Positions 1-64,000 of a stretch of DNA of 64,000 nucleotides are shown one piece after another. The position numbers were made by a program, and so were the translations under genes. The notes under the pieces are model-generated. The model saw only the letters and a program-made list of their open reading frames with translations, was not told where the DNA came from and searched no databases. Origin of the DNA: Methanohalophilus sp. RSK (GTDB taxonomy: Archaea > Halobacteriota > Methanosarcinia > Methanosarcinales > Methanosarcinaceae); contig NZ_RDSK01000002.1 in the NCBI RefSeq assembly GCF_003722075.1, positions 1 to 64,000 on the forward strand, in the 5' to 3' direction. Position 1 is the stretch's first letter; each line of letters opens with the position of its first letter.

Positions 1-2
1 AA

Positions 3-158
3 ATTCTTTGTCCAAAAAATGGGCAAAAATCAGAAAAAACACAATCCAATGACTTATGTGATACTGTCAAATCAATGGGGCAAAAAATGGATAAAATTAT
101 AAAAACAAGCATGGAAGAAAGAAAAGACGCTAGCGAACGACTAGAAGAAAAAAGATAA
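3..158 (+). CDS. C-terminal end of an unidentified protein, cut by the window edge
   Basis: An open frame enters from the left edge and ends at TAA 156-158, giving about 51 residues. The visible tail is hydrophilic and helix-forming, ending in a run rich in Glu, Lys and Arg (ERKDASERLEEKR), with a Cys-Pro near the start of the visible part. I do not recognise the family. It could be the end of a regulator or DNA-binding protein, but nothing proves this. Codon use is compatible with coding, but so short a piece could also be chance. Confidence 0.4.
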   Translation: MLCPKNGQKSEKTQSNDLCDTVKSMGQKMDKIIKTSMEERKDASERLEEKR

Positions 159-369
159 ACATAGAGATTAGAATAGAACCTAAAAAGAGAGACATTCAGT
201 TGATTAAAAATAAAACTGTCAAAGTTGGGCTCGATCTTTTTTGGTATTATATGATTGCAATTGTTGCAAAAGTATATGGCCATATTTCCCAGGCGTCTGT
301 TCTCAAGATATGAGCTACAAAAATAACATTGTACATTGCCTGGCACTATGTTAGCCATTGTTTTTGTAC

Positions 370-525
370 TCATTTTCCTTCGATTCCACCTATAAGGAAC
401 CTGTAAAGGTCCATTTCTTCATTGTCAAGGTTTCCGTTAATCCTTCCCCTATATATAGTATGGGAAATGTTCGGATTACCTTTTTGGGATTTAATTCCCC
501 TTTCATTTTTCTCAATGCATTTCAT
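370..525 (-). CDS. Small hypothetical protein (about 51 aa)
   Basis: A reverse-strand frame from ATG 525 to TGA 370 encodes a small, mixed-charge soluble peptide that starts MKCIEKNERG and ends GGIEGK. A GGAGG motif lies upstream, and two in-frame GTG codons (537, 546) are alternative starts. A TATA-like box at 571-580 on this strand sits 25 to 50 bases upstream, as expected for an archaeal promoter. The forward-strand frame over the same bases reads as hydrophobic nonsense, so the reverse frame is preferred. Function unknown. It is divergent from pyrC. Confidence 0.5.
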   Translation of the reverse strand: MKCIEKNERGIKSQKGNPNISHTIYRGRINGNLDNEEMDLYRFLIGGIEGK

Positions 526-570
526 ATTGTCTATCACTTCCTCCACCAAAATAAGTAATGTGTTTCATTA

Positions 571-580
571 ATATATACTT
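571..580 (-). promoter_or_regulatory. TATA box for the small gene at 370-525
   Basis: On the reverse strand the bases read AAGTATATAT, a good archaeal TATA element. The first possible start codons of the small reverse gene lie 25 to 46 bases downstream. Confidence 0.4.
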
Positions 581-691
581 TGTTCTACTTATCTATATAT
601 AAAATTTAAATCATTATTTCCATCCGGTCAGAAGATGTAAAATGGGAAAAATAATATGCATACCTACCAATAACTAGTCGAAGGGAAGAGC

Positions 692-2059
692 ATGAATGAT
701 ATATTAATTAAGAACACTAAAGTTTTTTATAAAAATCAGTTGCAACCCGGCGAAGTGCTCATAGATGAAGGTAAAATAAAAAAAATTGCCAAAAATCTAA
801 AGGGCGAGGAGGCGGACAGACGGATTGATGCACACGGGGGACTTACTATTCCAGCAGGCATCGATGTACATGTGCATTTCCGGGAGCCCGGTATGACTCA
901 CAAAGAAGATTGGTATTCAGGAAGCTGTGCGGCTGCTGCAGGTGGTATTGGGACAGTTGTGGAACACCCAAACACATTGCCGCCGGTTCTTGACAGAAAA
1001 TCTTTCAGGGAAAAATTCAAACTGGCAAACCGTAAATCCATCATTGATTTTGGAATTAATGGTGGTGTGGGAAAGAACATTGAAAAACTGGAAAGTCTCT
1101 GGGGGCTGGGTATTACGGCTTTCGGTGAAATTTTCATGGCCGAATCAACTGCTGGTTTGGGATTGGATTCAGAATTGCTAAAAGAGGCTCTTGAAACGAT
1201 TCAACAACTTGGAGCGCTGGCCTGTATCCATGCCGAGGATGAAAAAATCAAATGCGATAATGAAATTTTACTCAAGAAAGACTTCACTCCCCAGTCCCAT
1301 TCCCGGATTCGCTCCAATCAATGTGAGGCAATGGCAGTTAAGAATGCGCTTGAGCTGTCCGGTTTGACATCCGTAAATACTCATTTTTGCCACATCAGTA
1401 CCCTGGAGGCTTTTGGTCAGTTAAAAAGGGAAAAATACATTCTTGAAAAAGAGGATGTTTCGCGTCATTTAAGCTTTGAGGTAGCTCCCCATCACCTTTT
1501 CCTATCAGATCGTGATTGGGACAGACTTGGTACTTTTGGTAAAATGAATCCTCCTCTGAGGAACCGGCAAAGTGTGAAAGCACTTGTTAATGGAATAAAT
1601 GATGGTACAGTAGATGTTGTAGCTTCAGATCATGCCCCTCACAGGGAATCGGAGAAGGAGGGAGACATTAAGAGCGCTCCATCTGGTGTACCGGGTGTGG
1701 AAACCCTTATGCCCCTTATGATGGTGGGAGTTAAAAGAAATCTTTTCCCTCTCAAACGTCTCATTGAAGTCACAAGCAGCAATCCGGCAAGAATCTTTGG
1801 ACTTGACAAACATGGAAAAGGTGCTTTTGCCGAGGGCTATGATGCTGATTTAATAATAATGGATCCGCGAAATGTGAAACCTATTAATTCAGATATGTTG
1901 CACAGCAAGGCAGGATGGACTCCGTATGAAGGAATGGAGGGGATATTCCCTGAGTATACCATTTCCCGCGGGGAAATTATCTGGGATGGGGATATCGTGG
2001 GAGGGCGAGGAAGGGGCAATTTCCTTCCGGGTGCCGGCTCTGTTAAAGACGACGATTGA
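692..2059 (+). CDS. pyrC: Dihydroorotase
   Basis: Catalyses reversible cyclisation of N-carbamoyl-L-aspartate to dihydroorotate in cytosolic de novo pyrimidine synthesis. At 455 residues it has the normal length of archaeal class I dihydroorotases. The metal-binding signature DVHVHFREPG (His60 and His62) follows a short N-terminal beta domain. Further ligands are in ACIHAED (about residue 180), HFCHIST (about 235) and the catalytic Asp motif VASDHAPH (about 310). The C-terminal strand closes the amidohydrolase composite domain. Translation starts at ATG 692 behind a purine-rich AAGGGAAGAG. The gene stands alone here, with a different family (KaiC-like) 70 bp downstream. Family assignment is firm; allantoinase is the only realistic alternative. 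Confidence 0.93.
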   Translation: MNDILIKNTKVFYKNQLQPGEVLIDEGKIKKIAKNLKGEEADRRIDAHGGLTIPAGIDVHVHFREPGMTHKEDWYSGSCAAAAGGIGTVVEHPNTLPPVLDRKSFREKFKLANRKSIIDFGINGGVGKNIEKLESLWGLGITAFGEIFMAESTAGLGLDSELLKEALETIQQLGALACIHAEDEKIKCDNEILLKKDFTPQSHSRIRSNQCEAMAVKNALELSGLTSVNTHFCHISTLEAFGQLKREKYILEKEDVSRHLSFEVAPHHLFLSDRDWDRLGTFGKMNPPLRNRQSVKALVNGINDGTVDVVASDHAPHRESEKEGDIKSAPSGVPGVETLMPLMMVGVKRNLFPLKRLIEVTSSNPARIFGLDKHGKGAFAEGYDADLIIMDPRNVKPINSDMLHSKAGWTPYEGMEGIFPEYTISRGEIIWDGDIVGGRGRGNFLPGAGSVKDDD

Positions 2060-2099
2060 TGTACATACTTTCTTTTTTTGTGTCCATGGTGCGCAAAAT

Positions 2100-2107
2100 T
2101 TTATATG
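2100..2107 (+). promoter_or_regulatory. TATA box of the KaiC-like gene
   Basis: TTTATATG preceded by AAAA. It lies 25 to 32 bases before ATG 2132, which would make the transcript leaderless and argues for that ATG over the two upstream in-frame ATGs at 2078 and 2105. Confidence 0.5.
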
Positions 2108-2131
2108 CACTATGGACTATATCCTTATAGC

Positions 2132-3040
2132 ATGGTACGTAACAAATATCCGGTTCATACGACACTCAGTTCGGATGCCATTAAAGTTCTTGATAGGTAT
2201 GAAAAAGAACTTGGTGCGAAAAACCTTGTACTCGAGAAAGCTTTACTCTCGCTTGACAAGGGGCGCTTCAGGTCAAAAATGGATGCCGGTAATTTGCAAT
2301 GTTCAATAAAACGGATAAGTACCGGTATTGTTGGGCTGGATGATATGCTGGAAGGGGGTATACCTGAAGGCTTCTCAGTGATTGTTACAGGTCCTCCTGG
2401 TACGGGAAAGACCACTCTTTGCATGCAATATCTTATGGAAGGTGTAACCAAAGGAGAGAAATGTGTCCTTTTTTCCTTTGAAGAACGTCTTCCACAGCTG
2501 GTGCAACAATTTATGAGATTTGGCTGGGATGTTGCAAAATACATCGATGATGGCTACCTGGAAGTTTTTGGGATGTCGATGTTGACCTTTGAAGAGATCA
2601 CAGAGATTATTGAGACGTATAAGCCCCGCAGGATAGTGTTTGATTCCCTTAATGTTTTTAGCAATCCTGAACAATTCCGCAATTCCGGAGGCTGGCGTTC
2701 GTTACACAGGACAATTAAGAATAGGAATATAACTTCATTTTTAATAACAGAAAAAAAGCATGGTATTGAAACCAAAGATTTTGATGAATATGATTTTCTG
2801 GGTGATGGTATCATATTTCTTGATTCCATACAATTAAATGATATTGATAATACCTTAACTCCTGTTATGGCCATACAAAAAATGAGGGCCACAAAAATAG
2901 ATTCTACTCCTCAATCATTCAGGTTCGGTGAGAAAGGGATTGAAAAATATCGCTCCATCCAAACATCAAAAGTCCTGCAAAACAAAATTGGAAGTCAATT
3001 GAATGTTAGTCCTTATTCAAGGAATGAACCCGGATATTAA
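2132..3040 (+). CDS. KaiC-like RecA-superfamily ATPase
   Basis: A 302-residue archaeal single-domain KaiC-type ATPase. Residues 1-45 form a short helical, ribbon-helix-helix-like N-terminus. The domain proper has Walker A GPPGTGKT (87-94), a catalytic Glu region FSFEERLPQ, and Walker B RRIVFDSLNVF. Proteins of this family in archaea are signal-transduction ATPases, often near sensor kinases, but their targets are mostly unknown. ATG 2132 is chosen because a TATA box lies at the leaderless distance; two in-frame ATGs upstream (2078, 2105) would sit in or before the promoter. The 3' end overlaps the convergent DUF1614 gene by 24 bases. Specific role not inferable. Confidence 0.85.
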   Translation: MVRNKYPVHTTLSSDAIKVLDRYEKELGAKNLVLEKALLSLDKGRFRSKMDAGNLQCSIKRISTGIVGLDDMLEGGIPEGFSVIVTGPPGTGKTTLCMQYLMEGVTKGEKCVLFSFEERLPQLVQQFMRFGWDVAKYIDDGYLEVFGMSMLTFEEITEIIETYKPRRIVFDSLNVFSNPEQFRNSGGWRSLHRTIKNRNITSFLITEKKHGIETKDFDEYDFLGDGIIFLDSIQLNDIDNTLTPVMAIQKMRATKIDSTPQSFRFGEKGIEKYRSIQTSKVLQNKIGSQLNVSPYSRNEPGY

Positions 3041-3712
3041 TGCAGCCATTAAGGCGGTTATGTATATTGCCTGAAAGCAGGCTGCACCACCTATATCAAT
3101 ATAACCGCTTCCTTTTTCTTCTCTTTTCAAGGCCATCAGGGATGCCACAGAGCCTGCTATGATTCCGCCTGCCCCGGCGATGAATATGATAGTAGCAGCA
3201 TTCTGAGGGGCCAATATCAGTGCCAGTGGAATTGTAAATATCCCTACATATGCGGGTATTGCTACTCCTACTCCATCAACAAAATCAGCCAGTAATGCAA
3301 CGACAACCAGTACTATGAGCATTATTTCCAATGCAACAAAATCCATTTCACTGACCAGTAGGTACAGAATTGTTAACATAGGAATTACAAATCCACCGAT
3401 ATTAAGTGTGATCTTTGTATCATAGATCAGGTTTGTGCCTGTAGTAAGTTCATTTACCACAGGTACTCCGTACGTTTCCTCCAGAAGAAGGGCGTCCCTA
3501 TGCATATGCTGGTTTTTGCGAGTTCTGATTTTGGTTATCGGTATTTCTATATTTGATGCAATTGGCATCAGGAGTAGGATTATAAAGAGAGGGTATGATG
3601 AAATTGGTCCAAGAGTTAGCTGTTGCTTGTAACACAACATGGCTATGGGAAGCAAGGCCAGTGTGTATATTATATAATCTCTCAAACCTTTTCTGTTGAC
3701 GTAGGCACGCAT
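3017..3712 (-). CDS. DUF1614 family membrane protein
   Basis: Encodes 231 residues with about six hydrophobic segments, matching the DUF1614 family of archaeal and clostridial integral membrane proteins as I know it. A conserved-looking central stretch carries the motif DGVGVAIPAYVGI and a Gly-rich GAGGIIAGSV. No catalytic motif is evident and the function of the family is not established. The start at ATG 3712 is preceded by an AT-rich TATA-like stretch (about 3725-3745). The 3' end overlaps the KaiC-like gene by 24 bases in convergent orientation. Confidence 0.8.
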   Translation of the reverse strand: MRAYVNRKGLRDYIIYTLALLPIAMLCYKQQLTLGPISSYPLFIILLLMPIASNIEIPITKIRTRKNQHMHRDALLLEETYGVPVVNELTTGTNLIYDTKITLNIGGFVIPMLTILYLLVSEMDFVALEIMLIVLVVVALLADFVDGVGVAIPAYVGIFTIPLALILAPQNAATIIFIAGAGGIIAGSVASLMALKREEKGSGYIDIGGAACFQAIYITALMAALISGFIP

Positions 3713-3760
3713 ACTTACTATTAAAATATAATATTATTTTATATATAATTTATCTGGGAA

Positions 3761-4513
3761 TCAGAGGTCTTCAATGATTCCCTGGTATTTTGAAGGATTG
3801 CCATTCTCGTCACGAATTATAAGGGTCCTTTCAGCAACTTTGCCTATCTGGCCTTCTTTTGTGTATATCCGATATTCCTGATAGAAATCATTGTATCCTT
3901 CGCGGCATCTCCTGCTCAGTTCGTCCTCTACTCTTTTTAGATCGTCTTTGTGGATAATGTCCCCGTAATTAAGATTGCCGGACAGGAATTCTTCGGTCGT
4001 GTATCCATACTTTTCAATTTCATCTGAAACGTATTTTACCGGCCACCCCTTTTCTACTTTCCAGACAAATGCTACAACAGGACTTTTTGTAGATATCATA
4101 TCCACACTCATCTCTTCGGAATCCATCTGGCCTGTGATATCCATTACAAAACCCTGGAAATGGCAGGGTTCATCCTCGATGTCTCTTTCCACAAGGGTTT
4201 TTTCCATAACCCATCTTTCCTTATCATCAGCCGTTAGTATCCTGTATCGATGGGTGTATTCTTTGATGCCTTCCTTACAGATGCGACGTATGTTTTCTCT
4301 GACTTCATCGATATCGTGTGGATGGATTATCTGTGCATAGGTCTTGTCCCCGGATATAAAATCATCGGCGTTGTATCCGAATTGCTGAATATTATCGGAT
4401 ACAAATTCAACCGGCCAGTCCTTTTCTGCATTCCATAGAAAAACTATTATGGGATTTTCGTATTCTTGATTTTTGTCCTGCATAGGAATAATTACCCCCA
4501 TTATTTCTTTCAC
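3761..4513 (-). CDS. Tandem PAS-domain protein without output domain
   Basis: A 250-residue soluble protein built from two PAS_3-type domains (about residues 15-130 and 135-250). They share the signature FxWxxEKxWPVxxVSDxIxxxGY and both end in an IxDITxQ/IIEDL-like strand, so they look like an internal duplication. There is no histidine kinase, GGDEF or HTH part, so it probably acts as a sensor subunit or adaptor for a separate kinase. Start GTG 4513 follows AGAGG; ATG 4501 is an in-frame alternative. The gene is divergent from the small gene at 4607. Confidence 0.8.
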   Translation of the reverse strand: MKEIMGVIIPMQDKNQEYENPIIVFLWNAEKDWPVEFVSDNIQQFGYNADDFISGDKTYAQIIHPHDIDEVRENIRRICKEGIKEYTHRYRILTADDKERWVMEKTLVERDIEDEPCHFQGFVMDITGQMDSEEMSVDMISTKSPVVAFVWKVEKGWPVKYVSDEIEKYGYTTEEFLSGNLNYGDIIHKDDLKRVEDELSRRCREGYNDFYQEYRIYTKEGQIGKVAERTLIIRDENGNPSKYQGIIEDL

Positions 4514-4606
4514 ATTTCCTCTTTAATTTATCTTCTTTAAGTACCTGTCGAATTTTGTTTTTGATCTTTAAATACAAATCGTTTCCGGTGACCCAATAGG
4601 TTAAAA

Positions 4607-4924
4607 ATGATGGAATTATATTGGGATGCTATGGCAGAAAATAATAGTATTAATCATGAAACCAAGGCTCTTGGAAGGTTGAAGATTGAAGTCCAGTCCC
4701 AGCAGGGAATCGGCGGGCAGGTGTTGATATGGGCACCCGCTGAAACCAATCAGTATAATTCAATTGTAAAAAGTGATGATGGGTGCTGGGATTGTATCTT
4801 TGCACGCCTTTATTCCAGCGTGGAAGAGGCGAATAAAGCATATGATGATTTTTCTTCTGAAGAACAAATAGACACTATGATGTCAAGATGTGGCTTTGGG
4901 GGACCTGCCTGCCAGATGATTTAA
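4607..4924 (+). CDS. Hypothetical small protein (105 aa)
   Basis: Soluble 105-residue protein of unknown family. It contains a central WAPAETNQYNS, four Cys residues (in GCWDC and RCGFGGPAC) and an acidic helical segment. The paired Cys could bind metal or form disulfides, but this is inference. A TATA-like CTTTAAATAC sits near 4568, about 40 bases ahead of ATG 4607 (ATG 4610 is in frame too). The next membrane-protein gene begins 1 bp after its stop, so the two are probably co-transcribed. Confidence 0.65.
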   Translation: MMELYWDAMAENNSINHETKALGRLKIEVQSQQGIGGQVLIWAPAETNQYNSIVKSDDGCWDCIFARLYSSVEEANKAYDDFSSEEQIDTMMSRCGFGGPACQMI

Positions 4925-4925
4925 A

Positions 4926-5129
4926 GTGATCAAAATGTATTTGGGCAAAAAGAGTGCCAAATATGCAGGATATATTCTTTTTGTTATCCTGTTTGTAATA
5001 ATGGCTTTTGAATGGATACTGGATTTGGGTTATGAATCTCTTATACTAATCCCCGCAGCTTTCCTTTTTGGAATGATCGGCTATTGGCTCGGAGGGTTTA
5101 CATATTCGATCCTGCGGGAAAATAAGTAA
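4926..5129 (+). CDS. Small two-helix membrane protein
   Basis: Encodes 67 residues with two transmembrane helices (about 13-32 and 38-58) and charged ends. The start is GTG 4926, 1 bp after the previous stop, or ATG 4935 three codons later. No recognised family. Tight linkage to the 105-aa gene suggests a shared transcript. Confidence 0.6.
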   Translation: MIKMYLGKKSAKYAGYILFVILFVIMAFEWILDLGYESLILIPAAFLFGMIGYWLGGFTYSILRENK

Positions 5130-5134
5130 TGGGA

Positions 5135-5260
5135 TTAAAATATTCCCAGCCATCTTCCAAGTACAATAATGTACAGGATCAATATTACAAGACCGGCTCC
5201 AAATTTGGCATTTTCATGTGGTATTGGTCCTTCTTTAATTACATAGTTTTCAGGTTCCAT
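5135..5260 (-). CDS. Small single-pass membrane peptide (41 aa)
   Basis: ATG 5260 to TAA 5135 encodes 41 residues: a polar N-terminus beginning MEPENYVIKEGPIP, then one hydrophobic helix (about residues 21-40). A strong ribosome binding site AAAAGGAGTGAT stands at the right distance, which is the main reason to accept so short a gene. It lies downstream of the JAMM-protease gene on the same strand with about 47 bp between them, so it may be in that operon. Function unknown. Confidence 0.65.
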   Translation of the reverse strand: MEPENYVIKEGPIPHENAKFGAGLVILILYIIVLGRWLGIF

Positions 5261-5307
5261 ATTTATCACTCCTTTTAAGAATTCGATTTTTTTCATATTT
5301 ATTTTTG

Positions 5308-5703
5308 TCAGGGCAGTTCCGGCTGGTCCAATTCTACATCAAGTACCGGCAGATCTACAGGATAACCCTCCCTGTTATAGCATTGCCAGCTGTTCTCATC
5401 GAAAGGTTCGGCAACAATTATATGCCAGTCCCCGGTTTTACCAAACATTACAAGATCGGCATTTGAGGGTCGGTAACCGGGTCCCGGATGGCTGTGCACA
5501 GAACCTACGGATTGTACATTTGGCATCATGAATAATTTGATTACTCCATTCATTTCACTGCTCTCTGTGCCGGGCAGAATCATCACATTGCTTATTATAC
5601 CTTTTTCTGTTTCCAGTAAACCCACAAATTCCCGGGGATATGTTGATTCACTACTTTTCAATATAAATTCCAGTGTTTCCCGGGCAATCCCCTCTACTTT
5701 CAT
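5308..5703 (-). CDS. JAMM/MPN+ metalloprotease-like protein
   Basis: A 131-residue single-domain JAB1/MPN+ protein. The full zinc-protease signature is present: an early Glu in YPREFVGLL, then HSHPGPGYRPSNAD, i.e. HxH followed by seven residues, Ser, and the Asp ligand. Archaeal homologues cleave isopeptide bonds of ubiquitin-like SAMP modifiers or act in sulfur-carrier processing; the exact substrate cannot be read from sequence. Length is normal for the stand-alone archaeal form. Start is ATG 5703. Downstream on the same strand is the 41-aa membrane peptide, and upstream is the DUF92 gene, about 40 bp away. Confidence 0.85.
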   Translation of the reverse strand: MKVEGIARETLEFILKSSESTYPREFVGLLETEKGIISNVMILPGTESSEMNGVIKLFMMPNVQSVGSVHSHPGPGYRPSNADLVMFGKTGDWHIIVAEPFDENSWQCYNREGYPVDLPVLDVELDQPELP

Positions 5704-5742
5704 ATGTTAGATATTATTGTGGTAGGTATATCTTTTTTGTCC

Positions 5743-7065
5743 TTAGAGGACAAGAATATACAGTATACCGGATATGAGGGCACCTGTGGCAGTTGCTACA
5801 AAATTGACTCCACTATTGGACAGGTAACCATTTTTCTGGAATGTAGCACCGAGTAAACTATCGATATTTGTACCTCCCCATCCGCCTGCACATGTAATAA
5901 GTATGGCAGGAATTATATGCTCCACAAATCCAAAGGCTGCTCCAAGTATTCCTATTGCCAGTGCTCCTCCAAAGGCTGCAAGTTCTCCGAGTGATGTTAC
6001 AGCCCCATCGGTACCGGTTTTTGTAGATTTTAAGTTTGTTATCATCCTGGGTGTCTGGCGTGCAGTTGTTCCGATTTCACTTGCAAGGGTGTCCCCTGCA
6101 GCTGTTGCTACGGTTCCCAGGAAAGCATATGTTATTAGATTGCTATGTTGGGGATATATGCCATATGCAATGGCAAGCACAAGGGCTGCAGTACTGTTGC
6201 TGAATACATTTTCATAAGTCCTTACTCCGCCTTTCTCCTGTGCGATGCCCATATCCAGCTTATAGTTGTATTTGTATTTGGTGAATACTCCTCCGAGTAT
6301 GAAAAAGGTAAGTAGTAAAACAAACCAGAGGATGTTACTAAAAACAATAATCAAAACTCCCATAAGTGTAGCACTCAACACTGCGGAAATATCGGCTATA
6401 GTAGTGCGATATGCAAGATACCCCAAAAAGAGTGCAAAAATGAATGCAATCAGTAAATGTAAAGGAGCAACTGTGTAACCAAAGGCTGCAAGAATCCACA
6501 TTGCCATTGCCGAACCGAGGGTCATTGAAAAAAGCCGATCTACAGAGGATGGTATGGATTCAAATAGAGCTGCTGTAATTGCTCCGATTACTGCTATGAA
6601 AAATATAAGTTCGTATGATACAGCGGCTGTCCAGTATGCATACCATGAACCTGCTATGAAGGCAGAAGAACCCCCTGCTATTAATAAAGCAAGACTTGAT
6701 GGCAGATTGGTGGTATTTTCTTGTAAGTCCTTTTTGGCGCCGCAGCGCACTATGGTTGCACTTGTGAAGCCAATGGTGGAGATCTGTATTGCTGATACAA
6801 TTATGTATTTTGGCAGGGAATAGGAATAGAGATTTGCAGTAATACTTATCAAAAGTAGCAAAACTACTGAAACAATAAGATTGGTTATATTCCGATCGCT
6901 ATTGGTTATGTAGCCATATACACCGGCACCTGCAAAAATCAGGAGTAAGATTTCTCTGCTTAAGAATGGAAATATGAGCATGGAAACTAATGCGATAGTT
7001 ATGAAATAGGGGGTATAGTTTTTCCCTTTATCTTCTCCGGTAAAGCATTTTGGCCAGCCTGTCAT
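5743..7065 (-). CDS. DUF92 family integral membrane protein
   Basis: A 440-residue protein with about a dozen hydrophobic segments. The C-terminal half carries the DUF92/TMEM19 hallmarks, including GTVATAAGDTLASEIG and GTDGAVTSLGELAAF, and ends in two further helices. Distant relationship to CTP-dependent polyprenol or phytol kinases has been proposed for this family, but no activity is established here. The N-terminal half is an additional block of helices, so it is a long version of the family. It precedes the JAMM gene on the same strand. Confidence 0.85.
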   Translation of the reverse strand: MTGWPKCFTGEDKGKNYTPYFITIALVSMLIFPFLSREILLLIFAGAGVYGYITNSDRNITNLIVSVVLLLLISITANLYSYSLPKYIIVSAIQISTIGFTSATIVRCGAKKDLQENTTNLPSSLALLIAGGSSAFIAGSWYAYWTAAVSYELIFFIAVIGAITAALFESIPSSVDRLFSMTLGSAMAMWILAAFGYTVAPLHLLIAFIFALFLGYLAYRTTIADISAVLSATLMGVLIIVFSNILWFVLLLTFFILGGVFTKYKYNYKLDMGIAQEKGGVRTYENVFSNSTAALVLAIAYGIYPQHSNLITYAFLGTVATAAGDTLASEIGTTARQTPRMITNLKSTKTGTDGAVTSLGELAAFGGALAIGILGAAFGFVEHIIPAILITCAGGWGGTNIDSLLGATFQKNGYLSNSGVNFVATATGALISGILYILVL

Positions 7066-7321
7066 GAAAATCAGAGATTTTTTGTTTAATAAAGCACTGA
7101 TTATTTATAAAAGTCATCTTTTAGTTTAATTTATCTTTATATATGTATTTGTGCACAAATAGTAACATTAATTTTTGAAGACTTGCATGAAGCGATTCAG
7201 ATTCCAGGTTGTAACCAGAAATCATGCATACTAACTATATATTAATGCACTATTTTTATAGTTCATATTCCAAAAATATATATTAATGTTCTTTCCTTAT
7301 GGAGCATTAAGGAGTGGTACA

Positions 7322-7465
7322 ATGAACCAATATGACTATCTCTTAAAAAATTGCCCGGTTTGCGGAACAGATCTCAGGGAAAACAACAAGTATCAGATAT
7401 GTGAATGCTGCCATTACTGGACTCAAAAAGATCAGGCTGGAATAGATCCAATTCTGATATGCTAA
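7322..7465 (+). CDS. Zinc-ribbon-like small protein (47 aa)
   Basis: ATG 7322 to TAA 7463-7465 encodes 47 residues with two Cys pairs, NCPVCGTD and CECCHYW, the spacing of a small zinc ribbon. An AAGGAGTGG ribosome binding site sits 6 to 8 bases upstream, and two TATA-like ATATATTAATG elements lie at about 7236 and 7278. It stands alone ahead of the sensor-kinase gene. Similar tiny zinc ribbons are common in methanogens with no assigned role. Confidence 0.7.
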   Translation: MNQYDYLLKNCPVCGTDLRENNKYQICECCHYWTQKDQAGIDPILIC

Positions 7466-7656
7466 CATGAAGGGTTACAATGTCAGTAGTTACCTAATTT
7501 TCCCTCTTCTAATCGATTCCTCATATTTACTCAGTACCTCTGAGGAAAAACTAAATATCCAGATGGAGGTAACCTTTTGGAAAAAATTAATTAGAAATGG
7601 AAGAAATTGATTCCCTACTATACTTATATATTATCATAGATCATATTATAATTATT

Positions 7657-9614
7657 ATGAAAGGACCTTCGGGCAGCAGTTTGTTGCAACGTATCGATAC
7701 CAAATTCATGCTTTCAGCTGGAATCACTGTTGGTATTTTGCTTATATTGATGTTCGCCTACATATCAGTTAGTAGTGAAAATTATGCCTATTCTGAAATG
7801 GAAGGGAAAGCAGAAATTACTTTTGAACAAATAGTTTCAACTCGCCATTGGAATAGTGATTATGGGGGGGGTCTTTGTCGAGAAACAAGAAGGTGTGCAG
7901 TCCAACCCTTATCTCAAAACCGTCGGTATAAATCCAGATATCTTAACCGTAGATGGGGTAACCTATACAATGAAAAATCCTGCCCTTATGACTCGTGAAA
8001 TATCTTATTATGCAAACGATAGTAATTTTTTCAAATTTAAAATTACAAGTCTTGATCCTGTGAATCCTTCTAATGCTCCTACAGAAAAAGAACGTGAGTT
8101 TTTGAAACAATTTGAAAATGGTTCAACAAATGAACATACAATATTAGTTGCTAACAATTCGAGGTATTATCATTATATGGCCCCCCCTTTATGTCAAAGA
8201 AACTTGCATTAAGTGTCACAGTGGTTATAGAGTAGGCGATGTAAGGGGTGGAATAAGTGTTATTTTGCCAATGGATAAACAGTATGCAGCTCTTCAGAAT
8301 GAGAAACAGGAATTGTTATTATTTGCAATCTTCATGATTGGTTCTGTGGAAATTCTGCTTTTTGGAATTACAAGGAAATTTGTCTCGAATCCTGTCAAGA
8401 AATTGAATATAGGTGCTAATGAAATCGCCAATGGTAACCTATCTCATCGAGTAAATATTGAATCATATGACGAGATAGGAGAACTTTCAAATTCATTCAA
8501 TAGTATGGCATCTGATCTAAATGTCTCCTTAAAGAAAATGGAAGAATCTAATGAATGGTTCAGTAAAATATTTGTGAATTCTTACGATGCAATTAATATT
8601 TCACATAATGGTATCACAAAATATGTAAATCCTGCTTATGTATCCTTGTTCAAATATGGTGAATCTGATTTAATAGGAAAGCCATTTGATATAGTGTTGG
8701 ACCATAATTCAGCAGCAAATATTAAAAGATATTTGAGTTCTATTTCTGAAAAAAACAACATTCATAAGCGTATTGAAGTTATAGGTTACACGAAAAATTC
8801 TAACAAGGTATTTCTTGAAGTATCACTTTCGTCCATGGAAATAAAGAGTGAAACCTATTTAATTGCCATTCTTAATGATATCACAGAAAGAAAAAGGGCA
8901 GAAGAAACTCATTTGAAAAACATTGAACTCAAAAAATCAAATGAGCTCAAGGATATGTTTACAGATATCATGCGCCATGATCTGCTAAATCCTGCTAATA
9001 CTATCCAGGGATATTCACAGCTTTTGCTTGATAAGGAAGAAGATGAACAAAAAAAGCGTTTCCTTAAGAATATCACTAATAGTACAAAAGGGCTCATTGA
9101 GATGGTTGAAAGCGCATCCATGGTGGCAAAACTTGAAAATGTTGAGGATTTAGACGTTGAACATCTCGACCTTGGACTTATCATAAATGAAATTGTAAAT
9201 AGCTTTGAATTGCAATTAGAGCAAAAACAGATGGATATAAATCTGGAAATGTCAGGATATTATCCTGTACTGGCAAATAATATGATAGGTGAGGTTTTTA
9301 GGAATTTGATATCCAATTCTATCAAGTATAGTCCTGATGGAAGTACCATCATCATTAAAATCGTTGATGAAAATAGTTATTGGAAAATTGAAGTAGTTGA
9401 TGAGGGAGAAGGTATTTCTGATGAAGATAAACCTTATGTATTTGACAGATTCACTCGTGTAAATAAAGGCAATATAAAAGGTACTGGACTTGGACTTTTT
9501 ATAGTTAAGAAGATTGTTGATCTTCATGATGGAAATGTTGGTGTGACCGACAATCCTTATGGTAAAGGAAGTCTTTTTTTCATTAGATTGAAAAAAATTG
9601 ATACAACCATTTAA
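7657..9614 (+). pseudogene. CxxCH (DUF3365/Tll0287-like) sensor histidine kinase, two frameshifts
   Basis: Read through two one-base frame changes, this is one sensor kinase: N-terminal transmembrane helix, extracytoplasmic DUF3365-type domain with a heme c motif ETCIKCHSGYR, second helix, HAMP (about 8390-8530), PAS (8550-8890), HisKA with MRHDLLNP, and HATPase with N box, DEGEGISDED and GTGLGLF. The first shift is in a run of eight G (7864-7871) and the second in a run of seven C (8181-8187). In each, removing one base restores the reading. Either the gene is inactivated or phase-variable, or both are sequencing errors. ATG 7657 is chosen because a TATA-like TTATATATTA lies about 25 bases upstream. 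The HisKA/HATPase part is intact from 8148 on. Confidence 0.8.
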
Positions 9615-10235
9615 GTCAGATTGTCACTGCATTTGAGACATTCTTCATCAATGGTTATTGGACCTGGTTTTACGATTATAAAATGCTTTTTCTGGAGATA
9701 TAGCCATAAATTTCTGAGCAGGAATGATATTATTGTAAAGAAATATCTGAAAGTTGCATCTTTTGTTGATGTCCTTGGTTTAACAATATTTCTCATCCTG
9801 TAAGATGATTCGTAAGCATTCCGTCTTCTGTAGACGTTACTAACCTTCCTTGGAGGCTATTTAACTCCATAAAAAACAAGACCAAGATTTTCACATCCGT
9901 ATTTGCCTTTTTTACCTTTCGGATTTGACAGAACTGTGAAGAAGAATGCTTTGATTTGTTTGGATAAGTTCTTCAAAACTTAGTTTCCTGAGATGATATC
10001 TCTAAGATGTCTCACATGGAATCTCTTGATAGTGTTTTGATGCATATGAACTGAACTCTTATCCACTGCCTACACATGGCAATGTAAAATAGATCTTTAG
10101 AGCTAAGTGAACCGTTTTATCCTGATGTTGATATTCTCTAGAAGTGGTTTAAGAGCAGCATCAATACACTGTTTTGGTCTTAATTCGAGCTTACTACTGG
10201 TCCTTGAATTGGATGGTAGAAATGACATATAGCGG
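9611..10235 (-). pseudogene. Decayed DDE transposase (IS4/ISH3-like)
   Basis: On the reverse strand a single frame, broken by several stops, reads as a transposase. It has a start region with LELRPKQCIDAAL, a middle KAFFFTVLSNPKGKKGKYG, and a C-terminal signature YRRRNAYESSYRMRN followed by PRTSTK and LLRNLWLYLQ. That Y-R-R-R-x3-E-S-S-Y-R block is typical of IS4-superfamily DDE transposases of archaea. Stops in the frame are TAG at the W-like position after FYGVK, TAA after ISGN, TAG after HCHV, and a TAG/TAA pair after KRFT. Terminal repeats are not evident. The end touches the sensor-kinase stop, so the insertion decayed in the gap. Exact family is uncertain. Confidence 0.75.
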
Positions 10236-10618
10236 CGTTCTCGCCGCATATAAATCTATCGGGGTGTGTTGTTAAGTTCAGATGTTCAAAATTAGCTAAG
10301 TACTGAATGTGCCAGATCGAAAAATTTGGTTATTCTCAGGAAAACAAAGAAATATTTTGTTCAAATTGCGTAATATGGAATACGATTGGTAAATGTGCAT
10401 TTTTGCAGGAATGCGAATCCAAATAGCAAAAAGCAAGACAAATAGGTGGCAATATTGATTATAGGCAAATAAGAATGTGGACTGCCAAACCCATTTGATT
10501 AAATTATAATGTCTTTTTTTATTGTCCTGTGATGGTTTATATCCGGACAATAACTTTAAATTTTAGTAAAGCATCGTATTATATTAATTGATTTAATGGA
10601 CCGTGGTGGTAGGTTCAA
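10236..10618. other. Intergenic region upstream of the TPR gene
   Basis: AT-rich with no convincing gene. A hairpin GCGGCGTTCTCGCCGC lies at about 10233-10248, at the 5' end of the transposase remnant. An 84-codon reverse frame at 10296-10550 has no start signals and an unnatural composition. The promoter of the TPR gene presumably lies at about 10545-10590 (TTTAAATTTTAG, ATTATATTAATTG). Confidence 0.4.
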
Positions 10619-13600
10619 ATGATAATGGGGTGCAAAAACATTTTATTAAGATTATTTTTAGTCTTACTTTTGACAATTACTCTATGTCATCCAGCTGTTG
10701 CTGTTGATAATTTGAATGATGATATATCCCTTTATTCGGATGAAGTAAATATTTCTCAGACAAATGATTCTCAGTATTCTTATAATAACACATATGAGAA
10801 CATTTCATCTTTTTACTTAGCAGGAAACTATGATCAATCCCTGGAAGTTTCCAACAGGGTCCTGGATTCCAATCCCAATTCTACTTATGCCCTATACATG
10901 GCTGGCCTGAGTCTCGAAAAGCTGGCTCGTGAGAATGAGGCCACACAGTATTATGAAAAAGCTCTTTTAAACCTGAAGGATGCTGATCAAAATATAACTG
11001 AAATGGTCGATAATCCGGATCTGGAATCATTGCCTATACTATTCCTTAAAGGAAAAATAAGCTATTTAGAGGGTAATTATAATGATTCGCTCACATATCA
11101 GGATGCCGCCTTAAGTGCTTATGGATATCATTCTGAAGACCTCTATAACAAAGGTCTGTATCACAAAAATGAAGGCAATTACGGAGATGCAATCGAGCAT
11201 TTCCGGGCTGCTTTGCGTATCAATCCCTCCAAAACAGATTCCTGGGCACAGCTGGGGGAATGCTATGAAGCTATGGGAGAGTACCAGAAAGCACAGGATA
11301 ATTATGATAAAGCCCTCCAAAGGGAGCCAAATAATTCTGAATTATTATTGAAGTATGGCCTTGTTGCAGAAAAAATGGATGATTACAGTCTGGCCGTTGA
11401 ATATTATGACAGAGTGCTTGAAATACAACCCTACAATGTGGATTCATGGAGATACAAAGCCCGCAGTCTTGAAGCGCTGGGTCAGAATAATTATGCACTA
11501 ACCTGTTACAACCAGGCACTGAAATACGATCCGGAAAATAAGACACTATGGAACCTTAAGGGGCAATTACTGGATAAAATGGGTAGGTATGAGGAGTCTA
11601 TTGAATGTTATGATCAGGCCCTGAAATTAAATCCGGAGCATGCACGTGGCATCGGACGTGTTTCAGAGGCACCCTCAATTATGATTGAAACCGATTCCCA
11701 TGAGTTTTTTTATGAAACACCACAGTTTGATTCCGAGTCTGCCCAAACTCTGTTCAATAAAGGTGAAGCATTCTATAGGCTGGAAAAATATGAGGATGCA
11801 CTTGAATGCTACAGTGAAGTACTTGAAACAGAACCTTATGCCGTCGTATGGTATCGAAAGGCTACTATTCTTAAAAACAATGGTGAGTTTTCCGAAGCTA
11901 TCGATAACTACGAAGAAGCCCTTGATCTTGAACCGGACGCCCCTGCTGTATGGTATGAACAGGCGGTATTGCTAGACAGGATAGGCGAGTATGGAAAGGC
12001 GGTAAAGAGCTATGATGAGGTCACAGAAAGGGATGAGAACTATACCCTTGCCTGGTATGAAATGGCTGTTGACCTGAAAATACTGGGTAAATATGAGCAA
12101 TCTTTAAAGGCTTATGATAAAGTCTGTGAACTTGAGCCATCCTCAGCACAGGTGTGGTATGAAAGAGGGGCCGTTCTGGATGAACTTGGAAGATATGATG
12201 AAGCTATCACTTCTTATGAAAAAGTCCTTGAACTGAATCCTGGTCATTCAGCAGCTAGTTATCAACTAAGGACTGATCAGAGTAAGCTATCGGAATCCAA
12301 GCAAAAAGAATTAGAGCAGAAGAATAATTTTCATTACACAAGTAATTCCCCATTCCTTGATTTCCTTAAGAGTCATGGATTTGATCTAACTATCATGGCA
12401 AACGGGAAAGATGTGTCCGTCGCTTCTCCTACATCTATTGAAGATGGTGAGCTGCCAGCTCCTGAATACCTATGGTATTCACGCGCCATGACGATGTCAG
12501 CAGTAAATAATACCAATAAATCCCTCTCTTCATTTGAAATGGCTACAATGATAGCACCTGATTATGCAGCTGCCTGGGAAGGTAAAGGGGATCTATTCAA
12601 AAAATACAATCAATGGGCCGATTCTTCAGATGCGTTTAAACAGGCTCTTTCAGTTAATTCTGATTCTGCAAAATTGTGGCACAAATACGCAATAGTATCA
12701 CAAAAGGCAGGTAACCTCCAGACTGCTCTGTATGCTTATGGAAGAGTGGTAGAGAATGATCCGGATAATGGGGATGCCTTGTATAACAGGGGAGTTATAT
12801 ACGACAAAATTGGAAGTTTCAGGAATGCAGCCAATGCTTACCAGAAATATCTCAGTTTGGAGCCAAAAGATATGGACACATGGTATATGCTGGCCCAATC
12901 CGCACACAAAGCAAGGATGTATGATGTATCCCTGAATGCTATCGATACTGTCATTCATAATCAGCCTTCAAATCAGGATGCTCTGTATCTCAAATCTGAC
13001 AACCTTGAAAAGATGGGTCGCTTCAGCGATGCAATAGTTGTTTATGATGAAATTCTGGAATCCGATCCTCAAAACCAGGATGCACTGTTCAATAAAGGGC
13101 TGGCCTTTGAAAATATCGGACAGTACCAGAAAGCAATCGAATGCTTTGAACAGTTACTTGCCATTAATCCACGGCATGTCACTGCAATGGAGCATAAAGG
13201 GTTTGATCTATACCTTCTTGGAGAGTACAATAAAGCCGATGTTGTATATGACCAGATCCTAAAGATAGAACCCAACAACGTTGACGCTCTCTATCACAAG
13301 GCTACTGTCAAGTACCTGTTGAGTAGCTATGCAGGTTCAATAATGTATTATGACCGTCTACTTGAGTTGAAACCCAATTGCATTTCTGCATGGTACAACA
13401 AAGGATTTGCCAATAATATGATGGGCAATGTTGATGAGGCAATAGAATGCTATGATCGGGCCCTTTCGATTGATCCGAACAACCCTTCTGTGCTTTACAA
13501 TAAACGGTTTGCCCTTTATAGGATAGGTAAATCTTCAGAGGCAGAGACAACCAAACTGAAACTTGATTCCATAGATCCGGGTTTTGAAGAGACTCTGGAC

Positions 13601-13684
13601 AACCGGGGAACGAAATTCTTCCTGCCAAAGGAATACGATCCCAACCTGGAATATGAGCTGCCTTCACGGTGGTATAAAAAATAA
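10619..13684 (+). CDS. Large secreted TPR-repeat protein
   Basis: A 1021-residue protein. Residues 1-30 form a signal peptide or anchor (charged start, then a Leu-rich core, ending PAVAVDN). The rest consists of roughly twenty to twenty-five tetratricopeptide repeats of 34 residues with the pattern W/LY-x2-G-x3-G-x2-Y-x2-A-x2-Y/F-x3-L-x-P, interrupted by two linkers (about residues 345-370 and 555-600). TPR arrays mediate protein-protein binding, so an extracytoplasmic scaffold is the likely role. ATG 10619 and ATG 10625 are both possible. The gene is followed at once by a hairpin terminator. It is single-gene in context; the partner proteins are unknown. Confidence 0.85.
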   Translation: MIMGCKNILLRLFLVLLLTITLCHPAVAVDNLNDDISLYSDEVNISQTNDSQYSYNNTYENISSFYLAGNYDQSLEVSNRVLDSNPNSTYALYMAGLSLEKLARENEATQYYEKALLNLKDADQNITEMVDNPDLESLPILFLKGKISYLEGNYNDSLTYQDAALSAYGYHSEDLYNKGLYHKNEGNYGDAIEHFRAALRINPSKTDSWAQLGECYEAMGEYQKAQDNYDKALQREPNNSELLLKYGLVAEKMDDYSLAVEYYDRVLEIQPYNVDSWRYKARSLEALGQNNYALTCYNQALKYDPENKTLWNLKGQLLDKMGRYEESIECYDQALKLNPEHARGIGRVSEAPSIMIETDSHEFFYETPQFDSESAQTLFNKGEAFYRLEKYEDALECYSEVLETEPYAVVWYRKATILKNNGEFSEAIDNYEEALDLEPDAPAVWYEQAVLLDRIGEYGKAVKSYDEVTERDENYTLAWYEMAVDLKILGKYEQSLKAYDKVCELEPSSAQVWYERGAVLDELGRYDEAITSYEKVLELNPGHSAASYQLRTDQSKLSESKQKELEQKNNFHYTSNSPFLDFLKSHGFDLTIMANGKDVSVASPTSIEDGELPAPEYLWYSRAMTMSAVNNTNKSLSSFEMATMIAPDYAAAWEGKGDLFKKYNQWADSSDAFKQALSVNSDSAKLWHKYAIVSQKAGNLQTALYAYGRVVENDPDNGDALYNRGVIYDKIGSFRNAANAYQKYLSLEPKDMDTWYMLAQSAHKARMYDVSLNAIDTVIHNQPSNQDALYLKSDNLEKMGRFSDAIVVYDEILESDPQNQDALFNKGLAFENIGQYQKAIECFEQLLAINPRHVTAMEHKGFDLYLLGEYNKADVVYDQILKIEPNNVDALYHKATVKYLLSSYAGSIMYYDRLLELKPNCISAWYNKGFANNMMGNVDEAIECYDRALSIDPNNPSVLYNKRFALYRIGKSSEAETTKLKLDSIDPGFEETLDNRGTKFFLPKEYDPNLEYELPSRWYKK

Positions 13685-13716
13685 TCGGGTTTCATACCCG
13701 ATTATATTTGTTTTTT
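13683..13716 (+). terminator. Hairpin with T-run after the TPR gene
   Basis: AATCGGGT / ACCCGATT form an 8-bp stem (13683-13690 with 13696-13703), followed by ATATTTG and TTTTTT. It sits between the convergent TPR and lysA genes and starts in the TPR stop codon. Confidence 0.6.
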
Positions 13717-13725
13717 CAGGCCATT

Positions 13726-14988
13726 TCATTTAAAATTCTCAAGACCTTTAAAATCCAGTGTGGCAAAATAGTCTTCCATGGTTTCTGCTCTTCTGATTTG
13801 TACAGAGCTGCCATCTTCCCTGAGCAAAATTTCAGCAGAGCGTAATTTGCCATTATAATTGAATCCCATTGCATGGCCGTGCGCTCCGGCATCATGCATT
13901 GCCAGGATGTCACCAATTTCGATTTCAGGCAGTTTCCTGTCTATGGCGAATTTGTCATTGTTTTCGCAGAGAGAACCTGTTACATCATATGTATGGTCAT
14001 GAGGTTGGTTTTCCTTGCCAAGTACAGTTATATGGTGGTAAGCGCCGTAAACGCCCGGCCTCATAAGGTTTGCCATTGTGGCATCCATTCCTACAAAATC
14101 CTTGTAGGTATGCTTGAGATGGCGTACTTTACTGATAAGGTATCCATAGGGTCCAGTGATTACTCTCCCGCATTCAAGGTAGATCCTGAGGGGGCCAAGG
14201 CCGTTTGCGGAAATTATTTTATCATATTCTTCCTTAACACCCTTTGCTATAACATCATAGGGGACTGGTTCCTGGTCGGGCTCGTAGGGTATTCCTATAC
14301 CGCCTCCCAGATTCGCGAATTCGAATTTTATACCGAGTTCCTTTGAAATATCGGCGATAACTTCAAAGAGGATCCTGGCAGTTTCTATGAAATAGGTAGG
14401 ATCCAGTTCATTGGACGCTACCATTGTGTGGATACCGAATCTCTTGACCCCTTTATCTGCAAGTTTTTTGTATCCTTCAAAGAGCTGTTCCCGGGTAAAA
14501 CCGTATTTTGCATCTTCTGGATTGCCTATGAACTTGTTACCTTTTTTTAGTGCACCGGGATTATAGCGGAAACAGATCATTTCAGGCAGGCCTGCATGCT
14601 TTTCAAGGTAATCGATATGGCTTATGTCGTCAAGATTGATTATAGCGCCCAGTTCTTTTGCCTTGACGAACTCTTCTGCTGGTGTATCGTTGGAGCTGAA
14701 CATAATATTTTCGCCAACAATACCCGCTTTTTCAGCAAGTACAAGTTCGGGGAGGGAACTGCAATCGGCACCGAATCCCTGATTTTTCAGGATTTTGAGT
14801 ATATAAGGATTGGGGAGGGCTTTTACAGCGTAGTATTCCTGAAAACCTTCCAGAATCCCGAAGGCTTCTTTAAGTTTTTCCACATTTTCCAGTATGCCTT
14901 TCTCATCATAGAGATGGAATGGAGTGGGATATTTTTCCGCGATCTCCTGTACTTTTTCTTTAGTAAAAGGTACTTCTTTTGATACCAT
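13726..14988 (-). CDS. lysA: Diaminopimelate decarboxylase
   Basis: A 420-residue fold-type III PLP decarboxylase that makes lysine from meso-diaminopimelate, the last step of cytosolic lysine synthesis. The PLP lysine is in YYAVKALPNP (near residue 50). The PLP-phosphate Gly loop is LGGGIGIPY, the active Cys-Glu region is TGSLCENND, and the dimer-interface Tyr/His region is DAGAHGHAMGFNYNG. The longer frame to 15027 is rejected because a GAGGAGAT ribosome site directly precedes ATG 14988. Ornithine/arginine decarboxylase paralogues are the alternative, but the pattern matches archaeal LysA. It converges with the TPR gene. Confidence 0.87.
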   Translation of the reverse strand: MVSKEVPFTKEKVQEIAEKYPTPFHLYDEKGILENVEKLKEAFGILEGFQEYYAVKALPNPYILKILKNQGFGADCSSLPELVLAEKAGIVGENIMFSSNDTPAEEFVKAKELGAIINLDDISHIDYLEKHAGLPEMICFRYNPGALKKGNKFIGNPEDAKYGFTREQLFEGYKKLADKGVKRFGIHTMVASNELDPTYFIETARILFEVIADISKELGIKFEFANLGGGIGIPYEPDQEPVPYDVIAKGVKEEYDKIISANGLGPLRIYLECGRVITGPYGYLISKVRHLKHTYKDFVGMDATMANLMRPGVYGAYHHITVLGKENQPHDHTYDVTGSLCENNDKFAIDRKLPEIEIGDILAMHDAGAHGHAMGFNYNGKLRSAEILLREDGSSVQIRRAETMEDYFATLDFKGLENFK

Positions 14989-15027
14989 TTTTATCTCCTC
15001 AATAATTGTAAAATAAAGACGATACAC

Positions 15028-15334
15028 TCAGGGTGCATCTTTATTAAAATGATTATTGCTATTGCTGTGATAAGGGTTTCTTATATAGTTTATCCTTATG
15101 TGAATGAGAAATAAAAAAGCATTATGTGGGGTGATTTATGCCCTCCACTTAAAAAGTATTCTGGAATTGATTATTTTGAGCCTTCAGAAAATCCGCTTGT
15201 TTCTTCTACGAATTGTTCCACTCTCTTTTTTATTGCATCTCTCAAATTCCTCATTTGTTCCAGCTTTTCTTCATGTGTGCCTGTGATTCTTCAATAACAA
15301 ATGTATTTTAATTATCAATCCAACAGGCCCTACT
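15028..15334. other. Intergenic region between lysA and the Fe-S flavoprotein
   Basis: Promoter region of lysA (reverse-strand AT-rich stretch at 15060-15095). On the reverse strand 15171-15290 a short frame reads like the end of a helical protein (HEEKLEQMRNLRDAIKKRV...), ending at TAA 15171 but lacking a proper start. It is either a chance frame or a remnant. The forward 60-codon frame at 15104 is its shadow. Confidence 0.35.
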
Positions 15335-15928
15335 TCACTTTAATTTCCCTGCAAGTTCCTCGCCCATTTCGAAAGCCTTTTTAAGCGCTGCTTCATCCTT
15401 TTTGACAACTCCCCTGTCAAATTGGTTAAGCACAGGCATCGCCTTATCCACTGTGTATCCCAGGGCTTCCAGCGGATAACTCATGGCTTCCAGACTAAAT
15501 CCGATATCTTCAATGATTGGTTGTTCTCCAATGGTGAAAACGCAGGCACGTCTCCCCTGCTCTGCCAGCCGACTGGAATACTCACGTGGTCTGTCATCTG
15601 TGAAATTGTAGTAGGGGTAGAGGCGGTCTATGAAGGTTTTCATAAGGGAGGTAACGTTGTAATTGTATGTAGGGGAGCCAAGAACCATACCCTTTGCTTC
15701 TTCGATCTTTGGATACAGTAAATTCATCCCGTCATGGAAGCGGGTACAGGTCTTATCCTGCCGGCATCTTTCACATCCCACGCAGGATTCGATACTGTAG
15801 TCTCGCAGATGTACTATCTCGACTGTAGCACCGTTTCTCTTTGCGCCTTCCATAACTTCATCCAGCAACACGTCGGTATTGCCTCCCTTTCTTGGACTTG
15901 CACAGATTCCCAGAATATCGATTGTAAT
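15335..15928 (-). CDS. Iron-sulfur flavoprotein (Isf-like), apparent ATT start
   Basis: A flavodoxin-fold NADPH-dependent FMN reductase-like protein of about 197 residues. The FMN phosphate loop is GICASPRKGGNTD. The Cys motif CVGCERCRQDKTC (C-x2-C-x2-C-x5-C) matches the compact [4Fe-4S] ligand set of methanogen iron-sulfur flavoprotein Isf, an electron carrier and oxygen/peroxide-detoxifying enzyme. No ATG, GTG or TTG precedes the FMN loop. The frame continues up to ATT 15928, which stands 8 bases after a strong GAGGAGG, so ATT is the likely start. The nearest GTG (15886) would delete the FMN loop. It is the last gene of the tusA-dsrE-iscS-iscU operon, starting 23 bp after iscU. Confidence 0.8.
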   Translation of the reverse strand: MTIDILGICASPRKGGNTDVLLDEVMEGAKRNGATVEIVHLRDYSIESCVGCERCRQDKTCTRFHDGMNLLYPKIEEAKGMVLGSPTYNYNVTSLMKTFIDRLYPYYNFTDDRPREYSSRLAEQGRRACVFTIGEQPIIEDIGFSLEAMSYPLEALGYTVDKAMPVLNQFDRGVVKKDEAALKKAFEMGEELAGKLK

Positions 15929-15951
15929 CCTATATTCCTCCTCTTCTGTAA

Positions 15952-16596
15952 TTATTCTGTGAAAACTACATTCACTTCTTCGATATCCCAGAGTGACTCT
16001 ACTTTCTCCAGAATATCCTCTTTAATAGCCGATGCGAACTGGTGATCTGAAGGGAGGTCTATAAGTATTCTCACCGAACCCTCATTGATCTCTATCTTTG
16101 TCACAAGTTCCGTCCTGATGATGTCCAGCCCTGCCATGGGATTCATGACATGTTTCAGCCGCCTTCTGACAACTTCTTCAGTAGTAGTTTCTTTCTCACT
16201 CACAAGACCGTGCTTTTCTTCATAATCCCGTATTGCCGCCCTTAAACCTTCCACAGCCAGTACTGAACAGTGTGCTTTTACGGTGGGCAGCCCTCCTAAT
16301 TCTTCGGTGGCCTGCTTCCATGAGATATTTTTGGCTTCATCCAGGGTCTTTCCCTTGGTCATTTCCGTAATTATGGAAGCTGTAGCGATATTGGATGCAC
16401 ATCCATAGGATTCAAATTTTATATCCTCTATCACCAGGGTTTCGGGATTGACATTCAGGTATACTGCCACCATGTCACCACATGCCGGACTTCCTTCCAG
16501 CCCCTTGCCGTCCGGGTTTTCTATTTTACCCACATTCCGCGGGTTTTTAAAGTGATCAAGAACTTTTTCGCTGTAAGGGAATTTCACATTAAACAC
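15952..16596 (-). CDS. iscU: IscU scaffold fused to a MIP18/DUF59 domain
   Basis: Residues 1-135 are a canonical IscU/NifU-N Fe-S scaffold with the three cluster Cys: Cys39 in SPACGD with Asp41, Cys66 in YGCASN, and Cys110 in AHCSVLA. Residues 140-214 form a MIP18/DUF59-like domain (NPMAGLDIIRTELV, then IDLPSDHQFASAI). DUF59 proteins act in cluster delivery or repair, so the fusion couples building and transfer. The LPPVK chaperone motif is replaced by LPTVK. Transcription is from the tusA operon; the gene begins 1 bp after the iscS-like stop (16598). Family assignment is strong; the exact function of the fusion is inference. Confidence 0.88.
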   Translation of the reverse strand: MFNVKFPYSEKVLDHFKNPRNVGKIENPDGKGLEGSPACGDMVAVYLNVNPETLVIEDIKFESYGCASNIATASIITEMTKGKTLDEAKNISWKQATEELGGLPTVKAHCSVLAVEGLRAAIRDYEEKHGLVSEKETTTEEVVRRRLKHVMNPMAGLDIIRTELVTKIEINEGSVRILIDLPSDHQFASAIKEDILEKVESLWDIEEVNVVFTE

Positions 16597-16597
16597 C

Positions 16598-17764
16598 TCA
16601 CTTTTTCTCGTACAATGGACTAATCTCTCTTAATTGAGCAACGATTTCCTTAATCGCATCCACAATGGTATCGGTTTCCTCAAGGGTATTGTAACGACTG
16701 AAGGTAAAGCGCAATGACCCATGAGCCCTTTCATGGTCTCCCCCTATGCCCAGTATAACGTGGCTTGCTTCAAGGGAGCGGCTAAAGCACGCAGAACCCG
16801 TGTTGACTGCAAATCCACGCATATCCAGATGGAGGGTAAGTGATTCACCTTCTACATAATGGAACGTTATGTTGGCATTATGTGGACTCCTGTGTTCCTT
16901 ACTTCCGTTTAATATTACATCCGTAATTTCACTGGATATTCTTTCTATAAGGTGGTCTCTCAGTGCTTTGATCTGCTTGTTTTCCTCTTCTGTCACAAGT
17001 TCGACTGCTTTTGCAAATCCCACAGCCCCCGGTATATTTTCAAGGCCTGCCCTGAGGTTGAATTCCTGGAATCCACCATCCATCCATTTGTTGATAGGCG
17101 TGCCTTTGCGTATATAGAGGCCTCCAACACCACGGGGTCCATGTATGGTATGTGATGCAATCGTTATCAGGTCCACAGGAATTTGTTGCACATCTATTGG
17201 AACACGTGTGAAACTATGGGTAGCATCTGTATGCAGAAGTACTCCTTTCTCCCTGCATATGCTTGAAATGCTTTCCAGGTCCTGCAGCGTACCTATTTCC
17301 TGATTGGCATGCTGTATCGAGACGAGAACAGTTTCGTCTGTGATCGTCTCTGCAAGTTGTTCTGTATTTAGCCGACCTGTGTCGTCCACTTCAATGAAAT
17401 CGACTTCAAACCCCTGTTTTTCCAGTGATTTTGCGGTGTTAAGGACGGGGAAATCCTCGATCTTTGAGACAATCAGGTGTCTTCCCTTATTTTTAAGTGC
17501 AGATGTTACTCCCTTTATTGCCATATTGCTTGATTCGGTGCTTCCGGATGTGAATACAATTTCTCCCGGTGAAGCATTTAATGAATCTGCAATGGTAGAT
17601 CTCGCTTCTTCAAGTGCTTCCTTTGCATCAATTCCCATCGAATAGGCAAATTCTGATGTTGCCACTGCATACGTATCAAAATAATATGGTTTCATTGCCT
17701 CAAAGACTCTTTCATCCAGCCGTGTGCTTGCGGAATTATCAAAATAAGCGGTTTTGTCTTCCAT
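16598..17764 (-). CDS. IscS/NifS-like protein lacking the PLP lysine
   Basis: A 388-residue class V aminotransferase-fold protein, of normal length for NifS/IscS. The catalytic loop Cys is kept (Cys326 in TGSACFSRS), as are Asp180 (HTDA) and the SGSTESSN phosphate loop. But the Schiff-base Lys of SxHKxHGPxG is Thr206 (SHTIHGPRG, codon ACC), the stacking His of EHH/EHP is DF (KIEDFPVLN), and the Gln of DAxQ is His183. It therefore probably cannot act as a cysteine desulfurase. A similar loss is known from Archaeoglobus fulgidus IscS, which still binds IscU. A scaffold or persulfide-holding role alongside TusA/DsrE is inferred. It is placed between dsrE and iscU. Confidence 0.85.
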   Translation of the reverse strand: MEDKTAYFDNSASTRLDERVFEAMKPYYFDTYAVATSEFAYSMGIDAKEALEEARSTIADSLNASPGEIVFTSGSTESSNMAIKGVTSALKNKGRHLIVSKIEDFPVLNTAKSLEKQGFEVDFIEVDDTGRLNTEQLAETITDETVLVSIQHANQEIGTLQDLESISSICREKGVLLHTDATHSFTRVPIDVQQIPVDLITIASHTIHGPRGVGGLYIRKGTPINKWMDGGFQEFNLRAGLENIPGAVGFAKAVELVTEEENKQIKALRDHLIERISSEITDVILNGSKEHRSPHNANITFHYVEGESLTLHLDMRGFAVNTGSACFSRSLEASHVILGIGGDHERAHGSLRFTFSRYNTLEETDTIVDAIKEIVAQLREISPLYEKK

Positions 17765-17772
17765 ACAACTCC

Positions 17773-18192
17773 TCAGATAAACAATGTAATCTCTGCATTC
17801 TTTGCTTCATGGACATAGGTACCCACCGCACCATATTCGTCAATCCATTCGGTACGCAGCTGTTCTTGCTTGACCCCCATAATTTCCATGGTCATTTCAC
17901 AGGCAATTATTTTACCCCCCAGTTCCTTGAAATCGGTCATCATTTTTTCAAGAGGAGCTACATTGGCCTTTTTCATCCTGCTTTTGACCATCCATTTGCC
18001 AAGCCCCAGGAAATTCATTTTTGATAAGGGGCCCTTTTCGAGTCCTCCTTTTTTTAACCTCTCAAGACCCCAGAAAGTAAAATACAGGGAAGCTTCCATT
18101 CCCATTGACAGTGAACCATTTGCAATAATGAGTGCACTGTACAGTTTATCCATATCCCCGCTATGGACTATTATGACTGCTTTGTTGCTCAC
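17773..18192 (-). CDS. DsrE/DsrF-like sulfur relay protein
   Basis: A 139-residue DsrE-family protein (COG2210-like). It starts VSNKAVIIVHSGDMDK, has an FTFWGL strand motif, and a conserved Cys in KIIACEMTMEIMG, which in homologues carries persulfide or binds a partner. The start is taken as GTG 18192, 14 bp after the tusA stop behind AAAGGA. A longer frame reaching 18231 would overlap tusA and is less likely. It lies between tusA and the iscS-like gene, so a sulfur-transfer role is strongly suggested by neighbours. The sulfur source is unknown. Confidence 0.82.
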   Translation of the reverse strand: MSNKAVIIVHSGDMDKLYSALIIANGSLSMGMEASLYFTFWGLERLKKGGLEKGPLSKMNFLGLGKWMVKSRMKKANVAPLEKMMTDFKELGGKIIACEMTMEIMGVKQEQLRTEWIDEYGAVGTYVHEAKNAEITLFI

Positions 18193-18206
18193 AGAAACCA
18201 ATCCTT

Positions 18207-18428
18207 TTAGCGCTTTATTCTGATTTTCCACTCATCGTTTTCTTCGTCGATACCGATAATTTCAAGCCCCATGGATTCACAGGCCATTGGTATCTCTTTC
18301 TTTGAAGCAGGATGGGTGCCGGTGACTATGACCTCATCTCCGGGTGCAGCTTTTCTCAGTGCTTTCCTGCATTCGACTAGCGGGACCGGGCAGGTTTCCC
18401 CTCTGGTATCTACTTCTATTGTTGTCAT
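18207..18428 (-). CDS. tusA: TusA/SirA-type sulfur carrier
   Basis: A 73-residue TusA-fold protein. The CPxP motif is present (ETCPVPLVECRKAL, Cys13), which carries the persulfide, and the family's usual strand pattern follows. The start at ATG 18428 follows AGGGGAAA; an upstream extension to 18494 has no support. It is the first gene of the five-gene operon tusA-dsrE-iscS-like-iscU-isf, with a TATA-like CTTATATATC on this strand at about 18500. Confidence 0.85.
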   Translation of the reverse strand: MTTIEVDTRGETCPVPLVECRKALRKAAPGDEVIVTGTHPASKKEIPMACESMGLEIIGIDEENDEWKIRIKR

Positions 18429-18581
18429 TTTTTTCCCCTGGATAGTTCTTACATCGGCGGATTCACAATTGTTAACACATTTATTTGTTTGCAAATGATA
18501 TATAAGTTACTCATATAACATAATAGGCTGTATGACTCATTTCAGGAATGTTGATCCCCTTTATCGGCATTCTTCCTCCGG

Positions 18582-18845
18582 TCAGAACAACATAGCAAGA
18601 GTAATTACAAAAAGGATGATAGCGACTGCTCCCATTATCTTCATGAGGTTCTCTTCACCTTCAAAAGAATATCTGTCATCTCCTTTTTGTTTTCGGATTT
18701 GTGATAATCCGAAAGAAACACCTCCAATTGACCCAATTGCTATACCCATTATGGTGCCAAGCCCCACACTCCCGATAGACGGTCCAAGTAACAGGTTGCC
18801 GTAGAGTGCACCCGCAATAGCTCCTGCAGATACCCATATAGGCAT
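18582..18845 (-). CDS. Small Gly-rich membrane protein
   Basis: An 87-residue protein. Residues 1-50 are a glycine-zipper-like hydrophobic block (SIGSVGLGTIMGIAIGSIGG), followed by a polar stretch (KQKGDDRYSFEGEEN) and a C-terminal helix. It probably forms a membrane hairpin plus one helix. Start is ATG 18845 (GTG 18848 adjacent). No family is recognised. It is transcribed separately from the sulfur operon. Confidence 0.6.
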   Translation of the reverse strand: MPIWVSAGAIAGALYGNLLLGPSIGSVGLGTIMGIAIGSIGGVSFGLSQIRKQKGDDRYSFEGEENLMKIMGAVAIILFVITLAMLF

Positions 18846-18902
18846 CACTCTCTGATTTTGCTCCGATTTGTTATCAGTTATTGTTAGATCCCCCGGTTCT
18901 GT

Positions 18903-19964
18903 TTATATAGAATTATCGCACAGGTTAATGATATTCTTTGTGTCTGTATGTTGCTGGATTCTCTGAAGGGCAATTCCCATTTCTGTAAACGTTTCTTCAA
19001 TAGTATTTTCCAGGATTTTGACTACTTCATCCTGTCTGATATTTGTCACAGCTGCCAATGCTCTAACCTTTGGGTTCGCAACATTTTCCCTCTCAAAAAT
19101 TTCTATTTCAGGTTTGTTTGTAGATGATGTGAGACTGATTTTCAGGAAAGTTTCCGGCAGGTCCATGGACATTTTTATATGGCCGATGAAATCCGGATTC
19201 AGATGAATGAACTGGCTGAGGATTGAATCAACAATTCCATTTGCCAGCTCATGTCCCTTCTTGATTTCCAGATCATTTGACTCAATTGCAAATTCAATGG
19301 CATGGGATGATACATTTGATTCGGCAATAGAATTTTGTTTTGCGGAATGCTCTCTTTGTTTTCCTTCTCCACTTATGGTTTCTATTAATTCTTCAAAATT
19401 TCCTTCATTTTCCTTTGCCGAAAATTCCAGAATTCTTGCATCATTATTATTATAGTGCTGCAACAAAGCTTTGACCTTGTTGATCTGTTCATCTGTCGCA
19501 ACGTCTATCTTGTTAATGCCCAGAATATCTGCATCCTCTATCTGGGTCTTTATGAATTTTGGAACCTGTTCTATTTCCAGATCGAACCTGCTGCCATCTA
19601 TCAGGTTTATTATTGGGGAAAACTCCATATCTGCAATTTTCATCAATTCAATTTCTTCTTTGATCTGTCGGGGGAACGCAACACCTGTAGGTTCAATAAT
19701 TACCGTGTCCGGCCCATATTCCTCGGCAAGGGAGTCAAGTGCCTGTTCCATATCTATTTTCAAAGTGCAGCAAATACATCCGTTGGTGATTTCCCGGGTT
19801 TCCACTCCTTCTATATCCAGTGTTGTCCCGTCAACTCCGATTTCACCTATCTCATTTACGATAATAGCGATTTTTTCGCCTTTATCATTGAGATATTTGC
19901 CCAATTTAAGCAGGGTAGTAGTTTTACCGCTGCCCAGGAATCCGCCAATGATTATTACTTTCAT
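18903..19964 (-). CDS. CobW/COG0523-type metal GTPase
   Basis: A 353-residue G3E P-loop GTPase. Walker A is GGFLGSGKTT (8-17), the metal motif is GCICC (Cys63, Cys65, Cys66), the base-recognition motif is NKID, and the C-terminal half is a variable CobW_C-like region. Such proteins use GTP to deliver Zn, Co or Fe to a client. It lies 43 bp downstream of a zinc-dependent methyltransferase on the same strand, so that enzyme or its corrinoid partner is a plausible client (inference). Start is ATG 19964 after AAAAGGTG. Confidence 0.85.
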   Translation of the reverse strand: MKVIIIGGFLGSGKTTTLLKLGKYLNDKGEKIAIIVNEIGEIGVDGTTLDIEGVETREITNGCICCTLKIDMEQALDSLAEEYGPDTVIIEPTGVAFPRQIKEEIELMKIADMEFSPIINLIDGSRFDLEIEQVPKFIKTQIEDADILGINKIDVATDEQINKVKALLQHYNNNDARILEFSAKENEGNFEELIETISGEGKQREHSAKQNSIAESNVSSHAIEFAIESNDLEIKKGHELANGIVDSILSQFIHLNPDFIGHIKMSMDLPETFLKISLTSSTNKPEIEIFERENVANPKVRALAAVTNIRQDEVVKILENTIEETFTEMGIALQRIQQHTDTKNIINLCDNSI

Positions 19965-20007
19965 TCATTACACCTTTTAAGAAATAAATTACTTCTTGAT
20001 CCGTTTT

Positions 20008-21024
20008 TTATCTTTCCCCGCAGAATTCATTACGTGCCTGTGCAAGAGCCTGCATATTCTTTATGGGTGATTGTGGTGCGATTCCGCAACCTGGGGCCAG
20101 GATGTCCACACCTGCCCCCAGACATTTCAACGCTTCTGCTTTTACTTCTTCAGCAGTTTTATTGTATATGGTAGTGGAAGTTGAAACATTGCCTATCAGT
20201 GCAGCACCGCCTTCATGTGCCATTTGAATGGCGTATTGCAGATCTTCAATACTTTCTTCCACGCTTATGCCACAAAATCCACATTCTGCAATATCTTTTA
20301 TTATGGGATCGGCTTTCCCGCATACATGGATTACACATTTCCCGTTAACAGAATCTACAAGTTGTCTATAGTGTGATTTTATTACGGACTTAAACATAGC
20401 CGGTGGAACAATGTCGGGGGAAACAACTGCTTCTCCGAAACATATCACATCTGCTCCTGCTTCCAGGCTTTCATTAGCAGCCTTTATGCATGCCCGGGTA
20501 GTGACTTCCATCAATCTTTCTATTTTATGTGGTTCTTTCAGTATTTTTAACAGGAAAGGCTTCATGCCCATCAGATTAACAGCAAGGTCTACAGGACCGG
20601 CAAAACCACATATAAGTGGAACTTCATTCCCGACTTGCCTTTTTATAATATGTGTGGCTTCAAGAATTGCAGGCATTCTTCCTCTTTGCATCAAATCTTC
20701 AGGAACTTCTATGTCTTCAATGCTGGTCTCCAGTTCTTCGAGTACAGCGGGAGGTATATCCTTTGATCCCCTGTGAATCTTGCAGCCGAAACTTTCTGCC
20801 AGTACTGTTGAGTCAAAGGGGTAGCGTATTGTCTCAAATTCAGGGGTACTCTGGGTGGCTATTGCCAGCTCAGCCATCTTTTCAGGATCATGGTCGGCTT
20901 CGGGTCTGGCAACACCACAGGATTCCATGATTTCCAGTGGAGCAGCGGTTGTGAACAATCCTGCAGGAATTTTATCTACCGGTTTGTGATCCAGTGCATT
21001 GATTATTCTCTGTTTTTGTTGCAT
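20008..21024 (-). CDS. Methylcobamide:coenzyme M methyltransferase (MtaA/MtbA type)
   Basis: A 338-residue UroD-fold enzyme that moves a methyl group from a methylated corrinoid protein to coenzyme M in methylotrophic methanogenesis. The zinc ligand set HxCx(n)C is present: VIHVCGKAD (about residue 240) and APGCGIAP (about 313). Sequence is clearly of the MtaA/MtbA/CmtA group but not close enough to any of them for me to name the substrate (methanol, methylamines or methylthiols). The next gene downstream is the CobW GTPase. Start is ATG 21024 behind AAAGG. No corrinoid protein is nearby. Confidence 0.85.
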   Translation of the reverse strand: MQQKQRIINALDHKPVDKIPAGLFTTAAPLEIMESCGVARPEADHDPEKMAELAIATQSTPEFETIRYPFDSTVLAESFGCKIHRGSKDIPPAVLEELETSIEDIEVPEDLMQRGRMPAILEATHIIKRQVGNEVPLICGFAGPVDLAVNLMGMKPFLLKILKEPHKIERLMEVTTRACIKAANESLEAGADVICFGEAVVSPDIVPPAMFKSVIKSHYRQLVDSVNGKCVIHVCGKADPIIKDIAECGFCGISVEESIEDLQYAIQMAHEGGAALIGNVSTSTTIYNKTAEEVKAEALKCLGAGVDILAPGCGIAPQSPIKNMQALAQARNEFCGER

Positions 21025-21413
21025 GGTTGGCCTTTGTATAAGATATTCTTTCTCTATTTCATTTAGCTTTAGTTCGTTTACTACTTCAGTGTAATCCTTG
21101 CATTTTTTGTTTTCAAAAACATTGACAGATTTTGTCGATGTGAAGTTAGGGTGTTACTATAAGGGATTTTATTATAATCAAATACAACTTTAGTGTTAAA
21201 AATAATAAGTAAAATTCATATGTAATATGCGTTTAATAGATACTAAACTAAAATTATTGACTCAACAAAACAAGTAAAATAGATATAAATGATCATGTGT
21301 TATAAAAAACAATATGCATAGCAGTATTAATTAATATGTTTTATTTCAATAATAATTATAATATTTGTGATTTAAGTGTTACTAAAATGAGGGTTTTTGA
21401 GTGAGGTCTATAA
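21025..21413. other. AT-rich divergent promoter region
   Basis: 389 bases between divergent genes, with no ORF and several TATA-like stretches (e.g. about 21270-21290, 21340-21360). I see no riboswitch-like fold by eye. Confidence 0.5.
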
Positions 21414-22058
21414 ATGAGTTCAGAACTGATACGATATAAGGATATATGTGTTGATTTTCATGGTTCCCGTCTTTTTTCTAACTTTAACCTGACTGTCAAT
21501 CTGGGTGATAAGTTAATTCTGAAAGGGCGGTCAGGAAGCGGTAAGTCAACTCTTCTCAAAATACTTTTGGGTATTTTACGTGTCGATGATGGAGAGGTTT
21601 TTTACAGGGGCAAAAAAGTTTCGTCCTCTAACATATGGGACATCAGGAAAGAAATCGCATATGTATCACAGGATACTGATATCGGTGAGGGAATTGTCAA
21701 GGATTTGATCAACGAAATATTTTCTTTCGACCATAACCGGGGAAGAAAGTATCACAGGAAGCGTAATTCCCTGCTTGAATACTTTGGGCTTGACAGGTCC
21801 ATTGTGTACAAGAAGTTTGAAGGTCTTTCTGGAGGGGAGAAACAGAGAATATGCATAATAATCTCAGTGTTACTGGGCAAGGAGATTTTCCTGCTTGATG
21901 AAGTCACATCGGCACTGGATCCCGAACTTAAGGAAAAGGTTGTGGACTTCTTTCTTGAAAATGAAGACTGGACACTTCTTGTTGTGTCCCACGACAACAC
22001 ATGGGATAGAGTAGCTATGGATGAAGTCTTTGTTGATGGATGTGAAATAAATGCCTGA
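21414..22058 (+). CDS. ABC transporter ATPase (FetA-like)
   Basis: A 214-residue ABC ATPase with Walker A GRSGSGKST (about 37-45), Q loop YVSQDTD, signature LSGGEKQR, and Walker B IFLLDEVTS followed by the switch His (VVSHDN). It overlaps the permease gene by 8 bases, so the two form a translationally coupled pair resembling FetAB (YbbL/YbbM), implicated in iron export in bacteria. Start ATG 21414 follows GAGTGAGGT. Substrate is not provable here. Confidence 0.85.
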   Translation: MSSELIRYKDICVDFHGSRLFSNFNLTVNLGDKLILKGRSGSGKSTLLKILLGILRVDDGEVFYRGKKVSSSNIWDIRKEIAYVSQDTDIGEGIVKDLINEIFSFDHNRGRKYHRKRNSLLEYFGLDRSIVYKKFEGLSGGEKQRICIIISVLLGKEIFLLDEVTSALDPELKEKVVDFFLENEDWTLLVVSHDNTWDRVAMDEVFVDGCEINA

Positions 22059-22851
22059 TGAGATTTCTTATACAGGTTTATTCTTTGGTTTTCTTTTGCT
22101 CATAATTCCTTTATTAATAATGAGATATGTACGGCTGAATATGGGTAAAGAATCCCTTACAGCTATTCTCAGGATGACGATACAGCTTTTCCTTGCCGGT
22201 CTCTTCTTGACATTTGTATTTGATATGAATAATCCTGTATTGAATTTATTGTGGTTTTTCCTGATGGTTTCATTTGCAGCCTTTGAGTCCGTCCAGCGTC
22301 AGGAAATGGATCTTAAATCCCTCTATCTTCCAACACTTGGTGCTTTCCTGGGAGGTACGTTCCTGATCCTTATGTATGTGAATGCCTTTGTAATTGATCT
22401 GGCCAATGTGTTTGAAGCTCCCTACCTCATACCCATAGGTGGTATATTGCTTGGTAATTCCCTTGGCGGAACTATAATTGGTGTAGGAAATTTCTACAGC
22501 AGCCTGAAAAGAAATGAAAACCGCTATGTTTCAAGGCTTTCATTTGGTGCCGGAATGAATGAGGCACTTATGCCCTATGTAAGAAAAGGTCTCCGTTCTT
22601 CCCTGAAACCGGCTGTTGGAGATATTTCTACTATAGGAATAGTTCACCTTCCCGGCATGATGAGTGGCCAGTTGATAGCCGGAGCATCACCGTTCCTGGC
22701 GATCAAATACCAGATTGCAGTAATGGTTTCTGTTTATGTATCCACTGTTACATGTGTGACACTTGCAATTTTCCTGACATCACGTATTTGTTTTGATGAA
22801 TACGGGATGTTGAAGGATCATGTATTCCGAAATACACCGGATGTTGCATGA
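22051..22851 (+). CDS. fetB: FetB/YbbM-type permease (UPF0014)
   Basis: A 266-residue membrane protein with about seven helices of the UPF0014 family. Characteristic stretches are IPIGGILLGNSLGGT, SFGAGMNEAL and HLPGMMSGQL. It pairs with the overlapping upstream ATPase. E. coli FetAB exports iron and gives oxidative-stress resistance; the role in this methanogen is inferred from homology only. Confidence 0.85.
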   Translation: MPDEISYTGLFFGFLLLIIPLLIMRYVRLNMGKESLTAILRMTIQLFLAGLFLTFVFDMNNPVLNLLWFFLMVSFAAFESVQRQEMDLKSLYLPTLGAFLGGTFLILMYVNAFVIDLANVFEAPYLIPIGGILLGNSLGGTIIGVGNFYSSLKRNENRYVSRLSFGAGMNEALMPYVRKGLRSSLKPAVGDISTIGIVHLPGMMSGQLIAGASPFLAIKYQIAVMVSVYVSTVTCVTLAIFLTSRICFDEYGMLKDHVFRNTPDVA

Positions 22852-22962
22852 ATTAATATTTCTATAAGAACTGGAAGTCGATAACAATTATGTCCCTGTA
22901 TCCAAAAATGCAGACACATAAAGAGAAAATCTTTTTAAGTAGTTCTCCTTTTCTCTTCCCTT

Positions 22963-25212
22963 GTGCCCGACGATAATATACGTGTCAGTTTGAGCAGGGA
23001 TCTTACCCTTTTTGATATTACAATGATCGGACTTGCCGGAATGATAGGGGCCGGTATTTTTGCCCTCACCGGTATAGCCACAGGTATAGCTGGGCCGGCA
23101 GTGATGCTTGCTTTTCTTCTCAATGGTGTGATTGCCACCTTTACAGGGCTGGCTTACGCTGAACTTGGTTCTGCAATGCCTGAAGCCGGTGGAAGTTACC
23201 TGTGGGTAAGGGAAGGTATGGGAAACCATCTGGGTTTTCTTTCCGGCTGGGTTGATTGGGCAGCACATACTATCGCATGTGCCCTCTATGCAGTAACTTT
23301 CGGTGCATTTTTTTCAGAACTCATTGTTAATTTCCTGGGATATGAGCAGTTTGATCAGGGAATGCTGATAAAAATATCAGCTCTTGTGATTGTTTCCCTT
23401 ATGGCTCTCATAAATTTCATGGGAGCCAAGGAAAGTGGTCGCCTCGGTGGTTTTGTCACACTTTTTAAAATTGCTATCCTGGTAGTTTTTGCCGGTTTTG
23501 GCATTTACAAAACAATTACCCAACCCGACTGGACATTTTCATTTTTCAGTGATCCTTCTTTTGCACCCAACGGTTTCATAGGTATCCTGGTAGCTATGGG
23601 TTTGACTTTCATTGCCTTTGAGGGATATGAAATCATAGTGCAGAGTGGTGAGGAAGTCAAAAGGCCGGAACATAACATTCCTAAAGCTGTTCTTATTTCC
23701 CTGTGGACAGCTGTTATCATTTACATAATAGTCGCTTTTGCTTTGATAGGAGGTATTGAAGTAGGTATTCCCAACTGGATTTATCTGGGTGAACTTGGTG
23801 AATTCAGTATGATAAGGGTGGCAAGCCAGATAGTATCCTTTGGTTCGGTGCTGATCCTGGTGGGTGGTTTCGTTTCCACTATCAGTGCAATGAACGCCAC
23901 CGTATATTCCTCATCAAGGGTGGCCTTTGCCCTGGGAAGGATGGGATTTTTACCAAATTCCCTTTCAACCATCAATGAAAAAAGGCGGACGCCTCATTTT
24001 GCAATCCTTTTCAGTTATCTGATCATAGCGTCAATGGCGCTGCTTCCCATCGAAACGGTGGCCTCAGCTGCAAATGTGATGTTTTTGATTCTCTTCATTC
24101 TGGTCAACATGGTCCTCATAATTCTCCGCTTTAGAAGACCTGACCTGAAAAGGGCATTTAAGATGCCTTTTGCACCCTATCTCCCCCTGGTTGCAATCGT
24201 TGTGCAGATTTTTATTGGATATTATATGGTAACTGAAATCGAAAATACTGCATTTGTAGTTGCAGTTACTATCCTCTGGGTTATACTGGGTTCTTTCATC
24301 TATTTCTCTTACTCAGAGAAGGAGCTTAAAAAACGTGCCAGGGTCAGCCGTAAGAAAATGTATGAAAGAAAACCTGCTCGGGAAGAAGGTTACAGAATCC
24401 TGGTCCCTATAAAGGATGAGGAAAGTGCCTTTAAACTTGCATCATTTGCCCGTTCCGTGGCAAAGGAGAAAGACGGGACAATCCTTTTTCTGAGTGTGAT
24501 AACCCTGCCTGAACAGACGCCATTCTCGGCTGCTGATGAGTACCTGCCAGAAAAACAGGAATTTATTCACAGACTTATCAATTCAGTTGATGTACCTGCA
24601 GGCGGTATCATCAAGGTAGGCAGGTCTGCACCTGATACCATACTGGCTACTCTGGAAGAAGAAGAATCTGATATGCTGGTTATGGGCTGGAGAGGCCGGA
24701 CCTTCAGACAAGACGTTGTTCTTGGCAGTACCATTGATCCATTATTGCTCAAGGCTTCCTGTGACGTGGTAGTTGCCCGTTTCGAAGCTGACCGGGAATG
24801 GAAGGACATGAAGAATGTCCTGCTTCCCACGGCAGGAGGACCTCATGCTATTCTTGCAGCAGAGATGGCACGTAGTCTTGCCAGGAAAGAAAAAGGTATT
24901 GTTACAATGCTCAATGTTGGTTCTTCGGATGAGGATAGGAAAGGTGCAACAAAGGCATTCCAGGGGGTTTCCACTCACTTATCGGGAGTGAAAACAGAAA
25001 GCAAGTTTATCATTGGTGATGATGCAGTGTCAGTAATTGCTGAAGAGGCAAAGAATCATGATGTGATCTTTTTGGGCGCAACCACCCGTCCCTTCCTCAA
25101 GAACTTCCTGAGGGGTGTGTTCCCTGAACAGGTCATTCGTGGTACCGATAAAACTGTAATCATGACTCGCAGATGGGTCAAGTTCAGGGATATACTTAAA
25201 AAGAAAGTATAA
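22963..25212 (+). CDS. APC-family amino acid permease with two universal stress domains
   Basis: A 749-residue protein. Residues 1-450 are an APC permease with about twelve helices, including the substrate-binding GLAGMIGAGIF in helix 1 and GFVSTISAMNA in a middle helix. Residues 465-740 are two UspA-like domains (EEGYRILVPIKD, and VMGWRGRTFRQDVVLGST with the ATP-binding G-x2-G-x9-G(S/T) arrangement). Such fusions are typical of archaeal cationic or osmolyte-type permeases, and the Usp part probably senses nucleotide or stress. Substrate unknown. Start is GTG 22963 with a weak ribosome site. Confidence 0.88.
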   Translation: MPDDNIRVSLSRDLTLFDITMIGLAGMIGAGIFALTGIATGIAGPAVMLAFLLNGVIATFTGLAYAELGSAMPEAGGSYLWVREGMGNHLGFLSGWVDWAAHTIACALYAVTFGAFFSELIVNFLGYEQFDQGMLIKISALVIVSLMALINFMGAKESGRLGGFVTLFKIAILVVFAGFGIYKTITQPDWTFSFFSDPSFAPNGFIGILVAMGLTFIAFEGYEIIVQSGEEVKRPEHNIPKAVLISLWTAVIIYIIVAFALIGGIEVGIPNWIYLGELGEFSMIRVASQIVSFGSVLILVGGFVSTISAMNATVYSSSRVAFALGRMGFLPNSLSTINEKRRTPHFAILFSYLIIASMALLPIETVASAANVMFLILFILVNMVLIILRFRRPDLKRAFKMPFAPYLPLVAIVVQIFIGYYMVTEIENTAFVVAVTILWVILGSFIYFSYSEKELKKRARVSRKKMYERKPAREEGYRILVPIKDEESAFKLASFARSVAKEKDGTILFLSVITLPEQTPFSAADEYLPEKQEFIHRLINSVDVPAGGIIKVGRSAPDTILATLEEEESDMLVMGWRGRTFRQDVVLGSTIDPLLLKASCDVVVARFEADREWKDMKNVLLPTAGGPHAILAAEMARSLARKEKGIVTMLNVGSSDEDRKGATKAFQGVSTHLSGVKTESKFIIGDDAVSVIAEEAKNHDVIFLGATTRPFLKNFLRGVFPEQVIRGTDKTVIMTRRWVKFRDILKKKV

Positions 25213-25245
25213 AATTGTGAAAGGGTCCTTTTGCCCCTCTTTTCT

Positions 25246-26808
25246 TTATATTCCAAAAGCCGTACGTGTAAGCACTATAAGCCCCATAAGTAAATTCAAT
25301 ACAACAAGCCCTCCGATTGCCATTACTCCGTATTTGAGCCATGTGGTATTGAAATCGAATATTGAAAGGGATTGTTGTACTGAATCCATTGTGTCGTTTG
25401 CTTTTGAAAGTGTCTCTTTTGATTCTTCAAGATTATCATTCAGGTTGTCCAGTACGGTATTAATGCGTGGTTGTTGATCGCTACGCAAACTTTCCAGGAT
25501 CCCATGAGCTTCATCAAGGGTTTGTGGGATAATGCCGGGTTTATCTTTCCACACATGGGTAAGCAGCAATTCTTCTTTTTCAAGTTTATGCAATTGCCTT
25601 TCATAAAGGGAACTCTGGGCCATTATATGATCAAAATTGCGCTGGTAGCCATCAAATTTTGTCGCAATGGAAGCTGAAACCCTTGCACCCACAGGCTGTG
25701 CTTTTTCCAGTGAACGTTTTCCTGAAGATCCTAATGAATTCCTTATAGCTGAAATGTTTGCCTCTGTGCTTGCAGGTATTTTGTCTTTAAATCCAGATTT
25801 TTCTTCCGTATTTTGGTAATCCCTTTTTCCTGTGTCAATCTTTGCAAATTGGTTCTCTTTATTTTTTTTCAAATCATCAGGATTAAAGGTTCTTTTAACT
25901 TCATTATCATCACTTATTGGCATGAAACTGGATGAATCCTGCTTTAATAAACCGGATGTTGGAATTTTCAGGTAGTCCGATGTATCAATCATTCCCACAG
26001 GTTGAATGATGTCATTGTTCATTTCGAATTTTGCAACAGGCATTTCTTTCATTACAGATTGCAGGGATGATGTGATCTCACCTTTGCGTTCTATCAGGTC
26101 ATTGAAGTAGGCTTTACGTGCAGTTATTCTGTCAAGTTTTAGTTTCTGTGCAGGTTTAAGGTCTGTAATGGATATAGGTACCTTTTCTCTGGTAACAAAC
26201 AATTTCTTTGTTTCTGTCAATACTTCTTCACTAACCTCCAGATTGTCATCAATTCCTCCGAGAACATCTTCTATCATAGGCTGTTCTACGGTATTCAGGC
26301 GCTCAAGAACTTCTTTTGCGTTGTATATCCCGGTGGTAAGAACTCCCGGTTCCTTGTAGAGAATTTCCATCATCTGACCGTTGATAGCTGCGATTCTTGA
26401 CAGGATTTCGAACTTTTCCAGTACATTTTCCATATCTGAAATCATGTCCCAGAAATTAAAGGAAAAATCCAGGGGGTCTTCCACACCCAGATTTTGAAGT
26501 TGCTGCAACAATTCCTGCTTTTCAAGTTTCAATTCATCAAGTCTGTTTTTCTCTTCTTCCCAGAGATCATTTTCTGCCCGGGGGCTCAGCCTTTTTATGG
26601 CTATGAGTTCTTCTGTTTCCTGCAGGAAAGAATTTAGCTGTTCTCCTACGGATTGGATTGTCGAGCCAATTATCGCAATGGATATACCTGCGGCTTCTGC
26701 AGCATCCCCTGCAGATTCACTGCTCTCATAAATCGATTTACCAAGCGTATATAATCCGCCGGTTGCCACTCCTGCTACTACGTCAACAACATCTCCAAAA
26801 CTTACCAT
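25246..26808 (-). CDS. Coiled-coil membrane protein with internal duplication
   Basis: A 520-residue protein of unknown family. A Gly/Ala-rich N-terminus (residues 1-50) is followed by long helices and a C-terminal transmembrane helix (about 490-515, LKYGVMAIGGLVVLNLL). Two segments resemble each other: residues about 145-200 (KEPGVLTTGIYNAKEVLERL) and about 430-485 (DKPGIIPQTLDEAHGILESL), each followed by a QPxIxxVLxxxxDNLExSxE pattern. The middle is Ser/Lys-rich and probably disordered. ATG 26808 is chosen for the AGGAGG 7 bases ahead. A tail-anchored cytoplasmic or envelope scaffold is possible. No match recognised. Confidence 0.65.
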   Translation of the reverse strand: MVSFGDVVDVVAGVATGGLYTLGKSIYESSESAGDAAEAAGISIAIIGSTIQSVGEQLNSFLQETEELIAIKRLSPRAENDLWEEEKNRLDELKLEKQELLQQLQNLGVEDPLDFSFNFWDMISDMENVLEKFEILSRIAAINGQMMEILYKEPGVLTTGIYNAKEVLERLNTVEQPMIEDVLGGIDDNLEVSEEVLTETKKLFVTREKVPISITDLKPAQKLKLDRITARKAYFNDLIERKGEITSSLQSVMKEMPVAKFEMNNDIIQPVGMIDTSDYLKIPTSGLLKQDSSSFMPISDDNEVKRTFNPDDLKKNKENQFAKIDTGKRDYQNTEEKSGFKDKIPASTEANISAIRNSLGSSGKRSLEKAQPVGARVSASIATKFDGYQRNFDHIMAQSSLYERQLHKLEKEELLLTHVWKDKPGIIPQTLDEAHGILESLRSDQQPRINTVLDNLNDNLEESKETLSKANDTMDSVQQSLSIFDFNTTWLKYGVMAIGGLVVLNLLMGLIVLTRTAFGI

Positions 26809-26983
26809 TTCCACTCCTCCTATAGTTTACATACTTTTCAAACAAATAAAATTCAAAACAAAGTATAGATTAGATGGTAAAATTATGTTTAATAGGAATC
26901 AAAAGGATAACCCTCAAAAACGGAGTAATTAATATTCATCTATTATATTAATGAAACTAAATAAGAGGGAATAACTTCGTCTT

Positions 26984-27769
26984 TCACCGATAATTCCCTT
27001 CACCAGCAACGCTTTCCCCTACGATTGGGACCCAACCGTCCAGGCTTCCTTCCAGGGTTATGTACAGATGTTCATAATATTGGTTGCCACTCCAGCCATA
27101 GATCCACCAATTGTTCATTCCCATAAAACTCATGGAAATATCTACCGTATTTTCTGCAGTTGTGTTGTACTTTGCATAAAGACGGCTATCGTATTGGTAC
27201 GTCTTAACATTTTCATTGTCTTCATTGGGGAATTGGTTTGCAACTTCTTTTATGTTGTATTTTGGTATGAATGTAACTTCATTTTCCAGAGGGTTTCTTG
27301 TGTTCAATTCATGATCACCATTCTGGTAGATGCTGAAACTCTCTGGATAGGGTACAGGCGTATCTTCTGAATATTCAGTGGATTCGTTTATTGTACGGTT
27401 CAGTCCTTCACCCTGACCTTCTTCTATTGGAACCGGAGTTGAATGGAATTCAGGGTCAATTTCATGTGCTGTGATTTGCAGCATTTTCCCGTGTTTGGTT
27501 TCTTTAATGGTACAGTTCCAGCCGGTTGGCTTGTTCAGATTGTTCTCTGATTTCAGGGCCTCTGAAAAAAAAGATTCATTCCCATCAGAAGGAAGGGGTA
27601 AATACAGCGTCACGTTATGAAGCGGCTGCAATGTTTTTATGCTGACATCATACTGATACTCGCTCTGGAAAGTATCTTCGTACATCTGGTTCTGGTGGTT
27701 GGTCCATAGGACCGAGGCTGCTATAGTGATAATAGTAAATACCAGGAATATTTTTATTAATTTGTTCAT
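26984..27769 (-). CDS. Secreted or membrane-anchored hypothetical protein
   Basis: A 261-residue protein with an N-terminal hydrophobic helix (about 5-23) and the rest extracytoplasmic. It contains several N-glycosylation sequons (e.g. NVT, NES, NRT) and aromatic-rich beta strands such as NNWWIYGWSGNQYYEH. No catalytic motif is seen. It resembles conserved hypothetical exported proteins of Methanosarcinaceae. Adjacent genes give no clue. Confidence 0.65.
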   Translation of the reverse strand: MNKLIKIFLVFTIITIAASVLWTNHQNQMYEDTFQSEYQYDVSIKTLQPLHNVTLYLPLPSDGNESFFSEALKSENNLNKPTGWNCTIKETKHGKMLQITAHEIDPEFHSTPVPIEEGQGEGLNRTINESTEYSEDTPVPYPESFSIYQNGDHELNTRNPLENEVTFIPKYNIKEVANQFPNEDNENVKTYQYDSRLYAKYNTTAENTVDISMSFMGMNNWWIYGWSGNQYYEHLYITLEGSLDGWVPIVGESVAGEGNYR

Positions 27770-27879
27770 AGTTGCTTTTTGTAGTATAATTATAAGTTTT
27801 TATTTCTCCAAATCGTATATAGGAAGAACAAACATATTTGATGGCTTAAGAATATCTGTTATACAGGAGATACCAATTC

Positions 27880-28623
27880 ATGGACATTTCAAAAAGTTAC
27901 AAAATATTTGGAATAACGCTGGTGGTTGCATCAACCATTATTTACTTCTTCCATTACCTGATTTTTCATGATCCACACCACATATTCATATTCCTCGTGA
28001 GCGATATAGCATTTGTTCCAATAGAGGTTTTGCTTGTCACGATGATATTGCATAAGTTGCTTAGTGATATGGAGAGAAGCAAGCGGCTTGATAAATTGAA
28101 TATGGTTATCGGTGTTTTTTTCAGCGAAGTGGGAACGAAATTGCTCGCTTTCTTTTCAGACGCCGATCCAGGTCTTGAAAATGTTCGCAATCGGCTAATT
28201 GTAAGGAAAGACTGGACTGATGAAGATTTTGAGGAAATTACTACATTCCTGCGCAATTATGAATATTCGGTGGATATAGGCAACGTGGATCTTGTCTTCC
28301 TGCGTGATTTCCTGAGAAAACACCGCAGTTTTATGGCAGGTTTACTTGAAAATCCTTCTCTGCTTGAACATGAATCATTCACGGGTTTATTGCGGGCGGT
28401 CTTCCACCTGATGGAGGAGCTGGTCAGCCGCGCGGACCTGGAAGATCTCCCTGAGTCGGATCTCGATCACCTGGCCCTGGATATAAAAAGGGCTTATAGC
28501 AGGCTTGTTATAGAATGGCTGGCTTACATGAAGTATTTAAAGCATAACCATTCATACCTCTTCTCTCTGGCAATGCGAACCAATCCTTTTGATACAAAGA
28601 GCTCTGCAGTGGTCCATTCATGA
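27880..28623 (+). CDS. Two-helix membrane protein with a cytoplasmic helical domain
   Basis: A 247-residue protein. Two transmembrane segments lie in residues 10-62 (with an HYLIFHDPHH loop), followed by a soluble helical domain with LDKLNMVIGVFFSEVG and many acidic residues. I recognise no family with confidence. A good CAGGAGAT ribosome site precedes ATG 27880. The MFS gene starts 48 bp downstream, so they may share a transcript. Confidence 0.7.
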   Translation: MDISKSYKIFGITLVVASTIIYFFHYLIFHDPHHIFIFLVSDIAFVPIEVLLVTMILHKLLSDMERSKRLDKLNMVIGVFFSEVGTKLLAFFSDADPGLENVRNRLIVRKDWTDEDFEEITTFLRNYEYSVDIGNVDLVFLRDFLRKHRSFMAGLLENPSLLEHESFTGLLRAVFHLMEELVSRADLEDLPESDLDHLALDIKRAYSRLVIEWLAYMKYLKHNHSYLFSLAMRTNPFDTKSSAVVHS

Positions 28624-28670
28624 AGTACCTGTATTTAGCTTCCAGATGCAGGTAAATTACGAGAGAAAAA

Positions 28671-29858
28671 ATGAAAAATCTATCAGGAAAGCATCTATCC
28701 AGACAACTTGCCCTTTTATTCGTGGGGACCTTCTGTGTTTTCCTGGCCCTTTTATCTTTTATTCCCCTGCTGCCACCCATAGCTGCAGAACTCAACATTT
28801 CCCGCTCAAACCTGGGTTGGGTGGCGGGAATTTTCATGATATGTATGGCCTTTTTCCAGATTCCCTTTGGCATGATGTCAGACAGGTTCGGAAGAAAGCC
28901 CATGATAATCGGCGGTATATTTATTTTTTCCAGCGGATTATTTGTGACGTCCTTTGCTTATTCCTTTCTCAGCCTTCTTGGGGCACGTGCTATTTCAGGA
29001 ATTGGGGCTGCAATCTTTTTTTCGACCTCGTTCACGATGATTGGTGACCTTTATGAATTAAAGGAGAGGGGAAGGGCAATGGGTATAATAGCCATTGCTG
29101 TGGGATTGGGTACGATTTCCGGATATATAGCCGGGGGTACACTGGGGGAAGAATACGGATGGCGATTTGTCTTCAAGACACTTTCATTGATCGTTTTTCT
29201 TGTATGTGCTGTATTTTTCCTGCTGGAAGAGACTGCTCCAAAATATCGGGAAAATACCCATTTCCTGAAACTTATGACCCTGTCCCTCAATCTTTTCAAA
29301 GCCCGCACCATCCTATTTGTGACCTTTATAGCGATGTTCTGCAACATGGCTTCCATCGGTGCAACCTACGTGCTGCCCTTCTTCGCCCAGGACCAGGGTA
29401 TATCTACATCAACTACCGGTTTATTGTTCGTACCGTTTGCAGCAGTCAGTTCGATAAGTGCTTCAGGTTGTGGCAAATGCTCCGATACAATCGGCCGGAA
29501 AAAACCTCTGGTCGCAGTCACATTCGTGGCAGCGGTCGCTTTAATCTTGTTCTGCAGGATGCCAGTGGACCCCCTGTCAATCGCCCTGAATTTCGCCCTG
29601 GTGGGGTTGTGTTTCAGTCCGGTTGTAACACTTACCTCAACCATCCTGGTAGACGAAGTTGTACGTACCGATTCAAGCATACTGGGTACCACAATGAGTA
29701 CGTTCAATATGATTCGGTGGCTCGGTGCAGCGCTGGGGCCGGTGATTGCGGGTGTGATGCTGGACCAGTACGGTGCACGTGCCTCGTTGCTGGTTCTGGC
29801 AGTACTTGTGACAGCGGCGTTCGTGCTGGCGGTGGGATTGAGGGAGAAGTGGGAGTGA
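28671..29858 (+). CDS. MFS transporter
   Basis: A 395-residue major facilitator superfamily carrier with twelve predicted helices. The loop 2-3 motif GMMSDRFGRKPM is a textbook MFS signature; a second copy, CGKCSDTIGRKKP, is in the C-terminal half. The helix 5 region has GLGTISGYIAGGTLG, seen in drug/proton antiporters. Substrate is unknown; an efflux carrier of the DHA family is the best guess. GC content is higher near the 3' end than in neighbouring genes. Confidence 0.88.
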   Translation: MKNLSGKHLSRQLALLFVGTFCVFLALLSFIPLLPPIAAELNISRSNLGWVAGIFMICMAFFQIPFGMMSDRFGRKPMIIGGIFIFSSGLFVTSFAYSFLSLLGARAISGIGAAIFFSTSFTMIGDLYELKERGRAMGIIAIAVGLGTISGYIAGGTLGEEYGWRFVFKTLSLIVFLVCAVFFLLEETAPKYRENTHFLKLMTLSLNLFKARTILFVTFIAMFCNMASIGATYVLPFFAQDQGISTSTTGLLFVPFAAVSSISASGCGKCSDTIGRKKPLVAVTFVAAVALILFCRMPVDPLSIALNFALVGLCFSPVVTLTSTILVDEVVRTDSSILGTTMSTFNMIRWLGAALGPVIAGVMLDQYGARASLLVLAVLVTAAFVLAVGLREKWE

Positions 29859-30058
29859 AGGGCCGGTTATTTTGTGTATTTTGAGCAGATGAAGTGTTGA
29901 AATACTGCTTTAAATCATAACGATACTACTTTGCTTTGTTTTTCCAGGTAAAGTAAAATATATCTTAAATGTTGTTTTCCTCATATCAGAAGAAGATATC
30001 CTAATTTGGAGAAGATGGTAATCTCCTCTATGTCAGATTTTGATCTTTTTCATTGCTT

Positions 30059-30427
30059 TCAGGAATCTACGTAATATGATACTGTTTCCTTGAATTTATG
30101 TATATCAATTGGTTTGGAGATATATCCCTTACAACCAGCATTGATGAATTTGTTTTCATCCCCTCTCATCGCATGCGCTGTAAGTGCTACTACAGGTATG
30201 TTTTTTGAATTCTCCGATTTTTTGAGATGGTCCAAAACTTCAAGTCCATCCATCTTGGGCAACTGCATATCCAGCAAGATCAAATCAAGATCACAATTTT
30301 CATTAACGATATCAAGAGCTTCTGATCCATCTTCAGCCTGTTCGACTTCATAACCATATGATTCAAGAAGATCTACAGTAAGTTCCATATTCATTGGATT
30401 ATCTTCAACAACCAGTATTTTTGCCAT
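30059..30427 (-). CDS. CheY-like response regulator
   Basis: A stand-alone receiver domain of 122 residues. Phospho-acceptor Asp53 is in LILLDMQLPKMDG, the acidic pair is in ILVVEDN, and the Thr/Lys signature is VALTAH..ISKPID. It has no DNA-binding domain. Start ATG 30427 is chosen for the AGGATG ahead; GTG 30436 is alternative. It lies 25 bp downstream of the large kinase on the same strand and is the likely partner receiver. Confidence 0.88.
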   Translation of the reverse strand: MAKILVVEDNPMNMELTVDLLESYGYEVEQAEDGSEALDIVNENCDLDLILLDMQLPKMDGLEVLDHLKKSENSKNIPVVALTAHAMRGDENKFINAGCKGYISKPIDIHKFKETVSYYVDS

Positions 30428-30452
30428 TAGCTTCACATCCTATAAGTTTGTG

Positions 30453-33400
30453 TTATTTCAAAGGAATATTAAACGTGAAAGTACTTCCTTTACCGACTGC
30501 ACTTTCGACCCCGATCTCTCCATCATGCATCTCTACGTATTTTTTTACAAGCGCAAGACCCAATCCCGTTCCTTTATACTCTTTATTAGAAAAAGAACCT
30601 GCCTGTATGAAAGGGTCAAAAATCGTTTCTTGTAATTCTGGACTTATACCAATTCCTTCATCAATAACAGATACTTTCAGTTTTTTATCATCAATAGATC
30701 CTTTAAGGCATACATTTCCATTTGCTGGAGTATACTTTATCGCATTGCTAAGTAAATTGTGGATAATTTCTTTTAGTTTTATTTTATCGATACACATCTC
30801 AAAACTATCAGGTGAAATATCAATTTCAAGATGGATATTCTTTTCCTTTGCCAGCTGCTTGACATAAATACTCGCCTCTTTTATCAATGCAGGCACATCG
30901 ATCAGTTCAGGTTCCAGTTCCATTTTACCTGATTCAATTTTTGATAGATCAAGAACACCATTAATTAGTTCCAGTAAGTATTCTCCACTAGATTCTACAT
31001 TTGAAATATACTTGTGCTGCTTTTCATTTAGTTCTCCAAATTGTTCTCCATCTAAAACCTGAGAAAACCCAATTATTGAATTAAGGGGTGTACGCAATTC
31101 ATGACTCATATTGGCAAGGAATTCAGATTTGGAAAGGTTGGCTTCGTCTGCAATTGTTTTTGCTTGAATAAGAGCATCTTCAAATTTCTTTTGCTCACTA
31201 ATATCTTGCGAGACACCAAATATAACATTCTTTCCTTTCCATGTACCATATGTTATTTTAGTTTCGACAGGTATTTCATTTCCCTTGCAATCAATAAGAG
31301 GTACATGACATGAATCCTTTTGACCTTTTACCATAGCCTCAACAATGGTATGGGCTTCATCTCTTCTTTCGGGAGGATGTACATCAAGCACATACATTGA
31401 TTTCAATTCATCAGATGTATATCCCAATTTCAATTCAACCATTTTATTCGTAGTAATGATATTCCCATTCATATCCAAAATAAACACCAAATCGTTTAAA
31501 TTGTTATAAAAGTTAATGAGTTCTCTTCTTTGCCTCTTTGTTCTGTCATGTATTTTTTTATTTTCTATTATATTACCAACCATCGAAGCAGTGGTTTCAA
31601 TCATATTTCGAGAATAGTCGGGTATACTTTCATGAGTATGTGAGGCTAAATTCATGGCCGCCACAAGTTTTTTGTTAACCATTATAGGTACAATGGCCAA
31701 TGCTGTCAATCCCTCATATTTTTTGTCTCTAGTTGTGTTGAGATTCAATTCATCGTATTTTTTGTAAATTGGTTTGCCTTTACTAATCAGTTTTACTTGA
31801 GGACTATCTTTTTCATAATATGAGCTCTCTTTCACGAATTTATTGGATAGGCCTTTTTGGATAATTAAATCAAGACCTCCAGTGTCTTCATCTACTATAT
31901 AGATTCCACCAGAATCAACAGTCTCGATTCCCGTCATCTCATCCAATAACAGGTTTAGTGCCTCCTCCAGATCGTTAGTCGCACTCATACCGAACGCTAT
32001 GTCCATCTGAAGTTGCATTAAATGTTCTAATCGAGTTTGTTTGGTGATATCTAATGCAGTACATATTACAGAATCTACCTCTCCGTTGTCTCCTATCTTT
32101 GGCACTTTTTTAATTGAAAGTAGACGCTCTTCACCTGTTGGATCTTTAACACATTCGATAGTATCCACTTGTTTGCCTGAAGTAAATACTCGCAAGTTTC
32201 CTTCTCTACACACATTTGCTACATTTAGAGGTAAAAAATCAGTCAATTTTTTGTACTGAATCTCTTCCTTTTCCATTCCCAAAAAGTTAGCATGTGCATC
32301 ATTAACAAGTGCATACGTATCTGGATCGCTTAGATACCATATTTGAATGTCTACTGTATCCAGCAGCATCTCTTTTTCATCTTTTTGGTTATTAAGCTCA
32401 ATCTCCATTTTCTTACGGTTAGTTATGTCAGTAGTTGTACCATAAACCTGAAATAGCCCGTTTTCCCTCCTAAAACCCCTGTCACTCGACAAAAACCATG
32501 CATTTGTTCCATCTGCTTTTTCTACTTCATATTCAAGTGACATTTTTGTTTCAAGCTTGGAGGAATCTAATTTAAAAGCGTCCATTATTTTTGGAATATA
32601 TTCTGGTTTTATATAGTTGAAATATTTTTGCCAATCATTGTTTATGGTTTTTGGAGGAAGGTTTAAAAATTCATCTACAGCATCAGATATATATGCATTT
32701 CTAACTTCGTAATTGTCATCAATATCAACTTTCCAGATGACATTCGGTATATTTTCATTTATAAGCTGCAATTGATTCAATTTATCTCTTAATTGTTCTT
32801 CCATCAATTTTCGCTGGGTAACATCACGTACATTGGCCAAATTTGCATATTCGTCTTCATACTCAATTGAAGTTACTGCAAACTCACAATACAGAGTGGA
32901 TCCATCTTTTGTTAATACTTTGGCTTCATAGATACGAGGTACTTCTTTTCCCTGTTTTCTTTTTTGATGAATTTCTTGAATATTTTTTCTATCATCAGGA
33001 TGAACCAATTCAAAGAGATCTATTTTATACAATTCTTCTTTTGTGTACCCTATGTTTTTGCACAGGGTATCATTAACAAAAATAAATTTATTTCCTTGCT
33101 CTATATAAACCGAATCATGACTGTTTTCAACTACAGCCCGATATAAGTTTTCACTTTCAGTTAATTTTTTCTCAGTCTTTTTGCGTTGATCTATATCTTC
33201 ATGTACACCAAGAGCTCGATGAGGAATACCTTTTTTGTCAACTTCAAACGTATTGCCTTTTCCAGAGATCCATTTCCATGTTCCGTCCTTACATTTCAGG
33301 CGAAACTCTTCCTCATAGGGTTGGGCATTCTCAACAAATTTCTGAATACGCGGAAGAACGCTTTTTTTATCCTCGGGATGCATCAAACCGACCCACGTAT

Positions 33401-33932
33401 CTACATTCATGGGAAGTTCTCCTGGTTCATATCCCAGCATAGTGTAATATCTTGGACTAAAAAATGTTTCATCTGTATCCAGGTTCCAATCCCAAAAACC
33501 ATGGTTTGCTGAATCCATGGCTAATTCAAACCGTTCTTTTGTTTCCTCAAGTTCTTTTTGTGCCTTTTTCATATCAGTAATATCACTGAAAACAGTTGTA
33601 AATTTACCTTTTTGGGATGAGGATACAGATATAGTAAAATATTTGTTCATTGGTGGAAAATACGTTTCAAATCTAGTTGCTCTACCAGTTTTTGCAACTT
33701 GAGAATATACATCAATATAAGGAGGTTTTTTACATCCATATATATCTGAAGCACGTTTGCCAATAACATTTTCCCTACTTAAGCCCAGTATCTTTTCATA
33801 AGCGGGATTCAAACCAGTGATAATATAATCTTCAGGAATACCTTCTTCATCATATATCATTTCGTGAAAACAGATTCCTTCCTCTACAATTTCATAAAAA
33901 TGGTACAAATCAGATTGTATCATATCATCCAT
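30453..33932 (-). CDS. Multi-PAS/GAF sensor histidine kinase
   Basis: About 1159 residues, cytoplasmic, with no transmembrane helix. Domains in order: PAS (about 1-130), PAS (135-255), PAS (260-385), PAS (390-510), PAS-like (515-630), GAF (650-800, WITH IYIVDEDTGGLDLI), PAS (815-925), HisKA (FLANMSHELRTPLNS, about 945), and HATPase with N box NLLSNAIKYTP, G1 DEGIGI and G2 GTGLGLAL. It senses an unknown ligand or redox state and phosphorylates, presumably, the adjacent receiver. ATG 33932 is preferred over GTG 33941. HisKA is nearly identical to the kinases at 34429 and 57208. Confidence 0.88.
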   Translation of the reverse strand: MDDMIQSDLYHFYEIVEEGICFHEMIYDEEGIPEDYIITGLNPAYEKILGLSRENVIGKRASDIYGCKKPPYIDVYSQVAKTGRATRFETYFPPMNKYFTISVSSSQKGKFTTVFSDITDMKKAQKELEETKERFELAMDSANHGFWDWNLDTDETFFSPRYYTMLGYEPGELPMNVDTWVGLMHPEDKKSVLPRIQKFVENAQPYEEEFRLKCKDGTWKWISGKGNTFEVDKKGIPHRALGVHEDIDQRKKTEKKLTESENLYRAVVENSHDSVYIEQGNKFIFVNDTLCKNIGYTKEELYKIDLFELVHPDDRKNIQEIHQKRKQGKEVPRIYEAKVLTKDGSTLYCEFAVTSIEYEDEYANLANVRDVTQRKLMEEQLRDKLNQLQLINENIPNVIWKVDIDDNYEVRNAYISDAVDEFLNLPPKTINNDWQKYFNYIKPEYIPKIMDAFKLDSSKLETKMSLEYEVEKADGTNAWFLSSDRGFRRENGLFQVYGTTTDITNRKKMEIELNNQKDEKEMLLDTVDIQIWYLSDPDTYALVNDAHANFLGMEKEEIQYKKLTDFLPLNVANVCREGNLRVFTSGKQVDTIECVKDPTGEERLLSIKKVPKIGDNGEVDSVICTALDITKQTRLEHLMQLQMDIAFGMSATNDLEEALNLLLDEMTGIETVDSGGIYIVDEDTGGLDLIIQKGLSNKFVKESSYYEKDSPQVKLISKGKPIYKKYDELNLNTTRDKKYEGLTALAIVPIMVNKKLVAAMNLASHTHESIPDYSRNMIETTASMVGNIIENKKIHDRTKRQRRELINFYNNLNDLVFILDMNGNIITTNKMVELKLGYTSDELKSMYVLDVHPPERRDEAHTIVEAMVKGQKDSCHVPLIDCKGNEIPVETKITYGTWKGKNVIFGVSQDISEQKKFEDALIQAKTIADEANLSKSEFLANMSHELRTPLNSIIGFSQVLDGEQFGELNEKQHKYISNVESSGEYLLELINGVLDLSKIESGKMELEPELIDVPALIKEASIYVKQLAKEKNIHLEIDISPDSFEMCIDKIKLKEIIHNLLSNAIKYTPANGNVCLKGSIDDKKLKVSVIDEGIGISPELQETIFDPFIQAGSFSNKEYKGTGLGLALVKKYVEMHDGEIGVESAVGKGSTFTFNIPLK

Positions 33933-33941
33933 ATATACCAC

Positions 33942-34428
33942 TTTCTGTTATAGCAACAACAAACGCCTATCAATATTATGTACAAAATAATATAATTATA
34001 TAACTTTTACTTCTTTTAGATTGTATGTATTATAAATATATCGATTTGAATAATTTCTGATTTATATGATACCGATACAGGTCAGCACATTAGAGTTTAT
34101 GATGCATTGCCAACTTTAATTACGTATATTTTTTAATTTTTTCAGTTTCTCTAATAATTCAATCCCATCCCAGGTATTTGTATATCCAAAAGAATTGGAT
34201 CAAATATGTCATTTTGGCTGTTTCTCCATGTCTGAGGAAAATGCATTTACATTTTGCCTTTATTGGATCACACTTATGAGCCATTTATAGGATTAAATTG
34301 TCAGCATTAATTTCATCAATTTTTCTATGAGAAATATTAATATAAGGGCTAGTGCAATATTTTAAATAAGATAGTTTCTAAATATAATTACCAGTGTATC
34401 ATATTAATATTTTGTTGAGCATGATTTG
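33942..34428. other. Divergent promoter region between two kinase genes
   Basis: 487 bases with the receiver relic at 34116-34210 and several TATA-like runs (33990-34050, 34325-34410). No intact gene. Confidence 0.5.
34116..34210 (-). pseudogene. Decayed response-regulator fragment
   Basis: On the reverse strand FDPILLDIQIPGM reads like the phospho-acceptor strand of a receiver domain. After a one-base shift it continues as IELLEKLKKLKNIRN, the usual next helix, before TAA at 34116. No start or other part remains. It lies between two divergent kinase genes and looks like a relic of a former kinase-regulator pair. Confidence 0.5.
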
Positions 34429-36750
34429 ATGATTGGTGCTGAATTATTTGATTTATGGGAAGATAACATCGCAATAATATCTCCAGATGGAGTTATCGCT
34501 TATACTAATAAAAGCTGGAAACAGTTTGCAATAGATAATGGATTGAATCCAGATGAATGCGATGAAGGAACTAATTACCTTAAAGTATGTGATGATGCAA
34601 CAGGCCAGAATTCAGATGGGGCTTCAATTGCAGCAGAAGGAATCAGGGATGTAATATCTGGAAAAAAGCCGATATTCAAAATGGAGTATCCCTGTCACAG
34701 TCCAGATGAAAGACGCTGGTTTTTACTGAATGTTAGCCCTCTTTTAAAGACATATCCAACTGATGTTATTCTACAACATATAGACATAACGGAAAGAAAA
34801 CTTGCCGAAGAAGAGATAATAAGAAGTGAAGATGAACTTGCAGCTATATACAAAAATGCTCCTATAGTTATGATGTTATTGGATAATGAGAGTAGGATTA
34901 GAAATATAAATGACTATGGAGCAAAATTCACAGAGTCCTCTGCAAAAAACCTGATGGGTTTAAGGACCGGTGAAGCCTTAAGATGTCTGCATCATCTTGA
35001 TGATCCTGGGGGTTGTGGATATGGTCCTTTCTGTGACGAATGTACTGTTAGAAACACAGTATTGGAAACTTTTGAAACAGGCAATCCTCATGATATGGTG
35101 GAAGCCACGCTTCCATTTTCTGTAGAGGGAAAAGAAAAAGAATTGACATTTCTTGTCTCGACTTGCCTTATAAATATAGATAGAGAATCAGGGGTGCTTG
35201 TTAGTCTTTTAGATATTACTGAACGTAAATCTATGGAAAAAGTATTAAAGAAGAGTGAAAAACGATTTAAGGAAATTTATTTAGAATCTCCGATTCCCAT
35301 TGAAATTTACAATTCTGAAGGACACTTAATTGATGCGAATACTTCCTGCCTGAAACTTTTTGGTATATCTGATGTTGCAGAGGTACAAGGTTTCAATCTT
35401 TTTGAGGATCCAAATTTACCTTCTGATACAAGAGAACAATTGCTTGCAGGTGAAACGATTGAGCACGAAACCACTTTTGATTTTGACTTGGTCAAGAATC
35501 TAGACTTGTACAAAACAAGTCGTTCAGGTATTATTTATATAAGTGTGAAAATATCTGCATTGTGTATGGATTGTATAGATGGTTATCTTGTCCATGTTCA
35601 GGATATAACTAACCGTAAACTTGCAGAAGAAAAAGTTAAGCAAAGTGAAGAAAGATTGGATCTTGCATTACAAGGTTCCAAAGCGGGAATTTGGGACTGG
35701 TATGTCCAAAGTGGTGAAACGGTTTTTAACGAAAGATGGGCTGAAATTGTTGGATATACACTTGATGAACTTAGACCTATTAATATTCATACATGGATTG
35801 ACCTGATTCATCCCAAAGATTACAAGCTGGCTGAAGAATTGTTAAACAAACATTTTGCAGGTGATACCGAATTCTATGAGTGTCATCTGCGTATGAAACA
35901 TAAAAAAGGTCACTGGGTTTGGGTACAAGACCGTGGGCGTGTCGTTGAATGGAGTGAAGACGGCAAAAAACCCATAAGGATGACAGGCACTCATATTGAT
36001 ATAACGGATCGCAAAAATGCTGAAGATGCTATTATTCAAGCAAAAACAATTGCATACGAAGCCAACCTTTCCAAATCTGAATTCCTTGCCAATATGAGTC
36101 ATGAATTGCGTACACCTCTGAACTCAATTCTCGGTTTTTCCCAGGTGCTGAAAACGAATGCCTCCAATCATCTGGACGATAAAGAAATTAAATATGTATC
36201 TAATGTTCTAAAAAGTGGAGACCATCTGTTGAACTTGATTAACGATATTCTTGATATTTCAAAAGTCGAATCTGGTAATATGGATTATGTGCCTGAATCT
36301 GTAAATATTGAAGAAATAATTGATGATACAATTACGCTTGTGAGCCCCATGGCAAAAAAGAAAGCAATTGATTTACATGTCAGTTTTAAGCATGAAAATC
36401 CAGATATACAGGTTGACAGGTCAAAATTCAGGGATATCATGTATAACCTGCTTAGCAACGCAATAAAATTCACACCTGAAAAAGGTGAAGTCCAGGTTAC
36501 TACAAAAATTACTGATGGGAAACTCCATGTCTCTGTTTCAGATACAGGCATTGGAATTCCTGAAGGAGAGTTCAAAAGTATTTTTGATCCTTTCAAACAA
36601 GTAGATTCATCCGCTAACAGAAAATTTGGCGGTACTGGCCTTGGCCTATCTCTTGTAAAAAAGTATGTTGAGATGCACAATGGAAATATTTGGGTTGAAA
36701 GTGAAGTTGGAAAGGGTAGTATTTTTACATTCACTGTTCCAATTGATTAA
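34429..36750 (+). CDS. Multi-PAS sensor histidine kinase
   Basis: A 773-residue cytoplasmic kinase. Order: PAS (about 1-115), PAS (130-270, containing a Cys-rich GGCGYGPFCDECTVR that could bind metal), PAS (280-400), PAS_3 (410-530), HisKA (FLANMSHELRTPLNSILG, about 555), HATPase with NLLSNAIKFTP and GTGLGLSLV. The start is ATG 34429; a TTG directly before it is possible. The HisKA segment matches the kinase at 30453 almost word for word, suggesting recent duplication or conversion. Signal unknown. Confidence 0.87.
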   Translation: MIGAELFDLWEDNIAIISPDGVIAYTNKSWKQFAIDNGLNPDECDEGTNYLKVCDDATGQNSDGASIAAEGIRDVISGKKPIFKMEYPCHSPDERRWFLLNVSPLLKTYPTDVILQHIDITERKLAEEEIIRSEDELAAIYKNAPIVMMLLDNESRIRNINDYGAKFTESSAKNLMGLRTGEALRCLHHLDDPGGCGYGPFCDECTVRNTVLETFETGNPHDMVEATLPFSVEGKEKELTFLVSTCLINIDRESGVLVSLLDITERKSMEKVLKKSEKRFKEIYLESPIPIEIYNSEGHLIDANTSCLKLFGISDVAEVQGFNLFEDPNLPSDTREQLLAGETIEHETTFDFDLVKNLDLYKTSRSGIIYISVKISALCMDCIDGYLVHVQDITNRKLAEEKVKQSEERLDLALQGSKAGIWDWYVQSGETVFNERWAEIVGYTLDELRPINIHTWIDLIHPKDYKLAEELLNKHFAGDTEFYECHLRMKHKKGHWVWVQDRGRVVEWSEDGKKPIRMTGTHIDITDRKNAEDAIIQAKTIAYEANLSKSEFLANMSHELRTPLNSILGFSQVLKTNASNHLDDKEIKYVSNVLKSGDHLLNLINDILDISKVESGNMDYVPESVNIEEIIDDTITLVSPMAKKKAIDLHVSFKHENPDIQVDRSKFRDIMYNLLSNAIKFTPEKGEVQVTTKITDGKLHVSVSDTGIGIPEGEFKSIFDPFKQVDSSANRKFGGTGLGLSLVKKYVEMHNGNIWVESEVGKGSIFTFTVPID

Positions 36751-36802
36751 TAAAAGAGTGTTTCTCTGGCAACTACTGCTATATTAAGCGTTTTGTAGAA
36801 TA

Positions 36803-37135
36803 CTAGGATACGAAAAATAATACTATAGATGCCATAAATAAAAGACAGATCAAACCCACGATTTGGTAATTTATATTCCGGTTCGATTTGCTATTTGTTG
36901 AATTTGATCTGTTATTTTGAATAATATATTCTTTCTCTCCCATACTATCCTTGATAACATTGGCAATTGTGCTTTTATCAAATGAGTTTGAGATTTCATT
37001 ACAGTTATATTTAAGTTCTTTTTGTGGACTTTCATCTTCAAAATCTTCATTATTATCAAAATTTATGAATAAATGAGAACTTACGATAATTACTGTAGCC
37101 ACAATAATCACAAAAATAATAAAATTGGCTTTCAT
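36803..37135 (-). CDS. Small two-helix hypothetical protein, ends in TAG
   Basis: A 110-residue protein with an N-terminal hydrophobic helix (about 4-22) and a C-terminal helix (about 91-109); the middle is polar, acidic then Asn/Ser-rich. It looks like a membrane-bound loop protein. The stop is TAG at 36803-36805, the only plain TAG stop I find among the genes of this window; beyond it the frame meets two more TAGs before a TGA. No family recognised. Start is ATG 37135. Confidence 0.5.
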   Translation of the reverse strand: MKANFIIFVIIVATVIIVSSHLFINFDNNEDFEDESPQKELKYNCNEISNSFDKSTIANVIKDSMGEKEYIIQNNRSNSTNSKSNRNINYQIVGLICLLFMASIVLFFVS

Positions 37136-37398
37136 TCAATCACATTTTGCAGTCAATTCGGTAGCTGAGAATATGTTACAAAGAATATTTATATTTATAT
37201 GTAACATATATAGACCCTATCGGTCTTCTTTATTCAAATTAAAAAAATTATCAAGTATTATGTATATACACTTTTAATTATTTGAACTGATTAGACTTAA
37301 CAATTTATTGATTAATTTACTTTTATAATATTTTTAAAATAGGGTTATTATATAACTTCGTTCATATGGTAACTATTATAATTTACATAATTAATTAC

Positions 37399-37478
37399 GA
37401 TGGGCAAGATGGAAAGCAGCTTTCATATCGTACCACCACCATACCACCAAACTGCTTTTTTACGATGTATTGCCCATC
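37399..37478. repeat. Long imperfect inverted repeat (hairpin or MITE-like)
   Basis: GATGGGCAA (37399-37407) pairs with TTGCCCATC (37470-37478), and inside it AAAGCAG (37413-37419) pairs with CTGCTTT (37452-37458). The loop contains repeated ACCACC. It is in an otherwise AT-rich gap and is not tied to a gene. It could be the remnant ends of a small mobile element or a structured RNA. Confidence 0.5.
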
Positions 37479-37529
37479 ATAGATTTTCGGATACAATTAA
37501 CATATTCAGAGATATCAAAATGGAATTGA

Positions 37530-37690
37530 CTAACTGAAAGTGCTTCCTTTTCCAGGTTCGCTTTCTGGCCAAATATTTACTTCATGCATTTCTATATTTC
37601 TTATAATTGTAAATCTCAAACCAGTTCATTTATATTTTTATGTAAATGATGAGTAAATTTGTTTGAAATTATAATATATTGGCTCTGTCG
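37530..37690 (-). pseudogene. Decayed histidine-kinase C-terminus
   Basis: In one reverse frame the bases read YYNFKQIYSS, two stop codons, then TGLRFTIIRNIEMHE and NIWPESEPGKGSTF before TAG. This lines up with the HATPase tail FKQIDSSASREYEGTGLGL...VEMHGGNIWVESEVG of the kinases in this window. The catalytic Gly residues are lost. It is a remnant of another kinase copy. Confidence 0.65.
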
Positions 37691-37841
37691 ATGTACACGC
37701 CACCGTTAAGAGTCGGTGAGTAATTAATGTTAAGATCAAGGACATAAAAATTGAAATTACAAGGCCTGAAATCCAAAACCTGTCGCTATGCTTAATAAAT
37801 TAGAAAATCAAATATGTGGTTGGCATTGGAGATGAACCAAG

Positions 37842-38114
37842 ATGAAACATGGGGAGTTTTATAAGAATAATGAGACTGGCAAAGTTGGGAAAATTGTAGA
37901 AACAAGTCCACTGGCAATTTTCTTAAAAATAGATGGTAATTTTGTCGAATTTGAGAGGGATATATTTTTGGATTATTGGTCCAGAGTCAAGGGAGAATCG
38001 GAATACGAATTGGAACTTACTCTGTTATATGATGAAATATGCCAGATCGCAGACAAGCAGAATGTGGACACTAAAAAATTAATCGCCGATCTAAATCACC
38101 TGTCTACAAAATAA
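37842..38114 (+). CDS. Hypothetical protein (90 aa)
   Basis: A soluble 90-residue protein. The first 45 residues look like a small beta-rich fold (GKVGKIVETSPLAIFLKIDGNFVEF), and the C-terminal half is helical. Codon pattern and an evenly charged sequence suggest it is real, but the ribosome site is weak. No family recognised. Isolated between the gap and the reverse acetyltransferase gene. Confidence 0.6.
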   Translation: MKHGEFYKNNETGKVGKIVETSPLAIFLKIDGNFVEFERDIFLDYWSRVKGESEYELELTLLYDEICQIADKQNVDTKKLIADLNHLSTK

Positions 38115-38188
38115 AATCCTGCTTAACTTTTTTGAATCGATTTTTAATCAGTTCTTTTGATTGAAATTGGTCGATTGAATACCCAATT

Positions 38189-38725
38189 TCAATTTTCACA
38201 ATTGTCCAGTGTATAGCGCAGGGGTTTATGGTCAACCCCTTTTACATTTGTAGGTCCTTCATTTTTCATACCGATTTTTTTAGCAACTTTTCTGGAAGCA
38301 ATGTTATCCTCATGCGAAAAAGCGATGAACTGCTTACAATCCAGTTTGCGGCAAGCGTGATGCAAGAAGATCTGGATAGCCTCGGTTGCAAATCCCCGGT
38401 TCCAGTGTTTTGGTAAAATGGACCAGTAAACCTGCTATGCTCCCTTGGCCGGGTCAGGCAGCATTCCAACAGAACCGACAAATTCATCACTGCTCTTTTT
38501 TGCGACAGTATAGGCATAGACCTCATCTGGTTCATTGTAGTTTTCCATCGTTTTATGGAAAAACCTGCGGGTATCTTTATAGGATGCAGGTTTTTGACTG
38601 AAGAAAAAATATTTTGTAGCTTTGTCATTTGAGATAAATCTGTAAAAACCAGCAAAATCTTTCGCCTGCAGCGGCCTTATGACAAGCCTTTCGGATTCCA
38701 TGATTTCATGTATTCTTGCTGGCAT
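38189..38725 (-). CDS. GNAT acetyltransferase with an in-frame TAG
   Basis: RimJ/RimL-type GNAT of about 178 residues. The first part has MESERLVIRPLQ and VGSVGMLPDPAKGA; then a TAG (38435-38437, codon 97). The frame continues perfectly with QVYWSILPKHWNRGFATEAI, the acetyl-CoA loop region, and ends in the late GNAT motif HEDNIASRKVAKKIGMKNEG before TGA 38189. Everything else is intact, so the TAG is either a lone nonsense mutation or is decoded, e.g. as pyrrolysine. The start could be ATG 38725 or ATG 38701; no clear ribosome site. The acceptor substrate is unknown. Confidence 0.75.
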
Positions 38726-38843
38726 GGGTATACACATGGGATAAAGACTTATGTGTTTTACCGTTGCTGGCATCAAATTCAATAAAATTGCAATGTGTAA
38801 AATATGGCGAAAAACTAATGAAATAGATTATTGATTATACCGC

Positions 38844-39407
38844 ATGAGCTTTGATAACCCTGGTTTTTTTGAAAAGTTGCGAATGGAAGTGCTCTGGAAC
38901 CGTCTGGGAAGTTTCCGCTATAAGCAATATATTCAGGGTCTGCAGTTGAAAGGTGATGAAAACATTCTGGATTTTGGATGCGGAGGAGGCGCGGCTTCAA
39001 AGCATATAGCAAACGCCCTTTCAGACAGTGGCAATCTTGTTTGCATTGACACCTCTGCTTTCTGGCTGGAGAAAGCAAAAAAACGGATGAAGGACTTTTC
39101 CAATGTTGAGTTTGTCTGTGGAAGGATCGAGGATGCAGACCTGCCTGATAATTATTTTGATTCTGTTATCATTCATTTTGTCCTCCATGACATTGAAGAA
39201 AAGGACAGGCAGGAAATATTAAATTCCCTTGCAGGCAAACTTAAGGAAACCGGTCTTATCTACATCAGGGAACCAACCAAGCATGACCATGGTATGCCCC
39301 CTGTAGAAATAGTAGACCACATGAAAAAAGCAGGTCTTGCAGAACTTTCCGGCAGGCATGGGGAGTATTTCAGATGGCCACATTATACCGGTGTTTTCCG
39401 TAAGTAA
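38844..39407 (+). CDS. Class I SAM-dependent methyltransferase
   Basis: A 187-residue methyltransferase. The SAM-binding motif I is LDFGCGGGAASKHIA (about residue 43), followed by an acidic VCIDTS loop and IHFVLHDI as motif IV. It resembles the UbiE/Methyltransf_11 group. Substrate unknown. It sits divergently from the acetyltransferase gene. Confidence 0.85.
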   Translation: MSFDNPGFFEKLRMEVLWNRLGSFRYKQYIQGLQLKGDENILDFGCGGGAASKHIANALSDSGNLVCIDTSAFWLEKAKKRMKDFSNVEFVCGRIEDADLPDNYFDSVIIHFVLHDIEEKDRQEILNSLAGKLKETGLIYIREPTKHDHGMPPVEIVDHMKKAGLAELSGRHGEYFRWPHYTGVFRK

Positions 39408-39460
39408 AAAGTAAATTTATGCCTGTGATATGAAAATACACAGGCAGGAATGTTCGGGAA

Positions 39461-40018
39461 TCAGTCGAGCAATTCTTTTCCGGCAGTTTTTGCCTCGTCC
39501 ATTAATTCAGTGTTATCTTTCACTGCTGCTGGCTCGTAGTATCCGGCACCAAGCAATGTATTCTTGATTTCCATTCCGAAAAACTGGTTCATCAGTCTTC
39601 CAAACTCTTCAAATACCGGTTTGTACTGATTCTTTTCAGGGAATCCCTGTGAACCCACCAATACAAGTTTCTTACCTGCATCGATACGCGGAGAGAAATC
39701 CGGGTTAATCAGAGAGTAGAACCTGTCTATGAATGAACGTGCCTGTCCGGTAAACTGGCCAAAATATATCGGCGATCCAAAAACAATACCATCAGCGTCG
39801 ATAATTGCATCCAGGGCTTTTTCCATATCATCATCAAGTTTGCATCTTTCATGGGCTTTACAGTATCCACATGCCTGACAACCCTGGAAATCCATCTCAT
39901 TGATATTGAATTTCCTGACATCGGCCCCGTTCTCGGAGGCACCGTCAAGGACTTGCTGTACGAGGACATCTGTATTCCCATCTTTACGTGGGCTTCCTAC
40001 AAAACCTACAACTTTCAT
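39461..40018 (-). CDS. Iron-sulfur flavoprotein (Isf)
   Basis: A 185-residue flavodoxin-fold protein. The FMN loop is VGFVGSPRKDGNTD, and the compact cluster motif CQACGYCKAHERC (C-x2-C-x2-C-x5-C) follows at about residue 48. This is the Isf arrangement of Methanosarcina: FMN plus [4Fe-4S], accepting electrons from ferredoxin and reducing O2 or H2O2. A second Isf-like protein is at 15335. Single gene. Confidence 0.88.
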   Translation of the reverse strand: MKVVGFVGSPRKDGNTDVLVQQVLDGASENGADVRKFNINEMDFQGCQACGYCKAHERCKLDDDMEKALDAIIDADGIVFGSPIYFGQFTGQARSFIDRFYSLINPDFSPRIDAGKKLVLVGSQGFPEKNQYKPVFEEFGRLMNQFFGMEIKNTLLGAGYYEPAAVKDNTELMDEAKTAGKELLD

Positions 40019-40241
40019 TGTTCCACATCCATCTGGCTTTAAGAATTATTTCCAGTTTCTTTTAGAAACATTATGTGTGTGTAAGTACGTGCTTATATAA
40101 TTAAGCGTTGTATTCATGCACAGACTTCTGTTTAGTATGTAACTATATTTTCTCATTTCCAGATGATGGTGGAATATCTTTTTAAAGAAAAGTGCCTATC
40201 TTCTAATATCAATAAACTATCGAATTTTAGGGAGTGTCAAT

Positions 40242-40649
40242 ATGGGAGTAGAAGATGTAATGAAAGAGGTCTCAGGGGAACTTGAACGCCTTGTAAGCAC
40301 AAAAACCGTTGTAGGAGAAGCGATGGAAGTAGGTGGAAAGACTATCATACCCATCAGCAAAGTATCCTTTGGCTTTGGTAGCGGCGGTGGTGAAGGTAAG
40401 AAAAGTGCAACCGAATCGGGCTTTGGTGGCGGCGGCGGGGCAGGTGCAAAAATTGAGCCTGTTGCATTTCTTGTTATATCTGAAGAAGACGTAAAGTTGT
40501 TGCGTGTATCCGGCAAAGGCGATATCGATAAGGTCATTGAAGCAGTTCCGGAACTAATCGGGAAATTCAAAGAAATGAAAGGGAAAAAGCATGCCTCTGA
40601 CAGACCTGAAGAAGTAAAAGAAGAGTCAGATAAAGAGGAAAAAGATTAA
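40242..40649 (+). CDS. GerW/YtfJ family protein
   Basis: A 135-residue protein of the GerW (sporulation YtfJ) family, with GEAMEVGGKTIIPISKVSFGFG and a Gly-rich loop GFGGGGGAGA. The C-terminal tail is highly charged. In bacilli the protein has a germination role; in archaea its role is unknown. A GGGAGTG ribosome site precedes ATG 40242. Partner DUF2953 starts 42 bp downstream, as is usual for this pair. Confidence 0.85.
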   Translation: MGVEDVMKEVSGELERLVSTKTVVGEAMEVGGKTIIPISKVSFGFGSGGGEGKKSATESGFGGGGGAGAKIEPVAFLVISEEDVKLLRVSGKGDIDKVIEAVPELIGKFKEMKGKKHASDRPEEVKEESDKEEKD

Positions 40650-40691
40650 CCTGTTTCCATTAGGAGACAGGCAATTTAAGTATCCGGGTCT

Positions 40692-41300
40692 ATGTGGCCT
40701 ATGATTATTTTTTCTGTAATTTTGCTGCTTTTGTTAGTGGCAATTTTATTCTTTTTTGTCGCATTTGATGTGACATTCAGTTTTACATTAGAAAAAAACA
40801 GTTACAAAACAAACCTGAAAATAACCTGGTTGGGAATCTCCAGAAATATCAAATCTTCAAGCAATAAAAAAAATGAAGAACAAGAAGATGAAATTAAAAC
40901 AGATAGTCCGGTAAAAAACAATTCAACTATTGTAAATGATCTGTCATCGTATTCTTCTATTTTCTTTGAGATCAAAAATCCCCTTTTCAGGTTGGTATCA
41001 GACACCTTAAAAGCTATCCATTTTCCCTCTTTTTCTCTTGATATGAGATATGGTTTTGATGATCCCGCATATACAGGCATTCTGTGTGGGTTTTTACATG
41101 CGGCTCTTGGAATAGTTAAGCGCAGTTGCCTTCAATGCAATTATCAGATTGTTCCCTGTTTTAATAATGAAATTTTAGAAATAGATGCCTCTGGCAGTTT
41201 TCGTATCCGGCTGTACAGATTTATTCCGGGTGTACTACGTTTCATTTCCAGAAAGGTTGTGATCAGAAACCTGTGGATATCTTTGAGGAATAAATATTGA
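40692..41300 (+). CDS. DUF2953 membrane protein
   Basis: A 202-residue protein. An N-terminal transmembrane helix (about 4-26) is followed by a region with LKITWLGI and MRYGFDDPAYTGILCG that is the DUF2953 core. Function unknown; linked to GerW in both archaea and firmicutes. No motif of an enzyme. Confidence 0.75.
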   Translation: MWPMIIFSVILLLLLVAILFFFVAFDVTFSFTLEKNSYKTNLKITWLGISRNIKSSSNKKNEEQEDEIKTDSPVKNNSTIVNDLSSYSSIFFEIKNPLFRLVSDTLKAIHFPSFSLDMRYGFDDPAYTGILCGFLHAALGIVKRSCLQCNYQIVPCFNNEILEIDASGSFRIRLYRFIPGVLRFISRKVVIRNLWISLRNKY

Positions 41301-41385
41301 CCCCCTCAAATGCGAAAATTTAAGCGGCATATTTATCATTCCACAGGACACATTATTTTATAATGGATATTAAGGGGGATTTTAT

Positions 41386-41895
41386 ATGAAAAAGACAATG
41401 ATTGTACTTGCAATCCTGATGAGCATGTTTTTGGTTATCGGTTGTGCAGATTACGGCAATGGTGACGAAACTGCCCAGGAAGACACGGCATCAGTAACTG
41501 GTGCTGATGTTTATAGCATGATTACAGAAGATTCCGATTACAGGCAGTGGGACCTCTGGCCGGGTGCCGGGGAATTTTATGAAAGTAGTGGTGCACATGG
41601 GGAATTACTCACAACTTATGTAACAGAGGATGCAAGAATCGCAATTGAGAATAGGGAAGGTGTCCTGCCCGAGGGAAGTATTGTTGTTAAGGAAGGATAC
41701 ACATCCGACAGGCAACTCAGCAACATAGTTGTGATGTATAAGGTAGAAGGTTATGATCCGGACCATAATGATTGGTTCTGGGCATCCTATTCACCTGAAG
41801 GGGAAGTCCTTGCGGAAGGACAGGTGGATGGTTGCATTAACTGTCACAATTCTGCAAAGGACAATGACTACCTTTTCACCAGTGATATTGGCTGA
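41386..41895 (+). CDS. Cytochrome P460-like lipoprotein
   Basis: A 169-residue exported protein. A lipobox LVIGC (Cys at 20) follows an N-terminal hydrophobic stretch, so it is probably lipid-anchored outside the membrane. The mature part has the P460-like beta fold features (DLWPGAGEFYESSGAHG, WASYSPEGEV) and a single heme c site CINCHNS at the C-terminus. P460 domains bind an unusual cross-linked heme and handle hydroxylamine or detoxify N species, but here a simple electron-transfer or sensing role is equally possible. An AAGGGGGA ribosome site precedes ATG 41386. Confidence 0.8.
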   Translation: MKKTMIVLAILMSMFLVIGCADYGNGDETAQEDTASVTGADVYSMITEDSDYRQWDLWPGAGEFYESSGAHGELLTTYVTEDARIAIENREGVLPEGSIVVKEGYTSDRQLSNIVVMYKVEGYDPDHNDWFWASYSPEGEVLAEGQVDGCINCHNSAKDNDYLFTSDIG

Positions 41896-41996
41896 TGTAT
41901 ATTAGCTGATATTTTTCTTATTTTTGTACAACTAATTACTTATTTATTAATATCCGAAAACACAATTTTATAGCAGAAAATATTCAGAGGTAGTTT

Positions 41997-43073
41997 ATGA
42001 TAAATTTACAGGAACTTGCAGATTCATGTATCGAATGTAACAAATGTCTTGATGTATGTCCTGTTACAAAAGTTACGGGCAATGACTCTTTTACACCCCG
42101 GGCTAAAATTTCCCTGCTTGACCGTATTGAGGCAGGAAAAGAACTTACAGAAGAAGAAATGAACAATGTGTATCTTTCTACACGCTGTGGCGCCTGCGAT
42201 GATGTCTGTCCCGTGGACATTCCAATAACGGATATTATACAGAGGGAGAGACAACTTCTCGCAGAGCAGGGCAGGGAACCGGAGAAAACCGGAAAGATCT
42301 GTCAGAACATTCTGGTAAATAATGTGCCGGGCCACATGGATGATGCTCATCGTTTTGACTGGGTAACCAATGATCTGGAAATCGCTGAAAAGGCAGAAAT
42401 TGCTTACATGGGTGGCTGCTGGGCATCCTTTGCTCAGCCGGAGATTGCACGTTCAACGATCCAATTACTGAATGCTGCAGATATCAGGCCCATGTTACTT
42501 GAAGAAGAAAAATGCTGTGGCCTTTTCCTGATTGACAACGGCCATCTGGATGAAGCTGCAGAACATGCACGTAAATATGTGGATTACATCGAATCACAGG
42601 GAATAAAAAAACTGGTAGTCTCATGTCCGGGATGTTATGAGGTTATCGGGAAAGAGTATGCAAAATTAGGCAAAAAACCGGAATTCGAAGTGGTATTTTC
42701 TCTTGACCTCTTCAGTAATCTTGTCAGTAAAGGCAGATTGCAGCCACGAAAGACCACGGGTACGGTCTCTCTGAGGGATGCATGTCCCATGAGAAAGGAA
42801 AAGGATGTTCCCAGACAATTGATTTCAGCGATGGGTTATTCCATAGAAGAACTGTTTGAAGGTACGGTTTGTTGTGGTGCACCTGCCGGTGTCAAACCTA
42901 ATTTCCCGGAAATATCCGGTAAAATAGCAAATCTAACCCTTGAAAATCTTCAGGAAAGCAACACACTTGTGAGCTACTGTCCCTTTTGCCAGTATCATCT
43001 GGAAAGTGTTTCAGGAGAGCCAAAACCAGCGATAAAAGACATCTCTACGTTACTTGCAGAACAAACGCTTTAA
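41997..43073 (+). CDS. HdrD/GlpC-like Fe-S protein
   Basis: A 358-residue protein. Two [4Fe-4S] ferredoxin motifs stand at the N-terminus (CIECNKCLDVCP and CGACDDVCP). Two CCG domains follow (CCGLF..SCPGCYEV and CCGAPAG..YCPFCQYH), the pattern of HdrD, GlpC and related heterodisulfide-reductase-type subunits. It probably passes electrons to a thiol or quinone-like acceptor, but the heme subunit HdrE is not adjacent. The neighbour P460 lipoprotein may or may not be functionally linked. Confidence 0.85.
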   Translation: MINLQELADSCIECNKCLDVCPVTKVTGNDSFTPRAKISLLDRIEAGKELTEEEMNNVYLSTRCGACDDVCPVDIPITDIIQRERQLLAEQGREPEKTGKICQNILVNNVPGHMDDAHRFDWVTNDLEIAEKAEIAYMGGCWASFAQPEIARSTIQLLNAADIRPMLLEEEKCCGLFLIDNGHLDEAAEHARKYVDYIESQGIKKLVVSCPGCYEVIGKEYAKLGKKPEFEVVFSLDLFSNLVSKGRLQPRKTTGTVSLRDACPMRKEKDVPRQLISAMGYSIEELFEGTVCCGAPAGVKPNFPEISGKIANLTLENLQESNTLVSYCPFCQYHLESVSGEPKPAIKDISTLLAEQTL

Positions 43074-43075
43074 AA

Positions 43076-44521
43076 TCATTCAATCTGTAAGATTTTCAGC
43101 ATGTTGGTACCTCCCGGCTTACCGGGAGATTGCCCTTCTGTGAACACTATGAGATCGCCAATCGATGCTATCTGATTTTCTTTCAGCAATGTAGAGGCAG
43201 TTTGTTCCCAGCTGCCACCTTTATTCGGGGAATATATAGGATAAACCCCATATGAAAGGGCAAGGGTTTCACATATTTCCTGTCTTCTGCTCATAGCGAA
43301 TATCCAGCAATCGGGTTTAAGTCGGGAAATCCTGCGCGGAGTCTGGCCGGAAATGGTGGGTGTTACAGTGTGATCTACTTTCAAACGTTTGATGGCCTGG
43401 TAAACCTGCAGGGCAATAACATCACTTACTGACATGGTAAGTTCATCGATGCCCTTTGTAAGCAATTCAGTTCCCCAGCCAGTTTCATTTCTCCATTTTT
43501 CGGTCCTTGAAGCGATTCCAGTCATCATCAACACGGTTTCAATCGGATATTTTCCGACTGCCGTTTCCCCGGATAACATCAGGGCATCGGTTCCGTCAAG
43601 TATTGCATTGGACACATCAGTGGCTTCTGCACGTGTGGGACGAATATTTTCTGTCATTGATTCAAGCATATGTGTTGCGGTAATGACAGGTTTACCCCGC
43701 AGATTTGCCTTATGTATAATCTCTTTTTGCAAAACCGGTACTTGCTGGATCGGGGTTTCCACTCCCAGATCCCCTCTTGCAAGCATTATAGCATCGGTAT
43801 GGCCAAGAATATCATCTATGTTTTTTACCGCTTCTTCCCTTTCTATTTTTGCCACGACATAAATGGACTCACCATGCTGCTGGGCAAATTGTCGCAACTT
43901 TTGAATATCAGATGCATTTTCTACAAATGAGAGACTGAATATGTTTACTCCTTCCTCCAGGGCAAACTTCATGAATCTCAGGTCACCATCAGTAACAGCA
44001 TCCAGAAAGATGCGGGAGCCTGGCAGATTTACTCCTTTGTGGGATGTGAGATAACCCCCGATTTCAACCTTGCATTCTACCCCTTTATCGGTATTACCCA
44101 AACATCTAAGCTGGATAAAACCATCATTGAGAAATACATTGCTTCCCGGGCTAACACTCTCATAAAGCCTTTTGTAATTTACCGGTATGATGTTTTTCCC
44201 ACCTTCTATATCCAGAGGGGTAAGATAAACAGTATCCCCCTTTTCAAGAGTTAAAGGTTCGTTTTCCAGGTGTCCAACCCTTATTCTGGGGCCGGGCAGG
44301 TCGGCAAGGATGGCCACAGTCACTCCCAATTCAGTTGATAAACTACGGATCCTGTGAATAACTTCCCTGTGTTTTTCCAGCTCACCATGAGAAAAATTAA
44401 TCCTGGCTACATTCATCCCCTTAAGTATCAATTGCCGAAGTACAGGTTCGGGACTGGAAGCCGGGCCAATAGTGCATACAATTTTGGTACGGTGATCTGG
44501 TAATTTCATATTTATACTCAT
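43076..44521 (-). CDS. pyk: Pyruvate kinase
   Basis: A 481-residue pyruvate kinase, converting PEP and ADP to pyruvate and ATP. Motifs: INFSHG (about 39), LPGPRIRVG, the active-site MLARGDLGVE with Lys in VAKIERE, and THMLESM. The C-terminal domain is complete. ATG 44521 is used; ATG 44509 (MKLPDH) is an in-frame alternative. Its 3' end meets the HdrD-like gene's end, 2 bp apart, convergent. Confidence 0.93.
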   Translation of the reverse strand: MSINMKLPDHRTKIVCTIGPASSPEPVLRQLILKGMNVARINFSHGELEKHREVIHRIRSLSTELGVTVAILADLPGPRIRVGHLENEPLTLEKGDTVYLTPLDIEGGKNIIPVNYKRLYESVSPGSNVFLNDGFIQLRCLGNTDKGVECKVEIGGYLTSHKGVNLPGSRIFLDAVTDGDLRFMKFALEEGVNIFSLSFVENASDIQKLRQFAQQHGESIYVVAKIEREEAVKNIDDILGHTDAIMLARGDLGVETPIQQVPVLQKEIIHKANLRGKPVITATHMLESMTENIRPTRAEATDVSNAILDGTDALMLSGETAVGKYPIETVLMMTGIASRTEKWRNETGWGTELLTKGIDELTMSVSDVIALQVYQAIKRLKVDHTVTPTISGQTPRRISRLKPDCWIFAMSRRQEICETLALSYGVYPIYSPNKGGSWEQTASTLLKENQIASIGDLIVFTEGQSPGKPGGTNMLKILQIE

Positions 44522-44543
44522 GTGTTTGTAAGGAAGTCAACTA

Positions 44544-44729
44544 TTACTCTTCTTCCTTTTTGGATGTGGTGCTCTTGCACCATTCTTTCATCTCGCGGTC
44601 AGCTTCTGTTGTTTCCTCTTCATCACTGCTTACAAGTTCACACCAGTCATCGATTTCCTCTTCAGCAGTTTCCCCCGGCTCTTCTTCCTTTTTCTTAATC
44701 GGTTTTGGTTCATTTGATGGTGTAGGCAT
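44544..44729 (-). CDS. Small acidic protein with repeated W-C motif
   Basis: A 61-residue, highly acidic peptide. Two similar pieces, DDWCELVSS and EWCKSTTS, lie in a Glu/Lys-rich chain. ATG 44729 follows AAAGGGAGTGAT, so the longer frame to 44774 is rejected. It starts 5 bp after the stop of the asparagine synthetase-Dph6 gene, so the two are probably co-transcribed. Function unknown. Confidence 0.6.
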   Translation of the reverse strand: MPTPSNEPKPIKKKEEEPGETAEEEIDDWCELVSSDEEETTEADREMKEWCKSTTSKKEEE

Positions 44730-44733
44730 ATAA

Positions 44734-46965
44734 TCACTCCCTTTGTACCCTGTCCTTTTGTACAAGTATAGCATCCTCTATATTAAGGCGTGCAGTATAC
44801 TCATCAATATCTATGATAGTGCTCTTTTTTATTTCTATTCTTTTGGAGTAGAGGGGACAGTCAAGAACGAAACTTTCAAATTCTCCTCCTTCTCCGGCGA
44901 CATTCAGCCCGATTGTATCATTTAGTTTTACCAGTTCATCGATCTCATTTTTGGTAATTTCCTTACCCAGCCACTTGCTGCTTAAACCATAAGCTGCTAT
45001 GCTACTGAATAGAAAATGAAATTTTTCTTCCAGCAATTTGCGCATTTCTTCTTCCTGATCCATATGCCATAGAGGTGAATACGCATTCATTCCGAGTTCT
45101 GAACAGATACCTTCTATTCGCTCTTTCTGGTAAGTTGAATACAGGGCACCGGTTACAACTCCTTCGATCCCATACTCTTTCTTTGCCTTCTCGATTGCTT
45201 TTTTCAAGTCATCAAGCTCAACTTCCTTTTCCCCTGCTGTCTCCTGTTCCAGAAGGGGGATTCCCATGGCTTCGGATTGCAGGAATGCCATATTGATGTT
45301 GGGTGTATGGAACATATAGGAATCCGGATTTTGGCTTTTGACTGTGATCAGGCATTTGATCGGATAACCTGCATTTTCCATTTTGTACATTGCAAAGTGA
45401 CAATCTTTTCCCGAACTGAACAGTACTCCCAGTTTGGGTTTGTAGTTTTTTTCCATGTTCTTCAGATAATCCGTTTTGTTTTTATAACCAGCTCGTTTTG
45501 CAAGTTTTTCGATAGCCCTGTCAAACTTGCTCCCATACTGGGCAGCCTTTTTATTTCTGAGTGCAAACTCTGCAGGAATTCCGGACCTTTCAGCCACCTG
45601 GCGCAGTATCATCTTATTGCCTTTTTCATTAAGTTTAAGGGCAGCAGGGATCCCCAGAGCATATTCTGCAACTTTTCTGTTCAGGAAAGGGGAGCGTAAG
45701 TCCAGCTCCAGTTCGGATGCAATCAATCCGTCTCTGTAAGTATCTTCCAGATGGATATTTAGTGTATCTTTCAGACATTCATTGTTCAGGTCAGTTGCTT
45801 TTTTGTGCCTGTTATAACCACCGAACATTTCATCTGCCCCGCTACCCGTGAAAAGAACGTTGATTCCATCCTCTTTTGCTGCCCGGGCTGCTATATAAGT
45901 TGGCAGGGCAACCCCCACCATGGGTACACTTGTAGTTTCTATCAGGGGAACGAGTTTTTTCAGGATTTCTCCTGTCTCCTCAAAAGATACTTCAATAACT
46001 TTCAGGGGCAACTCCAGCTCGTTTGCTATTTTTTGTGCATGCTGTACATCGGGTGCTTGTATTTCACTTTCAAGGCCTGCTACATAGCAACAGATAGTTT
46101 GGTTGCTATATTTTTTACACAACATACTTACAAGTGTGGAATCCACACCTCCTGAAAACAAAATTCCTATCTTAGAAGGAGGAAGACACCTGCTGATAGA
46201 ATCCCCAAGCAGTCCATATAATTGTTCTATTATTTCATCGGGTTGTTTTGTTGCAGGTTCAACAGATGGTTTCAGTTCATAGTTGCTGTATGTATGTAAT
46301 GTCCCCTTTTCTGTATCATAGCTAAGGGTACTTCGCGGGTCAACTTTTTCAATATTATAGTAACCAGTCATTTCAAGATATTTCTTTTCGGATGCAACCG
46401 CAAAGCCATCTTCTGTAGAATACCAGAGAGATTTCACTCCTAAAAGGTCAGTTGCGCAGGTAATCCACCTATTGCTTCTTGTTATAAAAGCAAAACCACC
46501 AATTACGTCTCTCTTAATATCTTCGATATACAGTCCCGGAGCTTGCAGTTTTCCATTTACATCTGTCAGGAGAGTATTCAGTTTCTCTGCAAGAACATGT
46601 GATTTGCTTTCACATAAACCATTATCTATAATTGTTGTTGATGGTTTTTTATTTCCATTTGTATTGGATTTTCCTTGTATCTTCATTAATAAATGATTTG
46701 CAGTGGGCATTATAATTTCAGTTTGTCTTTTCCCGATTTTATCAATGATGTTATTTTTTGTTGCAATACTCATATGGGAGTTGAATATTGAAATTAGCTT
46801 TTGCATCATGTGAAGTAAGACCTGTCTACTTATTATTTCTTGTCCATGTAATTGGTAAACGTTGTCGTTGTTTATCTGAATAAGCAGAAGACTCCTTCCG
46901 TGATGTAGGAGGTGAATGCGTCTTTTTGTTGTTTTAGCACAAAGTATAAATAGTGTCAAATGCAC
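44734..46965 (-). CDS. Asparagine synthetase-like/Dph6 fusion
   Basis: Longest frame, 743 residues. Residues about 110-220 look like a degenerate glutaminase domain without the N-terminal Cys. About 240-470 is an asparagine-synthetase PP-loop domain with ILFSGGVDSTLVS and FTGSGADEMFGGYNRH. About 515-740 is a second PP-loop domain of the diphthine-ammonia ligase (Dph6/MJ0570) family with LFSSGKDCHFAM and VTGALYSTYQKER. Two ATP pyrophosphatase domains in one chain could amidate two substrates or act on one. The true start is uncertain: a TATA-like box in the first codons suggests a start below 46920, with ATG 46809 one candidate. It is divergent from tnpB 13 bp away. Confidence 0.8.
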   Translation of the reverse strand: MHLTLFILCAKTTKRRIHLLHHGRSLLLIQINNDNVYQLHGQEIISRQVLLHMMQKLISIFNSHMSIATKNNIIDKIGKRQTEIIMPTANHLLMKIQGKSNTNGNKKPSTTIIDNGLCESKSHVLAEKLNTLLTDVNGKLQAPGLYIEDIKRDVIGGFAFITRSNRWITCATDLLGVKSLWYSTEDGFAVASEKKYLEMTGYYNIEKVDPRSTLSYDTEKGTLHTYSNYELKPSVEPATKQPDEIIEQLYGLLGDSISRCLPPSKIGILFSGGVDSTLVSMLCKKYSNQTICCYVAGLESEIQAPDVQHAQKIANELELPLKVIEVSFEETGEILKKLVPLIETTSVPMVGVALPTYIAARAAKEDGINVLFTGSGADEMFGGYNRHKKATDLNNECLKDTLNIHLEDTYRDGLIASELELDLRSPFLNRKVAEYALGIPAALKLNEKGNKMILRQVAERSGIPAEFALRNKKAAQYGSKFDRAIEKLAKRAGYKNKTDYLKNMEKNYKPKLGVLFSSGKDCHFAMYKMENAGYPIKCLITVKSQNPDSYMFHTPNINMAFLQSEAMGIPLLEQETAGEKEVELDDLKKAIEKAKKEYGIEGVVTGALYSTYQKERIEGICSELGMNAYSPLWHMDQEEEMRKLLEEKFHFLFSSIAAYGLSSKWLGKEITKNEIDELVKLNDTIGLNVAGEGGEFESFVLDCPLYSKRIEIKKSTIIDIDEYTARLNIEDAILVQKDRVQRE

Positions 46966-46977
46966 AAGTAAATATAC

Positions 46978-48090
46978 ATGTTAAAAGCCTACAAATATAG
47001 AATGTATCCTACAAAACAGCAAGAAGAAATGTTTAGCAAGCATTTCGGATGTGTGAGGGTAATCTATAATTGGGCGTTAGAACAGAAAATTAAAACTTAT
47101 GAACAAGATGGGAAAGCGATATCCAGATTCACATTAAATAAAACGATTCCAACATTGTATGAAGATAGGAAATGGTTGAAAGAGGTTAATTCACAATCTT
47201 TGCGTGGAGCTACTCTTAATCTGGATAATGCGTTTACTAAGTTTTTCCGTGAGAAAAAGGGTTTTCCTAAATTTAAATCGAAGAAAAATCCAGTACAATC
47301 ATTTTCTGTTCCACAACATTATGAGGTAGATTTTGATGGTAACAAAGTGAAACTTCCAAAAATCGGATGGATAAAAACAAAGTTGCACAGATGTTTTGAA
47401 GGTTATTTGAAAACTGCAACAATATCGAAAACACCATCAGGTAAATATTTCATTAGTATTCTTGTAGGTAATGAAAAAAATTTGCCTGATAAACAGGATT
47501 TTGATGAAAATAGTACGGTTGGTATTGATGTTGGAATTAAGGATTTTGCCATCATGTCTAACGGCGAAAAAATAGATAATCCCAAGCATCTTAATAATTC
47601 AATAAAATGTTTGAAAGTATTGCAAAAGCGTCTCTCACGAAAACAAAAAGGTTCAAAAAACAGAGAAAAAGCAAGACAGGAGATATCAAAGCTTCATGAG
47701 AAAATCGCAAATCAGAGAAATGATTTCCAGCATAAATTAACTTCCAGATTAATTAGCGAAAACCAAGCGATTGCACTGGAAACATTAAACGTATCTGGAA
47801 TGTTGAAAAATCATAAACTTGCACAATCCATTAGTGATGTATCATGGAGTTCTTTTGTAACCAAATTGGAATATAAAGCAGAATGGTATGGCAAAAGCAT
47901 ATTGAGAATTGGACAATTTGAGCCATCTTCTAAAATATGCAATGTATGTGGGTATCATAACAAAAACATTACACTTGCAGACCGTAAATGGCAATGTCCT
48001 GATTGTGGTGAAACCCATGACAGAGATGTCAATGCTGCAGTTAACATTAAAAAGTTTGCCTTAAATAAACAGAATTTAGTAGGTATTTGA
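46978..48090 (+). CDS. tnpB: TnpB RNA-guided nuclease (IS200/IS605 family)
   Basis: A 370-residue TnpB of normal length. RuvC residues: Asp in GIDVGIKDF (about 181), Glu in ALETLNVSGM (about 261), and Asp in HDRDVNAAVN (about 352). The zinc ribbon CNVCG...CPDCGET is intact. TnpB uses an RNA made from the transposon end to cut DNA and support element retention. No tnpA is present, so this is a stand-alone IS1341-type element that must move with a TnpA from elsewhere. The gene appears intact, and the omega-RNA region follows at once. Confidence 0.88.
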   Translation: MLKAYKYRMYPTKQQEEMFSKHFGCVRVIYNWALEQKIKTYEQDGKAISRFTLNKTIPTLYEDRKWLKEVNSQSLRGATLNLDNAFTKFFREKKGFPKFKSKKNPVQSFSVPQHYEVDFDGNKVKLPKIGWIKTKLHRCFEGYLKTATISKTPSGKYFISILVGNEKNLPDKQDFDENSTVGIDVGIKDFAIMSNGEKIDNPKHLNNSIKCLKVLQKRLSRKQKGSKNREKARQEISKLHEKIANQRNDFQHKLTSRLISENQAIALETLNVSGMLKNHKLAQSISDVSWSSFVTKLEYKAEWYGKSILRIGQFEPSSKICNVCGYHNKNITLADRKWQCPDCGETHDRDVNAAVNIKKFALNKQNLVGI

Positions 48091-48186
48091 AGCACCGTAG
48101 GAACTACGGGGAGAGCCTGTGGACTTGTTTCCGTCAGGAAAAAGAATGAAGCAGGAAGCACCATGCTTAAGCGTGGTGTAGTTCAC
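48000..48186 (+). ncRNA. Predicted omega-RNA / right end of the tnpB element
   Basis: Starting within the 3' end of tnpB, the sequence holds a hairpin CCGTAG-GAA-CTACGG (48095-48109), then CACCATGC-TTAA-GCGTGGTG (48159-48178), then TAGTTCAC, the usual 3' end of IS605-type elements. This pattern is the omega-RNA scaffold, with the guide coming from bases just beyond about 48186. Limits are approximate. Confidence 0.6.
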
Positions 48187-48291
48187 ATACTTCTTCTTAC
48201 AAATGGAATCTACAGAGACAATAATAGCAATCAGATATGTTTGCAGGGCCTTGGTACTCTAAATGTGATACCTATGTGGGAGTGTTCAAAA

Positions 48292-49116
48292 ATGGAATAT
48301 ATTATTTTTACTGATCTTGATGGTACATTGATTGATCATGATACCTATTCATATGAAGCTGCCCTTGATGCAATAAAATTGATTGATCAAAAGGATATTC
48401 CCCTGATTTTCTGTACCAGTAAGACCCGCGCTGAAATAGAGGTTTACGTTAAGGAACTAAATATTCATCATCCTTTTATTTCTGAAAACGGTGGGGCTAT
48501 TTTCATCCCCCGTGGCTATTTCAATGTGGACTTTGAGTACACAAGTGAAAATGGGGATTATGAAATAATTGAACTTGGAACCCGCTATGAAGAGCTTCGC
48601 AGGGTACTTTCGATTATTCGAGATCGTACCTCTCTTCCAATTACTGGTTTTGGTGACCTGGATGCTGCAGAGGTAAGTAAGGATACAGGCCTGGACATTG
48701 AATCAGCAACCCTTGCCAAAAGCAGGGAATACGATGAAGCCTTTAAAATGGAAGACGATGCAGGAACGGAACTGCTCAAAGAGCACATTCTTGCACAGGG
48801 ATTGAATTTCACCAGAGGGGGAAGATACTGGCATTTGATGGGGGATAATGACAAAGGAATGGCAGTTTCTATCTTGACTGAATTATACAGGAAAATTCAT
48901 CCCTCTGTGGTTAGTGTAGGGCTTGGAGATAGCCAGAATGACCTGCCCATGTTAGAGACGGTGGATGTGGCTTTTCTTGTCCAGAAACCAGGTGGTAAAC
49001 ATGATCCGGCGATTAAGGATGATGATATAAACAGGGTTGAAGGGATAGGCCCTGTTGGATGGAACCGTGCAATTCTTAAATTAATCGGATCTAATGGGAA
49101 CAGGGATACAGTTTGA
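48292..49116 (+). CDS. Mannosyl/glucosyl-3-phosphoglycerate phosphatase
   Basis: A 274-residue HAD-superfamily phosphatase (Cof/MpgP subfamily). The nucleophile motif is FTDLDGTLID, motif II CTSKTR, and the acidic motif GDSQNDLPML. The C2 cap contains the sugar-binding part. It converts glucosyl- or mannosyl-3-phosphoglycerate to the glycerate osmolyte. Methanococcoides burtonii has a glucosylglycerate version, which the osmolyte context favours. Start ATG 48292 follows GGGAGTG; the longer frame to 48163 starts in the transposon end and is rejected. Next genes are an unknown protein and a GH15-like hydrolase. The synthase is not in the window. Confidence 0.82.
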   Translation: MEYIIFTDLDGTLIDHDTYSYEAALDAIKLIDQKDIPLIFCTSKTRAEIEVYVKELNIHHPFISENGGAIFIPRGYFNVDFEYTSENGDYEIIELGTRYEELRRVLSIIRDRTSLPITGFGDLDAAEVSKDTGLDIESATLAKSREYDEAFKMEDDAGTELLKEHILAQGLNFTRGGRYWHLMGDNDKGMAVSILTELYRKIHPSVVSVGLGDSQNDLPMLETVDVAFLVQKPGGKHDPAIKDDDINRVEGIGPVGWNRAILKLIGSNGNRDTV

Positions 49117-49139
49117 TCTTAAAATAAGGGGGAAATATT

Positions 49140-49670
49140 GTGATACGACTTGAAAATATGCTTCCCAAGGCTTTTCTTGTGGGCATTATAGAAATGGTGG
49201 ATTTGGTAGGGCCGGAAAAGACCTACCACTGGATTGAAGCTATTGGTAATAGGCTTGCTGAGATTGAAGGTCCAGGATTTGAGGGTGCAAGGGACGACAA
49301 CATAAACTATTTGCCTGTATGCCCATTTGGCAATGACCTTGTAGAGTTTATAGAAATATACGGGGAAAGGCCAGAAGAATACCAGCAACTAATTGATTTT
49401 GTAAAGGATCAGAAAGAACAATCTGAAGAAGGGTGGAATTATCCTGCACTTTCCAGTGTCGTGGGGATATTGCATCATATCTACAGTAAAAGACGTGCTG
49501 AACTGGCAGGTGCAAAACTCCTTAATCTGGGTAGTAAATCACCTGTAAGTGAAACTAAAGAATATAATGAGCAGGCTATTGCAAGGTCCGGTATCTCAAA
49601 GGATGAAGTTTCCGGCTATCTTGATAAATCGTTTTGCGTATCTAAAATCGAATATCCTGAAGAGGAGTGA
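49140..49670 (+). CDS. Conserved-looking hypothetical protein in the osmolyte cluster
   Basis: A 176-residue soluble protein with helices, Trp/Gly-rich stretches (EEGWNYPALSSVVGILHH), and a Cys pair. GTG 49140 is used, behind AGGGGGA. No recognised family. It sits between the phosphatase and the GH15-like enzyme with 23 bp upstream and an overlap downstream, so it is likely co-transcribed and may be a regulator or auxiliary factor of the pathway (inference). Confidence 0.65.
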   Translation: MIRLENMLPKAFLVGIIEMVDLVGPEKTYHWIEAIGNRLAEIEGPGFEGARDDNINYLPVCPFGNDLVEFIEIYGERPEEYQQLIDFVKDQKEQSEEGWNYPALSSVVGILHHIYSKRRAELAGAKLLNLGSKSPVSETKEYNEQAIARSGISKDEVSGYLDKSFCVSKIEYPEEE

Positions 49671-49675
49671 TCCTA

Positions 49676-50899
49676 TTGAATTATCTGGAAGCCCAGAGGC
49701 TTTATGAAAACAGTGTCAAGATTCTTAGTGAAAACCAACATGAAAAGGGTGGATTTTATGCAAGTCCTCCCGGTACAAGATATCCTTTCATTTACCCCAG
49801 GGATCATTCGATGGATATCCTTGGTGCAATAGATGCTGATCTTATGGATCAGGCTCGCAAAGGGCTCGAATTTATGTTGAATGCCCAGAAACCCCTGGGT
49901 GAATTTTCCCAGCGATATGATATAGACGGTAATGATGCAAGTTACAAGGATTTGCAGATAGACGGAAACGGTCTTATCCTTTATGCGCTGGGGAAGTATT
50001 TCGAGGCCACAGGAGGGTCATTTTTTGATAAGATGGCTGATAAGAAATTTATCGAAGAGTACTGGCCTGTAATTGAAAAAGCAGTCGGTTTTATCCTGAT
50101 GAATAAAAATGAAGAAGTCGATCTTATCCATACAGTAAACAGTATTCATGAATATCCTGCTTATGAGCATGGTTTTGAGATGTATGCCAACTGTGCATGC
50201 TGTGCGGGTGTACTGGAAGCTGTGAAGATGGGGGAAGCCCTGGGTAAGGATGTCTCAATGTGGAAGGAAGAAGGGGGAAAGGTCAGGAATGCCATCATGA
50301 CACGTCTTTACAGTCCACGCAGGCGTTCCTTTATAAAATGTATCCGTGTGAAGGATAAAAGCAGTAACCCAATAGGTTATGATGCATTTGCCTCCAGTGT
50401 TATTGATGTGGATGCTGTGGAATATGCACCTGCCTATTTTGGTCTCCTCCCGGATTCGGATGTTAAAATAAAGTCTACTGTAAAACGAATTCATGATAAT
50501 TTATGGGATAAGGAAATTGGCGGCCTGAACCGCTACCCTGAACACTGGGATCGGAATAATGGTGGCTATGGTCCATGGTGTCATTTTACCTGTGAACTTG
50601 CAAATCATTTCATAAATATTGATCAAAAAGAAATGGCAGAAATGTACCTGGGATGGGTGGTTGATATGGCTCATGAGTACCAGTTACCTGAACATATTTC
50701 AACCATAGAACGGTTTGAGATGTGGCTGGAGGATTATACCAATGCCAAAATTCTCAGGGACAGCAAGATGAAGATGATAGAACACGTCCGTGCTCACCCC
50801 AAGTGGAATGATGGACTTGCATACGTCACTATTCCACTGATATGGCCTCATGCCGAATATATACGGACCTACAAAAATTACATGAATAAGTACGGCTGA
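49676..50899 (+). CDS. GH15-like/six-hairpin glycosidase
   Basis: A 407-residue protein of the six-hairpin (alpha/alpha)6-barrel superfamily, probably acting as an alpha-glucosidase on a small glucoside. Catalytic-type segments: PRDHSMDILGAIDAD, an EYPAYEHGFEMYANC loop, and HWDRNNGGYGPWCHF. It may hydrolyse glucosylglycerate or a related osmolyte, given the phosphatase upstream. TTG 49676 is preferred because GAGGAG is spaced well; GTG 49667, overlapping the previous stop, is the alternative. Family is less certain than fold. Confidence 0.72.
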   Translation: MNYLEAQRLYENSVKILSENQHEKGGFYASPPGTRYPFIYPRDHSMDILGAIDADLMDQARKGLEFMLNAQKPLGEFSQRYDIDGNDASYKDLQIDGNGLILYALGKYFEATGGSFFDKMADKKFIEEYWPVIEKAVGFILMNKNEEVDLIHTVNSIHEYPAYEHGFEMYANCACCAGVLEAVKMGEALGKDVSMWKEEGGKVRNAIMTRLYSPRRRSFIKCIRVKDKSSNPIGYDAFASSVIDVDAVEYAPAYFGLLPDSDVKIKSTVKRIHDNLWDKEIGGLNRYPEHWDRNNGGYGPWCHFTCELANHFINIDQKEMAEMYLGWVVDMAHEYQLPEHISTIERFEMWLEDYTNAKILRDSKMKMIEHVRAHPKWNDGLAYVTIPLIWPHAEYIRTYKNYMNKYG

Positions 50900-50906
50900 T
50901 CTTTTT

Positions 50907-50938
50907 TGCTGCGAAGCCGTTATTTTCGGCCCGCAGCA
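50907..50938. terminator. Two-part hairpin between convergent genes
   Basis: TGCTGCG...CGCAGCA (50907-50913 with 50932-50938) with an inner GCCG...CGGC (50916-50919 with 50927-50930). It lies between the GH15-like gene and RuBisCO, which converge. It lacks a T-run, so a terminator role is possible, not shown. Confidence 0.35.
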
Positions 50939-50975
50939 GTTGCACGCACAGGACGTCCTTTTCAATTATATGATG

Positions 50976-52400
50976 TCATTTTTCCGGGAAGAATTCAATA
51001 GCCTGTGCAAGTTCCCTGTGATTTTTGGCATAATCCTTGATATCGATCCCCTGCAGATAGGCATCACATGCCTGTATCAGTGCTTTTGCTCCTGATCGGG
51101 TTCCTTCCGGATGGGCATGCACTCCTGATCCCATGGTCGTGATGAAATCAACGTTACCCATTACATCGATGAAGGGCTTCAGCCTGACCGGGTTCAGTCC
51201 ACCGGAAACAATGGGACAACATTTTTTCATGCCTCTCCAACTGTCTTTTTCCAGGATAAGGTGATGGGCTATGTCTTCATTCACAAGTTCTATGGCATCC
51301 TTATCCGTTTCCATGATCTTGGCCCAGCTCTGTTCGAAGAAATGGCCATGTGAACTCAAATACTGGATGCCATGGGCTGCAACAACATCTTCCTCAGGAG
51401 TTCCTTTCATCTTTCCGACTCCTGCGGTACCCGTATGGATGCCGGAGGCGCCTGCCAGACGTGCGAATTTAGACAGTACCAGCACGGAAAAACCTATGGG
51501 ATTTTCCGGGCGTGTGAAGGCACCGTGAGCTGCCCTGTGGAAATGCAGGAAAACATCTGGATACCGCCTTCTGATTGTCTGGATAGCCATCCACCCGGCG
51601 GTAATACCGTCGATGAGGAAAGCATAACTTCCGGGTTCAAACCCTGCATTCCTGATCATTTCGCAGCGCTCGATCATGGTGTCAAAGTCCGGTGCCGAGA
51701 CGTTGAATGAATGCACCTTTTTTTTCCCCGTCTCCTTTACTGCTTTGTCCATGGCTTCTTTAACGTGCTTTACCATCTTGTCATAGGGGCAGAAGTCCTG
51801 ATTTGCCTGTGGTTCATCATTCTTGACAAAATCCCCGCCACCTGCCCAGAAGTCATAGCAGACTTCGGCATATTCGGCAGATGTCAACCCCATCTTGGGT
51901 TTCACGATGGTACCGAGAATAGGCCTGTCGTAAACTCCGAGATAACTGCGCATATCATCGACTGTGAAACCGGGCCCGTCATATTGTTCAAGCATTGAGG
52001 GAGAAAACCAGACATCCAGCAGTTTGAGGGCTGATATCTCTTTCATTCCCAGGACGTTTCCCACGATGTAGGTCAGGATGTTCTGTACATTGCCTCCACG
52101 GTCAAAAAGTCTCCAGGGATAGGCTATCCACACAAGTTCCCTTTCCAGGTCCATCTGGTAGACCAGGGCATTCATGACCTTTGAGAACTTCGTCTCGGTA
52201 TTTACCCTGAAATTCGTACCCGTTGATGATTCCGCTGCGATTTCAGCTGCTGCCTGTAGCATATTCATCTCCCCGCCGGGAACTAGCCTGAAAACCGTAA
52301 GCAGGTATTCACCGTTGGTCGGGTCGGGCAATTCGAGGTTCACATAGCCTTGCTGTTTGGGATTTAATGACTGGACTAACTCTTCAATAGTTGAGCTCAT
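50976..52400 (-). CDS. rbcL: Form II/III RuBisCO large subunit
   Basis: A 474-residue RuBisCO. Active-site residues: GTIVKPKMGL, GGGDFVKNDEPQ with the carbamylated Lys, HFHRAAHGAF, and SGGLNP. It closely resembles the Methanococcoides burtonii enzyme, including the extra segment between residues of SSHGHFFEQSW and RGMKKCCPIV, known as the RuBisCO assembly domain, which helps form decamers. It carboxylates ribulose bisphosphate made from nucleotide phosphates, in AMP salvage. No e2b2/deoxyribulose isomerase gene is next to it. It stands alone, divergent from Lhr's neighbourhood. The catalytic loop is complete. Confidence 0.93.
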   Translation of the reverse strand: MSSTIEELVQSLNPKQQGYVNLELPDPTNGEYLLTVFRLVPGGEMNMLQAAAEIAAESSTGTNFRVNTETKFSKVMNALVYQMDLERELVWIAYPWRLFDRGGNVQNILTYIVGNVLGMKEISALKLLDVWFSPSMLEQYDGPGFTVDDMRSYLGVYDRPILGTIVKPKMGLTSAEYAEVCYDFWAGGGDFVKNDEPQANQDFCPYDKMVKHVKEAMDKAVKETGKKKVHSFNVSAPDFDTMIERCEMIRNAGFEPGSYAFLIDGITAGWMAIQTIRRRYPDVFLHFHRAAHGAFTRPENPIGFSVLVLSKFARLAGASGIHTGTAGVGKMKGTPEEDVVAAHGIQYLSSHGHFFEQSWAKIMETDKDAIELVNEDIAHHLILEKDSWRGMKKCCPIVSGGLNPVRLKPFIDVMGNVDFITTMGSGVHAHPEGTRSGAKALIQACDAYLQGIDIKDYAKNHRELAQAIEFFPEK

Positions 52401-52461
52401 AATAAGAATAACAGTTTGTAATCTATTTTAGTTTTTGGAAGGAAACAAAATGCAGACTTCA

Positions 52462-56119
<3,658 letters not shown>

Positions 56120-56123
<4 letters not shown>

Positions 56124-56257
56124 TTATTCCTTTCCCGGGCGTTGTTTTTTTTCAAGTTCATCAAGGAGAATAGGAACATTGTTTCTCCTACAAGTACAAG
56201 TAATCCGCCTAATTTTGTGGACATGCTTTTTTGTTGTGGTAATATTTTATCGAACAT
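56120..56257 (-). CDS. Small single-pass membrane peptide (45 aa) in the Lhr operon
   Basis: ATG 56257 to TGA 56120 encodes 45 residues: MFDKILPQQKS, then a helix with LGGLLVLVGETMFLFSLM (about 17-34), then a basic tail. The stop overlaps the phosphoesterase start by 4 bp (ATGA), and AAGGGAG stands upstream. The translational coupling supports it as a real gene. No family recognised; role in the Lhr operon unknown. Confidence 0.6.
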
Positions 56258-56410
56258 AATCCATTTCTCCCTTAGTAATAATGACACCTGTTATATGATT
56301 ATTTTTTCAGAAAGTAGAAACCTGACAATTATCATTTTTCCTAATTGTATATTTGATTGTCGCGCATAATATTGTACCGAATTGACAGATATCACCATTG
56401 ATACATTTTT

Positions 56411-56793
56411 ATCAACCTCAGAGCACCAATTTATGGTTATGAGGAAGAAAACGACCGCTATCAGGTAATCGAATCCAGAATAGAGGAAGAACTTGGCCGG
56501 GCTCCTGAAACATATGCACTGGCTGCATATGATGCTCTCTGGCTGGCTACATTCGTGGATCTCGATGCAGTGCCTGAGAATGGATGAAAGCACAAAACTG
56601 GCAATGAATACCCTTTTCCGATACGTATTTCGGTGTCACCGGCTGGACAAAACTGGATGAAAATGGTGACAGGGTACACTGGGATCACGACATCTGGGCA
56701 ATCAGTGAAAATAATGGAAATTACGAATGGAAACTTGATGCCAGGTATCAGGTCGATCCCGGAGAAGAAGGTAAATTGATGTACATTGAATAA
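56411..56793 (+). pseudogene. Truncated LivK-like ABC substrate-binding protein
   Basis: Three reading pieces of one protein: APIYGYEEENDRYQ...AYDALWLATFVDLDA, then MDESTKLAMNTL, then WTKLDENGDRVHWDHD...GEEGKLMYIE, ending at TAA 56791-56793. They match the C-terminal lobe of branched-chain-amino-acid-type (LivK, Leu/Ile/Val-binding) periplasmic proteins (AYDA.W.A and the GVTGWT..DENGDR block). The N-terminal two-thirds is absent, and frameshifts occur near 56584 and 56615 (run of T). No transporter genes are adjacent. Confidence 0.7.
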
Positions 56794-56870
56794 AAGTGGT
56801 ATCTCTCACCACACATTTTTTTTATATTTCTATAAAATTGTCTTCTCCTATTTTCTAAGCCGTCGAAAAC

Positions 56871-56880
56871 CTTATATTTT
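56871..56880 (+). promoter_or_regulatory. TATA box of tRNA-Val
   Basis: CTTATATTTT lies 33 to 42 bases ahead of the tRNA, fitting an archaeal tRNA promoter. Confidence 0.45.
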
Positions 56881-56912
56881 ATTGTGGTTCACTTAGGTAA
56901 ATATCTTTTTAT

Positions 56913-56986
56913 GGGCCCGTAGTCTAGCCGGTTATGACGTCGCCTTCACACGGCGGAGATCCTGGATTCGAATTCCAGCGGGCCCA
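56913..56986 (+). tRNA. tRNA-Val (CAC)
   Basis: Acceptor stem GGGCCCG pairs with CGGGCCC (56979-56985). D arm GTCTAGCCGGTTATGAC. Anticodon loop TTCACAC with anticodon CAC (GUG, Val). T arm CTGGATTCGAATTCCAG. CCA is not encoded. It is a 74-base tRNA with no intron seen. Confidence 0.9.
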
Positions 56987-57207
56987 CTGTACTCTTTGTT
57001 GGTTTCTGATAGGGATTCCTGTAATGATTCGAGTTGATTATCTAAATTTTGTATTCTCCTTTCAAGGCTATATTCCTTTTTTGGTTGTACAATGCATGAG
57101 CAAAATATTATTAGGCATAGCATACTTAATATATATATAAATATAAATAAGATGATCTTTAATGTGTGCTTTGCGAAATCGACGTTTGTATCAATGGTTG
57201 TAAAATT

Positions 57208-58698
57208 ATGGAATTTAATACATAGTCATCAATTGAAAATAATGAAGATCAGTACGTAGCAGGCTATAATGCTCGATTTTATGAGGCCTTGTTTCAAAAC
57301 AATTTAAACCCTATTGCTGTTATCGATATACAGGGCAATTACATAAAAGCAAATGATGCTTTTTGCAATTTTGTTAATGTCCAATCTCAAGATCTGTTAA
57401 AAATGAATATTAGTAATTTCTTGCCTACAAATCAGGAAAATGTGGATTTAGAAGAACATTTTAGATTATGGGAAATTGGTGGGACCATAGAAACCTCATA
57501 TCTGGTTCATGATGAAATTAAAACTCTTGAACTTACACTTACACTAATAAAATACAGAGGAGCTAAATATGTTCTAGGTGTAGGTCGTGACATAACTTCA
57601 CAAAAAAGAGCATATGAGGACCTAAAGAAAAGTGAAGCAAGAAATACCTCTATCAACCAAGCTTTGCCAGATTTAATTTTTGAAATGGATGCAAAAGGGA
57701 ATTTCATAGACTATAATGCACCTGATGATGAAGATTTACTGCTACCACCTGATGCTTTTCTAAACCAAAACATAAAAGACATATTTCCTAATCAAATTGC
57801 ATCTATTACGATGGAAAACATTGACAAAACACTTAGTGAAAAACATATTCATGTATATGAATATGAGATTGAAACGGATGGAGACAAAAAAATATTTGAA
57901 TCTCGAATGATACCCAAAGAAGACACAACAGTATTGGCAATTGTTAGGGACATAACTAAAAGGAGAGAAGCAGAAAAATTACTTATTCAGGAAAAAATCG
58001 TTGCAGAAAATGCAAATAAAGCCAAATCGGAATTCCTTGCTAACATGAGCCACGAATTGCGCACACCACTCAATTCAATTATTGGTTTTTCTCAAATTTT
58101 ATCTAAAAACAAAGCAAATAACCTTGATAATAAAGAGCTCAAATATCTATCCAATATCCATAAAAGTGGTAAACATCTCCTGGAATTAATTAATGATATA
58201 CTTGATATATCAAAAATTCAAAATGGAAAAATGGAATTTTATCCAGAATTACTTGATATATCGGATATTTGTGATGAGGTCTGCCCAATAATACATCCTC
58301 TGGTTGAAGAAAAAAGCATATCTCTGGAATGTGAAGTACAACAATCTGGACGGCTTATAAAAGCTGATAAATCCAAATTCACTCAAATTTTGCATAATCT
58401 GCTCAGTAATGCAGCTAAATTTACTCCTGAAAATGGAAAAATCTGTATTGAATTTAAATCCATCAATGATAATTTACAGGTAGCAGTGAGCGATACAGGT
58501 ATAGGTATACCAGAAGAACAGCAAAGATGTATATTTGACTCTTTCAAGCAAATTGATTCATCGGCTTCAAGGGAATATGAAGGAACAGGATTGGGTCTGG
58601 CCCTGGTAAAAGAATATGTTGAAATGCATGGTGGGAATATCTGGGTTGAAAGTGAAGTTGGGCATGGAACTACTTTTATTTTTACCATTCCAACTTAA
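57208..58698 (+). CDS. PAS sensor histidine kinase with in-frame TAG at codon 6
   Basis: From ATG 57208 the frame reads MEFNT, then TAG (57223-57225), then SSIENNEDQYVAGYNARFYEALFQ and on without a break to TAA 58698. It is a cytoplasmic kinase: PAS (about 28-140), PAS (145-245), HisKA with FLANMSHELRTPLNSIIG (about 275), and HATPase with NLLSNAAKFTP and GTGLGLAL. If the TAG is a stop, the only later start is TTG 57289, which cuts into the first PAS helix. A TATA-rich run lies at about 57125-57150. The signal is unknown; no receiver gene adjacent. Confidence 0.8.
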
Positions 58699-58743
58699 GG
58701 TATATTTGAATTAAGAAGTCACTTAGTCCGCCGAATAAAATCT

Positions 58744-59394
58744 TTAATACTCCCGCTCCCCGAATATAGCCGAACCCACACGCACCATTGTAGCTCCTTC
58801 CTCGATAGCCACCATGTAATCATTGGACATGCCCATTGACAATTCCTGAATATCGATATTGCCGCGGTTTTCCTGTTTCATTTCATCAAAAAGGGCTTTC
58901 ATCTTTTGGAAATAGGTACGGGTTTGTTCGGCAGGGACAAAAGGAGGGATGCACATCAGGCCTTCCACGCGGATATTTTGAAGGGAGCGGATTTCGTTTA
59001 TCACTTCTTTGATCCTGTCCAGCCGGAAACCATGTTTCTGTGGCTCATTGCCTATGTTTACCTGAAGGAAGACCCTTTGTACCTGATCGATATCCCCGGC
59101 TCTGCTATCAATGTTATTTATTACTTTCAGGGAGTCGACTGATTGGATGACATCAAAAAACTCAACAGCCTTTTTGACTTTATTTGTCTGCAGGTGGCCT
59201 ATCAGGTGTGTCTCACAGGGCAGGATTTCCTCGCGTTTATCTTCATATTCCTGAACCCGGTTCTCTCCGATTATGGTAGCCCCGGACCGGATGGCTTCGT
59301 TGATCCTTTCAGGTTCTATTGTCTTGGTGACACAGATGAGTGTCCTGTCACCGATCTCCTCGAGAATCCTCTTAATATTTTCATCGACTGGCAT
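58744..59394 (-). CDS. YggS/PLPBP family PLP-binding protein
   Basis: A 216-residue fold-type III PLP protein. The PLP Lys is in LICVTKTIE (about residue 24), and motifs GENRVQEY, HLIGHLQTNK, LSMGMSNDY and VRVGSAIFG are all present. It holds PLP and helps balance B6 and amino acid pools, with no catalytic activity known. Length is normal. Start ATG 59394. Confidence 0.9.
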   Translation of the reverse strand: MPVDENIKRILEEIGDRTLICVTKTIEPERINEAIRSGATIIGENRVQEYEDKREEILPCETHLIGHLQTNKVKKAVEFFDVIQSVDSLKVINNIDSRAGDIDQVQRVFLQVNIGNEPQKHGFRLDRIKEVINEIRSLQNIRVEGLMCIPPFVPAEQTRTYFQKMKALFDEMKQENRGNIDIQELSMGMSNDYMVAIEEGATMVRVGSAIFGEREY

Positions 59395-59437
59395 TGATGT
59401 CCCCGTGATGCTTTATTCAAGATTTGATATATTTAAA

Positions 59438-60202
59438 TCATTCTGATTGTGAATTTTGTTTCTTCTCCAGAATAAAAAACACGTACCCATATTCATCCGG
59501 GTATTTGCGGAATAGTTCGATTTCCTTTCTTGAAAAATCGATTACCGATTTAGCTTCCTCATTTTTCCTGTACTTATCTTCAATTTCATCGAGGCGTTTA
59601 CCAAGATAAGCATAGAAATCATCCCACCAGGCAGATACCGGCAACTTGAACCTGCTTATAATATCGTAACCTGCATCCTCAATTATTCTTTCATTTTCAG
59701 GGATGGTCTTTATATCCGGGTAACAATCCTGCCAGAAATTCATCACTTCTTCGGCTGGTGTATCGGTGAAAAGGGCTGCTTCTGTCAGCGCCATAAAACC
59801 TCTGTCTTTCAGGAAACCTTTCCAGTATTCAAGCCCCTTTCCAAAACCCATCACAAAGATTGAACCTTCTGCCCATATTACATCGAATTTCTTATCCTTG
59901 AGAGGCAGTTTTTCCATAGAGGCACAAACCGTCTCTATCCTGTCAACATTTCCCTCTTTCCGGGCCTTTTTCATCAATTGTTCCAGATATGGCCTGGAAA
60001 TATCAAGTGCAATTATTTGGCAATTCTCACAGGTTCTTGCAAGATGAAGTGTTTGCATCCCAACACCGCAACCGATGTCAAGTATCCTGGCACCCGTCGC
60101 TAAGTTAGGAAGTGAATTGAATGCTTTTTCAGTGCATTCGTCACTTCCCGGACCCTGACGTGGTAAACCACTACATATCTCGAAAATTGCTGAATTTTCC
60201 AT
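59438..60202 (-). CDS. Class I SAM-dependent methyltransferase
   Basis: About 254 residues. Motif I ILDIGCGVGMQTLHLA (about 40), an acidic IIALDISRPYLEQ, and FDVIWAEGSI as motif IV place it in the UbiE/SAM superfamily. ATG 60202 is chosen because TTTTTATTG lies about 30 bases upstream, so leaderless; a longer frame to 60220 exists. Substrate unknown. Confidence 0.82.
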   Translation of the reverse strand: MENSAIFEICSGLPRQGPGSDECTEKAFNSLPNLATGARILDIGCGVGMQTLHLARTCENCQIIALDISRPYLEQLMKKARKEGNVDRIETVCASMEKLPLKDKKFDVIWAEGSIFVMGFGKGLEYWKGFLKDRGFMALTEAALFTDTPAEEVMNFWQDCYPDIKTIPENERIIEDAGYDIISRFKLPVSAWWDDFYAYLGKRLDEIEDKYRKNEEAKSVIDFSRKEIELFRKYPDEYGYVFFILEKKQNSQSE

Positions 60203-60470
60203 ATGTATCAGTAAAGACAATCAATAAAAAGTTTTTATGCTCAATTTCTTCTTTTTGAAGGTATTATTGCTAAACCCACAGGAAAAATTATCATTCATTA
60301 GTAGCAACATTGTTTCGGCATATAATTATCAGACTTGCAGCTATTGATAATTCGAGGGGAGATGTTTGCCTCTTATGCAAGGGAAATTCATTGGTTGGAG
60401 TTCCCTGCATTTGATAAATAATTCTGTCACATGAATGCTACATATAACAGGGGAATTTTGGAGGAAATAC

Positions 60471-62249
60471 ATGGCAAAATACAGATGTTCGGTTTGCAAC
60501 TGGGTTTATGATGAGGAGGTTGAAGGACAGGATTTTGATTCACTGCCTGATGACTATACATGTCCGGTATGCGGGGCTCCCAAATCCGCTTTTGTTCCTG
60601 AAGGCGGGGAAAAGGAAGATGAATCGGTAGAAACGACTGTTGCCGACAAGATCGTCGAACAACTTGAAGCCTTCGGTGTCAGGTTTGTCTATGGGATTCC
60701 CGGGGATTCCAACCTGCCCCTGATAGACTCCATCCGCAGGAGTGACAAAATAAAATTCATTCTCACAAGACACGAAGAGACCGCTGCTTTCATGGCTTCT
60801 GCACATGGGAAGATCACCGGCGGGCTGGGCGTCTGTATCTCCATAGCGGGCCCAGGTTCTACAAACCTTATCACCGGTTTAATGGATGCTGCTACCGACA
60901 GGAGTCCGGTGCTTGCCTTTGCCGGTCAGGTGGCAGAGGTCTATCTTGGAAGTGAGGCCTTCCAGGAGATCGACCAGATAGAACTGTTCTCTCCCTTTGC
61001 TGAATTCACAGAAACCATTGCCCGGGAGAACCAGGCGCTCGGTCTGGTCACAAGGGCTACTAAATATGCCTTCAAAAAGCCCGGTGTTGCGGTACTCAGC
61101 ACACCGACAGACATCCTGGCAGGCAAACTTAGCGGGGATGTATATTTCGCTGAAAAGAGGCTGGTTTCAAACCAGACCGCTCCAAGACCTGAAGATGTGG
61201 AAAAGGCTGCGGAATTGATCAACAATCACGAGAAAGTCACTCTCTTTGCAGGCTGGGGCTGTCGTCACAGTGGTGAATTGCTAACACAACTCTCACAAAA
61301 AATCAAAGCCCCCATTGCCACTACATCCAGGGTCAAGGGCGTGGTACACGAAACCGATCGTTATAGTCTGGGTGTACTTGGTTCCATAGGTTCAAAACAT
61401 GCGGCAAAAGCTGTACAAAACAGTGAACTTATAGTTATCATAGGTTCGGGTTTCAGACAGGCCAACCTTGTTCCTTCAGGAATCAGGATTGTCCAGATAG
61501 ATATCGATCCGACCAAGATCGGAAAGACCTTTGATGTCGATGCTCCTATTGTCGGGGATGCGGATCTTGTACTTAAAGACCTTCTCCCCATTGTCGATGA
61601 AAAGGAAGAAATCACTGAGTTTTTATAGCGCATCGATCGGATGAAAAAGGAGCATTATGAGGAACTAGAAACTGATGCACAGGACCTCTCCATACCTGTA
61701 AATCCCGGTTATGTTGTACAGGCCATTAAACGCCATGCAGACACTGATGCTATAATTTGTGTAGATGTGGGCGACCATACCTACTGGTTCTACAAGAAAT
61801 TCATGTGTGAAGGCCAGAAAACATTAATGTGTGCCAATATTGCCAGTATGGGATTCGGACTGCCTGCAGCCCTTTCGGCAAAACTTGATAATCCTGACAG
61901 GCAGGTAATATGTGTCACAGGAGATGGCGGGTTTGGAATGCTTATGGCTGATTTCACCACTGCTGTGCGTGAAGAGCTCGGGATCAATGTCATTGTCTTT
62001 AATGACGGCAAACTCAAGAACATAAAAAAGGAAGAATTAAGGTCCAGTTATCCTGAATTTGGTGTTAGTTTCCCCAATCCCGATTTTGCGGAATATGCAA
62101 AAACTACCGGAGGCGAAGGTTACAGGATAGAAGACCCGGCAAAACTTGATAAAGCTCTTGAAGAAGCATTCAAATCCACCAAACCCTCTCTTATCGATGT
62201 GGTTGTAGACCCGGATAAGACTGCTGCAAGTACTAAAAGAGTGGATTAA
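60471..62249 (+). CDS. Rubredoxin-fused TPP enzyme (pyruvate oxidase-like) split by in-frame TAG
   Basis: A 592-residue protein if TAG 61626-61628 (codon 386) is read through; otherwise it is two ORFs. Residues 1-45 are a rubredoxin (CSVCNWVYD, CPVCGAP). Then the TPP enzyme: PYR domain with FVYGIPGDSNLP and the activating Glu in RHEETAAF, central domain (FAGWGCRHSG), and, after the TAG in the linker, the PP domain with GDGGFGML...NVIVFND, the TPP-Mg motif. PoxB/acetolactate-synthase family; the rubredoxin suggests an electron outlet from the TPP centre. Start ATG 60471 follows GGAGGAAAT. The second half has no ribosome site. Product and electron acceptor are not certain. Confidence 0.85.
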
Positions 62250-62264
62250 ATATAACAGTGATTC

Positions 62265-62291
62265 TGCCGGCTTTATGCTGTCCTGCCGGCA
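62265..62291 (+). terminator. Hairpin after the TPP enzyme
   Basis: TGCCGGC (62265-62271) pairs with GCCGGCA (62285-62291), followed by AAATCCATTTTTT. It is placed just after the stop at 62249. Confidence 0.45.
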
Positions 62292-62355
62292 AAATCCATT
62301 TTTTGGAGTTGGTAAAACGCACCTTTTTAACCAATAATTCCCAAAATGGAACTAT

Positions 62356-62700
62356 ATGGCACGTAAACTAGATGAAAAAGACATAGATTTACTGAAAAAA
62401 CTTGCTCCTGAGTGCATTGATCTGGAATGCAGTAGTTCAGGTGTCAATTTCAAGTCAATCCTGCCACCGGTTGCAAATCATTTTTCCAGAGATATATCTG
62501 ATTTTTCCCATCGTCTGGAGTCGCTTTCAGGAAAGGAACTGGAATATCTGCTGGACCTGATAAAAGATGGCAGGGAAAGTCTTGGTTGCTTGAGACCGGA
62601 TTATGTCATGGCTTTTCAGGAAATAGTTGCCAGTAGGGCGGGAGATGAACAGGCTGGTGAAATTATCAGGATTTATACTGCTAATAATATTTGTGAATAA
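62356..62700 (+). CDS. Hypothetical protein (114 aa)
   Basis: A soluble helical protein of 114 residues with the start MARKLDEKDIDLLKKLAPEC. It has four Cys, no clear metal motif, and a compact helical look. It resembles conserved small hypothetical proteins of Methanosarcinaceae. Start is ATG 62356 without a strong ribosome site. Function unknown. Confidence 0.6.
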   Translation: MARKLDEKDIDLLKKLAPECIDLECSSSGVNFKSILPPVANHFSRDISDFSHRLESLSGKELEYLLDLIKDGRESLGCLRPDYVMAFQEIVASRAGDEQAGEIIRIYTANNICE

Positions 62701-62847
62701 ATTGTACAAAGCCAATAGACCTGCAAGGTTTGGTCTGTTGTCTTAATCCTTTTTCGTTCATCTGGTTGACGTAAGGTTTATTAGATATTATGCAACATCT
62801 ATTCACGATTGTGAAAAAGATTGACGGGAATTTTACGGAGGAAGGCA

Positions 62848-63639
62848 ATGAAGGATGCATTAAAAACACTGAGAGAAACAAAACCATTGGTTCATCATAT
62901 TACCAACTGGGTTACAATTTATGACTGTGCAAATATAACAAGGGCGTTTGGTGCTCTTCCCGTAATGGCTCATGCTGTAGAAGAATGTGCTGATATGACT
63001 AAAATTTCCTCTGCTCTTGTACTTAATATCGGAACCCTGACTTCTGAACTTATCGAATCCATGATAATTTCGGCAAAGGCTGCAAACGAAAAACAAATTC
63101 CCGTGGTACTTGATATAGTAGGAGTGGGTGCAACTCAATTCAGAAACCAAATGGCTGCAAAGATCCTTGACAGTGCTCATGTTGATATCATTAAAGGCAA
63201 CTATTCTGAGATTGCAAAACTGGCAGGTGAAAATGCCCGGACAAAAGGAGTTGAAGCAACTTCTATCAATGCTGATTCCGGCTGGCTTGCAAAGAATTTA
63301 GCCACATCAAGGTCATGTACTGTTGTGATGACCGGCAAAGAAGATATAGTCAGTGATGGTTCAAGGATATTTTCCATAAAAAACGGCCATTCAGAAATGG
63401 GTTCAATTGTGGGCACCGGTTGCATGGCTGCTTCAATAATAGGTTCATTTGCAGCCCTGAACGATGATTTCTGTGATGCAGCAATAGATGCTTTGACTTT
63501 CTTTGGGGTTGCCGGGGAACTTGCGGCTGCCAGGTCAAACGGCAGTGGCAGTTTCAAGATGCATTTGTATGATGAAGTGTCCGGGCTTACTGATGAAAAA
63601 GCAGGACCTATGACAAATATTGAGAGTATTGATGGCTGA
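62848..63639 (+). CDS. thiM: Hydroxyethylthiazole kinase
   Basis: A 263-residue ThiM, phosphorylating 4-methyl-5-(2-hydroxyethyl)thiazole for thiamine salvage. Motifs: [14 protein letters not shown] (substrate loop), [21 protein letters not shown], and the P-loop/oxyanion site [12 protein letters not shown] with the catalytic Cys. ATG 62848 is chosen for the ACGGAGGAAGG ahead; the longer TTG frame is rejected. It is followed by thiE 26 bp later, forming an operon. Confidence 0.92.
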
Positions 63640-63665
63640 ATTATAGATTTATGAGGGCTCCATTT

Positions 63666-64000
63666 ATGCCATTCTGGAAATCTTTGCTTAATGATATCGA
63701 TTTCTATCTTGTGACAGATTCCGGCCTATCCAGGAAAGGTACATTGTCCGATGTAAAATGTGCAGTAGCGGCCGGGTGTAAGATTGTCCAGTATCGTGAG
63801 AAAGACAAGACCACAAAAGAGATGATTGAAGAAGCAATCCTGATCAGGAAAATATGTGGTGACAATGCCATCTTTCTGGTAAATGACCGTATCGATGTAG
63901 CCCTGGCTGCAGGGGCTGATGGAGTGCATATCGGACAGGACGATATGCCGATTGATCTGGCGCGGAATATCCTGGGTGAAAATAAGGTAATCGGCCTTAC
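63666..64000 (+). CDS. thiE: Thiamine-phosphate synthase (partial)
   Basis: Starts at ATG 63666 and runs off the right edge, 111 residues seen. [18 protein letters not shown] and [24 protein letters not shown] are the ThiE signatures, binding HMP-PP. It joins the thiazole phosphate from ThiM to HMP-PP. It is the second gene of the thiM-thiE operon; the end lies outside the window. Confidence 0.9.

Follow-up and report, generated by a model that had tools for sequence, protein, structure and literature searches.

An in-frame amber codon in a rubredoxin-fused ThDP enzyme gene of Methanohalophilus, probably decoded as pyrrolysine

Can a gene interrupted by an amber codon still encode a working enzyme? 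This question is raised by a locus in a 64,000-nucleotide stretch of DNA from Methanohalophilus, a halophilic methanogenic archaeon (G000:C2:1-64000, referred to here as the window). G000 denotes the source genome, a 1.97-Mb draft of 18 contigs that is 99.6% complete. The gene lies at 60471..62249 on the plus strand and, with its TAG read, would specify a rubredoxin-ThDP (pyruvate-oxidase-like) enzyme of 592 codons, an assignment based on the sequence, on Pfam and on unbroken 592-residue orthologues. The in-frame TAG is codon 386 (61626..61628, plus strand), which is GAG in the closest relative and GAA in three more sister species. A previous sequence-only reading of the window had suggested that UAG may be decoded at this site, in which case the enzyme would be a new host for pyrrolysine.

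One gene across the amber codon

The start of the gene, ATG 60471, is preceded by a GGAGG ribosome-binding site (60460..60464, plus strand). From this start to the TAA at 62247-62249, the sole interruption of the frame is the TAG. The upstream part (60471..61625, plus strand) was shown by Pfam to carry rubredoxin (residues 3-41), TPP_enzyme_N (56-172) and TPP_enzyme_M (243-371), and it ends in EEITEFL. After the TAG, the same frame picks up as RIDRMKKEHYEELETD. This downstream part (61629..62246, plus strand) holds the remainder of a linker helix and TPP_enzyme_C (432-577), which is last in the Pfam domain order. Stops account for 5.3% of codons in the five other frames of the downstream part, and the probability of 206 open codons following the TAG by chance is about 1.5e-5. 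Given this value and orthologues that are unbroken across the junction, the open frame is not due to chance. When compared with the copies in sister species, the gene has no frameshift, no second stop and no downstream decay.

What enzyme is encoded? The nearest solved structure by sequence is that of E. coli PoxB (PDB 3eya). The protein scores far under the NCBIfam pyruvate-oxidase equivalog thresholds (481 bits against PRK08611, where the cut-off is 742). Judged from sequence, the annotation reaches only as far as "pyruvate-oxidase-like, rubredoxin-fused ThDP enzyme". In an AlphaFold model (mean pLDDT 88), residue 386 is placed inside a helix (382-403) joining the middle and C-terminal domains, within a block that has a pLDDT of 92. 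This helix is predicted to lie outside the conserved motifs. Downstream of the gene, an ORF at 62821-63639 (plus strand) resembles, as judged by eye, hydroxyethylthiazole kinase (ThiM) of thiamine salvage.

The sequence-only reading had claimed that the TAG splits one gene with the same frame on both sides, that decoding would give a 592-residue product whose UAG-encoded residue (codon 386) sits in the linker before the PP domain, and that the gene carries no other defect. These claims agree with the re-read frame, the Pfam order, the unbroken orthologues, the model helix and a dN/dS in the range of intact genes. It was also right that the second half has no ribosome site. It was mistaken in stating that no natural start precedes the second half, as an ATG (61641..61643, plus strand; codon 391) lies four codons past the TAG.

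This ATG raises the possibility of two proteins. Translation would end at the TAG and resume from ATG 61641, and the two products would assemble as do the ThDP enzymes that have separate Pyr and PP subunits. ComDE is such a two-subunit ThDP decarboxylase, and the break does fall in an inter-domain linker close to a potential start. Against this, a search for a GGAGG-like site before ATG 61641 found none, whereas the true start has one, and the ATG is a possible although unlikely place for reinitiation. The break would also cut helix 382-403 of the model. In the intact orthologues of sister species, Met391 is simply a normal internal residue, the methionine of "IDRM". Lastly, none of the orthologues examined is split here, the sole broken relative (in genome G017) being broken near residue 440. 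A split enzyme is accordingly very unlikely.

Codon 386 among relatives and the age of the change

Intact copies of the gene are present in four sister genomes, with 96% identity in G035 and 94-95% in G032, G034 and G031. Codon 386 is GAG in G035, GAA in the other three, and either GAA or GAG in all of the Methanococcoides orthologues examined. In more distant orthologues the column is occupied by A, S, K, Q, D, G, V, M or T. The TAG is private to one assembly, and the column is not conserved as UAG in any sister species that has the gene. Judged from these codons, the TAG is a single recent G-to-T transversion that turned GAG (Glu) into amber at a variable position.

Could pyrrolysine have been recruited at residue 386 for a new chemical or regulatory role? 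Nothing except the codon itself speaks for such a role, while the ancestral Glu, the variable column and a location away from the conserved motifs, in a linker helix, all speak against it. The likelihood of a new role is close to nil. The suggestion of a new pyrrolysine host has thus fared differently in its two parts: from its sequence the enzyme probably does contain pyrrolysine, but a special function for the residue is unsupported.

Signs of decay are absent from the rest of the gene. Relative to G035, dN/dS is 0.08 before the TAG and 0.14 after it, within the range found between pairs of intact genes (0.08-0.12 before the TAG position and 0.09-0.20 after it). Downstream of the TAG there are five nonsynonymous and seven synonymous private changes, most of which may predate the TAG. 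The TAG is too young for selection since its origin to be measured well.

The same observations bear on the idea of a recent nonsense mutation. In that case most of the product would end at residue 385, lacking the PP domain and inactive, and a gene for a dispensable enzyme would be starting to decay. The privacy of the TAG is consistent with this, as is the presence of the release factor aRF1 (see below). The gene can also be lost, since G033, G036 and G037, three of eight Methanohalophilus genomes, lack a full-length orthologue. Yet a second lesion is absent and no relaxation of selection is seen, and the genome is able to decode UAG. Moreover, mid-gene stops relative to G035 are mostly TAG, while ordinary decay should yield TAA and TGA too. 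A nonsense mutation is the foremost alternative, but an unlikely one. The earlier reading had held that homologues pointing to a recent nonsense change with decay elsewhere would count against decoding; a recent change, from Glu, was seen, and decay elsewhere was not. Outside the genus, the orthologue of G017 (from the genus with the Methanococcoides records) occupies two frames (L021, which is G017:C1:2397646-2398971, plus G017:C1:2397198-2397656).

Capacity for amber decoding and the use of TAG in a third of the genome

The genome encodes the means to read UAG. A tRNA-Pyl with anticodon CUA (pylT) is clustered with pylS, pylB, pylC and pylD, all four of which score above their NCBIfam cut-offs. 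The check for pyl genes that had been proposed for this genome thus found the whole set. The expectation of UAG in methylamine methyltransferases was also borne out, as MttB, both copies of MtmB and MtbB have exactly one in-frame TAG apiece. In Methanohalophilus portucalensis, pyrrolysine has been detected in MttB by LC-MS/MS (PMC4928046). The genome also has one full-length, normal copy of aRF1, so that termination competes with UAG decoding; an extra partial aRF1 match is taken to be a Pelota-like relative. In a reporter of M. acetivorans, amber was read at only 20-30% (PMC2933860).

Is there a local signal for decoding? An Rfam search of 61500-61900 for a PYLIS-type element gave zero matches, and the 100 nt past the UAG fold more weakly than shuffled sequences (z +1.2) and form no stable PYLIS-type stem-loop. 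Read-through of UAG is probably either partial or general across the transcriptome, without a local signal element.

The use of TAG was surveyed in stretches that total 670 kb, or roughly one third of the genome, and that were annotated with a simple home-made gene caller. The predicted ORFs (n=577) end in TGA (299), TAA (265) or TAG (13). At least seven of the 13 TAG-ended frames carry on as the same gene. These encode the ThDP enzyme, a tRNA-methyltransferase-like protein (UPF0020 domain), a CopA-type ATPase, a glycosyltransferase, a TPR protein with two TAGs, a PAS protein and a large surface-like protein. An internal TAG is also found in a GNAT gene and in the gene for MfnA, and about ten non-methyltransferase genes in the sampled third of the genome have an in-frame TAG. 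Six predicted genes, including pylB, end in TAG with the next stop 2-39 codons on and without a clear coding continuation. Taken together, the census suggests that UAG is sense more often than stop in Methanohalophilus. The pylB gene (G000:C1:303902-304963, minus strand; L115:18902-19963) ends in its TAG directly before the start of pylC, and read-through would add 39 residues; pylB likewise terminates in TAG in other Methanosarcinaceae (PMC2933860).

Raw ORF merges over TGA or TAA are as numerous as those over TAG and do not count as evidence on their own; orthologue comparison was used instead. Among 341 genes common with G035, the clean mid-gene stops of this genome comprise three TAG, one TGA and no TAA. 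The three TAGs replace GAG in the ThDP gene and CAG in both the tRNA-methyltransferase-like and CopA genes. A test for conserved open windows around stops was also applied, in which the coding frame was required to score best, as a guard against antisense-frame confounding. The TGA and TAA matches of this test look like ordinary boundaries of adjacent genes. A scan of viral contigs turned up no relative.

These counts also address the possibility of a one-base sequencing or assembly error in which GAG was read as TAG. The difference is indeed a single base in an 18-contig draft, and the species is represented by one assembly. Against an error stand the completeness of that assembly and the two further private ambers, compared with one TGA and zero TAA, since a bias toward TAG is unexpected from random error. 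An error at codon 386 is highly improbable.

Several other TAGs are older than that of the ThDP gene in being common to several species. Within the window, a GNAT acetyltransferase gene (38189..38782, minus strand) has an in-frame TAG at 38435-38437 (codon 116) that falls in the identical column in G000, G035, G032, G031 and G036. The copy in G036 has additional lesions, and a TAG also occurs, once, in the G034 copy. On sequence grounds, the GNAT gene rather than the ThDP gene is the stronger pyrrolysine candidate of the window. In the TPR protein (G000:C9:124419-125090, L190, minus strand), the two TAGs are three codons apart (codons 106 and 109) and both occupy identical columns in six species (G000, G035, G032, G034, G036 and G031). 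At these columns sense codons are found in G037 and G033, which are more distant and have TAG elsewhere in the gene. The TAG of the PAS protein is common to G000, G034 and G035. The PAS frame of the source genome (G000:C9:263434-263991, minus strand) has 185 codons against about 563 in G035, which may reflect a truncation or a downstream shift of this copy.

The strongest of the conserved-TAG cases is MfnA (G000:C1:40372-41508, L229, minus strand), which scores above its equivalog cut-off and has a single match per genome. MfnA is the tyrosine decarboxylase that acts in methanofuran synthesis, and we infer that it is essential in Methanohalophilus. Codon 41 of its gene is TAG in five Methanohalophilus genomes, within the conserved N-terminal SSMCTxPHxxA...AH segment, and the column is Val, Leu or Ala in relatives. 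A protein started after the TAG would lack this segment.

Probable neutral gain of UAG and comparison with known systems

From the sequence evidence, the amber at codon 386 is probably decoded as pyrrolysine at a tolerant site and probably arose by neutral drift. The gene would encode a single pyruvate-oxidase-like ThDP enzyme of 592 residues with a fused rubredoxin, and a G-to-T transversion in the source species changed its GAG of Glu386 into TAG. Some or all ribosomes would insert pyrrolysine at this codon and so complete the protein, because the cell has an amber-decoding tRNA-Pyl, its synthetase and the biosynthesis genes. A lysine-like residue would be tolerated, and the change near neutral, because residue 386 varies among orthologues and lies in the helix that joins the middle domain to the C-terminal one. 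We infer decoding of this codon, pyrrolysine as the inserted residue and a functional enzyme. Read-through as pyrrolysine would account for the older, conserved TAGs as well as the recent, private ones.

A broader proposal is that UAG is a general pyrrolysine sense codon in Methanohalophilus, on which ordinary genes including that for MfnA depend and which genes gain by drift. This proposal is tentative, with a likelihood that falls somewhat short of even. If it is true, the supply of pyrrolysine would be essential even without methylamines, and the ThDP enzyme would be one recent example. If UAG must be decoded in five species to express mfnA, a single-copy gene from a core cofactor pathway, then growth of these species on methanol should likewise require the pyl genes. 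Such a requirement would contrast with Methanosarcina acetivorans, in which loss of pylT affects methylamine use only (PMC2933860). The ThDP gene adds a case in which drift has probably brought pyrrolysine into an enzyme unrelated to methylamines. Of greater use, it draws attention to a genus in which UAG seems to serve as a sense codon more often than as a stop.

How does this gene compare with known systems? Like MtmB, MtbB and MttB, it has an in-frame UAG in a genome with the same pyl machinery, and in those proteins the codon is decoded as pyrrolysine. Unlike theirs, which is an ancient, conserved and catalytic column, its UAG is private and lies at a variable linker site. As an enzyme, it has the three ThDP domains in common with the PoxB-type pyruvate oxidase of E. 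coli (3eya), but the archaeal protein carries an N-terminal rubredoxin and scores far below the equivalog cut-offs. Kivenson et al. are said to have described, in Science in 2025, an archaeal "Pyl code" in which every TAG is read as pyrrolysine. The rarity of TAG and the many in-frame TAGs in ordinary genes are reminiscent of this code, whereas the six sampled genes that end in TAG without clear continuation, pylB among them, may not fit a code in which all TAG is sense. A close parallel is Thg1 (tRNA-His guanylyltransferase) of M. acetivorans, a published precedent for pyrrolysine in an unrelated protein (Heinemann et al., 2009; reviewed in PMC2933860). Thg1 has experimental proof and is another protein from another genus, while the ThDP case is known from sequence alone; in Thg1, pyrrolysine is inessential for activity (PMC2933860). 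In both cases a single species gained an amber in a gene that has no link to methylamines and whose orthologues have ordinary residues. By this analogy, the ThDP enzyme would fall with Thg1 in the class of new, private TAGs.
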